This document shows positions 1-51,322 of a stretch of DNA of 51,322 nt, piece after piece. The translations under genes were made by a program, and so were the position numbers. The stretch's first letter is position 1; every line of letters starts with the position of its first letter. Source of the stretch: Nitrospiria bacterium (GTDB taxonomy: Bacteria; Nitrospirota; Nitrospiria; DASWJH01); assembly GCA_036397255.1 (NCBI GenBank), contig DASWJH010000011.1, positions 1-51,322 on the forward strand, in the 5' to 3' direction. Under the pieces are notes generated by a model, which worked only from the letters and a program-made list of their open reading frames with translations, was not told the origin of the DNA and ran no database searches.

Positions 1-273
1 TAGCGGGAAAAGCTAAAAACGTGGCCCTTACCGCTTGTATGAGAAAATTGTTGGTCATTCTGAATGCTATGTTGAAACATGGAACCCCGTGGAAAACTAA
101 TTTTATAATCTCCCCTTGACTTTTAAGACAGTTGCTTACAAAGGGAGGGAATTTGGGGGCTTACAAATGAGGGAAGCAAAAAACGTTGGAGGGAATAGGT
201 TGGAGGCAGAAAAAATATCCTAAAAAAACAGAACAGACTAGACAAACCAAAAAAACAAGATGAGCCAGAAAAA
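1..273. other. Intergenic region downstream of sthA with repeat fragments
   Basis: No convincing gene is visible in this left-edge stretch. It contains a half-copy of the CTTACAAAGGGAGGG element near 135-149, with a degenerate second copy (CTTACAAATGAGGG) near 160-173. The same element occurs as a full hairpin at 1760-1790, 2065-2085 and 5747-5767. The gene downstream of sthA lies outside the window. Confidence 0.5.
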
Positions 274-1674
274 CTAAATCTGGAATTTATTGTAGGCATC
301 TAACGCGGCGACTTTATAGCATTCGGCTAAGGTGGGGTAATTAAAAACGGTTTCCATGAAATAATCCAGGCCTGCCCCGAGGCCCAAAACCGCTTGCCCA
401 ATATGAACCAGTTCGGTTGCACCGGTTCCGATGATATGAACCCCTAACAGTTTTTTGTTTTCCCGGTGAAACAATAATTTAAATAGACCGGTATCATCTC
501 CTAAAATCTGTCCGCGAGCAATCTCCCGGTACCGGGCAATTCCCGTTTCATAGGGAATCTTTTTCTCGGTGAGTTCCCCTTCCGTTTGGCCTGCCATGGA
601 AATTTCCGGTATTGCATAAATTCCGATAGGAAAATGATCGGCCATGGGCCGGGTTTTGATGTTGAAAGCGTAGCAGGCCGCCAACCTTCCCTGCTCCATG
701 GACGTGGCGGCAAGGCTAGGGTAGCCGATAATATCCCCCGCGGCAAAAATATGAGGTGTATCCGTACGAAATTCTGAATCCACTTTCAAACGCCCGCGAT
801 GATCGGCGGACAACCCGGCGGCTTTTAGTTCTAACTTTTCGGTGGCTCCCATTCGGCCAACGGAGAATAAAAGCATGTCGGTCACAATCCGCTTCCCCGA
901 TTCCAGTTCAATCACCGCACAACGGGAGGGTTGATCGGAGACTAATACTTTAGCAACCGATTCATTAAAACGGAAAATCACGTTCCGATTTCTCATTTGA
1001 TGAATCAATTCGTCCACGATCTCGGCGTCTAAAAATTCCATGGGACGGTTTCTCTTATCCACCAGAGTTACCTCAATTCCCAAAGCCGCAAACATGGAGG
1101 CATATTCAATTCCGATGACCCCTCCTCCGACCACGGCAAGTGTCCGAGGTAATTTTTCCATGCAGGCGATGTCATCACTGGTTAAAATATTTTTTTCAGC
1201 GATGTCGACCCCGGGAACGGGAACAGGGGTGGTTCCCACCGCAATGAGAATGTTTTCCGCCGACACCTCGCGTGCGGACCGTTCATCGGCAACGATCAGG
1301 GTATGAGGGTCTTTAAAAGACGCCTCTCCTTTGATGACCGAAATACCATTCCGGTGCAGTTGATTCTCCACAACTGAAGTTTCCCGTTTGACGACTTCAT
1401 CTACACGCTCCAAAAGTTCGCGAGCGGTAATTCCTCTTGGCTGGAGATCCAGCTTCCCTTTTTCAAAAACCGATCCCGGTCCGGTTAATGAAAGAACCGC
1501 TTCCCTGAACATTTTGCTGGGTATGGTTCCCACATCCAGGCAGACTCCTCCCACCGCACGGCGCTTTTCAATAATCGCAACGCGTTTTCCCAGTTTGGAG
1601 GCTTGGACCGCCGCCCGTTGTCCTGCGGGGCCGCTCCCGATGATTAAGAAATCAAAATTGTATTTTTCACTCAT
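274..1674 (-). CDS. sthA: Soluble pyridine nucleotide transhydrogenase / dihydrolipoamide dehydrogenase-like flavoprotein
   Basis: This is a 466-aa cytosolic FAD-dependent pyridine nucleotide-disulfide oxidoreductase family member. Visible features are an N-terminal FAD Rossmann motif (GSGPAG, about residue 13), a second NAD(P) motif (GGGVIG, about residue 183) and a C-terminal dimerisation domain. The usual redox pair CxxxxC is replaced by CLDVGT, so the second cysteine is Thr. The C terminus reads NYPTLAE where disulfide reductases have a catalytic His-Pro. Both changes are typical of SthA, which moves hydride between NADPH and NAD+ without a disulfide, and argue against lipoamide dehydrogenase. 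The gene stands alone between repeat-rich spacers. The ATG start has only a weak Shine-Dalgarno. The family is certain; the SthA assignment is likely. Confidence 0.85.
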   Translation of the reverse strand: MSEKYNFDFLIIGSGPAGQRAAVQASKLGKRVAIIEKRRAVGGVCLDVGTIPSKMFREAVLSLTGPGSVFEKGKLDLQPRGITARELLERVDEVVKRETSVVENQLHRNGISVIKGEASFKDPHTLIVADERSAREVSAENILIAVGTTPVPVPGVDIAEKNILTSDDIACMEKLPRTLAVVGGGVIGIEYASMFAALGIEVTLVDKRNRPMEFLDAEIVDELIHQMRNRNVIFRFNESVAKVLVSDQPSRCAVIELESGKRIVTDMLLFSVGRMGATEKLELKAAGLSADHRGRLKVDSEFRTDTPHIFAAGDIIGYPSLAATSMEQGRLAACYAFNIKTRPMADHFPIGIYAIPEISMAGQTEGELTEKKIPYETGIARYREIARGQILGDDTGLFKLLFHRENKKLLGVHIIGTGATELVHIGQAVLGLGAGLDYFMETVFNYPTLAECYKVAALDAYNKFQI

Positions 1675-1705
1675 GGGTGGGCTCTCAGAGTTGGTTTATG
1701 GAACT

Positions 1706-1711
1706 ATTATA
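1706..1711 (-). promoter_or_regulatory. Possible -10 element for sthA
   Basis: A perfect TATAAT on the minus strand lies about 32 bp upstream of the sthA ATG. No good -35 hexamer is found 16-18 bp further upstream, so this is a weak call. Confidence 0.3.
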
Positions 1712-1759
1712 CCGAAAAAACGAAAAAAAGGGATGGGAGAACAAGAAAAAGATTTTCTA

Positions 1760-1790
1760 CCCTCCCTATCCCTTGCTTACAAAGGGAGGG
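1760..1790. repeat. CCCTCCCT...AGGGAGGG inverted repeat, copy 1
   Basis: CCCTCCCT (1760-1767) pairs with AGGGAGGG (1783-1790) around a 15-nt loop. The right arm, with the preceding CTTACAA, matches the copies at 135-149 and 5747-5767. Confidence 0.6.
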
Positions 1791-1842
1791 AATAAAGGGG
1801 CCTTCCAAAAGGAGGGGATTTGGGGGTTCTATTAAAAAAAAA

Positions 1843-1875
1843 ATCCTGGATTCCCGCTTACGCGGGAATGACGGG
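1843..1875. repeat. REP-like palindromic repeat, copy A
   Basis: An 8-bp perfect stem (ATTCCCGC/GCGGGAAT, 1850-1869) encloses a 4-nt loop. It is flanked by TCCTGG on the left and GACGGG on the right. On the minus strand it runs into a T-run (1834-1843), as a Rho-independent terminator would. It is nearly identical to copy B. Confidence 0.75.
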
Positions 1876-1992
1876 CTGGATTATTTCATTGTCATTCTGA
1901 GACACAACAAGGACTGTCCCTTTAAAAATGCGTTAGGCGGGAGGGGTAAGACGGGAGGTTGGAGGATTGAGGAATTCCATTAAAGGAAAAAA

Positions 1993-2024
1993 ATCCTGGA
2001 TTCCCGCTTGCGCGGGAATGACGG
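1993..2024. repeat. REP-like palindromic repeat, copy B
   Basis: It has the same 8-bp stem as copy A (2000-2019, loop TTGC), with TCCTGG and GACGG flanks. A T-run follows on the minus strand at about 1987-1993. Confidence 0.75.
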
Positions 2025-2064
2025 CTTCTAAATAATTTTTAAAAAAAACTCTGCCCCACCTCAC

Positions 2065-2085
2065 CTCCCTTTACAAAGGGGAGGA
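2065..2085. repeat. CCTCCCTTT-ACA-AAGGGGAGG inverted repeat
   Basis: This is a near-perfect 9-bp stem with the ACA loop seen in the copy at 5747-5767. It belongs to the same repeat family as 1760-1790 and 135-149. Confidence 0.6.
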
Positions 2086-2104
2086 ATTTAATAAAAAAAA
2101 GAGT

Positions 2105-2154
2105 TCTGGAATCCCGCTTTAAGCATACGGGGACAGGTTTCACGGGAATGACGG
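2105..2154. repeat. REP-like repeat, copy C, with enlarged loop
   Basis: The flanks and stem match copies A and B (TCTGGAATCCCGC on the left, CGGGAATGACGGG on the right), but the 4-nt loop is replaced by roughly 20 nt containing GGGGACAGG. A run of eight T follows on the minus strand at 2093-2100. It lies 39 bp past the PBP stop codon and may terminate the minus-strand block. Confidence 0.6.
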
Positions 2155-2192
2155 GAAAAGGATTGTATTGGAGGAAGAACCAGACCTAAAAT

Positions 2193-3623
2193 TTACTTAT
2201 TCAATGCGATGGTTTGAGATTCTTTTATTTTGAAATAGGCGTCAAATGCTTCTTTGGCGAGGTGAGAGGCTTTGATATGCCAGATAGGTTTATTGACGAT
2301 CAGGGCGGCAAGGGCAATCTCCGGATCATCCAAAGGAGCCATTCCAACGAACCAACTATATTTACCTTTGGGGTCATTCCCTCGAAGGGAACCGGTTTTT
2401 CCACCAATGGATACGCCTTTAATATAGGGCGTTCCCCTCCGGGTGTGAAACGCCTTCCGGGAAGTTCCTTTGGTCACCGTATAAGCCATCATTTCTTTCA
2501 ACTGATCGGCGGTCTGTGGAGAAACGATTTGGGTCATGGGTTCCTCTTTAAAACGATAGATTTCAGAACCATTGTCCCAGCTGACTTTCTCCACCAATTT
2601 CGGAACCATCATTACCCCATTGTTGGCAATGGCAGAGGCGATCATCGCACCGTGTAATGGACTGAGGCCCACCTTACCCATTCCCGCAGCGGTAAGCGCA
2701 ATACTCTGCTCACTGGGTCCAAACTGGGCCTTACTGGTCTCTACGGGGAATTCAAACGGAATGGGTTTATTAAACCAAAAAGATTCTGCAAAACATTGAA
2801 GCCCTTCCTCCCCCAGCCAGCGAAGCGCCACTTTGGCGAAGGCCACATTGCAGGATTTAGCCAAGGCGTATTTTAAGGAAATGTGATCCCGGTCCCGCTT
2901 GGGATTATCTTTCCAATTCCTTGGACCCAATTTCCAAAGTCCCCCATGAAAGGCAATCTGTGTTTCGGGGGTCACCTTTTTTTTCTCAATCCCAGCAGCG
3001 GCGGTGACCAATTTAAAAACAGAGGCGGCGGGATAGGATGACCGCAGATTCAGGTTCTCATGATCGGGTTCCACACGGGAATAATCCACCATGGCCAAAA
3101 TCCGACCGGTCTTCGGGTCCATGGCGATCAGCATTCCATAAGGAAGACGGTATTTTTTCATCACCTTCTCGATTTTCCTTTGCAAGGGAACATTCAAGGA
3201 ATAGGTGATGTCCACTCCCTCGGGAAGCTGCGTGACGAACTGATCATTTTGAACATCCTGAAAAGTGGGTTTGTAATTATTTTTAAAACGGACCCAGGAA
3301 TCACTGATAAATAAGGGACCAACCTCTATCCCTTTCCACTGGGCATCATTGATACCTTTCACGGGAACCGGGTGTCCCGGCCCGAGGGAAGGGTCCCGGA
3401 AAAGGTCATTGGAGGAGAACCACCCCAGTAAGGCTATCCCGCTGGTGATCAGAATTAAAAAACCCATTGGCCGATTTAACTTGTTCAACACCGGAACCCA
3501 GTTCAATTTTCTGATCCTATTCCATTCTCTTTTTAATCTGGCCCACCACCCGGAAGGGTATCGCCGCTTTCTTTTTAAAAATTCTTCTTGGTAAGCCTTC
3601 CACCCGCGGTCTCTTAAAATCAA
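2193..3623 (-). CDS. Penicillin-binding protein, stand-alone transpeptidase domain (class B-like)
   Basis: This 476-aa protein has a basic N-terminal cytoplasmic tail, one membrane segment (about 52-69) and a periplasmic D,D-transpeptidase domain. All three active-site motifs are present: S201-V-F-K204, S257-C-N259 and K409-T-G411. The family cross-links peptidoglycan stem peptides. Only about 130 residues separate the membrane anchor from the catalytic domain, too few for the usual class B dimerisation domain, and there is no glycosyltransferase domain, so it is neither FtsI nor a class A PBP. It begins with TTG behind a G-rich Shine-Dalgarno. It is the last gene of the division block, after divIVA and the HicB-like gene, which suggests a role in wall growth or division. 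Specific function unknown. Confidence 0.85.
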   Translation of the reverse strand: MILRDRGWKAYQEEFLKRKRRYPSGWWARLKREWNRIRKLNWVPVLNKLNRPMGFLILITSGIALLGWFSSNDLFRDPSLGPGHPVPVKGINDAQWKGIEVGPLFISDSWVRFKNNYKPTFQDVQNDQFVTQLPEGVDITYSLNVPLQRKIEKVMKKYRLPYGMLIAMDPKTGRILAMVDYSRVEPDHENLNLRSSYPAASVFKLVTAAAGIEKKKVTPETQIAFHGGLWKLGPRNWKDNPKRDRDHISLKYALAKSCNVAFAKVALRWLGEEGLQCFAESFWFNKPIPFEFPVETSKAQFGPSEQSIALTAAGMGKVGLSPLHGAMIASAIANNGVMMVPKLVEKVSWDNGSEIYRFKEEPMTQIVSPQTADQLKEMMAYTVTKGTSRKAFHTRRGTPYIKGVSIGGKTGSLRGNDPKGKYSWFVGMAPLDDPEIALAALIVNKPIWHIKASHLAKEAFDAYFKIKESQTIALNK

Positions 3624-3706
3624 ACCACCCCCTCATTAGGCTGGGATCGCCTATCTATCATAATAGACGAGATAAAAAAACGCTTTATCTCTTATTTAAC
3701 TATAGC

Positions 3707-3958
3707 CTAACTTCTGTTTCCGTTCAAATGAAGGCTGGAAACGGTCTTTTTAGAACCCTCTTCCGGTAATTCAACCTCCATCACAAGTGGCAGAGGTTGT
3801 CTGGTCCGCTGTAGCCTCACCCGATGTTCTTGAATAATAAAGCGAATATTTTTGATGGCTTCATGCTCGGACCGTCCCACCGCACCACACCCAGGCAGTG
3901 CAGGAACTTCAGCGCTATAAAGACTTCCTTTTTGGGTAATATAAACGTGATAACGCAC
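3707..3958 (-). CDS. HicB-like antitoxin-fold protein (orphan)
   Basis: This is an 83-aa protein of the HicB-like antitoxin superfamily: N-terminal YHVYITQKG strand, then the hallmark VPALPGCGAVGRSEHEA segment and a helix leading to a short acidic and basic tail. I chose the GTG at 3956-3958 because AAGGAGG lies 5 nt upstream; the open frame extends further, into divIVA, but without a Shine-Dalgarno. No HicA-type toxin (a small basic dsRBD-like protein) lies on either side: divIVA is upstream and the PBP gene is downstream after 83 bp. It may therefore be a solitary HicB-fold protein rather than a toxin-antitoxin pair. It has no C-terminal ribbon-helix-helix region that I can recognise. Family moderately sure; function unknown. 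Confidence 0.7.
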   Translation of the reverse strand: MRYHVYITQKGSLYSAEVPALPGCGAVGRSEHEAIKNIRFIIQEHRVRLQRTRQPLPLVMEVELPEEGSKKTVSSLHLNGNRS

Positions 3959-4001
3959 GTCTTCCTCCTTTTTTCTATCCATTTGTATTTTTAAATAACG
4001 T

Positions 4002-4475
4002 TTAAGAGCTTTCTCTTTCCAAACTGGTTTCTTGGGTTTCCAGCTCAACCACCTTTTGAAAGGATTCGATGGTGGAGCGGCACCGCTCGATAAAAAAGGA
4101 TTTTTGTTTATGTAAATCCAAAATCTCACTGCGCATTTTTGCCGATTCCCCCCGCACTTCCTTCATAAATTCTTCGGCCTGCAGCTCCGCCTGCTTGATG
4201 ATCAGGGAGGCCTCTTTTTGAGCTCCTTCTTTCATCTCTTCTACCAGCTGTTGCGCTTTGGTGAGTGTCTGAGTTAAAATCCCTTCTTTCTTCTTTAAAT
4301 CCAATAGTTGAATTTCCAGTGTGGCCAACCGCTCACGAAGGTTGGTATTGTCCTTGAGGACCCCTTCATACTCCATCGTCAGGGAGTCCAAAAACTCATC
4401 GACTTCTCTCCGGTCATACCCTCTCATACGCACCTTAAATTTCATTTGCTCAATGTCTAAGGGTGTAATTTTCAT
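4002..4475 (-). CDS. divIVA: DivIVA-domain protein
   Basis: This 157-aa cytoplasmic protein opens with the DivIVA membrane-curvature domain: the start MKITPLDIEQMKFKVRMRGY is followed by DRREVDEFLD. A long coiled coil runs over about 30-150 (heptad-rich, many K/E/Q). DivIVA-family proteins oligomerise at negatively curved membrane and recruit partners at septa or poles. The ATG is preceded by AAAAGGAGG with good spacing. It sits 32 bp after yggT, in the ftsZ-pgeF-yggS-proC-yggT-divIVA order common in Gram-positives and several diderm phyla, which supports a role in division or growth-site organisation. Confidence 0.88.
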   Translation of the reverse strand: MKITPLDIEQMKFKVRMRGYDRREVDEFLDSLTMEYEGVLKDNTNLRERLATLEIQLLDLKKKEGILTQTLTKAQQLVEEMKEGAQKEASLIIKQAELQAEEFMKEVRGESAKMRSEILDLHKQKSFFIERCRSTIESFQKVVELETQETSLERESS

Positions 4476-4507
4476 AACCCCTCCTTTTACATTACCTTGA
4501 AAGGACC

Positions 4508-4798
4508 TTATCTAAAATAATTAGCCGTGTTCGTTAAAACTTGCACTAAGAAAAAACGTGCTCCATAAATGACAATAATGGCTAATATCGGTGATAAATC
4601 CACACCGATACTATGCATCGGGACCAGTCGTCGAAAAGGTTCCAAGATGGGCTCGGTAATGCGATAAAGGGTTTGAACGATCGGATTGTACGGATCCGGG
4701 CTGACCCAGGAAATGATGGCTCTGGCAATAATAACCCACACCATTATCTCAAGGGCCATATTCACCATTAATGCGAGCGCACCAAATAAAGCTGACAT
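4508..4798 (-). CDS. YggT family membrane protein
   Basis: This is a 96-aa integral membrane protein with two hydrophobic segments (about 6-28 and 68-90) around the conserved YggT core: SWVSPDPYNPIVQTLYRITE followed by PILEPFRRLVP. YggT proteins are small inner-membrane proteins, linked in E. coli to osmotic tolerance and in plastids (YLMG) to nucleoid or cytochrome assembly; the biochemical role is unsettled. It lies 7 bp after proC and 32 bp before divIVA, so it is almost certainly co-transcribed with both. Length and motif match the family; the assignment is firm and the function is not. Confidence 0.9.
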   Translation of the reverse strand: MSALFGALALMVNMALEIMVWVIIARAIISWVSPDPYNPIVQTLYRITEPILEPFRRLVPMHSIGVDLSPILAIIVIYGARFFLVQVLTNTANYFR

Positions 4799-4805
4799 CC
4801 TGTTT

Positions 4806-5636
4806 TTATTTCCTCCCCGTTTGCCCCAACTCTTCGGAGCGTTCCGTTGCCGCTTTGACCGCTGAAATAAAAGCGCCCCGGATTCCTCCCATCTCTAGCT
4901 CGTGAAGCCCTGCCATGGTGGTTCCTCCGGGAGAGCTCACCTTATCCTTTAAAAGGGCGGGATGGCCTCCGGTTTCTAAAACCATCCGTGCCGCACCCAG
5001 CGTGGTCTGTGCCGCCAGAAACATGGCCACCTCCCGGGACAAACCCATCCTCACCCCCCCGTCGGCCAGTGACTCCATGACCATAAAAAGATAGGCAGGC
5101 CCGCTTCCGCTCAACCCCGTGATGGCATCCATATCCCGTTCATCCACGATGACCACCCGTCCGATGGCCTCAAAAAGGCGTTGGACCTTTTTTAATTCTT
5201 TATCATCCACACCCTTACCTGGGGCCATGGCAGTTGCCCCCTCTCGGATCAGCGCCGGGGCATTGGACATGACCCGGATCACTTTGACTTGGGTCCCCAA
5301 ACCCGCCACCATCCGCGAAATAGGAAGCCCCGCCACCACCGATACGAATAATTTGGTTTGCGTCATGGCTGGGCGGACCTCGGTGAGAACCGATGAGGCC
5401 ACCTGCGGTTTGACAGCCAGTAAAATCAACGGAGCGGATTTAACCACCTCCCGGTTGGATACTGTGGTGGTCACCTTGAATTCCCGGTGAACGATATTCA
5501 ACCTCTCTTTCGAAGTATCGGAAACTATGATTTCACCGGGGCCGGTCAATTTCGTTTGAAGAATGCCTCTGAGAAGGGCTTCTCCCATGCTGCCTAAACC
5601 GATGATGCCGATCTGTTTTCCTTTTGTTTTTTTCAT
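4806..5636 (-). CDS. proC: Pyrroline-5-carboxylate reductase
   Basis: This 276-aa cytosolic enzyme reduces 1-pyrroline-5-carboxylate to L-proline with NAD(P)H, the last step of proline synthesis. The N-terminal Rossmann fold shows IGIIGLGSMGEALLRG (about residues 9-24). The C-terminal dimerisation and active-site region has GLSGSGPAYLFMVMESLADG and the P5CR signature near SSPGGTTMAGL. Length matches the family. The ATG start is clear. It lies between yggS and yggT in the tail of the division block, separated from yggS by a 139-bp spacer that carries repeats, so readthrough from the upstream genes may be partial. Confidence 0.95.
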   Translation of the reverse strand: MKKTKGKQIGIIGLGSMGEALLRGILQTKLTGPGEIIVSDTSKERLNIVHREFKVTTTVSNREVVKSAPLILLAVKPQVASSVLTEVRPAMTQTKLFVSVVAGLPISRMVAGLGTQVKVIRVMSNAPALIREGATAMAPGKGVDDKELKKVQRLFEAIGRVVIVDERDMDAITGLSGSGPAYLFMVMESLADGGVRMGLSREVAMFLAAQTTLGAARMVLETGGHPALLKDKVSSPGGTTMAGLHELEMGGIRGAFISAVKAATERSEELGQTGRK

Positions 5637-5654
5637 TTTGTTTGTTCTCTACTT

Positions 5655-5770
5655 CAATGAAGCCCCCTCCCCTAAGCCCCTCACTTAAAAACGTGTTAGG
5701 CGTATGGGGTAAGGCGGGAGGGGAAAGGCCTCTCTACCCTCCCAATCCCTCCCTTACAAAGGGAGGGGAA
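5655..5770. repeat. Composite G/C-rich repeat between yggS and proC
   Basis: This spacer element starts with CCCCCTCCCCTAAGCCCC, contains TGTTAGGCGTATGGGGTAAGGCGGGAGG (about 5693-5720), which resembles the element near 1931-1957, and ends in a perfect 9-bp hairpin (5747-5755 with 5759-5767, loop ACA) of the CCCTCCCTT family. The two ends form an imperfect inverted repeat. It has no coding content and looks like a short non-autonomous repeat. Confidence 0.6.
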
Positions 5771-5775
5771 AAACT

Positions 5776-6480
5776 TTAGTGAACCGGGGGACGTTCACCG
5801 AATAATGCCGTTCCAATCCGGACGATGGTTGCACCTTCCTCAATGGCCACTTCAAAATCGTTGGACATTCCCATGGAAAGCTCAGGAAAAGGTCTTCCGG
5901 ACAACTGCTCCAACTTATTCCGCAAACCGTTCAGCAATCGGAAATAGGGCCTGGAGAATTCAGGATCGGAAGCATGAGGGGGAACGGTCATCAACCCTCT
6001 CACCTCAACCCGGGGGAAATCGTTTAACGCTTTCACTGCCTTTTCAACCTCCTGGAAGTTAAACCCCTCTTTGCTGGATTCCCCCGAAACATTCACCTCC
6101 AACAAAACCGGTTGTCCTTTCCCTATTTTTTCGCAATATTGGTTAATCGCTTTAGCCAACCCTAAACTGTCCAATGAATGAATGATTTCAAAATGGCCAA
6201 CAACCGATTTGACCTTATTTTTCTGAAGGTGGCCGATAAAATGCCATTCCACTCCGGAACCCAAAGCCTCTACCTTGGGGAGGGCTTCCTGGACACGGTT
6301 CTCTCCAAACCGATGGAGGCCCAAAGACCGGAATTCACGGAGAACTTCCACGGAAACCGTTTTACTGGCACCCAACAACCGGACATCCGCTGGGGGGCGA
6401 CCCGCCCTTTCAGCGGCATGCCCGATCCGTTCCCGAATGGCCTGGAGTCTTATTGAAAAATCAATGGGACTGCCCCTCAC
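5776..6480 (-). CDS. YggS family PLP homeostasis protein (PLPBP)
   Basis: This 234-aa cytosolic protein binds pyridoxal 5'-phosphate on a single alanine-racemase-like barrel and is thought to buffer PLP and amino/keto-acid pools; it has no established enzyme activity. The PLP lysine is in LLGASKTV (about residue 40), with FGENRVQEA and the family pattern WHFIGHLQKNKVK following, and SMGMSNDFEVAIEEGAT near the end. It starts with GTG overlapping the pgeF stop codon by four bases (GTGA), indicating translational coupling. The location between pgeF and proC is the usual one next to division genes. Confidence 0.93.
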   Translation of the reverse strand: MRGSPIDFSIRLQAIRERIGHAAERAGRPPADVRLLGASKTVSVEVLREFRSLGLHRFGENRVQEALPKVEALGSGVEWHFIGHLQKNKVKSVVGHFEIIHSLDSLGLAKAINQYCEKIGKGQPVLLEVNVSGESSKEGFNFQEVEKAVKALNDFPRVEVRGLMTVPPHASDPEFSRPYFRLLNGLRNKLEQLSGRPFPELSMGMSNDFEVAIEEGATIVRIGTALFGERPPVH

Positions 6481-7250
6481 TCACCTGAACCTTTGTGTAT
6501 CATCACACCGCTGACCATCTTTCCCATCCCGGGTCCGTCTCTGCGGTAAGAAAAGAAAAGCTCAGGCCGGCAATAGGTGCAAAGACCCGTGGTAAAGATA
6601 TGATCCTCTCGTAGGCCCCCCTTCACCAATTGCCGCCGGTTCATCTCCCATAAATTCAGAAAACTTTTTTGAGGGTCCTTTTTGAAGACCCAGGATTCCC
6701 AATCGGTAAATGCTGAGGCCAGCTTATCCAGCACCTCCCCTCCTACTTCATAACAACAGGGGCCGATGGACGGGCCGATGCCCACCAGAAGATCCTCCGG
6801 ATGACATCCGAACTCTTTTTGTAATGTGCCGATGGTTTTTTCCGAAATTTTTGCAACCGAACCTCTCCATCCCGCATGGACGGCTCCCCCCACCTCCCGG
6901 TGGGGATCATAAAATAATAAAGGAACACAATCCGCAGTAAACACATGAAGCCAAAGTCCTTTTTCATCGGATACGACTCCATCATGACCCTCAGTATCCT
7001 CGAAAGGGACCTCTTCCCCCTTCCGGTGAATTCGGATCCGATCGCTGTGAACCTGCCGGAGCTTTAACACCCGGTCTCCCTCCATATCCAGCGAACCGGT
7101 TTTTGTGGATCCCCTCAGTGGATCGGAGGGTTTGCTCCCGTTCCCTTTTAAGCCGAAGAAATGCTGAAGCCCGTTTCTATTTTGAAGAGGAAGAAGCGAT
7201 AAAACGGGCCCCTGGTTGGATGCTTGAATGACATAATCCTGTTTCACCAT
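6477..7250 (-). CDS. pgeF: Purine nucleoside phosphorylase / peptidoglycan editing factor (YfiH family)
   Basis: This 257-aa protein of the YfiH/DUF152 'multicopper oxidase-like' family. The zinc-binding Cys and His are visible in TADCVPLLFYD (about residue 123) and AVHAGWRGS, with an upstream RQVHSD histidine. Family members cleave purine nucleosides (adenosine, inosine) and in E. coli PgeF prevents misincorporation of L-Ser for L-Ala into muropeptides. It lies 45 bp after ftsZ and overlaps yggS by four bases, so it belongs to the same transcript. The ATG at 7248-7250 sits directly next to an AGGA stretch, so the exact start (ATG or the adjacent GTG) is uncertain. Confidence 0.9.
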   Translation of the reverse strand: MVKQDYVIQASNQGPVLSLLPLQNRNGLQHFFGLKGNGSKPSDPLRGSTKTGSLDMEGDRVLKLRQVHSDRIRIHRKGEEVPFEDTEGHDGVVSDEKGLWLHVFTADCVPLLFYDPHREVGGAVHAGWRGSVAKISEKTIGTLQKEFGCHPEDLLVGIGPSIGPCCYEVGGEVLDKLASAFTDWESWVFKKDPQKSFLNLWEMNRRQLVKGGLREDHIFTTGLCTYCRPELFFSYRRDGPGMGKMVSGVMIHKGSGE

Positions 7251-7295
7251 CCTACTTTAACATCTTTTTGTCTTCTTTCAAAACCAAAACCCCAT

Positions 7296-8465
7296 TTAAT
7301 CAGCCTGTTTCCGGAGGAACGCGGGCACATCCCATTCCTCGTCTCCGATTCCCAGGGTCTCCCGGTCAAAGTCGCTATTGACCACCCGTTTCATATACTG
7401 GGGCCGCTCCCGCTCCATGGGTTTGGAATAGGCGGGTTTTTGCGTCTCCGTTTTTTTAAAGGTCTCTTCTTCTATGGCGGCCCGCTCAAAACCGGTGGCA
7501 ATCACAGTGACAATCACCTCCTCTACCATGGATTCATCGATGACCGAACCAAAAATAATATTGGCCTCCGGATCGGCCGCTTCCTGAATAATGGAAGACG
7601 CAGCGGTAACCTCATGAAGGGCAAGGGTCCGTCCCCCGGTAATGTTGAGAAGAACACCCCGAGCCCCCTCGATGGAACCATCCTCAAGCAACGGACTGGA
7701 GATAGCTTTTTGAGCCGCTTCCACCGCACGATCGTTTCCACGGGATGCCCCCATCCCCATCACCGCCCGGCCCATGTGAGACATGACGGTTCGCACGTCG
7801 GCGAAATCCACGTTGACCAGTCCCGGAATGGTAATCAAATCGGAAATCCCTTGAACTGCTTGCCTGAGAACATCATCCACCACCTTAAAGGCATCCACCA
7901 ACGGGGTTTCCTCGTCCACCACACTCAACAGACGTTGGTTGGGGATCACAATCAATGTGTCCACATATTTTCGCAGCTCCCGAAGTCCTTCCTCCGCGCG
8001 GTGGCCTCTTTTGGCACCCTCAAAAGAAAAGGGCTTGGTGGTGACCGCAACGGTGAGGGCCCCCAATTCCCTGGCAATGTTGGATATGACCGGAGCGGCA
8101 CCGGTTCCGGTTCCTCCACCCATTCCAGCCGTCACAAACACCATGTCCGCCCCCGTAAGAGACTCACGGATTTTCTCCTCTTCCTCCAGAGCGGCTTCTC
8201 TTCCGACTTGCGGATCGGCCCCGGCTCCTAAACCCTGGGTCAACCGGGAACCCAATTGAATCTTCACCTCCGCATAGGAAGTCCCCAAAGCCTGAAGATC
8301 CGTATTGGCGGAAATGAACTCAACCCCTTCTAAACGGGAAAGAATCATTGAATTGATGGCGTTGCAGCCGCTCCCGCCAACACCAATCACCTTGATTTTG
8401 GCCCCTTTCTCTTTTGCCTCATCAAAGAGAAACATGACATCCTTTTTTTCACCTTGGTTTGCCAT
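7296..8465 (-). CDS. ftsZ: Cell division protein FtsZ
   Basis: This tubulin-like GTPase polymerises into the Z-ring at mid-cell. The nucleotide-binding signature [10 protein letters not shown] is present, as is the N-terminal [14 protein letters not shown] motif. A variable linker leads to the conserved C-terminal peptide [11 protein letters not shown], which binds FtsA. I chose the ATG giving MANQGEKKD (389 aa), because AAGGAGG lies about 10 nt upstream; the open frame extends 12 codons further without a better ribosome site. It is the last core gene of the dcw block, directly after ftsA, the standard order. Confidence 0.97.
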
Positions 8466-8598
8466 CTTTTTTTTCTCCTCCTTTTCGTTTAGGGTCATCA
8501 TCTTTCAACGATGCCATAAATTTTAAATCCAAATTGTTTTTGGGACCGTTTGGAAACGGCCTCGTTTTTTTTGGAAAAGGCATCTGGCCCGCAACGGT

Positions 8599-9834
8599 TT
8601 AGAAAAACATTCGAAACCACCCTTGCATCCGTCCCACCATTTTCTGAACCATCCGATGACCATTGGCCCCCCGATGAACCAGATACCCTTGCTGTGTTTT
8701 AAGGGCATAGAGCACCAATCCAACACCGGTGGAATACAATGGGCTATTGACCACATCCAACAGACCCCCCACTCGACTCGGAACCCCTTTACGAACCGGA
8801 AGGTCCAAAACCCGCTCAGCAATCTCCACCATCCCGTCCATAATGGCACTTCCCCCGGTAATCACCACACCGGAAGCCACCATTTCGCCATGGCCGGTTT
8901 TTTTAATCTCACGGCCCACCAGACTGAAGATCTCCTCCGCACGGGGCTCGATGATTTCGGAGAGTAATTGCCTGGAGAGAACCCGAGGCGGTCTTCCTCC
9001 AACGGATGGAACCTCGATGGTCTCTTCATCCTGAACCAATGCGGTCATCGCGCAACCAAAACGGCGTTTAATTTTCTCCGCCTCCGCTGCAGGGGTTCTT
9101 AAACCCACCGCAATATCGTTGGTTAAATGGTGTCCGCCAATACCGATCACCGCCGTGTGCCAGACACTGCCCTGCATGAAGGTTGCGATATCCGTCGTCC
9201 CCCCTCCGATATCCACCATCGCCACACCCAACTCCCGCTCATCCGGAGTTAAAACCGCCTCGCTGGAGGCCAGGGGCTGGATGATGATCTCTTCCACTTC
9301 CAAACCCGCACGGTTCACGCACTTCACAATGTTCTGGGCCGAGGTCACCGCACCGGTAATAATATGCACCTCCGCTTCAAGCCTTACACCAGACATTCCC
9401 AGTGGCTCGATGATCCCATCTTGATCATCCACGATAAACTCTTGAGGAAGGACGTGGAGCACTTCCCGGTCCAAGGGAATCACCACGGCCTTGGCCGCAT
9501 CCAATACCCGATCAATATCCGCTTGGGTGACTTCATGATCCTTGACCGCAATTACTCCCCGGCTGTTGAATCCTTTGATATGGCTTCCGGCAATTCCTGC
9601 ATACACGGAATTAATTTGAACCCCGGCCATTAACTCGGCCTCTTCGATGGCCCTTTTAATAGATTCCACCGTACTTTCGATATTGACCACCACCCCTTTC
9701 CGGAGACCCCGTGAAGGACTGGTGCCAATTCCGATGATATCCACCCGCGTCTCATCGACAACTTCACCCACCACCGCACATATTTTGGTGGTCCCAATAT
9801 CCAGACCCACGATTATGTTCTCTTGTTTGCCCAA
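8599..9834 (-). CDS. ftsA: Cell division protein FtsA
   Basis: This 411-aa actin-like ATPase tethers FtsZ filaments to the membrane. Visible parts are the phosphate-1 motif VGLDIGTTKICAVVGE, the 1C subdomain in the N-terminal third, the phosphate-2 motif VDIGGGTTDIA (about residue 207), and a C-terminal amphipathic helix (VQKMVGRMQGWFRMFF) that acts as membrane anchor. Translation starts with TTG at 9832-9834, supported by a strong GAGGAGGTG 9 nt upstream. It sits between ftsQ and ftsZ in the standard order. Confidence 0.97.
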   Translation of the reverse strand: MGKQENIIVGLDIGTTKICAVVGEVVDETRVDIIGIGTSPSRGLRKGVVVNIESTVESIKRAIEEAELMAGVQINSVYAGIAGSHIKGFNSRGVIAVKDHEVTQADIDRVLDAAKAVVIPLDREVLHVLPQEFIVDDQDGIIEPLGMSGVRLEAEVHIITGAVTSAQNIVKCVNRAGLEVEEIIIQPLASSEAVLTPDERELGVAMVDIGGGTTDIATFMQGSVWHTAVIGIGGHHLTNDIAVGLRTPAAEAEKIKRRFGCAMTALVQDEETIEVPSVGGRPPRVLSRQLLSEIIEPRAEEIFSLVGREIKKTGHGEMVASGVVITGGSAIMDGMVEIAERVLDLPVRKGVPSRVGGLLDVVNSPLYSTGVGLVLYALKTQQGYLVHRGANGHRMVQKMVGRMQGWFRMFF

Positions 9835-9856
9835 TCCCTTTTACACCTCCTCTCCA

Positions 9857-10696
9857 TTACATTCCTCTTTTGGAATGCTTCACGACCACTTTATCCGAAA
9901 ACCTCAAGTCAATCTCCCCTTTTTTGATTTTCCGATGACCCAGATCTTCCCGGATATCCAAAAACTTTTTTAACTTTTTTTGAAAAGGGTCCTCACCAAA
10001 ATGAACCCGGTACCCCTCCACCTGAAGCACCATATTTTGGGCCTCACCGATTTCGATTTTAATCTCATCCCCATACCCATAGTTCACCTTCAATTCACGG
10101 GCCAGCCGGAGCCCCGGGGCAAAACCCGGGTCCTGAATTTGCTCTCCCACAGCCCAATTCTGAGAAGTTCGGGGTAAAAATCTGGGAAGAAGAGAAACCG
10201 GAGAAACGGTTTTCTCCAATATAATCCCTTCGGCATCCACCAAAAACCATTGATTCCCCCATCCTTTTAATGCAATCGTCGGACGCCGTTCCACCACTTC
10301 TACCCGAAGCTGATCGGGGTATCCCTTATGCAACGAAACATCTTGCACCCAAGGGTGGGTCAGCACCCTTTCTTTCATTTCATCCAGATTGAGCTCACCC
10401 AGCGTTACATCCCTTGGAATCTGCAAAAGCCCCAACAGGTCCTTTTCCGGAACCACCTGTTGTCCCATTACCTTCACCTGTTGGAGGCCAAACCAAGGAG
10501 ACGCTTCAAGTTCATTGATCCCCTTTTTCAACAACAGACTGATCAGGGGAAGTCCGATTAAAAAGAAAAAAACAATCCAAAAATAAGATGCACCCCATTT
10601 TCTTTTTTTCCAACTTTTCCTCCGTCGTTTTTTATTCCCCGAGCGTTTTTTCCGCCTTTTTTTTTTAAACGGGTCAAAAAAGGATTCTATTCCCAC
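9857..10696 (-). CDS. ftsQ: Cell division protein FtsQ/DivIB
   Basis: This 279-aa bitopic membrane protein of the divisome links FtsL/FtsB, FtsW and FtsI. It has a cytoplasmic tail, one transmembrane helix (about 38-59), then a POTRA domain (WFGLQQVKVMGQQVVPEKDL onward) and the FtsQ beta domain (GWGNQWFLVDAEGII). The cytoplasmic tail is strikingly basic: residues 11-34 are almost all Lys/Arg. It starts with GTG and overlaps the end of ddl by 10 bp. Position between ddl and ftsA is canonical. Confidence 0.93.
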   Translation of the reverse strand: MGIESFFDPFKKKRRKKRSGNKKRRRKSWKKRKWGASYFWIVFFFLIGLPLISLLLKKGINELEASPWFGLQQVKVMGQQVVPEKDLLGLLQIPRDVTLGELNLDEMKERVLTHPWVQDVSLHKGYPDQLRVEVVERRPTIALKGWGNQWFLVDAEGIILEKTVSPVSLLPRFLPRTSQNWAVGEQIQDPGFAPGLRLARELKVNYGYGDEIKIEIGEAQNMVLQVEGYRVHFGEDPFQKKLKKFLDIREDLGHRKIKKGEIDLRFSDKVVVKHSKRGM

Positions 10697-11625
10697 GTTT
10701 TCTCCCGTTCTAACGCACTCTCCAAAATCTGCTCCACCAAGGTTTCATACCCAATGCCGGCGTGAGCCGCCGCTTTGGGTAATAAACTGGTTTCCGTCAT
10801 TCCGGGAATGGTATTGATTTCCAACACAAAGGGGACCCCCTTCCCGTCAATTCGAAAATCCACACGGGAAACCCCCTCACACCCCACCGCCCGGTGTACC
10901 GCCAATGCAATTTTTTGAACCTCCCGATACTCGGACTCTTCAAGAGGCGCCGGTAATATATATTCTGTTTTCCCAGATTGGTATTTCGCCTCATAATGAT
11001 ACAGTGCTTCTTTTGTTCGCATTTCGATCACCGGAAGAGGCGTCTCACCCAAAATGCCGACGGTAACCTCCTTGCCTTCGATAAAGTGCTCCACAAGAAC
11101 CTGAGAACCGAAACGAAAAGCAGAGGCCAGTGCCGCCTCCATATCGCTTGGACCCTTTACGATGCTGACCCCGATGGTGGAACCCTGACCTAATGGCTTC
11201 ACCACCACTGGATAATGAAAACCGGGGGGAAGGCTCCCGAAGGTGGTTTGCTCCCCTTGGGGGACATAAAACCCCTGGGGAGTTCGGATGTGGCAGGACA
11301 TTAAAACCATTTTGGTGGTTCCTTTATTCATTCCCACCGCTGAGGGCAACACCCCTGAACCCGTATAGGGAATTCTCATGGTTTCCAAAAGCCCTTGAAT
11401 CGACCCATCCTCCCCGCCGGAGCCGTGAAGCGCTAAAAAAGCGATTTGGATCTCCTCATTGCGAAGGGTTCGGTCCACTTGGGAATCCACATCAATGGAA
11501 ACGGCCTGATACCCTCTTTGCTTGAGCGCCCTTTCAATGGCCCCACCGCTCTTTAGGGAAATCTCCCGTTCACTGGAGGCCCCCCCCATGAGGACCCCGA
11601 TCCGTTTATTCGTTAAAGGGGTCAT
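10687..11625 (-). CDS. ddl: D-alanine--D-alanine ligase
   Basis: This 312-aa ATP-grasp enzyme joins two D-Ala to form the terminal dipeptide of peptidoglycan stems. It shows GGASSEREISLKSG at the N terminus, ATP-grasp elements VVKPLGQGSTIGVS and VEHFIEGKEVTVGIL, and the metal-binding end FVLEINTIPGMTETS. Length is typical of the short DdlB type found in dcw clusters. The ATG overlaps the murB stop codon (ATGA), so the two are translationally coupled. It feeds MurF. Confidence 0.96.
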   Translation of the reverse strand: MTPLTNKRIGVLMGGASSEREISLKSGGAIERALKQRGYQAVSIDVDSQVDRTLRNEEIQIAFLALHGSGGEDGSIQGLLETMRIPYTGSGVLPSAVGMNKGTTKMVLMSCHIRTPQGFYVPQGEQTTFGSLPPGFHYPVVVKPLGQGSTIGVSIVKGPSDMEAALASAFRFGSQVLVEHFIEGKEVTVGILGETPLPVIEMRTKEALYHYEAKYQSGKTEYILPAPLEESEYREVQKIALAVHRAVGCEGVSRVDFRIDGKGVPFVLEINTIPGMTETSLLPKAAAHAGIGYETLVEQILESALEREKTWE

Positions 11626-12542
11626 GGCCCATCCCGGCCCACCAGTCGGACCTCCAACTCCAAAACAATTCCTCTTTCCTGCTGGATTTTTCTCCCCGCG
11701 AATTTAATCAGACCGATGACATCCCGGGCAGTGGCACCTCCCCGATTCACAAAAAAGTTTCCATGTTTTTCAGAAATCTGTGCCCCTCCGATCCGGTACC
11801 CTTTTAAACCGAGATCTTCAATCAACCGACCGGCAAAATTCCCCGGAGGGTTTTTAAAGATTGAACCCACATTAGGAAGGTTCAGAGGCTGTGTGGCATT
11901 GCGCCGTTCACGGTAGGTCTGCAGCCTCTGTTGTATCTTATTTTTATCACCCCGTTGAAAACGGAAAAGCGTACTCAATATGATTCCCGACGGGAGCCGG
12001 CAGGACCGGTAATCGAATTCCAATTCCTCTCCTGTGAACTCCAAAATTTCTCCCCTAAACGTCAGAAGGCGGACCCTTCGAACCAGCGGCCCGGTTTCCC
12101 CTTCCCGAGTTCCCGCATTCATGGTCACCGCACCCCCCACCGTTCCGGGAATCCCATAAAGAAATTCAAAACCCTCGGCACCCTCATTCACCCCCTGCTT
12201 GAGGAGGGTTGGCAGGGGAACCCCTGCCTCAGCCCAAACGCCACCCGGATACACTTTCAGTTTCCTAAACCGGGACAATTTAATGACCACCCCGCGGATT
12301 CCTCCGTCTTTTACCAGAAGATTACTCCCGGCCCCCAACACCATCACGGGGACCCCTTCCTCCTGAATCCGGGGACCCAGCAGTTGAAGGTCTTCTTCAT
12401 CATGGGGGATCACCATTACATCCGCCGGACCCCCAATACCCAGGGATGTATGCCGGCTCAATGGTTCCTGGAACCGGATCTCTCCCTTCATTCCATGAGT
12501 CAATAATTCCAAATCGTTTTTCTTTTGCATTTTGGTTATCAT
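11622..12542 (-). CDS. murB: UDP-N-acetylenolpyruvoylglucosamine reductase
   Basis: This 306-aa cytosolic flavoenzyme reduces UDP-GlcNAc-enolpyruvate to UDP-MurNAc with NADPH. FAD-binding residues are seen in MVLGAGSNLLV and GIPGTVGGAVTMNAG, and the catalytic serine in LPNVGSIFKNP. The shorter length and the lack of the extra C-terminal loop place it with type II MurB. GAGGAG lies close to the ATG. murA is not in the window, so UDP-MurNAc synthesis depends on a gene elsewhere. Confidence 0.96.
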   Translation of the reverse strand: MITKMQKKNDLELLTHGMKGEIRFQEPLSRHTSLGIGGPADVMVIPHDEEDLQLLGPRIQEEGVPVMVLGAGSNLLVKDGGIRGVVIKLSRFRKLKVYPGGVWAEAGVPLPTLLKQGVNEGAEGFEFLYGIPGTVGGAVTMNAGTREGETGPLVRRVRLLTFRGEILEFTGEELEFDYRSCRLPSGIILSTLFRFQRGDKNKIQQRLQTYRERRNATQPLNLPNVGSIFKNPPGNFAGRLIEDLGLKGYRIGGAQISEKHGNFFVNRGGATARDVIGLIKFAGRKIQQERGIVLELEVRLVGRDGP

Positions 12543-12549
12543 AATCTCC

Positions 12550-13914
12550 TCAAAGGATGTCGTATACCTCTCTCCCCACCCGGCCTATATCGCCGGCCCC
12601 TAAGGTCAAAAGAATGTCACCCGGCTTTAAAAGCGCGCCGATCTTTTCGGCCAAGGTTTCGGTTTTGGGTTGATAGGTTACATTGGGGTGTCCCTCTGCT
12701 TGGATCTGCTTCACCAAGCCTTCTCCATGGATTCCCTCAATCCTTTCCTCCCCCGCCGGATAAATATCCGTCACGATCAAGGAGTCGGCTTGATGGAACG
12801 CAACCGAAAATTCTTTCATCAAATCTCGGGTCCGTGTGTAACGGTGGGGCTGAAAAAGAACCACCACCCTTCTGCTCCATCCGGCGCGAACCGCATCCAA
12901 AGTCGCTTTTACCTCTGTCGGATGGTGGCCATAATCATCAATGATCAGGATTCCCCTCTTCTCGCCCAAACACTGAAACCGTCGCTCCACACCGCTGAAC
13001 TCGGACAGGGCTTTTTGTATGAACGATACGTCCAGCTCCAACTCCAAGCCTACCCCGATGGCCGCCAGTGCATTGTAGACATTGTGAATCCCGGGGAGGG
13101 TCAATTGAAACCGACCTAAATTCCGATTCTGATAGGTAACCGAAAAAGTGGATTTCCATCCTTCCAATTCAATCTCTTTTGCAACCAGATCCGCCGAGGA
13201 GGTAATCCCAAAGGTCAGAATTCTTTTCTCAACCTTTGGAATCAGTTCCTGAACATGAACCTGATCCTGGCATAGAACCGCTAAACCATAAAAAGGGACC
13301 TTATTGACAAATTGAAGAAACGCATGGCGGATGGCGTCAATCCCTTTAAAAAAATCCAGATGCTCCCGGTCAATGTTGGTCACCACAGCAATGGTGGGGG
13401 TTAACTTTAAAAAGGATCCATCGCTTTCATCGGCTTCCGCCACCAAAAACTCTCCCTGACCCAATTTGGCGTGGCCACCAAAACTGTTGAGTTTCCCACC
13501 AATTACGGCCGTGGGGTCCAATCCCCCCTGAGCCAGCACCGTGGCCACCATGGAGGTGGTGGTGGTTTTTCCATGGGCCCCGGCAATGGCTATTCCATAT
13601 TTCAGGCGCATCAACTCCGCCAGCATCTCCGCTCTTGGAATCACCGGAATGGACCGCTCCCGTGCGGTGATGACCTCCACATTTTTGGGAGAGACGGCAG
13701 AAGAAATAACCACCACCTGTGCCCCTTCCAAATGATGGGGGTGGTGCCCCAGAAAAACCTTCCCGCCTCGTTCCTCAATCCGCCGTGTATTCTCAGAAGC
13801 ATGAAGGTCGGATCCCGTCACCTGGTAACCCAAATTCAGCAAAACTTCTGCAATACCGCTCATTCCGGAACCGCCGACGCCGACAAAATGGATGTGCTGA
13901 ACCTTTCGAAACAT
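12550..13914 (-). CDS. murC: UDP-N-acetylmuramate--L-alanine ligase
   Basis: This cytosolic Mur ligase adds L-Ala to UDP-MurNAc with ATP. Domain 1 Rossmann motif HFVGVGGSGMSGIAEVLLN, ATP P-loop AGAHGKTTTTS (about residue 110), conserved EADESDGSFL, and IDDYGHHPTEVKATL in the C-terminal domain. I chose the ATG at 13912-13914 over the GTG two codons earlier because AGGA is 8 nt upstream of the ATG. The gene lies between murG and murB with gaps under 12 bp. Confidence 0.96.
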   Translation of the reverse strand: MFRKVQHIHFVGVGGSGMSGIAEVLLNLGYQVTGSDLHASENTRRIEERGGKVFLGHHPHHLEGAQVVVISSAVSPKNVEVITARERSIPVIPRAEMLAELMRLKYGIAIAGAHGKTTTTSMVATVLAQGGLDPTAVIGGKLNSFGGHAKLGQGEFLVAEADESDGSFLKLTPTIAVVTNIDREHLDFFKGIDAIRHAFLQFVNKVPFYGLAVLCQDQVHVQELIPKVEKRILTFGITSSADLVAKEIELEGWKSTFSVTYQNRNLGRFQLTLPGIHNVYNALAAIGVGLELELDVSFIQKALSEFSGVERRFQCLGEKRGILIIDDYGHHPTEVKATLDAVRAGWSRRVVVLFQPHRYTRTRDLMKEFSVAFHQADSLIVTDIYPAGEERIEGIHGEGLVKQIQAEGHPNVTYQPKTETLAEKIGALLKPGDILLTLGAGDIGRVGREVYDIL

Positions 13915-13924
13915 TCTCACTTTC

Positions 13925-15001
13925 CTATTGCATCATGGAAAAACAAAGGTCCGCGATTTCGGTAAGAGCCTGGGGATGCCCCAGGGACCGGCTCATGGAT
14001 CCCATCTGCTTTAACCGTGGATGATCTCCCATGAGCCGGATGATTTCCCGGCCTAAACCCGTTCCGCTGAGTTGCTGATCCGCCATCACCACTGCGGCAC
14101 CGGCCTGCTCTAAAACCATTGCGTTTTTCCGTTGGTGATCATGGGTGGCATAAGGAAAGGGAACCAGTATCGCGGGCAACCCGCAGGCGGTGATTTCCGC
14201 AATGGTAGTGGCCCCTGCCCGACTGACAACCAGGTCCGCCTGTCCGTAGGCCGCCCCCATATCAAAAAGAAACGGCTCCACCTGTGCCCGGATTCCTTTC
14301 TCCTCATATTTCTGTTTCACCCATAAAAAATCCGCTTCACCGGTTTGATGAATGATCCCCCAATCCTTCCCTTCTTTTTTGAAGAGATCCAAAGCCTCCA
14401 CCATGCCCCGATTAAGGGTTCGGGCCCCCCGGCTTCCCCCAAATATTAAAAGGGTCTTTTTCCCTTTTTCCCCTGCATTCCCTTCTGCTCCCTGTAACAG
14501 TTCCCGTCGAACAGGATTTCCTAAAACGGCCACTTTCCCTTTTGGAAAATACATGCGGCTCTCCTTAAACGAAACCACCACCCGGTGCATCCAGGGAGCT
14601 AAAAGTCGGTTCGTCATTCCCGGAATAACGTTTTGCTCCAAAATCAATCGGCGTTTCCCTAAAATCGTGGCCGCCAGCATTAGCGGACCGGAAGCATATC
14701 CACCCACCCCGATGACCAATGCGGGCTGGTGTTTTTTGAGAATCCGAAATGAATCCCATAGGGACAATGGAAGATGGGTAATGACGCCCAGGCCCTTGAT
14801 GATTCCCCGGCCCATTAGCCCCTCCACCCGGATCAACGCCAAAGGAAATCCTTCCCGGGGAAGGACCCGGGCTTCCATTCCCCGGGCGGTTCCCACAAAA
14901 GTAATTTGCAAATCCTCTTTTCGGTGTACCAGTTCTTTTGCCAAAGCAAGGCCGGGATACAAATGCCCTCCTGTTCCCCCACCCGCAATTAACACTTCCA
15001 T
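13925..15001 (-). CDS. murG: Undecaprenyl-PP-MurNAc-pentapeptide UDP-GlcNAc transferase
   Basis: This GT28 family glycosyltransferase, peripheral on the inner face of the membrane, converts lipid I to lipid II. The N-terminal G-loop AGGGTGGHLYPGLALA begins a few residues after the chosen ATG (MEVLIAGG), with further G-loops at GVGGYASGP and FGGSRGA, and the UDP-GlcNAc binding stretch SRAGATTIAEITACGLPAIL. The frame opens five codons earlier with GTG, but the ATG gives the usual family N terminus. It abuts murC. Confidence 0.96.
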   Translation of the reverse strand: MEVLIAGGGTGGHLYPGLALAKELVHRKEDLQITFVGTARGMEARVLPREGFPLALIRVEGLMGRGIIKGLGVITHLPLSLWDSFRILKKHQPALVIGVGGYASGPLMLAATILGKRRLILEQNVIPGMTNRLLAPWMHRVVVSFKESRMYFPKGKVAVLGNPVRRELLQGAEGNAGEKGKKTLLIFGGSRGARTLNRGMVEALDLFKKEGKDWGIIHQTGEADFLWVKQKYEEKGIRAQVEPFLFDMGAAYGQADLVVSRAGATTIAEITACGLPAILVPFPYATHDHQRKNAMVLEQAGAAVVMADQQLSGTGLGREIIRLMGDHPRLKQMGSMSRSLGHPQALTEIADLCFSMMQ

Positions 15002-15088
15002 CGAAGAGGATCTCACCTATTAAAAATTCCCTTTTCAAAACCTAAACCCCAAATCACTGCTATTGGATAAAACCGTTTCATTCCGATC

Positions 15089-16258
15089 TTACGCCCGGCG
15101 GCCCCGTGCCACCTTTCTTCCCACGTCATAAGGACGGACCCTGGAAAACATACCCCCTTGTTTGGAAAGCCCTAACAAAATCCCGATCCCGGTGAGTGTC
15201 ACTAAAAGAGAAGATCCCCCATAACTGATCAAAGGAAGGGGAAGGCCCTTGGTGGGAAGAAGGCCGGTCACCACACCCATATTCATCAAAGCCTGTACGG
15301 CAATCATCAATGTAATTCCAAACCCCAGGTAGGTTCCGAAGGGATCCCCCACTTTGAGGGAAATCCGCAAACCGCGCCAGACTAAAAAAAGAAAACACCC
15401 AATTAAAATCAATCCGCCCAGGAATCCAAGTTCCTCCCCGATGACGGCAAAGATAAAATCGGTATGGGGTTCGGGCAGATAAAACAGTTTCTGCTTTCCG
15501 GCGCCTAATCCCAACCCGAAGGGACCCCCGCTTCCCAAGGATAAAAACGACTGAACCATTTGAAAACCGGAATTGCTGGGATCTTTCCATGGATCTAAAT
15601 AGACGGACAATCTCTCCATCCGATAAGGGCTGGTCAAAATGGCTGTGTACAATAAAGGGATTAATCCAATGGCAAGGACCAACAAATGGTGGACCCGTGC
15701 TCCGCCTACAAATAATAGAGAAACGGCCACCACTCCCATCACCACCGCTCCCCCCAAATCAGGTTCCGACAAAACCAAGAAAATAAAAAGCCCCACCAAA
15801 AAAATCGGAAAAAGCAACCCCTCCCGCCAACTCATTATTTTCTCTTTGTGTTTGACTAGGTAATGGGCCAAATAAAGGATTAGAACCAGCTTTGCCAATT
15901 CAGACGGCTGAAAAGTCAGTGGCCCAAGGGGAAGCCAACGCCTGGCCCCATTGGCTGAAAGGCCGATGCTGGGAAGAATCACCAAAACCAAAAGAGCCAG
16001 GGAAATCCCCGTGAGAGGAACCACCATTTTCCTCCACCACCGATAGGGAATGGATGACGCCATCACCAAGGCCATCATTCCCAGAATGGCCCAAAGGAGC
16101 TGCTGTTTGAGGAAAAAAAAGGAGTCCCCATACTTTTTGGCCGCCATCACGGTACTGGCGCTGTAAATCATGACGAGACCCCCCACCACCAAAACAAAGG
16201 TTATTCCGAACAACCCCTTATCCCAACTTCTCTCTTTCCCGTCCACCCCTACCCTCAT
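15089..16258 (-). CDS. ftsW: SEDS peptidoglycan glycosyltransferase FtsW
   Basis: This multi-spanning SEDS protein polymerises lipid II at the septum with FtsI. About ten transmembrane segments are visible, starting with GLFGITFVLVVGGLVMIYSAS. Conserved stretches are WLPLGPLTFQPSELAKL, the FIFAVIGEELGFLGG loop, and GLLPTKGLPLPLISYGGSSL near the end. The ATG giving MRVGVDGKERSWDKG was chosen because it follows the murD stop by 19 bp; the longer open frame runs about 100 bp into murD. It sits between murD and murG, as in proteobacterial dcw clusters. Confidence 0.95.
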   Translation of the reverse strand: MRVGVDGKERSWDKGLFGITFVLVVGGLVMIYSASTVMAAKKYGDSFFFLKQQLLWAILGMMALVMASSIPYRWWRKMVVPLTGISLALLVLVILPSIGLSANGARRWLPLGPLTFQPSELAKLVLILYLAHYLVKHKEKIMSWREGLLFPIFLVGLFIFLVLSEPDLGGAVVMGVVAVSLLFVGGARVHHLLVLAIGLIPLLYTAILTSPYRMERLSVYLDPWKDPSNSGFQMVQSFLSLGSGGPFGLGLGAGKQKLFYLPEPHTDFIFAVIGEELGFLGGLILIGCFLFLVWRGLRISLKVGDPFGTYLGFGITLMIAVQALMNMGVVTGLLPTKGLPLPLISYGGSSLLVTLTGIGILLGLSKQGGMFSRVRPYDVGRKVARGRRA

Positions 16259-16277
16259 TTTTTCCCGTTTTCTCCCC

Positions 16278-17639
16278 TCACAACTTCCAGACCCATTCTT
16301 TAAAAACCTGACCTCTTTCCTCAAAATCCCGGAACATATCAAAACTGGAACACCCTGGAGAAAAAAGGATGACATCACCGGGCCGGGCCGTTTTCCAAGC
16401 CCTCTTCACCGCATCCCCCAAATCCGAAACGCGCTGACATTCGGTCTGCTTCCCCCAGGCTTTCTCCATCCGGGGGGCGGCTTCCCCAATCAGGAAACAG
16501 ACCCGAACTTTCTCCCCTACCAACGGATTCACAGAGTCGAATTCTCCCCCTTTATCCTTTCCTCCGGCAATTAATATCACTGGAGAGGAAAAACTCTCGA
16601 GGGATATCTTCAATGCCCCCATATTGGTCCCTTTTGAATCATTGATAAAACAGATCCCATTGATTTCACGGACCCGTTCCATCCGGTGGGGAAGACCCCG
16701 AAACTGTATCATCGCCTGACGGATCTCTTCTTCGGGACAATTTAAAATTTCCCCCACTGCGATGGAGGCCATCACGTTTTGAAAATTATGTTTTCCCAGC
16801 AATTGAAGATCTTTGGTATTGAGAATTTTCCGGGATTCCCCATGGAGGGTAGAGAATATTTCTCCTCCCTGACAGTAAACCCCTCGGGAGGGAATCTGAT
16901 CGAAATGAAAATAGGCCACGGAACAGGGGGTCCGTCCCGCCAGGTCCGCCACCACGGGATCGTCTCCATTGGCCACCACCCAATCACCGGAATTCATATT
17001 TTTAAAAAGACGCCCTTTTGCCGAAAAATAATCTTTAAAATGGGAGTACCGGTCCATATGATCAGGCGTCACATTCAATAAAACACCGATGAACGGATGG
17101 AATTGCTGGATGGTTTCCAGCTGAAAGCTACTGAGCTCCACCACCAACGCATCCCACATTCTTTTTTCTAAAACAGCCTCCGACAGCGGTTTTCCGAGAT
17201 TCCCTCCCACGAACACCGACCCCCACCGACGTTTTAAAAGCTCCCCAATCAGAGAGGTGGTGGTACTTTTTCCGTTGGTTCCCGTCACTGCCACCCATTG
17301 ACCGTTCAAAAAAGAGGAGGCAAACTCCACTTCTCCGCAAACGGGAATCCCTTTTTCCTTTGCCCTCAATAAAGGAGAAAGTGTAGGGGGAACTCCCGGG
17401 CTCAGAATGATCCGCTTTGCCTGAAGAAAAGTATCCATTGAATGGCCACCCAATTCCAATCGCACACCTTTTTGAGATAATTCCTCAAAAATGAACGGGT
17501 CCACAGGATGGGGTTGATGATCCGTCAGGGTTACCTTGGCCCCCATTCGGGTCAATACCCGGCAAATCGAAACCCCGCTTCTCCCCGCACCCACCACCAA
17601 AATCGGTTGCTCTTTCACAGATGGTTCATCCCAAATCAT
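16278..17639 (-). CDS. murD: UDP-N-acetylmuramoylalanine--D-glutamate ligase
   Basis: This 453-aa cytosolic Mur ligase adds D-Glu to UDP-MurNAc-L-Ala. It has a Rossmann-like domain 1 (ILVVGAGRSGVSICRVL), the ATP P-loop AVTGTNGKSTTTSLIGE (about residue 113), conserved NVTPDHMDRY, and the C-terminal ligand domain INDSKGTNMGALKISLES followed by ILIAGGKDKGGEFD. The ATG has little Shine-Dalgarno, so translation probably depends on coupling with mraY, which ends 17 bp upstream. Confidence 0.96.
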   Translation of the reverse strand: MIWDEPSVKEQPILVVGAGRSGVSICRVLTRMGAKVTLTDHQPHPVDPFIFEELSQKGVRLELGGHSMDTFLQAKRIILSPGVPPTLSPLLRAKEKGIPVCGEVEFASSFLNGQWVAVTGTNGKSTTTSLIGELLKRRWGSVFVGGNLGKPLSEAVLEKRMWDALVVELSSFQLETIQQFHPFIGVLLNVTPDHMDRYSHFKDYFSAKGRLFKNMNSGDWVVANGDDPVVADLAGRTPCSVAYFHFDQIPSRGVYCQGGEIFSTLHGESRKILNTKDLQLLGKHNFQNVMASIAVGEILNCPEEEIRQAMIQFRGLPHRMERVREINGICFINDSKGTNMGALKISLESFSSPVILIAGGKDKGGEFDSVNPLVGEKVRVCFLIGEAAPRMEKAWGKQTECQRVSDLGDAVKRAWKTARPGDVILFSPGCSSFDMFRDFEERGQVFKEWVWKL

Positions 17640-17656
17640 ATTTTTAAAAAAAACCG

Positions 17657-18733
17657 TTACCGAAGTTTCAATGTACTAAGGCTCAACAAAGCCAGAATAA
17701 TGGCAATAATCCAAAATCGAACGATGACCTTGGGTTCTTCCCACCCTTTTAATTCAAAATGATGGTGGATGGGAGCCATTAAAAAAACCCGTTTCCCCCT
17801 CGATTTATAGGAGGTCACCTGAAAGATGACCGACAAGGCTTCAATGACAAAAATACCCCCCACGAGGACCAGCAACAGTTCATGTTTGGTCATCACCGCC
17901 ACCGTTCCCAAGGCGGCCCCCAAGGGTAATGAACCCACGTCTCCCATAAAGATGGAGGCGGGATAGGTATTGAACCACAAAAAACCAAGGCTGGCCCCCA
18001 CCATGGCCCCGCAAAAGATGGCCAATTCACCAGCCCCCTCAATATGATTAATCAAAAGGTAACCCGCAAACTTTGCATGGCCCGTGACATAGGCCACGAT
18101 GGTATACGCCACCGCCGCCACCGTCACCGGGCCGATGGCCAAACCGTCTAAACCATCGGTCAGGTTCACCGCATTGGATGCGCCCACAAGGACCAAAACA
18201 ATAAAAGGAATATACAGCCATCCCAAATCGGGATTAAAGTCTTTGAAAAAAGGAACACTCAGCTGTGTCGAATATGCGGGCAGGTTATAAAGGCTCAAAC
18301 CCACCACCACCGAAATCAGAACTTGAAGGGAAAACTTGGGCCAAGGGGTCAAGCCCTCTGACTGTTTCTTGATCACTTTTCGGTAATCATCCCAAAACCC
18401 CACCAAACCGAATCCCAATGTGGCAAAGACAGTGAGCCAAATATATGGGTTGGTGAGGTCCGCCCAAAGGAGTGTGGGAATAATCACGGCAAACAGGATC
18501 ATCAGGCCCCCCATGGTCGGGGTACCGGATTTCACGTGATGAGACTTCGGCCCCTCTTGCCGAATGTTTTGACCCACGTTATATTTCTGAAGCATCCGGA
18601 TGATCCACGGACCCAACACGAAACAAATAACCAATGCGGTCAGGACCGCATAGATGGTCCGAAAGGTGATATACCGGAAAACATTGAAAATGCCATAATC
18701 GATATGAAGGGGATATAATAAATGATAAAGCAT
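17657..18733 (-). CDS. mraY: Phospho-N-acetylmuramoyl-pentapeptide transferase
   Basis: This 358-aa enzyme has about ten transmembrane helices and transfers phospho-MurNAc-pentapeptide to undecaprenyl phosphate, forming lipid I. Diagnostic motifs are [13 protein letters not shown] at the first cytoplasmic loop, [25 protein letters not shown] with the magnesium Asp, and the [14 protein letters not shown] histidine motif near the C terminus. Length matches the family exactly. It is flanked by murF and murD. Confidence 0.97.
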
Positions 18734-18781
18734 AGATGATTTTTTCCTATGGATGGATATTAAAAAAAACCCAATAGCCCG

Positions 18782-20203
18782 TTATTTTTTCAACAGCTCC
18801 TCGACAATCTCCTCCAATCGCATTTTTCGAGAGCCTTTTACCAAAACCCAATCCCCCGCCCTTAATAATCCGCTCAAATGGGTTGTCACCTCCACCCCAT
18901 GGTCCAGGGCCCACACCTTGTCAGAATCCATTCCTCCCTCAACCGCTCCCTTGGCCAATAAACGGCCCTGCTCTCCAACGGTGAAAAGAAAATCTAAACC
19001 CTGACGCCCGGTCGCACGCCCCAATTGCAGGTGAAGATCTTCTGATTCTGCTCCCAACTCCAACATATCCCCCAAAACCGCAATCCCACGGCCGGGCCCT
19101 TTTAAACGTACCAATGTCTCAAGGGCGTATTTCATCGAATCCGGATTGGCATTGTAGGCATCATTGATCACCCAAATTCCCGCGGGGGTGGGGTGCACTT
19201 CCATCCGCATCTTCATTCCCGAAAATCCTTCCAAACCCCTTTTGATTTCATCAAGGGAAAAACCAAGGCCAATGGCAACGGCAGAAGCAGCCAAGGCATT
19301 GAGGATATGATGGTGGCCAAAAAGCGGAAGGGAAACGGAAACCTCCCCCTCCCTGGTTTTCAACCGGAATATTTCTCCCCGCTGAGGATCAAACCCCATC
19401 GCCTGCCCTGAAACATCGGCCACCCTGTCTAACCCGAACGAAATTATTTTGATTCCCCGGGTTTTCATCACCAACCCGGTGATATAGGGATCATTCAGAT
19501 TATGGGCAAATAGGGAACCGGATTTTAAAGCCTCTAATAGTTCTCCTTTGGCTTGGGCCACCCCCTCTAAGGATCCCAAAGCTTGCAGGTGGGCTGGGCC
19601 GATATTGGTAATCACCCCCAATTCGGGTTGAGCCATTTCACACAGGCGGGTGAGCTCCCCCCGACCACTGATTCCCATCTCGGAAACCGCCGCTTGATGG
19701 GAGGGGTCTAATTTTAAAAGGGTCAACGGAACGCCGATATGGTTATTCAGATTTCCAACGTTTTTTAATACATGCCAACGCCCTTGGAGAATGGAAGCGA
19801 TCAACTCTTTGGTTGTACTTTTCCCGTTGCTTCCCGTCACGGCGACCAGGGGAAGGTCAAATTGCCTCCGGTGAGCTGAGGCCAAATCTTGAAGGCCCCG
19901 CAGTGTATCGTTCACACCGATGACAAAACCCCTGATTTGTGAAAGCCATTCCCCCATCGAATAAAAACGGTCGGTTTGTATGACTACGCCATGGGCCCCC
20001 TTATCCACGGCCTCTTTCACAAAAGAATGCCCATCAAAGCGTTCACCCTGAAGGGCAAAATATAAGGCCCCGGGTTCCAAGGTTCTCGTATCGATAGAAA
20101 CACCCAAACAGGTCTGCCCTCCATCCTTCAGGAGAATTCCCCCGGTTGCGGAAACCATTTGATGTGTATTGAGAGAAATTCCTTTTTTCACCAATCCTTC
20201 CAT
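18782..20203 (-). CDS. murF: UDP-MurNAc-tripeptide--D-alanyl-D-alanine ligase
   Basis: This 473-aa cytosolic Mur ligase adds D-Ala-D-Ala (made by Ddl) to UDP-MurNAc-tripeptide. It shows VSIDTRTLEPGALYFALQGE at the N-terminal substrate domain, the P-loop VTGSNGKSTTKELIAS (about residue 122), NIGPAHLQALGS and the C-terminal INDAYNANPDSMKYALETL. Its ATG directly abuts the murE stop codon, so the two are coupled. Confidence 0.96.
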   Translation of the reverse strand: MEGLVKKGISLNTHQMVSATGGILLKDGGQTCLGVSIDTRTLEPGALYFALQGERFDGHSFVKEAVDKGAHGVVIQTDRFYSMGEWLSQIRGFVIGVNDTLRGLQDLASAHRRQFDLPLVAVTGSNGKSTTKELIASILQGRWHVLKNVGNLNNHIGVPLTLLKLDPSHQAAVSEMGISGRGELTRLCEMAQPELGVITNIGPAHLQALGSLEGVAQAKGELLEALKSGSLFAHNLNDPYITGLVMKTRGIKIISFGLDRVADVSGQAMGFDPQRGEIFRLKTREGEVSVSLPLFGHHHILNALAASAVAIGLGFSLDEIKRGLEGFSGMKMRMEVHPTPAGIWVINDAYNANPDSMKYALETLVRLKGPGRGIAVLGDMLELGAESEDLHLQLGRATGRQGLDFLFTVGEQGRLLAKGAVEGGMDSDKVWALDHGVEVTTHLSGLLRAGDWVLVKGSRKMRLEEIVEELLKK

Positions 20204-21745
20204 TTATAATCCGGCCACTCTGGTTTTGACTAACCGTTTTCGAATCATTTCCCGACAGACTTCCCGGTCATCAAAATGTCTCCGCTCATTTCCAATAATC
20301 TGGTAATCCTCATGGCCCTTTCCGGCCACCACCACCAAATCCCCGGGACCGGCCATGGCAATGGCCCTCTCAATCGCTTCGCGGCGATCCGGAAGAGTCC
20401 AAAATGCCTGCATCCGCAATTGTTTTCCCTGAACTTGAAGCAACCCTTTTTCGATATCCGATAAGATGGTCAAAGGGTCCTCGGTTCTGGGATTATCCGA
20501 CGTCAAAAATACCACATCGCTCCATTCTGCGGCCACCCTCCCCATGGAGGGTCGTTTGGAGCGGTCCCGATCTCCACCGCAACCGAACACGGTAATCAAA
20601 CGCCTTTTTTTCAAAGTCGCCGCAGTACTGAGGAGACGAAATAGGGCATCTTCGGTATGGGCATAGTCCACAATAACCCCAAACCCCTGTCCCTCATCCA
20701 CTTTTTCAAATCTCCCTGGAACATGGGTCACCTTCTCAATCCCTTTTTGGATAGATGAAATGGAACAGCCCATGAGGAGACCCGTCCCTACCGCAGCCAG
20801 AATATTATAAATATTGTGTCGGCCCACCAACTGGGACGTGACGGGAAAATCCCCCTCGGGGGTCCGGGTGGTAAAAGAAACCCCCTTCCAATCCATCTGA
20901 ACCTGGTCGCTTTTAATATCAGCGGGAAGGTCAATGGCGTAGGTCAACACACTGCGGGAGGTTTCCCCATGAATCCGCTCAAAACAAGGATCGTCCACGT
21001 TTAACAGCGCTCTTCCTTCCCGTTGGGCTGATCCAGTGGATTCTAACCGGTCTTTAAAAAGCCGCATCTTGGACTGAAAATATTCTTCAAGGGTTCCATG
21101 AAAATCCAGGTGATCTTGAGTGAAATTGGTAAAAATGGCCACTTCAAATTCGCAGCCCCATACACGATCCAATGCCAAGGCATGAGAGGATACCTCCATC
21201 ACCACTGCCTTCATCTTTTTTTGAACCATTTTTGAAAGAAGGCGATGCAGTTCAACAGGCTCCGGTGTGGTATGGGACATCGGAAGAGTCGCCTCTCCGA
21301 TTCGACAATGGATCGATCCGATTAAACCCGTAGGTATTCCCTCGGCTTCGGTGATTGAATGAATCAAAAAAGAGGTGGTGGTTTTTCCGTTGGTCCCCGT
21401 AATGCCGATGAGGCGCAATCGTTTGGAGGGTTCGGAGAAAAAACGGCTGGCAAGAAGGGCCAGGGATTTTCGGGTGCTGGAAACCACGATCTGATTTCGA
21501 TTGGGTGAGGCGGCCAAAGGAGGATTAGCTCCACCCTTCCCTTTTTCCATTACCGCCCCAATAGCACCTTTCTTATAAGCCTCGTTGACATACCGGTGCC
21601 CATCGTTTTGTAATCCCTGGACAGCCACGAAAAGAAAACCAGGACCCACTTCCCGGGAATCGAAGGTCACCCCTTTGACCTCCACATCCTCAAAGGCTTT
21701 CCAATCCAAAAACTCAATCCCATGGAATAACTGTTTGAGCGTCAT
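20204..21745 (-). CDS. murE: UDP-MurNAc-L-Ala-D-Glu--meso-diaminopimelate ligase
   Basis: This 513-aa cytosolic Mur ligase adds the third stem amino acid. Motifs are GVTFDSREVGPGFLFVAVQG, the P-loop GITGTNGKTTTSFLIHS, and FTNFTQDHLDFHGTLEEYF. The specificity motif is D417-N-P-R, the signature for meso-diaminopimelate rather than lysine, which agrees with the dap genes at 35-41 kb. Its ATG overlaps the ftsI stop codon by four bases (ATGA). Assignment firm. Confidence 0.97.
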   Translation of the reverse strand: MTLKQLFHGIEFLDWKAFEDVEVKGVTFDSREVGPGFLFVAVQGLQNDGHRYVNEAYKKGAIGAVMEKGKGGANPPLAASPNRNQIVVSSTRKSLALLASRFFSEPSKRLRLIGITGTNGKTTTSFLIHSITEAEGIPTGLIGSIHCRIGEATLPMSHTTPEPVELHRLLSKMVQKKMKAVVMEVSSHALALDRVWGCEFEVAIFTNFTQDHLDFHGTLEEYFQSKMRLFKDRLESTGSAQREGRALLNVDDPCFERIHGETSRSVLTYAIDLPADIKSDQVQMDWKGVSFTTRTPEGDFPVTSQLVGRHNIYNILAAVGTGLLMGCSISSIQKGIEKVTHVPGRFEKVDEGQGFGVIVDYAHTEDALFRLLSTAATLKKRRLITVFGCGGDRDRSKRPSMGRVAAEWSDVVFLTSDNPRTEDPLTILSDIEKGLLQVQGKQLRMQAFWTLPDRREAIERAIAMAGPGDLVVVAGKGHEDYQIIGNERRHFDDREVCREMIRKRLVKTRVAGL

Positions 21746-23466
21746 TTTTGAGATACCAAAAGAAAGTTTTCTTTTCCCTCGGGCATAACCCCCATGTAAG
21801 AGAGAGTTTGTTCGGCGATACGTTTAAAAACTGGGGCGGCAACGGTCCCTCCCCAGTGAACCCCTTTGGGCTCATCCAATACAACATAAATGATGACTCT
21901 GGGATGATCCGCGGGAACAAACCCGATAAACGAACTGATGACCTTCCCTCGCGAATACCGACCGGTGGAAGGGTCCACCTTTTGGGCCGTTCCCGTTTTT
22001 CCCGCAACTTCATAACCTCCGAAAGCGGCCAGTTCCCCGGTTCCATCCCCCTGAACCACCCCTTTCAGAATACGGGTCATGCTACGGGCTGTTTTTTCCG
22101 AAATCACCCGGCGGGACAAAGGATAAGAAAAATTTAAAAGGGAATTTCCCTCCTCGTCTCTAATTTCTGAAACCAAATGAGGTTGAGGCAGCCAACCCCC
22201 GTTGGCAATGACTGAGGCCGATCCAATGACCTGAAGTGCGGTCACCCCCACTTCCTGGCCCATGGCCATGGAGGCCAATGAGCGGCCGGACCACTGGGAA
22301 GGCGGATGAACAACACCCGCCACTTCCCCATTCAAATCGATATCGGTTTTTTTTCCAAAACCAAATGCTTTCACATATTGATACAGTTTTTGGTTTCCCA
22401 ACCGGTTAGCCACCTTGAATATTCCGATATTGCTTGATTTTTGAAGAACCTCTTCAAAGGTTAAAATACCGTGGGGCTCGTGGTCATGCAAAAAACCACT
22501 CCCCACACGAAGGGCTCCATTTTCACAATCAATGGGCTCCCCCAGAGAAACCAAACCCTCTTCGAGGGCGGCGGCCGCGGCAACAATTTTAAAGGTGGAA
22601 CCGGGTTCATAGAGGTCAGTGATGGCCCGGTTCCTCCAATCGGACGGTTCATGTCTCCCAACATGGTTGGGGTTGAATTGGGGCCGGACCGATAAGGAAA
22701 GGATCCCTCCGGTATAAGGGTCCATGGCGATCACCACCCCCCCCTTCGCTGAGGTTTCCTCGATGGCCCGATCCAACTCCCGATCACTGATGAATTGGAT
22801 CACCTCGTCCAGTGTCAGAACGATATCTTTCCCTCTGGAAGGTTGTGCGTAAACCAGATCCTTTGGAAAAACGAAACCTCCCAGCGCATCCCGTTCCAAA
22901 ACCACCCACCCCTTTTCCCCCTTTAAGAATTCATCATATCGAAGTTCAAGGCCTTCCAACCCGTTATTATCGACCCCGGCGAACCCTAAAACATGGGACA
23001 TCAAAGTCCGTTTGGGATAAAACCGCCGACTCTCCATCAAAAAACCGATTCCATTTAAATCAAGCTTTTGAACTTTCTCGGCCAAGGAAGGATCCATTTT
23101 CCGTTCAATCCAAACAAAACTTTTCTCACCTTTTATACGTTTCTTCAATTGAGATGGGTCCTTGCCCAAAAGACGGCCAAGTTTTTTTGCTGTTTGAGAG
23201 GGGTTATGCACATGTCCTGGGGTACTGAAAACGGAGGGAAGCTCAAGATTGACGGCCAGAACGCGGCCTTTTCGATCAAAGATCGTTCCCCGCTCGCCTT
23301 CAATCATGATGGTTTTTTGCCGCTGTTTCTCTGCCCGATCGGCCAAGGATGATGCATGAACCACTTGGAGAAAAAACAGCCGGATACCAATGATCAAAAA
23401 TCCCGCAATCAAAACCAATGAAAGGATTAAAATGCGAGTTTTTGGCCCACCGGATTTACGAGTCAT
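21742..23466 (-). CDS. ftsI: Septal peptidoglycan transpeptidase FtsI (PBP3)
   Basis: This class B penicillin-binding protein cross-links septal peptidoglycan together with FtsW. It has one N-terminal membrane helix (about 12-34), the class B N-terminal domain (GERGTIFDRKGRVLAVNLE) and a C-terminal transpeptidase domain with active-site motifs STFK, SSN and KTG, in that order. There is no PASTA domain, so it is FtsI rather than SpoVD-type. I set the start at the ATG 23464-23466, which has GAGGA 8 nt upstream; a TTG two codons earlier is also open. Confidence 0.96.
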   Translation of the reverse strand: MTRKSGGPKTRILILSLVLIAGFLIIGIRLFFLQVVHASSLADRAEKQRQKTIMIEGERGTIFDRKGRVLAVNLELPSVFSTPGHVHNPSQTAKKLGRLLGKDPSQLKKRIKGEKSFVWIERKMDPSLAEKVQKLDLNGIGFLMESRRFYPKRTLMSHVLGFAGVDNNGLEGLELRYDEFLKGEKGWVVLERDALGGFVFPKDLVYAQPSRGKDIVLTLDEVIQFISDRELDRAIEETSAKGGVVIAMDPYTGGILSLSVRPQFNPNHVGRHEPSDWRNRAITDLYEPGSTFKIVAAAAALEEGLVSLGEPIDCENGALRVGSGFLHDHEPHGILTFEEVLQKSSNIGIFKVANRLGNQKLYQYVKAFGFGKKTDIDLNGEVAGVVHPPSQWSGRSLASMAMGQEVGVTALQVIGSASVIANGGWLPQPHLVSEIRDEEGNSLLNFSYPLSRRVISEKTARSMTRILKGVVQGDGTGELAAFGGYEVAGKTGTAQKVDPSTGRYSRGKVISSFIGFVPADHPRVIIYVVLDEPKGVHWGGTVAAPVFKRIAEQTLSYMGVMPEGKENFLLVSQK

Positions 23467-23514
23467 GTTCAACGTCCTCTTTTATACAAATATACAAAGG
23501 AGGATGGAGTCAAT

Positions 23515-23886
23515 TTACCAAAACATCCCTGCCCGATTAGGCGTTTTTCCTTCTGCCACCCATATTTTGGGAATAACTTCCGGATCTCGGGGTTCTTTCG
23601 AGTCGGAGTGGGGAACCCGTTTGACCAAGATAACGTCCTTATCAGACGGGTAACCCATTCCAAGGGTTGAAATCGCAATCCGTTCGATCCGATCAAGGGA
23701 ACTCAAGTGCTCGGTTTCAATCAATAAAGCTTGATGAATTTTTCGAACTTTTTTATATTCTTTTTGAAGGTGCTGGATTTGGTAACCCAAATCAATGACT
23801 TGGGCTTGGTACCACACATAAAGGATGAGCGACATGACCATCAAAACACCCACCACAAAAAATTTTCCTAAAGAAGACTTTTTCAA
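23515..23886 (-). CDS. ftsL: Cell division protein FtsL
   Basis: This is a small bitopic protein with a short basic N terminus, one transmembrane helix (VVGVLMVMSLILYVWYQAQV) and a periplasmic leucine-zipper coiled coil (QIQHLQKEYKKVRKIHQALL region) followed by DRIERIAISTLGM, the usual FtsL/FtsB-type ending. It recruits and activates FtsW/FtsI with FtsB and FtsQ. Identification rests mainly on size, topology and the position between rsmH and ftsI, since FtsL sequence is poorly conserved. The open frame begins with GTG at 23955, but that would overlap rsmH by 62 bp. I prefer the TTG at 23884-23886, with AGGA 5 nt upstream and just after the rsmH stop; the start remains uncertain. Confidence 0.85.
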   Translation of the reverse strand: MKKSSLGKFFVVGVLMVMSLILYVWYQAQVIDLGYQIQHLQKEYKKVRKIHQALLIETEHLSSLDRIERIAISTLGMGYPSDKDVILVKRVPHSDSKEPRDPEVIPKIWVAEGKTPNRAGMFW

Positions 23887-23893
23887 CAGGATC

Positions 23894-24850
23894 CTACTTT
23901 TTTTCAGCCACACGAAGTTTCGCACTCCGGGACCGAGGGTTCTGATGAATTTCACTGGATCCGGGCCTTACGGGTTTTCGGGTGATCACCCTTAAGCGGC
24001 TGACCTGACCACAGACACATTCCGGAAAATCAGGCGGACATTGGCACACTTGCTCATTCCGACGGAAAATCTCCTTTACCGTGCGGTCTTCCAATGAGTG
24101 GTAAGAGATCACACAAAAGCGCGCCCCGACTCTCAGCCGGTTTATTCCCTCTTGAAGGACCTGGTTTAATTGCTCTAGTTCACCATTAACCATAATCCTA
24201 AGGGCTTGAAAGGTTTGGGTTGCCGGATGAATTCGCTTGCGGCGGGCCCGTGGGGGGATGGCACTACGGACAATTTCGGCCAATTGAAGGGTTCGATCCA
24301 GTCTTCCCTTTTGTCGTGTTTTCACAATGGCCCGGGCAATGGATCTGGCCCACCGCTCCTCCCCGTACCGCCAAAACAGTCGGGAAAGATCTCTTTCAGA
24401 CAGGTCATTAACCAAATCAGAGGCAGACACGGAGGTATTGGGATCCATGCGCATGTCCAAGGGCCCATCCCATTTAAAACTGAATCCCCGGGCGGGGTCA
24501 TCCAGTTGGTTGGAAGATACCCCTAAATCCAAGAGAATTCCATCGACCTGATCCCACCCTTCGGCCTGAAGAAACTCTTTCATTTGGATAAAATTTCCCT
24601 GTCTCAGCAACAGTCTTTCTCCAAAACCCTCTAACCGTTGCCCAACCCTTGCAATGGCCTCCGGGTCCTGATCAATTCCCAGGACCCTTCCCCCCGGTCC
24701 GGTGGCTTCAAGAATGGCTTCTGTATGGCCCCCCTCCCCCAGGGTGCCGTCCACATAAAGTCCACCGGAGAGACAAACCAAGCCGTCTATCACTTCCCTT
24801 TTCAAAACAGGAATATGGCCCATTTTTTCCAGTAATAACGCAGAGGACAT
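23894..24850 (-). CDS. rsmH: 16S rRNA (cytosine1402-N4)-methyltransferase
   Basis: This SAM-dependent methyltransferase (MraW) modifies C1402 of 16S rRNA in the P site. The family start GHIPVLKREVIDGL is followed by the SAM motif YVDGTLGEGGHTEAILEA, then ILLDLGVSSNQLDDPARGFS and HSLEDRTVKEIFRR near the C terminus. Possible starts are GTG 24859, ATG 24850 and ATG 24823; none has a strong Shine-Dalgarno, and the last gives the tightest family N terminus. The gene is second in the operon after mraZ, the near-universal arrangement. Confidence 0.95.
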   Translation of the reverse strand: MSSALLLEKMGHIPVLKREVIDGLVCLSGGLYVDGTLGEGGHTEAILEATGPGGRVLGIDQDPEAIARVGQRLEGFGERLLLRQGNFIQMKEFLQAEGWDQVDGILLDLGVSSNQLDDPARGFSFKWDGPLDMRMDPNTSVSASDLVNDLSERDLSRLFWRYGEERWARSIARAIVKTRQKGRLDRTLQLAEIVRSAIPPRARRKRIHPATQTFQALRIMVNGELEQLNQVLQEGINRLRVGARFCVISYHSLEDRTVKEIFRRNEQVCQCPPDFPECVCGQVSRLRVITRKPVRPGSSEIHQNPRSRSAKLRVAEKK

Positions 24851-24918
24851 CGTGCCCACAAAAAAGTTGAAAACTCAAATTCACATCAGGGTATTCATTA
24901 AAGAATTGAAATAAACTA

Positions 24919-25362
24919 TTACAAACCCAACCCGGCCAGGGTTGTTCCGATCTTCTCAAAATTCTGAGAAATCGCCGCTTCCTTTTGTTCCCAGCGTTCA
25001 GGGTTCCACAACTCAAACTTACTATCCACACCGATAACCACAACCTGTTTCCGGAGTGAAGCATGCTCGCGCAGTCCGGGGGAAATTAGAATACGTCCTT
25101 GTCGATCAAGGGGACATTCATCTGCTCGGGAATAAGAAAAACGCATAAATTCCTTAACTTCTTTTTGCATATTAGGGGCTTGTTTCGTCCGGTCAACAAA
25201 CAAACGCCACTCTTCGGTGGGAAAGGCCACCAGGCAATGGTCGATATCTGCCGTAACCACCAGGCCCTCTTCATACTTTTCCTTCAGAATTTCCCGAAAC
25301 CGAACCGGAACACTCAGCCGACCCTTGGAATCAATCGTGTGTTGAAACCGCCCGAGAAACAT
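24919..25362 (-). CDS. mraZ: Transcriptional regulator MraZ
   Basis: This 147-aa protein has two tandem SpoVT/AbrB-like (MraZ) domains, each with the DxxxR signature: IDSKGRLSVPVRFRE (about 10-24) and LDRQGRILISPGLREHA (about 85-101). MraZ forms an oligomeric ring and binds GTGGG direct repeats upstream of its own operon, repressing dcw transcription. Such repeats are present here (25386-25410), just downstream of the promoter. It is the first gene of the dcw block. Confidence 0.96.
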   Translation of the reverse strand: MFLGRFQHTIDSKGRLSVPVRFREILKEKYEEGLVVTADIDHCLVAFPTEEWRLFVDRTKQAPNMQKEVKEFMRFSYSRADECPLDRQGRILISPGLREHASLRKQVVVIGVDSKFELWNPERWEQKEAAISQNFEKIGTTLAGLGL

Positions 25363-25385
25363 TAATCCACTCCATGAAAATATTT

Positions 25386-25410
25386 ACCATTTCATCCCAC
25401 TTCATCCCAC
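25386..25410 (-). promoter_or_regulatory. MraZ operator (GTGGG direct repeats)
   Basis: On the minus strand two perfect GTGGGATGAA units (cores at 25406-25410 and 25396-25400) and one degenerate unit (ATGGT, 25386-25390) are spaced exactly 10 bp apart. This is the known layout of MraZ sites. They lie from about +5 to +30 relative to the expected start of transcription, a repressor position, and 24 bp upstream of the mraZ ATG. Confidence 0.85.
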
Positions 25411-25421
25411 TTCAAGGGGGG

Positions 25422-25449
25422 ATTATACTCCCCGTTCAAAACAAGTCAA
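25422..25449 (-). promoter_or_regulatory. Sigma-70-type promoter of the mraZ/dcw operon
   Basis: On the minus strand TTGACT (25444-25449) is separated by 16 bp from a perfect TATAAT (25422-25427). The expected transcription start is near 25415, immediately before the MraZ repeats. It is the best promoter in the window and drives the division block. Confidence 0.85.
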
Positions 25450-25574
25450 GAAAAAAAGGAACCAGGTCATTGAAAATATTTCATTTTTCAAGTGGGATGA
25501 AATTAAATATGCCAACCCCCCATCCATGGGGGTTCCTCCCTTGAAAGCCACAACCTGATGGAATACCCTATTTC

Positions 25575-25604
25575 TTGACACCTTTTAAAAAATTTTAGTA
25601 TCAT
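25575..25604 (+). promoter_or_regulatory. Promoter of the dsrE-dsrF-dsrH-like genes
   Basis: A perfect TTGACA (25575-25580) is followed after 18 bp by TATCAT (25599-25604). The predicted start is about 75 nt upstream of the first ATG at 25687. Confidence 0.65.
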
Positions 25605-25686
25605 TACAAACAAAGGGAAGATCTTCGAAAAATACCCCAAAATAATCTGCTAAAATCTTGCCACCCCTACCATCATCGGAGCCATC

Positions 25687-26022
25687 ATGAAAATTGGGGT
25701 TCTTCTTTTGACCAGTCCGGAGCATGAAAATACAATTACCGTCCAACGACTCTGCAAAGGATTTTTAACCCAGGGCCATTCGGTGGAAATTTTCTTCATG
25801 GAAGACGGCGTTTTTAACTGCATCCAAACCCGATCTCAACTTCGGTTAACCCCTCCTTGGGAGGTTCTAACGCAACATGGGGTTAAAATTTCCTTATGCA
25901 CTCAGACTTTTGAACAACGGGGACTAAAAGAGGAAAACCTTTTACAGGGGGCCCAGCTGACCAATCAACATCAATTGGCCCGGATGGTGGCATCATCGGA
26001 TCGGTTTCTTGTTTTTGGATAA
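25687..26022 (+). CDS. DsrE/TusD-family sulfur relay protein
   Basis: This is a 111-aa cytosolic DsrE/F-like protein. It shows the family start KIGVLLLTSPEHENTITVQR and a strand-helix pattern of a small Rossmann-like fold. A cysteine at about residue 72 (KISLCTQTFEQRGL) matches the position of the persulfide-carrying cysteine of TusD/DsrE. Known relatives form DsrEFH or TusBCD complexes that pass sulfane sulfur to TusE/DsrC, for tRNA 2-thiouridine or sulfur metabolism. CGGAG precedes the ATG. It is the first of three related genes, with the next starting 4 bp after its stop. I cannot tell the tRNA role from a dissimilatory one; no tusE/dsrC or dsrAB is in the window. Confidence 0.8.
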   Translation: MKIGVLLLTSPEHENTITVQRLCKGFLTQGHSVEIFFMEDGVFNCIQTRSQLRLTPPWEVLTQHGVKISLCTQTFEQRGLKEENLLQGAQLTNQHQLARMVASSDRFLVFG

Positions 26023-26026
26023 AAAT

Positions 26027-26371
26027 ATGAAAAAAGTGGTTGTTCTAATACGAAAGGGACCTTTTGAAAGGGTCCGGGCAAGTGAAACATGTCGAATGGC
26101 CTTAGGGCTTACCTTGGCCCACAATGAAGTCACACTTCTTTATTTGGAAAAGGGCGTTAAAAATCTCTTTCCGATAAAACCAAAGATCCTCCACCGCCCC
26201 TCCGCAGATGAATCCATGGCTTTATTTGAAGCATGCGGTATTAAACAGGTGGCGGATCAACCCTCCCTCGTGGAATGGGGACTGAATGAAAAAATCCAGG
26301 GAGTGGAAACAGTAGACCGGGAGACCACTTTGGCATTAATTGCATCCGCCGATGTTGTAATGCCTATGTAA
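26027..26371 (+). CDS. DsrF/TusC-family protein
   Basis: This 114-aa protein begins KKVVVLIRKGPFERVRASET, like DsrF/TusC, the structural partner of DsrE. The segment LTLAHNEVTLLYLEKGV corresponds to the second strand-helix unit of the family. The ATG at 26027 lies just after the first gene's stop, and a longer frame from 26009 would overlap that gene. It probably forms a heterohexamer with the products of the flanking genes. Only Cys residues outside the canonical active-site position are visible. Confidence 0.75.
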   Translation: MKKVVVLIRKGPFERVRASETCRMALGLTLAHNEVTLLYLEKGVKNLFPIKPKILHRPSADESMALFEACGIKQVADQPSLVEWGLNEKIQGVETVDRETTLALIASADVVMPM

Positions 26372-26377
26372 AGCTGA

Positions 26378-26632
26378 ATGAAAACTCTTCACGTCGTCAG
26401 AACCTTAAAGGAAAGGATACCCTTTGATCTGGCCATCCAGTTCAAAGAATACCATCGCAACGCCATATTACTGATTCAGGAGGGGGTTTACTACAAGGGT
26501 CCCTTTCCCCAAGACTGCTTTATTTCCGCCACGGATTTAACCGCCCGGGGAATCGCTTCCTCTCTTCCAACCCTCACCGATGACGAAATCTGCAAAATGA
26601 TAGTGGAATACGATCGAACGATCATTTGGTAA
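26378..26632 (+). CDS. DsrH/TusB-family protein
   Basis: This 84-aa protein has the DsrH/TusB pattern: KTLHVVRTLKER start, the AILLIQEGVYYKG strand, the ATDLTARGI segment and an aromatic end (YDRTIIW). DsrH of sulfur oxidisers has a conserved cysteine near residue 20. Here that region (FDLAIQFKEY) has none, as in E. coli TusB, which favours a Tus-like role. It starts 6 bp after the preceding stop, so the three genes form one operon. Short length makes the call moderate. Confidence 0.7.
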   Translation: MKTLHVVRTLKERIPFDLAIQFKEYHRNAILLIQEGVYYKGPFPQDCFISATDLTARGIASSLPTLTDDEICKMIVEYDRTIIW

Positions 26633-26720
26633 AAAGGATTTTAAGGGAAACGATTTGTAACAGAGGAAGGAACCTCCTAACCGCTGGGGCAGGAGGATGG
26701 AAATTAACAAACGTTAAGGC

Positions 26721-27062
26721 TTAAAGACTTTTCTCTGCGGCATCAATGTACGCGAAAAGGTGGGATGCTTCTTTTTCATTCGCGATTTCAAATTGAATTC
26801 CAACAGAAAAAACATTGGCCAAGGGAGCCACTCGTTTTACCCTACCCCTTACATTCTCCACCTCATTAACACCGTTCATTCCAAAAAAGTTTAGCTTAAC
26901 AATGACCTCATCGCCTTCATCCAACTTTTTTCGGGTCATCATACCAAGGCCAATCCTACTGATATTGGTTACATAACCCTCCAGATCGACATTTTTAGAA
27001 AGTGAGGTCACCTCCGCAACACAGGTAATAACAACCCGCTTTCCTTTTCTTCTTTCTTTCAT
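26721..27062 (-). CDS. PilZ-domain c-di-GMP-binding protein
   Basis: This 113-aa protein is essentially a single PilZ domain. The c-di-GMP-binding motifs are visible: the RxxxR-like start ERRKGKRV (residues 3-10) and NISRIGLG (D/NxSxxG) about 27 residues later, followed by the beta-barrel ending FSVGIQFE. PilZ proteins read out c-di-GMP, often in motility or surface polymers; the target cannot be inferred here. It lies 93 bp downstream of the unrecognised gene 27156-27611 on the same strand and probably shares its promoter. A GGDEF/EAL protein is encoded at 42-43.5 kb. Confidence 0.88.
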   Translation of the reverse strand: MKERRKGKRVVITCVAEVTSLSKNVDLEGYVTNISRIGLGMMTRKKLDEGDEVIVKLNFFGMNGVNEVENVRGRVKRVAPLANVFSVGIQFEIANEKEASHLFAYIDAAEKSL

Positions 27063-27155
27063 GGCCTTGTCATCCTCACACGCGTTTTTTTTTGGAAAAG
27101 CCAGCGGGGTGAAGGGCTTGATGATGGGTTATTGATATGGGATGAAACGAACCCT

Positions 27156-27611
27156 TTACATCACGCCTTCAATGGCAAATAGATTCTCTTTCAAAATATC
27201 GATGCAAATTCGAATTTGTTCGTCCTTATCGGAGGTTTTTAGAATATCACTGGGCTTTTCCCGCCAAAGCCATTCTCCCCCTCCCTCCGGCCAAGAAAAT
27301 TCCTGAAACCCCTGCTCCTTTAAAGCTGAAAAGACGGATTCTTTCCCCTGCTCCACTTTCACATGAAACCGAAGTGAAAGAAAGGACTGGCTGGAAAGTG
27401 AAATCCCGTACCAGCAATTGAAATCCTTAAATTTAAACACCCATCCCCTGTAAGGGGGCCAGTCCTGCCCCCGCTGAAGGACAAACTTTACCTCCGTAAT
27501 GGTTAGGGTAAAAATTTTACTAAGAATTCGCCCTGCGTTATTAAAAATCGATTCGTACTTTTTGACTGTCTCTGCGTCTCGGGCCGTAAATTCCACAAAT
27601 TTTTCAATCAT
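27156..27611 (-). CDS. Hypothetical protein
   Basis: I do not recognise this 151-aa protein. It has no signal peptide or membrane segment. It is rich in aromatic residues in the middle (WPPYRGWVFKFKDFNCWYG) and near the end (FSWPEGGGEWLWREKP), with predicted alternating strands and helices, which suggests a small compact alpha/beta domain. The ATG was chosen because AAGGGA lies 4-5 nt upstream; a TTG five codons earlier is also open. A good promoter lies 55 bp upstream. Being next to a PilZ gene may hint at signalling, but this is only context. Confidence 0.65.
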   Translation of the reverse strand: MIEKFVEFTARDAETVKKYESIFNNAGRILSKIFTLTITEVKFVLQRGQDWPPYRGWVFKFKDFNCWYGISLSSQSFLSLRFHVKVEQGKESVFSALKEQGFQEFSWPEGGGEWLWREKPSDILKTSDKDEQIRICIDILKENLFAIEGVM

Positions 27612-27665
27612 TGCTTCCCTTTCCAACCCATGCGGTTAGGTAAAAACCAGAAAATCCTAAGGCAA

Positions 27666-27693
27666 AGTATACTAAAAACCTATGGTAAGTCAA
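27666..27693 (-). promoter_or_regulatory. Promoter upstream of the hypothetical and PilZ genes
   Basis: On the minus strand TTGACT (27688-27693) and TATACT (27666-27671) are separated by 16 bp, the same spacing as the dcw promoter. The start of transcription should fall near 27659, about 48 nt before the ATG. Confidence 0.7.
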
Positions 27694-27896
27694 GCACTTC
27701 GTAGGATCTTAAACGAAAATCAGGCATTGGAAAAAGTATACAGGACATCAAAACAAGAGACCATCTTCCCTACCCGAGCAACCCTTTTTTTAAATTTGTC
27801 CCCCGGAAAATAAAAGGAAAGGTTTTTTAATCAGGGTTGGCGACCTGTTCAGATGAAAAATCAAATAGTTAAACGCATTAAGAAGAGTCTTTCCCG

Positions 27897-27925
27897 TTGC
27901 TTTTTTGGGCGGTTTATGTTATAAA
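27897..27925 (+). promoter_or_regulatory. Promoter of the arginine-lysine gene cluster
   Basis: TTGCTT (27897-27902) and TATAAA (27920-27925) are 17 bp apart. The predicted start near 27932 leaves a leader of about 40 nt to the TTG at 27974. This also argues that argD does not start at the upstream TTG at 27905. Confidence 0.55.
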
Positions 27926-27973
27926 TTGCCCCCTTATTTCTTAAAACAGTCTAAACCACATCAGGAGCTTTCT

Positions 27974-29176
27974 TTGCCAACGGAAGATATCATTGATGAT
28001 TCAAACCGCTATATTATGAATACCTACCGGCGGTTTCCCATTGTTTTGGTCAAGGGCCGTGGCACACGCCTTTTTGACACCACGGGAAAAGAATATTTGG
28101 ATTTTGTAAGTGGTGTGGCCGTCACCAATTTAGGGCACTGTTATCCCCAGGTCACCGTGGCTTTTCAAAAGCAAGCACAACGTTTGGGACATGTTTCAAA
28201 CCTTTATTACAGCAAACCCCAAACCCACCTGGCTAAAAAACTGGTCCAACATTCTTGCTTAGATAAAGTCTTTTTCTGCAACAGCGGGGCGGAGGCAAAC
28301 GAAGCCGCACTGAAACTTGCCCGTCGATACGCTCAGCTCCGGAATGAAACCGAAAAAAATGAAATTATTACTTTTGAGCACTCTTTTCATGGGAGGACCT
28401 TCGCAACCTTATCCGCAACCGGACAGGAAAAAGTCAAAAAAGGGTTTTACCCCATTTTTCCAGGATTTGTCCATGTACCCCTTAATGATATCGATGCCCT
28501 TGCCAAAGCCGTTCATTCAAAAACCCTTGCGGTGATGTTGGAGCCAATCCAAGGTGAGGGGGGAATCAATATCCCCAATGAGGGTTATCTTCAAAAGGTA
28601 AAACAGCTTTGTGAGGAAAACGGACTCCTTTTGATCTTTGATGAAATTCAAACGGGGATCGGGCGAACGGGAACCCTGTTTGCCTACGAACATTTCAATA
28701 TTTTCCCCGATATTCTAACCTTGGCAAAGGGATTAGGGGGTGGCCTTCCCATCGGAGCAATGCTCGCCCGTGAAGAAGTGGCCTCTGCCTTTGAGCCCGG
28801 CCAGCATGCCTCCACCTTTGGCGGAAATCCGGTGGTCTGCTCTTCTGCTTTGGCCACTCTGGATTCGATTTTGGAGGAGAGTTTTCTTTTGGAAAACTGC
28901 CGACGGATGGGAGAATACTTTATCAAAGGCTTAATGGAACTTCAGCGCCGATGTCCGGGAATTAAAGAAATTCGGGGAAAAGGTCTGCTGATTGGGATGG
29001 AATTAACCTTTGATGGGCAGGAGGTGGTACAGGATTGTTTGGAAGAGGGTTTTCTTATTAATTGTACCATGGAAAAAGTGCTTCGGTTTATGCCCCCCCT
29101 TATCATTACCATGGAAGAGATCGATCTTCTTCTGAACACCCTGGAGAAAATTTTAAAAAGGCGGGGTACGGTTTGA
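27974..29176 (+). CDS. argD: Acetylornithine aminotransferase
   Basis: This class III PLP aminotransferase (about 400 aa) converts N-acetylglutamate semialdehyde to N-acetylornithine. Visible elements are FCNSGAEANEAALKLARRYA (PLP phosphate site), the LIFDEIQTGIGRTG motif, and the Schiff-base lysine in LAKGLGGGLPIGAML. The TTG at 27974 was chosen because AGGAG lies 6 nt upstream and the promoter at 27897-27925 would exclude the longer frame from 27905. It is first in argD-argF-argG-argH. The same family can act as succinyl-DAP aminotransferase (DapC), but dapL in this cluster makes that unnecessary. Confidence 0.94.
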   Translation: MPTEDIIDDSNRYIMNTYRRFPIVLVKGRGTRLFDTTGKEYLDFVSGVAVTNLGHCYPQVTVAFQKQAQRLGHVSNLYYSKPQTHLAKKLVQHSCLDKVFFCNSGAEANEAALKLARRYAQLRNETEKNEIITFEHSFHGRTFATLSATGQEKVKKGFYPIFPGFVHVPLNDIDALAKAVHSKTLAVMLEPIQGEGGINIPNEGYLQKVKQLCEENGLLLIFDEIQTGIGRTGTLFAYEHFNIFPDILTLAKGLGGGLPIGAMLAREEVASAFEPGQHASTFGGNPVVCSSALATLDSILEESFLLENCRRMGEYFIKGLMELQRRCPGIKEIRGKGLLIGMELTFDGQEVVQDCLEEGFLINCTMEKVLRFMPPLIITMEEIDLLLNTLEKILKRRGTV

Positions 29177-30108
29177 ACACAAGACACCTACTAACAGTAC
29201 ATGACCTTTCCACGGAAGAGATACAAGACATTTTAAACCGGTCACAACAAATCAAGGAAAAGGCAGATCGGAAAAAACCTTATTTACCTCTGGCCGGCAA
29301 AACCATTGGGCTTTATTTTGAAAAATGGTCCACTCGGACACGAATCTCCTTCGAGGTTGGTGCATTTCAACTCGGGGGCCACTCCCTCTTTATTTCGACG
29401 GAGGAAATTCAGCTGAACCGGGGAGAAACCGTTGCCGACACAGCCAAAGTACTCTCCCGTTACTTGGACGGCATTGTGATACGAACTTACCATCAACGCC
29501 ATTTGGAAGAATGGGCCCGGGCGGCATCCATCCCGGTCATTAACGGTTTAACGGACCTACATCACCCCTGCCAAGCCATTTCGGATCTTTTTACGATTTT
29601 GGAAAAAAGGGGACGGCTTCAACAGTTAAAACTGGCCTATATCGGTGACGGCAATAATGTAGCCCATTCCCTGGTGGAGGGCGCCGTATTGGTGGGTATG
29701 AACATCAACCTGGCCTGCCCCAAAGGATATGAACCCAATGAAGGCATTTTGGAACGGGCTCAACAGGAAGCCAAACGAAAAAATGTCCGCATCGAACTAT
29801 TCAAAAACCCCAAAGAGGCGGTCCGAGAGGCGGACATTCTCTACACGGATGTTTGGACCAGTATGGGCCAGGAATCCGAACAGGACGAGCGCAAAAAAGT
29901 GTTCCAGGACTATTGCATTAACCGTGACCTCCTTGAAGCAACACAAAATAAAGAGGTCCTGGTGATGCACTGTCTTCCCGCACACCGCGGGGAGGAAATT
30001 ACGAATGAAGTCATGGAAGGTCCTTTCTCAATTATCTTGGACCAGGCGGAAAACCGCCTTCATGCTCAAAAAGCCATTCTCGATTTTTTTCTAGGAGGTC
30101 CCCACTAA
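29173..30108 (+). CDS. argF: Ornithine carbamoyltransferase
   Basis: This 311-aa cytosolic enzyme makes citrulline from ornithine and carbamoyl phosphate. The carbamoyl-phosphate motif KWSTRTRISFEVG (about residue 53), the HHPCQAISDLFTI segment and the ornithine-side motif VMHCLPAHRGEEI are intact. The start is the TTG overlapping the argD stop (TTGA), giving the usual family length; the open frame extends about 110 bp back into argD. It ends 5 bp before argG. Confidence 0.96.
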   Translation: MNTRHLLTVHDLSTEEIQDILNRSQQIKEKADRKKPYLPLAGKTIGLYFEKWSTRTRISFEVGAFQLGGHSLFISTEEIQLNRGETVADTAKVLSRYLDGIVIRTYHQRHLEEWARAASIPVINGLTDLHHPCQAISDLFTILEKRGRLQQLKLAYIGDGNNVAHSLVEGAVLVGMNINLACPKGYEPNEGILERAQQEAKRKNVRIELFKNPKEAVREADILYTDVWTSMGQESEQDERKKVFQDYCINRDLLEATQNKEVLVMHCLPAHRGEEITNEVMEGPFSIILDQAENRLHAQKAILDFFLGGPH

Positions 30109-30113
30109 TTTAG

Positions 30114-31337
30114 ATGGAAAGGAAAACGTCCTTATTTCAAAAAGTGATTCTCGCTTATTCGGGTGGGCTGGATACCTCTGTCATCATCCCTTGGTTGAAG
30201 GAAAAATATCAATGCGAGGTCATCGCCTACTGTGCGGATATCGGCCAAGCCGAGGAGCTTTCCTCTTTGGAGGAACGGGCCTTAAAGACAGGGGCCAGTC
30301 AGTTCCGATTGGAGGATTTAAAAAAAGAATTTGTGGTGGATTATATTTTTCCCATGCTCCGTGCCGCTGCCATTTACGAGGGGGGATACTTGTTGGGGAC
30401 ATCCATTGCCCGGCCCCTTATTGCGAAGAAGCAGATGGAACTGGCCCAACAAGAAGGGGCTGATGCCGTCGCCCATGGGGCCACCGGAAAAGGAAACGAT
30501 CAGATCCGCTTTGAGTTAACCTATTTATCGATGAACCCCCATATACAGATCATCGCCCCTTGGCGAGAATGGTCCTTTCAATCCCGTCAGGAATTGATCC
30601 AATATGCGAAGGACAAGCAGATTCCCATAACGGTAACACCGGAAAAACCCTATAGCATCGACCGCAACCTTTTCCACATCAGCTTTGAGGGAGGCGTTCT
30701 TGAGGATCCCTGGAATGAACCTCCCCGGGAAATGTTTCGTCTGACCACCGATCCCGAAGAAGCCAAAGATACTCCCGAAACGCTGGAGTTGGCCTTTGAA
30801 GGGGGAAACCCTAAAACCCTGAACGGAAAAGCCTTCCCCCCCGTGGCCTTACTGGAAACACTGAATCAATTGGCGGGAGAACATGGCATCGGTCGTGTAG
30901 ATCTGGTAGAAAATCGATATATAGGAATGAAATCCCGGGGTGTGTATGAAACACCGGGAGGGACCCTCCTTCACGAAGCCCGAAAGGCCTTGGAATCCAT
31001 TACCCTGGATCGGGAGGTGCTTCACCTCAGGGATTCTCTGGTCCCCCGTTATTCAGAACTGGTTTATTACGGATATTGGTTTTCACCGGAACGGGAACTG
31101 CTGCAAAAAACCATGGATGATATTCAAAAACAGGTCACCGGAACAGTACGAATGAAACTTTACAAGGGAAACTGTACGGTTTTGGGGCGAAAATCTCCGC
31201 GGTCTTTGTACCGTCAACAATTGGCCTCTTTTGATCAAGGACTCGGTTTTAATCCCCGGGATGCGGAGGGATTTATTCGGCTCAACGCCCTCCGGCTGAT
31301 CACCCAATGGGAAGAGAAAAAAGGGCGGAAGGATTGA
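30114..31337 (+). CDS. argG: Argininosuccinate synthase
   Basis: This 407-aa cytosolic enzyme condenses citrulline and aspartate with ATP. The N-type ATP pyrophosphatase P-loop [17 protein letters not shown] is at residues 12-28. [15 protein letters not shown] and the citrulline/aspartate-binding [17 protein letters not shown] and [18 protein letters not shown] segments are all present. Length is normal. It lies 5 bp after argF, clearly the same operon. Confidence 0.97.
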
Positions 31338-31353
31338 TTGGGAGTATGACGGG

Positions 31354-32793
31354 TTGAAAAAGAAAGCGAAAGGGAAGCTCTGGGGAGGACGTTTCCAGGG
31401 CAACCTGCATCCCGATGTGGAATCCTTTACGGCTTCTCTCTCCTTTGATATTCGGCTCTTTTCATACGACATACAAGGAAGTATCGCACACTGCAAAATG
31501 TTAGAACGGGTGGGAATTCTCACGGCAACTGAAACAAGGAAAATGGTCACCGGTCTCCTTCAAATCCAGGCAAAAATAGAAAAAGGAAAACAGCGTTTCC
31601 GAAAGGAAGATGAAGATATTCACATGGCCATCGAGCGTCTTCTCACCGAAAAAGTGGGAGCCATAGGTAAAAAACTTCACACGGGACGAAGCCGAAACGA
31701 CCAGGTGGTCTTGGACCTTCGGCTCTTTCTTCGATCCGAAATTAAAACCCTCTTGGAAGAAATCGGGAAACTTCAAAAAATTCTGGTCCGTCGTGCTGAG
31801 AAAGAAATCGATGCCCTTATGCCGGGATACACCCACCTCCAACGGGCCCAACCGGTGCGTTTTTCCCATCATCTGTTGGCCTATTTCGAAATGTTTGACC
31901 GGGATCGCCAACGGCTGGAGGATAGTTTGGAACGGGTGAATGTGATGCCCTTAGGCTCGGGGGCTTTGGCGGGAACCACTCTTCCCATTCGCCGGGAGGT
32001 GGTGGCGGAGCTTCTTCACTTTCCAAAAGTCACCGCCAATAGTCTGGACAGTGTGAGTGATCGGGATTTTTCACTGGAATTTTTAAGTGCCATGGCTATT
32101 TTAATGATGCACCTCTCGAGATTTAGTGAAGAACTGATTCTTTGGTCCAGTCAAGAATTTGGTTTTATAGAACTGCCGGATGCCTTTTGCACCGGAAGCA
32201 GCATGATGCCTCAAAAGAAAAACCCCGACGTCCCCGAGTTGATTCGGGGAAAAACGGGAAGAGTCTATGGACATTTGGTGACTTCCCTCACCTTCATGAA
32301 GGGTCTTCCCCTTTCTTATAACCGGGACCTTCAGGAAGACAAGGAACCCATTTTTGATACGGTGGACACCGTCAAAGCAGCCTTACGGCTCTACCAGCAG
32401 ATGATTGAGAAACTTAAAATCAACCGGGATCGCCTCGCCCAAGCCGCCGGAGACGAATTCCTATTGGCCACGGATCTGGCGGAATATTTGGTTTTGAAAG
32501 GGGTTCCTTTCCGGGACTCTCACGAGGTGATCGGAAAACTGGTTGGGTTCTGCCTAAAGTTTAATCGGACATTTTCTTCTCTGACGCTGAAAGAGTTTCA
32601 GGGTTTTTCAAAGGAATTTAAAATTGATGTATTTGATCGGTTGAATCCAACGCGTTCTGTGGAGACAAAGGAGGGAATAGGCCACCCTTCCCGGAAACGG
32701 GTTTTGCAACGGATCCGGGCCATTCAAAAACAGGCCTCGGATCTGCCCCCCCCAACTCCAAGAAAAAAAAAGACTGGAAGAGGGAAAAGGTGA
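31354..32793 (+). CDS. argH: Argininosuccinate lyase
   Basis: This 479-aa enzyme of the fumarase/aspartase superfamily releases arginine and fumarate. It shows LWGGRFQGNLHPDVESFTAS at the N terminus, HTGRSRNDQVV, the TGYTHLQ-like PGYTHLQRAQPVRFSHHL, and the superfamily signature GSSMMPQKKNPD. A basic tail (about 15 residues, ending KKKTGRGKR) extends beyond the usual end. The start is TTG with GGGAG 9 nt upstream, 16 bp after argG. Confidence 0.96.
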   Translation: MKKKAKGKLWGGRFQGNLHPDVESFTASLSFDIRLFSYDIQGSIAHCKMLERVGILTATETRKMVTGLLQIQAKIEKGKQRFRKEDEDIHMAIERLLTEKVGAIGKKLHTGRSRNDQVVLDLRLFLRSEIKTLLEEIGKLQKILVRRAEKEIDALMPGYTHLQRAQPVRFSHHLLAYFEMFDRDRQRLEDSLERVNVMPLGSGALAGTTLPIRREVVAELLHFPKVTANSLDSVSDRDFSLEFLSAMAILMMHLSRFSEELILWSSQEFGFIELPDAFCTGSSMMPQKKNPDVPELIRGKTGRVYGHLVTSLTFMKGLPLSYNRDLQEDKEPIFDTVDTVKAALRLYQQMIEKLKINRDRLAQAAGDEFLLATDLAEYLVLKGVPFRDSHEVIGKLVGFCLKFNRTFSSLTLKEFQGFSKEFKIDVFDRLNPTRSVETKEGIGHPSRKRVLQRIRAIQKQASDLPPPTPRKKKTGRGKR

Positions 32794-32809
32794 ATTTGCG
32801 CGTGTCGAA

Positions 32810-32965
32810 ATGAAAGGTTTTCTATGCCTCAAAAAAACCGGTGTTCTGTTTTGTTCGGTTTCCTTTTGCCTAACACTGTTATTGGAAGGGTGTGGCCGCA
32901 AAGGGGATCCCGTGGCACCAGATGAACCATTGCCCCAAAATCAGGCCAAAAGCTTTTTGGGATGA
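32810..32965 (+). CDS. LptM/LppL-like small lipoprotein
   Basis: This 51-aa reading frame is short and easy to miss. It has a basic start (MKGFLCLKKTG), a hydrophobic signal (VLFCSVSFCLTLLL) and a lipobox LLLEGC, with the cysteine at residue 28. After the cysteine comes GRKGDPVAPDE, matching the CGxKGxxxxP pattern of LptM (YifL/LppL), the lipoprotein that assists LptD maturation in E. coli. In proteobacteria lptM/lppL lies just upstream of lysA-dapF or dapF; here it lies 17 bp after argH and upstream of lysA-dapF, with the radical SAM gene between. The Shine-Dalgarno is weak. Homology by motif and context; moderate to good confidence. Confidence 0.8.
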   Translation: MKGFLCLKKTGVLFCSVSFCLTLLLEGCGRKGDPVAPDEPLPQNQAKSFLG

Positions 32966-33100
32966 TACATCGATAAACCGGTTTCATGGTTTTTAATTAA
33001 AATATTTTTTTCTGAAATCAAGACTTATTTGTTTGAAACCCCAAGAACGGGGACCCAAAAAAAATTTCTTTCGAAGTGTGATGATGAAAAGGAGATAAAA

Positions 33101-35020
33101 ATGTCTACCGTACAACTTCAATCGACCCCTAGACGGAAACTCCTGTTATTGATTGATCCATACCCGGAGGAAAATCCCTACCGCATGGTGGATAAGGAAC
33201 AAAGGGCCATCTGGTTTCCGAAACTTTCCCTTCCCGTAATCGCTGGAAGAACACCCAAAACATGGGATATCCGGATTATGGATGAAAGCCGTACCCTGGT
33301 CAGGAAATCCTTTGTGGACACCATTATTCAGGAATGGGGACCGGAAAATATCCTGGTGGGAATTTCCACCCAAATGACCTGCTACACACCTCGTGCTTAT
33401 GAAATCTCCAGTTGGTTTCGCACCCGGGGGGTGAAGGTTTGTTTGGGAGGCACCCATGCAACCTATTGCACCGATGAAGCCCGCCAAAACGCTGATGTGG
33501 TGGTGCGCTTTGAGGCCGATGAAATTTGGCCTCTGGTCCTCCAGGATTTTGAAAACGGCACCCTTCAACCCGTTTATGAAATGACCTCCTATCCCACATT
33601 TGAAAAAGATTATCCTCATCCCCGAATTGATCTGCTTCCCCAGGGATGCTATATGACCAACCAATGTATTCAAACCACCCGGGGATGCCATTTTGAATGT
33701 GAGTTTTGCAGCGTTTCTCCTTTTAATGGAAAAAGCTCAAGGCGGCGTTCTGTCGATGATGTCATTGCTGAAATTCAACGGATCAAAGAATGGCGGAGGA
33801 ACGAGCTGGTGGAAAAAATGGTCCACGGCCCCATTTGGCACCGGATCGGGACCACCCTCAGGATTTTAACGGGTATTGAAGATGGGACCATTTTTGCTTT
33901 CGTGGATGACCTTCACAACTCCAACCGGGACTACTGTAAAAAACTTTGGACCGCATTAAAGGAACTCAATATTAAATGGGGTGCTCAATGCACCCTCTTT
34001 TTGGGCAACGAACCCGACATGGTCAAATTGGCCGCTGAAAGCGGATGCGTGGCCATGTTCGTGGGGATGGAATCGGTCAATACGGATGTCTTGTCTGAAA
34101 TGAACAAACCGTTCAACCAAGAAGGCCGGTATGAAGACCAGATTAAATGTTTCCATGATCACGGCATTATGGTTAACCCAGGAATTATTTTTGGTTCCGA
34201 TGCAGATGATGAGTCCGTGTTTGAAAACACGGTAGAATTTCTCATTAAATGCCGGGTGGAGCTAGCGTATATCAATGTTGCCACCCCCCTGCCCGGCACC
34301 GTTCTCTTCGATCGATTGAAAGCGGAAGGGAGGATCTTTGACTGGGACTGGTCCCATTACGATGGGAAACATGTGGTGTTTCATCCAAAGAGGATGACAC
34401 CCGAGGTGCTTCAAGAGGGATTTTTCTGGGCCAACCGACAATTTTTCTCACTACCCTCCATCGCAAAGCGGATTTCATCCACCAGTCAGCGGATTATTCC
34501 CCGGTGGGTTATGAATTGGAGGTTTAGGAACTTGGTCCGTCGAACCACCCCTGCGGCAAACCTTTCCCCTTTGAGTCAAACCATCCGGAAGCTCCGTGTC
34601 CAACTTCCTTCAGTGGATACTGGAAATTTTATCCCCAATGCTTTGGGGGCGGTGAAAAATTCCGTTCAGGAAACCTCAAATCAAATCGACCGTTTTTTGA
34701 ATATTAAAGTCAAAAAGGATGAGGGTTTAACCACATTAATGGTAGAGCTGGAAGGCACACTGGACCGCTTTAACGTCAAGGAAGTCAGAAATCGAGTCGT
34801 GGAAGCGGCAAAAAAAGCACATATGGATATTGTTATTAACTTTGAGCACTTAAAATATGCAACCCCTGAAGCACTCCAGAGCCTCCTGGATTGGACCCAT
34901 ATACAGCGTCTGGCACCCGCTGTTCGAATTAAATTTTTAAATCTCAAAGCGTCCTTTCAACAGGCGTTGACACAACCCCTGCCTATTGGAATTGAGATTG
35001 CCAAGAAAGAGCTAGGATAA
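33101..35020 (+). CDS. B12-binding-type radical SAM protein with C-terminal STAS-like domain
   Basis: This 639-aa protein, as I read it, has three parts. Residues 10-175 resemble the cobalamin-binding Rossmann domain seen in many radical SAM enzymes (LLLIDPYPEENPYRMVD; GVKVCLGGTHATYC), but no DxHxxG cobalamin-lower-ligand motif is evident. Residues 190-420 form the radical SAM core with the cluster cysteines C196-x3-C200-x2-C203 (TTRGCHFECEFC). The last 100 residues (from about 537) look like a STAS domain: TTLMVELEGTLDRFNVKEV, then DIVINFEHLKYATPEALQSL. AAGGAGA supports the ATG. The stop overlaps the lysA ATG (TAATG), so it is coupled to lysine synthesis, though no lysine enzyme of this type is known to me. 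Substrate unknown. Confidence 0.8.
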   Translation: MSTVQLQSTPRRKLLLLIDPYPEENPYRMVDKEQRAIWFPKLSLPVIAGRTPKTWDIRIMDESRTLVRKSFVDTIIQEWGPENILVGISTQMTCYTPRAYEISSWFRTRGVKVCLGGTHATYCTDEARQNADVVVRFEADEIWPLVLQDFENGTLQPVYEMTSYPTFEKDYPHPRIDLLPQGCYMTNQCIQTTRGCHFECEFCSVSPFNGKSSRRRSVDDVIAEIQRIKEWRRNELVEKMVHGPIWHRIGTTLRILTGIEDGTIFAFVDDLHNSNRDYCKKLWTALKELNIKWGAQCTLFLGNEPDMVKLAAESGCVAMFVGMESVNTDVLSEMNKPFNQEGRYEDQIKCFHDHGIMVNPGIIFGSDADDESVFENTVEFLIKCRVELAYINVATPLPGTVLFDRLKAEGRIFDWDWSHYDGKHVVFHPKRMTPEVLQEGFFWANRQFFSLPSIAKRISSTSQRIIPRWVMNWRFRNLVRRTTPAANLSPLSQTIRKLRVQLPSVDTGNFIPNALGAVKNSVQETSNQIDRFLNIKVKKDEGLTTLMVELEGTLDRFNVKEVRNRVVEAAKKAHMDIVINFEHLKYATPEALQSLLDWTHIQRLAPAVRIKFLNLKASFQQALTQPLPIGIEIAKKELG

Positions 35021-36276
35021 TGCATACATTTCATTACAAAGGAAAAGAACTCTATTGTGAGGCTCTCCCCATCCGGTCCATTGCTGAAAAGGTCGGAACA
35101 CCCTTTTACCTCTACAGTACAGAAACACTTCAGAAACATTTCCAGGTGTTAGACAGTGCCTTTCAGGGAGTTTCTCATCTAATTGCCTTCGCGGTAAAGG
35201 CCAATTCCAATTTGGCTGTCCTACGACTTTTCGGGCGGCAAGGGGGAGGGGCTGATATCGTTTCCTCAGGGGAACTGTTCAGGGCCAGGAAAGCAGGAAT
35301 CCCCTCTTCTCGGATCGTCTTTGCGGGGGTCGGCAAAACACGTCAGGAAATCGAGGATGCGATAAAAGCGGGAGTTCTTATGTTCAATGTGGAATCCCCT
35401 CAGGAATTGGTTCAGATCCATGAGGTGGCAAAGGCAGAAGGCAAAAAGGCCCCGGTGGCCCTCCGGGTCAATCCCAACATTAATCCCAAAACCCACCCTT
35501 ATATCTCCACAGGGTTAAAGAAAAACAAATTTGGTATTGCCATTGATCAGGCTGTGGAAGAGTATCGGTTGGCAAAGCGCCTGGACCATTTGGACATCGT
35601 GGGGGTGCATTGTCATATCGGGTCCCAATTGACCGAAGTTCAACCCTTTGTCGACGCCCTTAAAAAAGTTCTTAAACTGGTTACCCAACTTAAAAAAGAA
35701 GGAATTCCTATACAGTATTTGGATATGGGTGGGGGTTTAGGCATTACCTACCAAGGGGAAACCCCGCCTAAACCCAAGGAGTTGGCCAAGGCGATTCTTC
35801 CCTTGTTGAAAGGGGAACCCTACACCCTGATTCTTGAACCAGGAAGGGTTCTAGTCGGAAACGCCGGCATACTGGTTACCAAAGTCCTTTACTTAAAAGA
35901 AAGTCCAAACAAGCGATTCGCAATAGTGGATGCCGCCATGAACGACCTGCTCCGTCCGACCCTGTATGAGGCCTACCATGAAATTCTTCCGGTGGTCAAA
36001 ACCCGAATGAAACCCATAACCGTTGATGTGGTCGGTCCCATCTGTGAAACTGGGGATTTCCTGGCAAAAAACCGGAAAATCAATGCTTACCGGCCAGGAG
36101 ATTTACTGGCGGTCATGTCTGCCGGGGCCTATGGGTTTACGATGTCTTCCAACTACAATGCCAGACCCCGGGTGGCCGAGGTCCTGGTCAATGGGGAACA
36201 GTTTCATGTCATTCGGCAACGGGAAACCGTTGAGGATCTAATCAGGGGAGAGGTCATTCCCGACTTCTTAAAATAA
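35020..36276 (+). CDS. lysA: Diaminopimelate decarboxylase
   Basis: This 418-aa fold-III PLP enzyme decarboxylates meso-DAP to L-lysine. The PLP lysine is in IAFAVKANSN (about residue 58). HCHIGSQLTEV, the glycine-rich LDMGGGLGITY, LEPGRVLVGNAGIL and the substrate-side GPICETGDFLA motifs are intact. Its ATG overlaps the stop of the radical SAM gene. It competes with MurE for meso-DAP and so sits at the branch between lysine and peptidoglycan. Confidence 0.97.
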   Translation: MHTFHYKGKELYCEALPIRSIAEKVGTPFYLYSTETLQKHFQVLDSAFQGVSHLIAFAVKANSNLAVLRLFGRQGGGADIVSSGELFRARKAGIPSSRIVFAGVGKTRQEIEDAIKAGVLMFNVESPQELVQIHEVAKAEGKKAPVALRVNPNINPKTHPYISTGLKKNKFGIAIDQAVEEYRLAKRLDHLDIVGVHCHIGSQLTEVQPFVDALKKVLKLVTQLKKEGIPIQYLDMGGGLGITYQGETPPKPKELAKAILPLLKGEPYTLILEPGRVLVGNAGILVTKVLYLKESPNKRFAIVDAAMNDLLRPTLYEAYHEILPVVKTRMKPITVDVVGPICETGDFLAKNRKINAYRPGDLLAVMSAGAYGFTMSSNYNARPRVAEVLVNGEQFHVIRQRETVEDLIRGEVIPDFLK

Positions 36277-36307
36277 CCATTTTTTCTTTTGGAAAAAGTG
36301 CATCAGT

Positions 36308-37144
36308 ATGACGCCAACGGAACAAAAGATTCCTTTCACTAAAATGAGTGGGAGCGGGAACGATTTTATCATCATCGATAACCGCAAAAAAATCGCCCCG
36401 GAAAAAAACATCCAAGAATTTGTCACAAAAATTTGCCAGCGTCGGGTTTCAGTAGGAGCAGACGGGGTCATTTTCATTGAGCCTTCCGAACAGGCACACT
36501 TTCGATGGCGGTATTACAATTCTGATGGAGGAGAGGTGGAAATGTGCGGTAACGGAAGCCGGTGTATTGCCCGATTTGCCCACCTGCATGGAATTGCCCC
36601 TGCGAAGATGTCCTTTGAAACATTGGCGGGAATCATTCAGGCAGAAGTCAAAGGTCGTGAGGTAAAGGTCCAACTCACGGAACCCAAAGATCTCTCTCTT
36701 CACCTCATGATTCCCCTTCAATCTGGGGAAAGGGAGGCCTATTTTTTAAACACGGGAGTCCCCCACGCGGTTTATTTTGTGAAGGATCCCAATACGGTGG
36801 ATGTGGAGGGACTAGGTCGGGAAACACGCTTTCATCCGCTGTTTCAACCCTCGGGAACCAACGCCAATTTTGTGAGCCTGGAAGACCCTCACCATATGGT
36901 AATTCGAACCTATGAACGGGGGGTGGAGGGAGAAACCCTGGCCTGCGGAACCGGGGCGGTAGCCTCCGCCTTGATCTCCGGAGCACTGGGGAAGACCACA
37001 TCCCCAGTGGAACTCACTACCCGGGGAAGAGAAATTTTAAAGGTGTATTTTCAATGGAATGGAAAACGGTTTTCCAACGTTTTTCTTGAAGGAAACACAC
37101 ACCTGATTTATTCAGGAGAAATCGGGGAAGAGGCCTGGAGATGA
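36308..37144 (+). CDS. dapF: Diaminopimelate epimerase
   Basis: This 278-aa PLP-independent epimerase converts LL-DAP to meso-DAP with a two-cysteine mechanism. Both catalytic cysteines are present: MCGNGSRCIARF (about residue 79) and ETLACGTGAVASAL (about residue 218). The N-terminal FTKMSGSGNDFIIID is typical. The dapA ATG overlaps its stop codon (ATGA). Confidence 0.97.
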   Translation: MTPTEQKIPFTKMSGSGNDFIIIDNRKKIAPEKNIQEFVTKICQRRVSVGADGVIFIEPSEQAHFRWRYYNSDGGEVEMCGNGSRCIARFAHLHGIAPAKMSFETLAGIIQAEVKGREVKVQLTEPKDLSLHLMIPLQSGEREAYFLNTGVPHAVYFVKDPNTVDVEGLGRETRFHPLFQPSGTNANFVSLEDPHHMVIRTYERGVEGETLACGTGAVASALISGALGKTTSPVELTTRGREILKVYFQWNGKRFSNVFLEGNTHLIYSGEIGEEAWR

Positions 37145-38031
37145 CAAAGAACAAGGCAACCCTTCAAGGGTCAATGGTCGCCATCATTACGCCATTTAAA
37201 AATAACCGTTTGGATGAGGAAGCTTTTAGTCAACTGATAGAAAACCAGATCCGAAACGGAACCGACGCCATTGTTCCCTGTGGCACGACGGGAGAATCGG
37301 CAACACTTAGCCATGAGGAACACAAACGGGTAGTGGAGTTATGCGTCGAAGTGGTCGCCAACCGTGCATCCGTTATCGCAGGGTCTGGATCCAACTCCAC
37401 GGAAGAAGCCATCCTGCTGACCCAGCATGCACAAAAAGCCAAAGCCTCTGCCGCCCTTTTGATTTCACCCTACTATAACAAGCCCACTCAAGAAGGGCTC
37501 TACCGCCATTTCAAAGAGATTGCGGACCGCGTGGACATCCCCCTTGTCATTTATAACATTCCTGGAAGGACCAGCATCAATGTTCTTCCCAAAACCCTGG
37601 CACGGTTGTGTACCCATCCCAATATTGTTGCAGTCAAAGAATCCAGCGGTTCACTCCAGCAGATTTCAGAGATCATTCATTTCTGTGGAGACCATTTAGA
37701 TATTCTTTCAGGTGATGACATTCTGACGCTCCCCATTATGGCCATTGGAGGAAAAGGGGTCATTTCCGTTGTTGCCAATCTGGTACCAGGGGAAGTCTCG
37801 GCCCTGGTTCATGCCATGGCCGATGGAAAGGTGGAGAAAGCCCGGGCCATTCATCAAAAACTTTTTCCTCTGACCGAAGCCCTATTTCTGGAAACCAATC
37901 CGATTCCGGTTAAAACAGCTCTTTCTTTCATGGACCGCTGCACGGATGAAATGCGTCTTCCCCTCTGCCCCATGTCTTCGGAAAACCAAAACCGTTTAAA
38001 AAGCGTAATGAAAAATTATGGCCTTCTCTAA
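37141..38031 (+). CDS. dapA: 4-hydroxy-tetrahydrodipicolinate synthase
   Basis: This 296-aa TIM-barrel aldolase condenses pyruvate with aspartate semialdehyde. Schiff-base lysine in IVAVKESSGSL (about residue 165), catalytic Thr pair in CGTTGESATLSHEEH, the tyrosine in LLISPYYNKPTQEG, and the NIPGRTSIN segment are visible. The start MTKNKATLQGSMVAIITPF matches the family. It is coupled to dapF by a four-base overlap. Confidence 0.97.
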   Translation: MTKNKATLQGSMVAIITPFKNNRLDEEAFSQLIENQIRNGTDAIVPCGTTGESATLSHEEHKRVVELCVEVVANRASVIAGSGSNSTEEAILLTQHAQKAKASAALLISPYYNKPTQEGLYRHFKEIADRVDIPLVIYNIPGRTSINVLPKTLARLCTHPNIVAVKESSGSLQQISEIIHFCGDHLDILSGDDILTLPIMAIGGKGVISVVANLVPGEVSALVHAMADGKVEKARAIHQKLFPLTEALFLETNPIPVKTALSFMDRCTDEMRLPLCPMSSENQNRLKSVMKNYGLL

Positions 38032-38091
38032 TCCTCTTCAAAGAAGTTCTCTTTTCTACCTGTATGGTGTTTCGCATCGGGGGGGATTTCA

Positions 38092-38901
38092 TTGGCCAAG
38101 GTGACGATCTACGGTGCTGCAGGAAAAATGGGCCAGCGGCTCATGAGACTGGCTTGTGAGACCAAAGGAATTCAGCTTGTAGGGGCCGTGGAGCATTCAG
38201 GCCATCCCCTTTTGGGACAAGATGTCGGCCAGCTGATCGGAGCAAAACAAACGGGCATCACACTAACCGCCAATTTGACCGAGGCATTAAATAAAGCCGA
38301 GGTCTTAATTGATTTCTCGACAACTGAAGCCACATTGAATTCCCTTCAAACGGCTTCTTTTTTGAAAAAACCCATGGTCATCGGAACAACTGGATTTACA
38401 GAAAAAGAGGTCAACCGCATCAAAAATTTTTCCAAAACCATTCCCTGTGTCATGGCCCCCAACATGAGCGTTGGCGTCAATGTTTTGTTTAAATTATTGG
38501 AAGAGGTGGTCCCCATTCTAGGAGAGGACTACGACATTGAAATAATCGAGGCCCATCACCGCCACAAAAAAGATGCCCCCAGTGGGACCGCAATGAAAAT
38601 GGCCCAAATCGTCGCCAAGGCACTCCGCCGGGATTTAAATGAAGTGGCCCGGTACAGCCGACATGGTTTGATCGGTGAACGCAAAGAGAAAGAAATCGGC
38701 ATTCAAACCATCCGCGCAGGGGAAATTGTGGGAGAACATACCGTTTTGTTTGCAGGCCCGGGTGAAACCCTTGAAATCAAACACCAGGCCTTCAATCGAG
38801 ACAATTTTGCTCGCGGCGCTCTGGAAGCGGCCAGATGGATTGTGGGAAAACCTCCTGGTCATTTTGACATGCTGGATGTCTTAGGCTTTAGGGATCAATG
38901 A
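38092..38901 (+). CDS. dapB: 4-hydroxy-tetrahydrodipicolinate reductase
   Basis: This 269-aa NAD(P)H-dependent reductase forms tetrahydrodipicolinate. N-terminal Rossmann motif VTIYGAAGKMGQRLM, the DFSTTEATLN segment, and the signature IEAHHRHKKDAPSGTA with the catalytic histidines and lysine are intact. It starts with TTG at 38092 behind a G-run (GGGGGG) about 6 nt upstream. It overlaps the next gene by four bases. Confidence 0.96.
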   Translation: MAKVTIYGAAGKMGQRLMRLACETKGIQLVGAVEHSGHPLLGQDVGQLIGAKQTGITLTANLTEALNKAEVLIDFSTTEATLNSLQTASFLKKPMVIGTTGFTEKEVNRIKNFSKTIPCVMAPNMSVGVNVLFKLLEEVVPILGEDYDIEIIEAHHRHKKDAPSGTAMKMAQIVAKALRRDLNEVARYSRHGLIGERKEKEIGIQTIRAGEIVGEHTVLFAGPGETLEIKHQAFNRDNFARGALEAARWIVGKPPGHFDMLDVLGFRDQ

Positions 38902-39647
38902 AAATCGTTCGGTTTGAGTCCCAACAGAAAATCTACACAGGAGAATTGAAAGAGGGAAAAATTCATACCCTAACGGGAGAATGGTCTTCTTTGAAACCGG
39001 AGGGGAAAATTTTTGATCTTCAAAAGGTCCGTCTTCTCGTTCCGTGCCGGCCCACGAAAATCATTGCTGTAGGGAAAAACTACCCCGAGCATATCAAAGA
39101 AGTTTCTGGGGAAATTCCCAAAGAACCGATCCTGTTTATGAAACCTCCAACGGCGGCCCTTCCCACCGAAGGGGCAATTATTTTTCCTGAAATGTCCCAC
39201 CGGGTGGACTATGAGGCGGAACTGGGGGTGGTGATGAAAGCTAAAGCAAAAGGAATCCCAGCCCAAGAAACAGAAAATTATATTTTAGGTTACACCTGTG
39301 TGAATGATGTCACCGCCCGAGACCTTCAGAAAAAAGATGGCCAATGGACCCGGGCCAAATCATTTGATACCTTTGCCCCCATTGGACCCTGGATCGTCAC
39401 CGGTCTCGACCCTTTTGACCTTAAAATTGAATCAGCCCTTAACGGGGAACTGAAACAAACCGGCCGAACCTCCCAAATGCTTTTTAATATCCGGGAATTG
39501 ATCAGTTTTATTTCCCAAGTTATGACACTTGAACCCGGAGACGTGGTGGCCACCGGAACCCCATCTGGCATCGGACCTATGAAGCGCGGGGATACCATTG
39601 AGGTCACCATTGAGGGAATCGGAACCCTTCGGAATCGAGTGGTATAA
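38898..39647 (+). CDS. Fumarylacetoacetate hydrolase family protein
   Basis: This 249-aa protein belongs to the FAH superfamily of metal-dependent hydrolases, decarboxylases and tautomerases. A small N-terminal domain is followed by the FAH core: KIIAVGKNYPEH, metal ligands in VDYEAELGVV, VNDVTARDLQKKDGQW, and the end GDVVATGTPSGIGPMKRGD. Relatives include acylpyruvases, oxaloacetate tautomerase/decarboxylase and HpaG-type isomerases, so the substrate cannot be named. It overlaps dapB by four bases (ATGA), so it is translated with the lysine genes. Its ligands suggest an active enzyme, possibly acting on an oxaloacetate- or pyruvate-derived side product. Confidence 0.9.
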   Translation: MKIVRFESQQKIYTGELKEGKIHTLTGEWSSLKPEGKIFDLQKVRLLVPCRPTKIIAVGKNYPEHIKEVSGEIPKEPILFMKPPTAALPTEGAIIFPEMSHRVDYEAELGVVMKAKAKGIPAQETENYILGYTCVNDVTARDLQKKDGQWTRAKSFDTFAPIGPWIVTGLDPFDLKIESALNGELKQTGRTSQMLFNIRELISFISQVMTLEPGDVVATGTPSGIGPMKRGDTIEVTIEGIGTLRNRVV

Positions 39648-39683
39648 GGGAAAAAATTGTCTATAATGAAAGGAGATTAAAAA

Positions 39684-40859
39684 TTGACCTTATTACCCAT
39701 TGAAATGGCAAAACGCGTAAAGGACCTTCCCCCATACCTTTTTGCCGCTATTGACCAAATGAAGCAGGAAGCCATACAACGGGGGGTGGATATCATCAAT
39801 CTCGGCGTAGGGGATCCCGATCTTCCCACCCCACCTGAAATTGTCCGGAGTCTGCAAAGGGCTGCCGAAAATCCGCAACATCATCAATATCCTTCCTACG
39901 ATGGCATGAAGAGTTTTCGGCAAGCAGTAGCCTCTTGGTATGAAAAAAGGTTTGGGGTTTCATTGGATCCAAACCGGGAGGTTTTAACCCTCATTGGTTC
40001 AAAAGAGGGAATCGGTCATCTCCCCCTGGCTCTCATCAACCCCGGGGATGTTTCTTTAATTCCCTCTCCGGGTTATCCGGTATATCAAGCGGGAACCCTT
40101 TTTGCGGGTGGACACACCGGGATCATGCCCCTTTTGAAAGAAAATGGTTTTTTACCCCAACTCTCCACCATTCCCGCAACCATCATTAAAAGGTCCAGGC
40201 TCTTGTTTATCAATTATCCCAATAACCCCACGGCTGCCACCGCAGACCTTTCTTTTTTTGAAGAAGTGGTGGGTTTTGCCAAGAGAAACAATATTATTGT
40301 TTGCCATGATGCGGCCTATTCGGAAATCTTCTACGATGGGGTTCAACCCCTCAGCTTTCTTCAAGCGCGGGGAGCAAAAGATGTGGGAATTGAATTTCAT
40401 TCCCTATCCAAAACCTACAATATGACCGGATGGCGGATTGGGTTCGCAGTGGGCCACCCCGATGTGATTGCGGCCCTTGGAAAAATTAAAAGCAACATTG
40501 ATTCAGGGGTTTTTCAAGCCATTCAGGAAGCAGGAATCAGCGCTTTGAATATGGGAAACAGCCCTTTGGAAACCATTCGATCAACCTACCAAGCCCGACG
40601 GGATGCTTTCATTCCTCCTCTCAGGGAGATGGGGTTTAATGTAGAACCTCCGAAAGCCGCATTCTATGTTTGGGCGGAAACCCCAAAAGGCTACACTTCA
40701 ACCGGGTTAACAAAAATTCTTCTTGAAAAAGCGGGAATCATCACCACCCCAGGGGTTGGGTTTGGAGAAGCTGGAGAAGGGTACATCCGGATGACCTTGA
40801 CGGTACCCAAAGAACGGCTTTTAGAAGCAGCCCAACGGATCAAAAAAATTGGGCTTTAG
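39684..40859 (+). CDS. dapL: LL-diaminopimelate aminotransferase
   Basis: This 391-aa class I/II PLP aminotransferase is identified by its start (DLPPYLFAAIDQMKQEA), INLGVGDPDLPTPPEIV, and its location among dap genes. It converts tetrahydrodipicolinate directly to LL-DAP using glutamate, replacing DapD-DapC-DapE. PLP lysine is in FHSLSKTYNMTGWRIGF (about residue 239). TTG start with AAGGAGA upstream. Other family members (alanine or aspartate aminotransferases) are possible, but context and the N-terminal signature favour DapL. Confidence 0.9.
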   Translation: MTLLPIEMAKRVKDLPPYLFAAIDQMKQEAIQRGVDIINLGVGDPDLPTPPEIVRSLQRAAENPQHHQYPSYDGMKSFRQAVASWYEKRFGVSLDPNREVLTLIGSKEGIGHLPLALINPGDVSLIPSPGYPVYQAGTLFAGGHTGIMPLLKENGFLPQLSTIPATIIKRSRLLFINYPNNPTAATADLSFFEEVVGFAKRNNIIVCHDAAYSEIFYDGVQPLSFLQARGAKDVGIEFHSLSKTYNMTGWRIGFAVGHPDVIAALGKIKSNIDSGVFQAIQEAGISALNMGNSPLETIRSTYQARRDAFIPPLREMGFNVEPPKAAFYVWAETPKGYTSTGLTKILLEKAGIITTPGVGFGEAGEGYIRMTLTVPKERLLEAAQRIKKIGL

Positions 40860-40869
40860 AGAAAACCTT

Positions 40870-41400
40870 ATGGGAGAAATTTGCTATATCGGTTTAGGCT
40901 CCAATCTGGGGAACCGTGCCCTTTTTTTAAAAAGAGCCCAGGACCAATTGGAGGCTCTTTCCAAAACCGCGTTGACCCGGGTCTCTCCCGTCTATGAAAC
41001 CCAGCCCGAAGGGCCTGTTTCCCAACCCTGGTTTCTCAATGAAGTGGTTGCCCTCCGGACCCTTTTGGAGCCCGAAGAACTTTTATTTCATTGTCTGCGG
41101 ATTGAAAACCAGGAAGGAAGGGTTCGTCATCAAACCTGGGGTCCTCGAACACTGGATTTGGATATCCTAATGTTTGGAAACCGCATTGTTGAACAGGAAC
41201 GCCTTCAAATTCCACATCCCCGGTTGGCAGAACGCCGTTTTGTCTTAACCCCATTGGCTGAAATTGCCCCTTCAACCGTTCATCCGATTTTAAAAAAAAC
41301 CATTAAAACCCTTCTGAATGATCTAAAGGGTACACCCCAGATGCTGCCTTATTCGGTTTCTCCGTTCTGCCCCTCGGGTGTTCCAGGAGAGATACCATGA
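40870..41400 (+). CDS. folK: 2-amino-4-hydroxy-6-hydroxymethyldihydropteridine diphosphokinase
   Basis: This 176-aa HPPK transfers pyrophosphate from ATP to the pterin in folate synthesis. It shows YIGLGSNLGNRALFLKRAQ at the N terminus, ETQPEGPVSQPWFLNEV, and the signature WGPRTLDLDILMFG with the magnesium aspartates. The ATG at 40870 gives the family N terminus; an in-frame start 21 bp earlier would overlap dapL. Its stop overlaps the next ATG. Confidence 0.95.
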   Translation: MGEICYIGLGSNLGNRALFLKRAQDQLEALSKTALTRVSPVYETQPEGPVSQPWFLNEVVALRTLLEPEELLFHCLRIENQEGRVRHQTWGPRTLDLDILMFGNRIVEQERLQIPHPRLAERRFVLTPLAEIAPSTVHPILKKTIKTLLNDLKGTPQMLPYSVSPFCPSGVPGEIP

Positions 41401-42035
41401 TAGACCCTTCTTACCTTGTCATCGAAGGGCCCATCGGGGTGGGGAAAACCAGTTTGGTTTCCCTCTTAAGCAAGGAGATGAACGGGCGGGAAATTCTAGA
41501 ACATGTTGAGGATAATCCTTTTTTATATTCCTTCTATAAAGATCCTGAACGGTTTGCATTTCAAACACAACTTTTTTTTCTTCTTTCCCGCTATCGTCAA
41601 TTAGAAGAGTTGAAACAACCCGACCTTTTTCACCGGGTCACGGTAACTGATTATTTTCTCCCGAAAGACCGGCTTTTTGCATCCCTCAACCTAACCCCAA
41701 GTGAGCTGGGGCTTTATGATCAAATTTACGCCCTCCTGAATCTGCGCCTTCCGAAACCGGATCTGGTGATTTATCTTCAAGCACAAACCGAAATACTGAT
41801 GGAACGGATCCTGCTCCGGGGAAAAGAATATGAAAAAGAAATTTCTTGGGACTATATCCATTCCGTCAACCAGGCCTACAATGATTTTTTCTTTCACTAC
41901 AACGAAACTCCGTTGCTTGTGATTCAAACCACTGAGATGGATTTTGTCCATAACCGAATGGATCTAGAAGACCTTTACAAACAAATTCAAAACATGGGAC
42001 AGGGAACCCAATATTATATTCCCCGGAAAGGATGA
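41397..42035 (+). CDS. Deoxynucleoside kinase (dNK family)
   Basis: This 212-aa P-loop kinase phosphorylates deoxynucleosides (dA, dG or dC) in salvage. It shows the P-loop IEGPIGVGKTSLVSLL (residues 9-24), the substrate segment EDNPFLYSFYKDPERFAFQTQ, the lid/ERS-like region DYFLPKDRLFA, and RGKEYEKEISWDYIHSVNQA near the C terminus. Sequence alone does not fix the base specificity. It is coupled to folK by a four-base overlap and is the last gene of the plus-strand cluster. A folK-dNK pair is seen in several phyla. Confidence 0.9.
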   Translation: MIDPSYLVIEGPIGVGKTSLVSLLSKEMNGREILEHVEDNPFLYSFYKDPERFAFQTQLFFLLSRYRQLEELKQPDLFHRVTVTDYFLPKDRLFASLNLTPSELGLYDQIYALLNLRLPKPDLVIYLQAQTEILMERILLRGKEYEKEISWDYIHSVNQAYNDFFFHYNETPLLVIQTTEMDFVHNRMDLEDLYKQIQNMGQGTQYYIPRKG

Positions 42036-42100
42036 ATCACTTCAAATGGAAGGGCATTCTGGCAGGACAATCAGGAGGTTTTTAAATCAATTGGTTTATC

Positions 42101-43519
42101 TTAACTCAAATTTTTTTCTTTTCCCCATAAATAGCCTTGAACCAAAAATCCCCCGATACGCTTGGCAACCTTTAATTCTTTTTCATTTTCGATCCCCTCT
42201 GCAATGATTCCCTCTTTGGAATAGTTGCGTAAAGCGAGCACCAGGTCTTTTAAAAAATTACCAAACTGCTCTGAAGAAGCGGCTTGAACAATGGTAGAAC
42301 GATCCATTTTGATATAGTCGGGAATGAGCCTGGCAACAAAAGGCAATGAAATAAAACCAGCACCAAAATCATCAATTGCAAACTTAAATCCCAAGGCGCG
42401 CCACCGCCTGGCGGTTTCTAAAAAACGCTCCACTTCATACAGCGCTTCCCCTTCTGAGATTTCCAGGATGACATCTATTCCATCGGGTTTTTGTACCGAT
42501 TCGAGTTGGTTGAGCATATTAAAATCTACATTGATAAACACTTTCTGTATCCCCAAGGCTTTCGCCCGTTCCAGCTGCAAATGAAAACAAAGGCATTTCA
42601 ATTGATTGAGTTGTCCCACCGCCTGATACCGCTTAAATAATTCCAGAATACTTAACTTCCCGCTGGGATCCCGGCTGAGGGCCTCATATCCGAGAATTTG
42701 ATCCGAGCGGGTATCCATGACCGGTTGGAAAATAATATCAACACTTTTCTCATTTACAGGATAAACATCCTCGCCGATGTGCACCTTGCCCCCTCCCTTT
42801 TTCGCAATATATAAGGCCCGATCCGCTAATAAAATCAATTTATCAATACTATCGCCATGCTCTGGATAAAGAGCCACTCCGATGCTGATATCCAAAGGGT
42901 GTTGAATTTTTTCGCTCAAACGAAGAACGCCTTCCCGAATCCGATCCGCGGCAAAGCATACCCCCTCCCGTGTGGTTTCCGAGAGCACAACCAACATTTC
43001 ATCCCCGCCCCACCGAAAAACCAAATCCGATCCCCGGGTGGCATCCTGAAGACCGAGGGCCACCTCCCTTAAGGCATCATCACCGACCTGGTGACCTTGG
43101 TTGTCGTTTAAATCTTTAAAATGATCAAGATCACAAAGAAGAAGGGCAACCACAGTTCGATACCGGTCCGCACGGGCCTTTTGCTCCTTCATCCGATCCT
43201 CAAAATACCTCCGGTTAAACAACCCGGTAAGCGGATCCCGCATGGCTTGCATTTCAAGCAAATTTCTCATTTTTCCGAAAGTCGCCCGGGAGTGAAAAAC
43301 ATAAACACAAAAGAGGCAAACCAATACAAACAACCCGATCAAAGCCCGGTGTGCCATAGATCCGAAAAAGTTTTCTGAGTTTTGATCCTGCCCTTGAATA
43401 AAATAAAACGCAAAAACCGTTACCGCTCCAAACACCAATAGGAGGCCGAGGGTCAGGCTCAGGAGTTGCCACTCCCGGTTTTCGATTTTTTCTAAACTTT
43501 GTTCAACTGGGGTATTCAT
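42101..43519 (-). CDS. Membrane GGDEF/EAL cyclic-di-GMP signalling protein
   Basis: This 472-aa protein has two N-terminal membrane helices (about 17-42 and 56-76), a GGDEF domain and an EAL domain. The GGDEF signature is GGDEM (171-175), with the last residue changed, preceded by an intact RxxD inhibitory site (R162-G-S-D165). The EAL domain keeps E279-A-L, the FINVDFNM, LEISEGE, IDDFGAGF, IKMDRS, AEGIEN and VQGYLWG motifs, so all expected metal and catalytic residues are visible. It is probably an active phosphodiesterase; cyclase activity is uncertain. No extracellular sensor domain of note separates the helices. A near-consensus promoter lies upstream at 43560-43587. Confidence 0.93.
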   Translation of the reverse strand: MNTPVEQSLEKIENREWQLLSLTLGLLLVFGAVTVFAFYFIQGQDQNSENFFGSMAHRALIGLFVLVCLFCVYVFHSRATFGKMRNLLEMQAMRDPLTGLFNRRYFEDRMKEQKARADRYRTVVALLLCDLDHFKDLNDNQGHQVGDDALREVALGLQDATRGSDLVFRWGGDEMLVVLSETTREGVCFAADRIREGVLRLSEKIQHPLDISIGVALYPEHGDSIDKLILLADRALYIAKKGGGKVHIGEDVYPVNEKSVDIIFQPVMDTRSDQILGYEALSRDPSGKLSILELFKRYQAVGQLNQLKCLCFHLQLERAKALGIQKVFINVDFNMLNQLESVQKPDGIDVILEISEGEALYEVERFLETARRWRALGFKFAIDDFGAGFISLPFVARLIPDYIKMDRSTIVQAASSEQFGNFLKDLVLALRNYSKEGIIAEGIENEKELKVAKRIGGFLVQGYLWGKEKNLS

Positions 43520-43559
43520 CAGTGATTCAGGACTTTTATCTAGGGGAACCCTTCTTCGA

Positions 43560-43587
43560 AGTATATCAGCAAACGGGGGATGGTCAA
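43560..43587 (-). promoter_or_regulatory. Promoter of the GGDEF/EAL gene
   Basis: On the minus strand TTGACC (43582-43587) and TATACT (43560-43565) are 16 bp apart. The predicted start is about 33 nt upstream of the ATG at 43519. This suggests the GGDEF/EAL gene is transcribed on its own as well as any readthrough from upstream. Confidence 0.65.
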
Positions 43588-43642
43588 GGGATAGGCCGCG
43601 GGTTTTTTGGAACCATCTCTAAGGGTAAATGAAATCTCTCAG

Positions 43643-44563
43643 TTAGGATTTCCAGATGTGGTAGAAAGGGTCAGGAACCTCAGGGGAATCCAAAAAGGAA
43701 GGATGTAAAATATGGGCCAAGATTTCGGCACTTTCGGCAATTCGTGGTCCGGGCCGGTTAAAATAAGCATTTCCGTCGACTAAAAAACACCGCCCTTCTC
43801 GAGTAGCCCGGAATTCCCCCAACCGATCTGATAAAGTGCTTTGGCTGAGCTCTTGTTGGGTTCGGGAAAGATCATACCCACAGGGGAGAATCACAATGAT
43901 ATCAGGATCCGCTTTCCGCACATCCTCCCAAGTCGGTTTTGAAAAAAGCTCGTTGGATTGAATCAAAACAGGTTCTCCCCCTCCCCATCTTACCAATTCC
44001 GGCATCCAACCTCCCGCAATCATCAAGGGGTCCAACCATTCTACGCAAGCCACCGTCGGCCGACTCCCAACGGGCCTTAGGCGATGAGAAATGAAGTCCA
44101 CCCGGTTTTGAATCTGGCTGACCAGGTTTTCCCCTCTATCATGTACACCTGCCATTTCAGCCACCCGTTTTATATCATTCAGAATGTCATGGAAAAAATT
44201 GGGCTGCAACGTGCAAAGGCGGGTGGTCGGAAGAGTCAAAGAACAAAGAGCGGTTTCAACCTCTTTTAGGGAAACCGCACATATTTCACACTGATCCTGG
44301 GTGATTACCAAATCCGGTTTAATTTTTTCAAGAATAGACGTCCGAATAGTATAAACGCTCATTCCATTTTGAAGAATTTTCCGAACCGATTGGTCAATGA
44401 CCTCGCTTTTCGCTTTGGTGTCAATTTGGGGTTTGGTTAAAATAGGAAGGTTTTCTACACCAGGGGGAAAATCACATTCATGGGAAACCCCCACCAACTG
44501 TTCCCGAAGGCCCAAGGCGCAGACGATTTCTGTGGCACTGGCAATCAAAGAAGCGATTCGCAT
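43643..44563 (-). CDS. BtuF-like cobalamin/metal-chelate-binding protein, no signal peptide
   Basis: This 306-aa protein has the periplasmic-binding fold of class III (BtuF/FhuD type): MRIASLIASATEIVCALGL, VGVSHECDFPP, KPDLVITQDQCEICAVS, EWLDPLMIAGGWMPELVRWGG and RPGPRIAESAEILAHILHP. These match the group annotated as cobalamin-binding ABC substrate-binding proteins. It starts directly at the fold's first strand, so it lacks a signal peptide and should be cytoplasmic unless the start is wrong. No BtuC/BtuD permease or ATPase is adjacent. The B12-binding radical SAM gene nearby is a possible but untested link. Confidence 0.82.
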   Translation of the reverse strand: MRIASLIASATEIVCALGLREQLVGVSHECDFPPGVENLPILTKPQIDTKAKSEVIDQSVRKILQNGMSVYTIRTSILEKIKPDLVITQDQCEICAVSLKEVETALCSLTLPTTRLCTLQPNFFHDILNDIKRVAEMAGVHDRGENLVSQIQNRVDFISHRLRPVGSRPTVACVEWLDPLMIAGGWMPELVRWGGGEPVLIQSNELFSKPTWEDVRKADPDIIVILPCGYDLSRTQQELSQSTLSDRLGEFRATREGRCFLVDGNAYFNRPGPRIAESAEILAHILHPSFLDSPEVPDPFYHIWKS

Positions 44564-44677
44564 TTAAAAATAATCCCAGAAGCTTTTCCTCTGTGGCCGC
44601 AGGGGGGGAGGGGGATTTTAAACCCAACTTTTCCCAGCCTTCATGAACCCTTGCCCTCAAGAAAGGGCGTCATGGAA

Positions 44678-45871
44678 TTAATGGATATCCTGAATCGGCC
44701 TAAAAATACCAAAGCAGCTGGTATACCCATGTAGGTAGGTGGATGGACCCACAGCCCCGATTTCACCATTGCAAAAGAACCCCCCCAATGGGATCGATCC
44801 CATTTTCTGCCTGAAAAGGTCACTATCATGGTTGGGATATCCGTAAAGATGTTGGCCCCGTCCTAAGCAAGAAAAAAGCAACGCCCCTTGGGAAACCCTA
44901 GGGTTATGCTCCATTAAATGGCGGGTTAACATTAAATCCAAATCTTCGGAAGAGGTTTTGGAATCACGCAAATGAAATTGCACGGTCTGCCCTTCATGTA
45001 AATCCGCCCCAACAGCCAAAACCCCATTCAGAGGTTCGAACCGAATATTCCGAATTAAAAAATCCCCTTGTTTCAGATCTTCTTTGAGAGGGTCCATAAC
45101 AATCCCCAGAAAAAGGGAATGTTGGGCCAATTCCCGATCTTGGTCATCGAGAGAGTCTAACAATTCCTTCAGAATGTTGATGGGTTTTTCCCGATCCAGG
45201 CCTAAAAGCAGGTTTTGGTCACACTGGGTAATATGCATGGGATACCCAATAGGGCGGCAACCCTGGGCCACAACGGTATCCACCATTATATTTCCCACCA
45301 AAGATAGGCCCACCAAACCGTTTCGATAAATGGCCTCATTTAAGAAAAGAGCATTTACACCCGGACGGACCGCACCGCTGGCCAAACCACCCACTTTTGA
45401 GGATTGTGGAAAAGCAAAATCCAGACCCAAAAGAAGACCCTCGGGATTAAATGAAAACGGATCTGCAAGTATGACAAAATGGGGAATTTGACCCGAAGGA
45501 ATTCCAACCCAATCCCTCCACGTCTGAGGACTAGCATCTAATGTGGGGAGTTGACCCATTCCCGCATAAAAGGGTTTTAAGGAAACATTGGGTAAGCGAG
45601 CCGCCGTCAGGCTGAGGGCCGCTTTTTGTTCAATCTCTCTCCCTCCTCCGATTATTCCTGCGGCAGAACACCCGATTAGGGTCCCGCATTGAAGCCCTTT
45701 CATCACCTGGGCTGGAATCTCTTCATAAGTTTTTTGGTAGTGTGGCGATAGAAAAACAAAAACAAGGTCAACCGGATCCGGACCCAACACTTCTTGAATT
45801 TCAGAAATGCAGTGCTTAAGGGCAAGGTCAGGAGATAACCCTTCGGCAATGCTTGTGGCCCATTTCATCAT
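44678..45871 (-). CDS. FIST-domain sensory protein
   Basis: This 397-aa cytosolic protein consists of FIST N and FIST C domains. The N half has LVFVFLSPHY and the GTLIGCSAAGIIGGGREIE motif typical of FIST_N; the C half has LLFSCLGRGQHLYGYPNHD and IPLGGFFCNGEIGAVGPSTY typical of FIST_C. FIST proteins are thought to sense small ligands, probably amino acids, usually as input modules of signalling proteins; here the domain stands alone. It precedes the BtuF-like and GGDEF/EAL genes on the same strand with gaps of about 115-125 bp. Confidence 0.88.
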   Translation of the reverse strand: MMKWATSIAEGLSPDLALKHCISEIQEVLGPDPVDLVFVFLSPHYQKTYEEIPAQVMKGLQCGTLIGCSAAGIIGGGREIEQKAALSLTAARLPNVSLKPFYAGMGQLPTLDASPQTWRDWVGIPSGQIPHFVILADPFSFNPEGLLLGLDFAFPQSSKVGGLASGAVRPGVNALFLNEAIYRNGLVGLSLVGNIMVDTVVAQGCRPIGYPMHITQCDQNLLLGLDREKPINILKELLDSLDDQDRELAQHSLFLGIVMDPLKEDLKQGDFLIRNIRFEPLNGVLAVGADLHEGQTVQFHLRDSKTSSEDLDLMLTRHLMEHNPRVSQGALLFSCLGRGQHLYGYPNHDSDLFRQKMGSIPLGGFFCNGEIGAVGPSTYLHGYTSCFGIFRPIQDIH

Positions 45872-46133
45872 TAAACGTTCACCTCAACTCACTGGAGGTT
45901 TCCATCATACCACATTCGGGGGTTATGGGTTCAAGCCAATTTCCTTCAAAAAAACTGAACGATCCGATTTATTTTTTTAAGAAATGGACAAGCAAAAATA
46001 TGTTAGATTAATAAAAAATGTCCCTTTGACACCAAGGGCAAGAGGGATTTGGTAGTGGTAGATAAGAAAAATTTATGGTAGGATGAAACGAGTTAACCAT
46101 TTCTATTCACAGGTTGTTTAAGAGGAGGATTGA

Positions 46134-47951
46134 TTGTCAAACCTGCAAACGAAATCTCAAGGAGCCGAGGGAATACGTTGGGATCTTTCCGATTTATACA
46201 ACTCCATTGAAGATCCTAAAATTGAAAAGGATTTAAAAGAAATCGATCAAGCGGCAGAATCCTTTGAGGAAACCTATCGGTCCAAAATTAAAAATAAAAA
46301 CCTTGACCCCGATACCTTACTTCGGGCCGTCCAACAACTGGAACAAATCTTTGAAAAATCCGGCAAGATACTCTCTTTTGCATCTCTGGTTTTTTCCGGC
46401 AACAATCAGGATCCCCGCAACGGAGCATTTATGCAGGCCATGCGGGAAAAATTCACCGAAATCAGAAAACACCTCATCTTTTTTGATTTGGAGTGGTTGT
46501 CCCTTTCCGATAAGAAAGTAAAAGAAATTTTGAATAAAAATCAATTGGCCCATTACCGGCATTTTCTGGAAACGGAACGCAAGTACAAACCCCATCGTCT
46601 CTCCGAACCCGAGGAAAAAATTCTGGATGAAAAATCCAATACGGGGATCAGTGCTTTTGAACGGTTATTTGAAGAAGTTATTAGCGCCGTCCAATTTCCA
46701 ATGAAAAGAAAAGGAGAAATAAAAAATCTTACGGAACAGGAGATTTTAGCTTTATTGCATGACCCGGACCGCGAGATTCGAAAAGAGGCCTCCAGCGCAC
46801 TGACCCTGGGTTTAAAAAGTAATTGCAGGATCTTAAATTTTATATTCAATGTGGTCGTAGCAGAACACGCCAGTAATGACCGGCTGCGTTCCTATTCTGG
46901 TCCCATGTCTTCCCGTCACCTCTCCAATGAAATCGAACCCAGGTCCGTAGAAACCCTGCTGAATAGGTGTGAGGAAAACTACAACCTGGTGGCCCGCTAC
47001 TATCATTTGAAACGGCGGATTTTGGGGTTGGAAAAACTATACGATTATGACCGGTACGCCCCCATGCTTCAAGAAAACAGAGCGATTTCATATAAAGAAT
47101 GTCAAGAAACGGTTCTTTCCTCTTTTGGGGATTTCTCTCCCAAAATGCGGGAGATTGCCTCCCTCTTTTTTGAAAAAAACTGGATTGATGCGGAACTGAG
47201 ACCCGGAAAACGCGGAGGGGCTTTTAGCCACGGAACCGTCCCTTCCGTCCATCCCTACATTTTAGTTAATTACACAGGCCGGCCCCGGGATGTCATGACC
47301 GTGGCACACGAGTTGGGACACGGGATTCATCAATACCTTTCAAGGGGACAAGGCTATTTTCAATCGGATACACCCCTGACCACCGCAGAAACCGCCAGCG
47401 TTTTCGGGGAAATGCTGGTGTTTCATACACTCAAAGGCAAAGAAACAGACCCCAAAGCGCGCCTGGCTTTACTGTGCGGAAAACTGGAAGATATTTTTGC
47501 CACCGTCTTTCGTCAGGTAACCATGACCCGTTTTGAACAACGCCTTCATCATGCAAGACGGGAACAGGGTGAACTGTCGGACACCCCGGTCAACGCCCTT
47601 TGGCTTGAAGCAAACCGGAATATGTTTAAAGATTCCGTAGAATTAAGGGAAGATTACGGGTGGTGGTGGCTGTACATTACTCATTTTATTCATTCTCCTT
47701 TCTATTGTTACGCTTATGCATTCGGGGAGTTGTTGGTTCTTGCCCTTTATAAATGTTACCTGAATGATGGCCAAACATTTGTTCCCAAATATCTTGATCT
47801 CCTATCGGCAGGAGGGTCAGACAAACCCGAAAACCTTTTAAAAAAGGTCGGAGTGGACATTACTGCCTTTAATTTCTGGGACGGAGGACTGGAACTGATC
47901 CGAAATTTGGTTGACGAGGCGGAAGATCTTGCAAAGGAAACCGGTTTTTAA
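46134..47951 (+). CDS. Oligoendopeptidase F family M3 metallopeptidase
   Basis: This 605-aa cytosolic peptidase cleaves short peptides. It has the helical M3 N-terminal region (IRWDLSDLYNSIEDPKIEKD, the usual PepF start) and the zinc motif H392-E-L-G-H396 in VAHELGHGIHQYLS, with TAETASVFGEMLV providing the third ligand region and FRQVTMTRFEQRLH following. The start is TTG with a strong AGAGGAGG upstream. It is monocistronic, with a non-coding spacer on each side. Confidence 0.93.
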   Translation: MSNLQTKSQGAEGIRWDLSDLYNSIEDPKIEKDLKEIDQAAESFEETYRSKIKNKNLDPDTLLRAVQQLEQIFEKSGKILSFASLVFSGNNQDPRNGAFMQAMREKFTEIRKHLIFFDLEWLSLSDKKVKEILNKNQLAHYRHFLETERKYKPHRLSEPEEKILDEKSNTGISAFERLFEEVISAVQFPMKRKGEIKNLTEQEILALLHDPDREIRKEASSALTLGLKSNCRILNFIFNVVVAEHASNDRLRSYSGPMSSRHLSNEIEPRSVETLLNRCEENYNLVARYYHLKRRILGLEKLYDYDRYAPMLQENRAISYKECQETVLSSFGDFSPKMREIASLFFEKNWIDAELRPGKRGGAFSHGTVPSVHPYILVNYTGRPRDVMTVAHELGHGIHQYLSRGQGYFQSDTPLTTAETASVFGEMLVFHTLKGKETDPKARLALLCGKLEDIFATVFRQVTMTRFEQRLHHARREQGELSDTPVNALWLEANRNMFKDSVELREDYGWWWLYITHFIHSPFYCYAYAFGELLVLALYKCYLNDGQTFVPKYLDLLSAGGSDKPENLLKKVGVDITAFNFWDGGLELIRNLVDEAEDLAKETGF

Positions 47952-48261
47952 TTTTTAAAAAGATTCCTCTGTCATATTTTCCGTAAAAAAGAAGGAAACG
48001 CTCCCAAAAGTTTGGCCGGGAACAATTATCGGCCATAGTGGCTCCCCCCGGTAGAACCGGATCATCGGTTCCCCCGGAAATAACTCCGCAACCCACTTTT
48101 CGGCCCCTCACTTTTTTAAATGAAGATGGTACGGCCCTTTTGAATAACACCAGGGGGCTTTTCAACACATATCCAAAAACCTCCACAATTAAAAAAGCAG
48201 GGAACACTTTGAATACCGGAAAACCGGCTCCCTAACCCCGCGGATCCAAGCGAAAACCTTT
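47952..48261. other. 310-bp intergenic region with two inverted repeats
   Basis: No gene is supported. Two perfect stems are present: TGGCCG (48013-48018) with CGGCCA (48030-48035), and GAACCG (48054-48059) with CGGTTC (48066-48071), the second extendable by outer CCGG pairs. Neither is followed by a T-run, so terminator function is not clear. Short open frames on both strands lack ribosome sites. Confidence 0.45.
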
Positions 48262-50289
48262 ATGGAACAGGAATTTACTTTTCTCACAGATCTAATTGTC
48301 GTTTTCTTTTTCTCAATTTTGGTGGTTACCGTCTTCCAACGGGTGAGACAACCCACCATCATCGGTTTTCTGGTGACCGGAATCCTAATCGGTCCTTACG
48401 GTTTGTCTTTAGTCGATGATGTCCGACAGGTGGAGGTTTTGGCCAATATTGGGGTCATCCTTCTTCTTTTCTCTGTAGGCATTGAAGTTTCCATTCAGCA
48501 GGTTAGCCGAATTCGAAAAATGGTATTCCTTGGAGGAGGGTTCCAAGTGGGCGTTACCATCCTGCTGGTCACCATTATTTTCTTTCTTTTAAAATTTACC
48601 TTTCAGCAAGCCCTGTTTATCGGTTTTCTGCTGAGTTTGAGCAGCACCGCCATTGTATTAAAAATCTTAATGGATCGCGGTGAACTGGACGCTCCCCATG
48701 GCCGTTTCTCCCTGGGGATACTCTTATTTCAGGATTTATGCATCGTTCCCCTTATGCTGGTCACCCCCCTCCTTTCTGACTTTACGGGGGATGGATGGAA
48801 GGCCATTCCTTGGGCCCTCGGCAAGGCAGCTTTGCTGATTGTATTGACCTTGATTGGGGCGCGCTATTTAATCCCATGGTTCTTATTTCAAATCAGTCGG
48901 ACCAAAAGCAGGGAAACCTTTGTGATCGGTGTCATTTTATTATGCTTGGGAACCGCATGGCTGACCTCCAAGGCGGGACTCTCTTTAGCCCTCGGAGCAT
49001 TTATCGCCGGTTTGGTGATTTCCGAATCGGAGTTTCGGCACCAGGTTTTGGCGGAAACCCTTCCTTTTCGCGACGGGCTGTACAGCCTATTTTTTATTTC
49101 TGTTGGCATGTTGATGGACATTACCTTTTTAATAGAAAATTGGGCCGAGGTTCTTCTTTGGATCGGGTTAATCCTCATCCTCAAAACGCTCGTGGCAGGA
49201 GCCCCCGCTTTTCTTTTCCGATATTCCCACCGGATCGCCGTTTTAATGGGCATGGCTTTGGCCCAGGTGGGAGAATTCTCTTTCGTCTTGGCAACAGTCG
49301 GTTTGGACCAGGGAATCATTTCGGCCCAAATTTTCCAGACCTTCCTTTCTGCCTCCATTGTGACCATGATCCTCACCCCGATTCTCATTCAAATGGGTCC
49401 ATGGGTAGCGGAGCAAGCCGACCGATTTGGAAGCGCCCGGGGGTGGATCCAGCCGGAAATTTCCGAAAAGTCCCCTGGAGACCAACCCCCTCCTCTCAAA
49501 GATCATGTGGTCATTGTGGGATATGGCATCAATGGAAGAAACCTGTCCCGGGTATTAAAGGTGGTCAAAATACCGTATATCATTCTCGAGCTCAACTCAG
49601 AGGTGGTGAAGGAATACCGGGAAGTGGGGGAGCCGATCTATTACGGGGATGCCGCGAGGGAAGAGGTTTTAAAATCTGTGGGACTGACAGATGCCAAGGT
49701 GGTGGTCTTTGCCATATCCGATCCGTCGTCGATTTTACAAATGGTTACCCTTTCCAGAAGATTGAACCCTCCCATTCACATAATTGTCCGGATCCGCTAT
49801 GTTTCCGAAATGGACCTTCTTTTTAAGATGGGTGCCAATGAAGTCATTCCGGAGGAATTTGAAACCTCCATCGAGATTTTTGCCCGGGTCTTGCGACGGT
49901 TCGGAATCGCCCGTCCCATTATTCAACAGCAGGTACAGGAAATTCGAAGTGAGCGGTATGAAATGTTCAGGGGTATCCCTCAATCTTTCCATGCCCTCCT
50001 TCAGATTCCAGAAATGATGGGAAAAATGGATATTGAGACGGCTCTGCTCCCCGAAGGAGCGTTTGCCAATGGGAAAACCCTGGAAGGAATTTCCCTTCGT
50101 AAAAAAGCAGGGGCTTCCGTCATTGCGGTGGTGCGTGAAGGGGTGGTCCGTTCCAATCCCAGTCCAGGATTTTTACTGAAATCGGGAGATCAATTGGTTC
50201 TTTTCGGGGAGGATGAAAGCATGGAAAAAGTGATTCACTATTTAAATTCAGGAGAGATTGATGAAATCGAAAAATCAGATACCGACTAA
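48262..50289 (+). CDS. KefB/KefC-type monovalent cation:proton antiporter with RCK domains
   Basis: This 675-aa inner-membrane transporter of the CPA2 family. About 12-13 hydrophobic segments fill residues 7-385, with VRQPTIIGFLVTGILIGPYG, the LLLFSVGIEVS motif, SLSSTAIVLKIL and ALGAFIAGLVISESEF. A TrkA-N (RCK-N) domain follows (HVVIVGYGINGRNLSRVLK, about residue 415), then a TrkA-C-like ligand domain (about 590-665). This architecture is typical of ligand-gated K+/H+ or Na+/H+ antiporters of the KefB/C or YbaL group. No KefF/KefG partner is adjacent. Its stop overlaps the stop of the convergent SUMF1 gene by four bases. Confidence 0.92.
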   Translation: MEQEFTFLTDLIVVFFFSILVVTVFQRVRQPTIIGFLVTGILIGPYGLSLVDDVRQVEVLANIGVILLLFSVGIEVSIQQVSRIRKMVFLGGGFQVGVTILLVTIIFFLLKFTFQQALFIGFLLSLSSTAIVLKILMDRGELDAPHGRFSLGILLFQDLCIVPLMLVTPLLSDFTGDGWKAIPWALGKAALLIVLTLIGARYLIPWFLFQISRTKSRETFVIGVILLCLGTAWLTSKAGLSLALGAFIAGLVISESEFRHQVLAETLPFRDGLYSLFFISVGMLMDITFLIENWAEVLLWIGLILILKTLVAGAPAFLFRYSHRIAVLMGMALAQVGEFSFVLATVGLDQGIISAQIFQTFLSASIVTMILTPILIQMGPWVAEQADRFGSARGWIQPEISEKSPGDQPPPLKDHVVIVGYGINGRNLSRVLKVVKIPYIILELNSEVVKEYREVGEPIYYGDAAREEVLKSVGLTDAKVVVFAISDPSSILQMVTLSRRLNPPIHIIVRIRYVSEMDLLFKMGANEVIPEEFETSIEIFARVLRRFGIARPIIQQQVQEIRSERYEMFRGIPQSFHALLQIPEMMGKMDIETALLPEGAFANGKTLEGISLRKKAGASVIAVVREGVVRSNPSPGFLLKSGDQLVLFGEDESMEKVIHYLNSGEIDEIEKSDTD

Positions 50290-51143
50290 CCATTCTTTGC
50301 GCAGCGGAAACCGCCATCGGGATAGGCATCTTCCGGAGGAGCATACAGGCGATAAGGGATTCGATAAAAAATTTTAAGAGCATAATGTCCCGTTCCTCCC
50401 CAACTTCCTCCTTTTAAAACCTTGTTTTTTTCACCAAAAGCTTCGCTTTGGTAAGCATTTCCAGGGTAGGGATGATACCAATCGTCCACCCACTCCCAAA
50501 CATTTCCAACCATATCATGGACACCATAGGGGCTCTTCCCCATCTCAAAGCTCCCCACCGGGGCCAGCTCTCTCGGGTCCGATTCCCCGGTATTGGCTTT
50601 GGATGGATCAAATTCATTTCCCCAAGGATAACGACGCCCGTCCGTTCCCCGGGCGGCTTTTTCCCATTCCGCTTCAGTCGGCAAACGCTTACCAGCCCAC
50701 TCACAAAACCGCTTTGCCTCATACCAACTGATATAGGTCACGGGGTAATGAGCATAAGGAAGCGGAAATTGTCCCTCCGGCCAACTCCCGGGAGGACGGG
50801 AGGCGGTGTTTTCCACAAACTGCTTATAGTGCAAATGGTTGACTTCATACTTGTCGATCCAAAAAGCGGCCACCATCACTCGGTGAAGGGGATGTTCATC
50901 CATATAGAGTGGTTTCACCGTCCCGAATTCCGAACCAATTCCTTCCTCATCTTCTTCACTGCTTCCCATTAAAAAAGGACCTGCGGGAATAAAAACCATT
51001 TCCCGTGTGGGGTCTCCTGAGGTTTTGGGATGAACCCGGGGGGAACTGGGTGATTGCACCTCTTCAGACTTTTTGGAACAAGAAAAAACAAGAGGGCCTA
51101 GTAAAGTCATACTGATTAAAAAAACGAAATAACGATTCCTCAA
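50286..51143 (-). CDS. SUMF1/formylglycine-generating-enzyme-like lipoprotein
   Basis: This 285-aa protein has a lipoprotein signal peptide (FLISMTLLGPLVFSC, lipobox LVFSC at about residues 18-22), a Ser/Pro-rich linker and a SUMF1 domain: EMVFIPAGPFLMGSSEEDEE, EVNHLHYKQFVENT, RLPTEAEWEKAARG, GNVWEWVDDWYHPYPGNAY, VLKGGSWGG and GGFRCAK. SUMF1 domains include FGE and many non-catalytic or differently active members; the paired catalytic cysteines of FGE are not evident, and no sulfatase gene is nearby. The exact role is unknown. It starts with TTG, with AAGGAG 9-10 nt upstream. Confidence 0.88.
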   Translation of the reverse strand: MRNRYFVFLISMTLLGPLVFSCSKKSEEVQSPSSPRVHPKTSGDPTREMVFIPAGPFLMGSSEEDEEGIGSEFGTVKPLYMDEHPLHRVMVAAFWIDKYEVNHLHYKQFVENTASRPPGSWPEGQFPLPYAHYPVTYISWYEAKRFCEWAGKRLPTEAEWEKAARGTDGRRYPWGNEFDPSKANTGESDPRELAPVGSFEMGKSPYGVHDMVGNVWEWVDDWYHPYPGNAYQSEAFGEKNKVLKGGSWGGTGHYALKIFYRIPYRLYAPPEDAYPDGGFRCAKNG

Positions 51144-51224
51144 AAAGCTGATCTCCTTCTTCGAAATTCAATTAAAAAAACAATGGGTCTTCGTGTAATC
51201 GAGTGGGTAAAAATTGTTAAAAAG

Positions 51225-51254
51225 TGTTTAAGGTCCATACAGGGCAAGGGTCAA
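51225..51254 (-). promoter_or_regulatory. Possible promoter of the SUMF1 lipoprotein gene
   Basis: On the minus strand TTGACC (51249-51254) and TAAACA (51225-51230) are 18 bp apart, about 80 bp upstream of the start codon. The -10 is poor, so the call is weak. Confidence 0.35.
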
Positions 51255-51322
51255 GTCAAAGTCATTCTGTGGTTGAAGCCTTTGAAGTATTAGAGGTTCC
51301 TGCAAAATCCAGTTCGTCATTC

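Follow-up and report, generated by a model that had tools for sequence, protein, structure and literature searches.

Sigma-factor switches, stressosomes and anion transporters are the settings in which STAS modules are known, and the question raised by a locus of a Nitrospiria bacterium (contig DASWJH010000011.1) is what such a domain is doing at the end of a radical SAM enzyme whose gene lies within an arginine/lysine cluster. The window, meaning the whole stretch of DNA analysed, comprises 51,322 nucleotides. From its open reading frame, domain profiles and homologues, the gene in question (33101–35020, forward strand) was identified as encoding a 639-residue fusion of a B12-type radical SAM enzyme with a STAS domain, and its ATG start codon has a good ribosome-binding site (AGGAG) approximately 8 nt upstream. 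No description of a radical SAM–STAS fusion was found in the searchable open-access literature. The initial annotation had read the domain order by eye as B12-type, radical SAM and STAS, and this order is borne out by domain profiles, by a profile of the relatives and by the predicted fold.

The radical SAM core (residues 190–381; 33668–34243, forward strand) was recognised by PF04055 with 43.2 bits against a cut-off of 29.5 (E 6e-11), which places the protein in the superfamily. Its CxxxCxxC motif (33686–33709, forward strand) is present as first noted, with C196, C200 and C203 invariant across the 46 sequences aligned. Two more cysteines, C189 (33665–33667) and C316 (34046–34048), are also invariant. 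An insertion of approximately 30 residues in the core (residues 230–260; 33788–33880, forward strand), which splits matches into 15–229 and 261–638, was found in members from Nitrospiria only and is missing in homologues outside this class. The assignment of an N-terminal, Rossmann-like domain of B12-binding type (approximately residues 14–180; 33140–33640, forward strand) is based on a weak match to PF02310 (24.8 bits, cut-off 32.1, E 2e-5), on fold matching and on conservation, including an invariant GGxHx[ST] stretch (G116, G117, H119). The best fold match of this domain was AprD4, with further matches to MgmA and the cobalamin-dependent TsrM and OxsB; the full-length model, of low confidence at the Fe–S loop (residues 195–213) and the linker (493–530), matched these four as well as MiaB. 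The best NCBIfam matches were HpnJ, PhpK and BchE, with HpnR and the ladderane-type lipid family TIGR04072 also among the best, all of them far under their cut-offs (HpnJ, TIGR03471, gave 74 bits where the equivalog cut-off is 577.6).

The fold of the N-terminal domain suggests that the fusion enzyme may use cobalamin. Given its resemblance to HpnJ and BchE, it might catalyse a reaction other than methylation. CobQ, taken as a marker of B12 synthesis, was detected in 28 of the 45 genomes carrying the fusion and its presence does not track the gene; approximately 17 of the 45, some being incomplete genomes, had no match near the cut-off, and cobalamin dependence in these would require salvage.

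The C-terminal domain (approximately residues 532–624; 34694–34972, forward strand) is a predicted STAS domain, although the single sequence stays under the Pfam cut-offs. In the window protein, residues 535–600 matched STAS_2 with an E value of 0.004 and STAS with 0.01, both under cut-offs, and the isolated domain reached 19.2 bits where 22.6 are needed. As this single sequence is borderline, its relatives were used as the test. Among homologous C-termini, PF01740 matched 24 of 24 and PF13466 matched 22 of 24 (E ≤ 1), with best E values of 1.4e-5 and 5.8e-6, respectively, and a search of the PDB with the domain profile ranked SpoIIAA first (E 0.0066). Modelled with AlphaFold2 (core pLDDT approximately 72–85), the domain shows the STAS-like order beta-beta-alpha-beta-beta-alpha-alpha-beta-alpha, and Foldseek placed STAS proteins on top of its matches (TM1442 at 3e-5, SpoIIAA and RsbV; probability 1.0, TMt approximately 0.4–0.7). 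The profile of the relatives and the predicted fold both bear out the C-terminal STAS reading.

The fusion was found in 45 of 296 Nitrospirota genomes, 30 of them in Nitrospiria and 15 in three families of the phylum outside this class (f13, f19 and f37); in the large genera g2 and g3 it is missing from most genomes. When the same 296 genomes were searched with a profile of the STAS domain only, this subtype was found on this enzyme only, plus one fragment in genome G212. A collection scan, the reach of which is close relatives only, gave 32 homologous loci, nearly all labelled Nitrospirota (two are labelled Nitrospinota/Nitrospinaceae) and all having the C-terminal extension. Plasmid relatives covered at most approximately 74% of the query and ended before the STAS part among the matches listed. 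The initial annotation had held that close homologues lacking the extension and lying elsewhere would speak against it; the full-length homologues are all extended and nearly all follow argH, including lineages at approximately 39–44% identity. One genome, G127, has a second copy (L067; G127:C1:355996-357804) outside the arginine/lysine cluster, between two stomatin/SPFH-like genes and with an in-frame TAG close to its start.

Nitrospirota also encode STAS-less paralogues of approximately 420–510 residues (e.g., L039:2926-4197 and L047–L049), which share the B12-type and radical SAM core at approximately 33–41% identity but have no STAS domain. In a tree of the enzyme part, the STAS-bearing proteins group together with a support of 0.99, and all STAS-less paralogues fall outside this clade except L050/L051, which sit inside it on a long branch and could represent either loss of the STAS domain or an artefact. 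The neighbourhoods of the STAS-less paralogues gave no consistent functional clue. In family f13 such a paralogue lies directly upstream of argD (L039:2926-4197, L038:8932-10203), so that argDFGH has a related radical SAM gene on each side, and in family f14 (L048, L049, L054) related genes for B12-type radical SAM proteins lie next to each other in groups of three to four.

All genes of the cluster lie on the forward strand of the window. By synteny, argD, argF and argG (27905–31337) form the upstream part and dapF, dapA and dapB (36308–38901) the downstream part, with argH (31354–32793, identified by sequence and synteny) as the conserved upstream neighbour. A small LptM-like lipoprotein (CGRKGDPVAP; 32810–32965) is encoded between argH and the fusion, its match to PF13627 being under the cut-off (E 0.003, 17.8 of the 27.3 bits needed). 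The stop codon of the fusion (TAA, 35018–35020) shares 1 nt with the ATG of lysA (35020–36276) as TAATG, and both neighbours and this overlap, as originally described, agree with the ORF coordinates. Elsewhere in the window there are two tandem DsrE-family genes (25687–26371) with a PilZ-domain gene nearby on the opposite strand (26721–27062). No RNA regulatory element scored above gathering thresholds in the whole window, and promoter-like sites were no commoner than in shuffled sequence.

The same layout extends well beyond this genome, the order in Nitrospiria and family f19 being argD-F-G-H-[fusion]-lysA-(dapF)-dapA-dapB. In Nitrospiria the gene is strongly coupled to lysA, as claimed, and of 53 loci (some representing the same genome twice) 34 have reading frames that overlap by 8 nt. 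The coupling does not extend to families f13 and f37, where argH and the LptM-like gene again precede the fusion but lysA does not follow it. What is shared most widely is therefore the link to argH and the LptM-like gene, not the one to lysA. The arrangement suggests that the fusion gene is co-expressed with the cluster. In family f37 (L045, L046) the genes after the fusion are, as named from their sequences, dnaA-dnaN-gyrB-gyrA, so that the arginine cluster abuts replication-initiation genes. At five loci (L035, L037, L039, L045 and L046) the LptM-like lipoprotein between argH and the fusion (CGRKGDP) carries added fibronectin type III domains.

An ancestor of several Nitrospirota lineages probably had the gene after argH and the LptM-like lipoprotein gene, from where it would have been co-inherited with the arginine/lysine cluster and, in Nitrospiria, translationally linked to lysA. 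Pairwise distances of the fusion correlate with those of argH (r 0.85) and dapA (r 0.88), which is about the correlation seen between several of the operon genes, and more weakly with those of argG and lysA. Many Nitrospira-type genomes appear to have lost the gene. Most of the 30 genomes chosen as lacking it keep argH beside lysA, approximately 140–440 bp apart, and in G212 (L111; G212:C22, 8175–8309) fragments matching residues 515–546 and 600–615 of the fusion remain between these two genes, indicating loss in place at least once. Loss of the gene has probably been repeated.

The reading that we favour, by a modest degree, is that of a functional B12-domain radical SAM enzyme whose STAS domain serves docking, oligomerisation or allostery and is not a phosphorylation switch. 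The core would cleave SAM at a [4Fe-4S] cluster held by C196, C200 and C203, and the resulting 5'-deoxyadenosyl radical would then modify a substrate. The STAS domain would most likely act constitutively in docking or oligomerisation, or bind a small ligand as an allosteric domain, and would position the core for a partner or a substrate, with no phosphorylation involved. It is also conceivable, though with less confidence, that these proteins form a Nitrospirota radical SAM family with a non-phosphorylatable STAS domain for docking or ligand sensing that performs an undescribed modification, perhaps of an envelope lipid or of an arginine/lysine-derived product.

As to the substrate, it is possible, if tentative, that the enzyme modifies a lipid or another envelope component, the STAS domain and basic linker docking it to the membrane. 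The core is similar to enzymes whose substrates are hydrophobic, given that HpnJ, BchE, HpnR and TIGR04072 are among its best matches, albeit all far under cut-offs, and the LptM-like neighbour, present in families f1, f4, f7, f8, f13, f19 and f37, would fit such a role. This gene, however, also sits between argH and lysA at four loci without the enzyme (L090, L091, L098 and L101). A hopanoid substrate is contradicted by the distribution of squalene-hopene cyclase, which does not co-occur with the fusion gene: the cyclase is absent from the genomes of f7 and from genome G181 of f8, which have the fusion, and present in many Nitrospira-type genomes, which do not.

A substrate from the arginine/lysine pathway, either an intermediate or a derived product, would explain why the gene is retained in the cluster, and both the gene order in Nitrospiria and f19 and the overlap with lysA point in this direction. 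It is nonetheless an unlikely explanation, as most Nitrospiria keep the cluster without the fusion gene, so that the enzyme is probably not needed for arginine or lysine synthesis. Neither the absence of lysA downstream in f13 and f37 nor the location of the second G127 copy, albeit one with an in-frame TAG, fits it well.

A little less likely still is a partner-switching role, in which the STAS domain would be regulated by phosphorylation and would link the radical SAM enzyme with a kinase/phosphatase circuit. Both fold and profile are nearest to STAS domains of the SpoIIAA/RsbV type, but the phosphorylatable serine that SpoIIAA has at the start of helix 2 is not conserved. In a gap-free alignment the residue equivalent to SpoIIAA Ser58 is E590 (codon 34868–34870, forward strand), a position occupied by serine in one of 46 sequences and by alanine, lysine, glutamate, glycine or others elsewhere, while the Ser57 equivalent is proline in all 46. 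Beside the classical site, T588 is conserved in 44 of 46 (alanine replaces it in L001 and L002, two close relatives) and could be phosphorylated by an unrecognised kinase, but it aligns to Asp56 of SpoIIAA. Searches of the genome, which is 97.5% complete, matched no second STAS protein and no stand-alone, RsbW/SpoIIAB-like GHKL anti-sigma kinase as a cognate partner; four HATPase_c_2 matches under the cut-off read as histidine kinases by sequence. At this completeness a partner may have been missed. Partner-switch regulation was rejected on the variable phosphosite and the negative search for partners, which together make docking or ligand binding the better inference. Of the original proposal of a regulated modification enzyme of unknown substrate, the enzyme survives and the regulation, drawn by analogy with partner switching, is unsupported.

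A chance or decaying fusion without function, to which the frequent absence of the gene and the single remnant might point, is very improbable, because dN/dS is well below 1 in both parts (approximately 0.04–0.26 in nine close pairs, the STAS part being somewhat less constrained than the enzyme part in most), a sign of purifying selection, and the fusion is conserved across lineages and was never seen split. The fusion is real, ancient and conserved.

Nitrite, ammonia and manganese oxidisers are all found among the Nitrospirota, and a radical SAM enzyme long tied to their amino-acid operon represents an uncharacterised part of their biochemistry. The conserved joining of STAS to radical SAM suggests that this fold was co-opted to direct radical chemistry, and relatives that have the gene can be set against those that lack it as a natural comparison for the discovery of its product.

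The nearest described relatives of the fusion enzyme are HpnJ, PhpK and BchE among the protein families and AprD4 and MgmA among the solved structures, and in these a Rossmann-type B12 domain at the N-terminus precedes the radical SAM core, the arrangement predicted for the fusion. The fusion differs from this group in scoring far under every family cut-off and, in Nitrospiria, in the insertion within the core; no STAS domain is known from any of these families. With STAS domains of the SpoIIAA/RsbV type (PF01740, PF13466), its top matches by Foldseek and profile, the C-terminal domain shares a motif, its EGxLD...NFExL resembling the GxLD...N/DLxxL of SpoIIAA, but here the domain is fused to a radical SAM enzyme, it has no phosphosite serine, and the canonical last strand and helix are not evident in its model. 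MlaB and the STAS domains of SulP/SLC26 share the common fold but were weaker matches, and the fusion protein contains no transporter.
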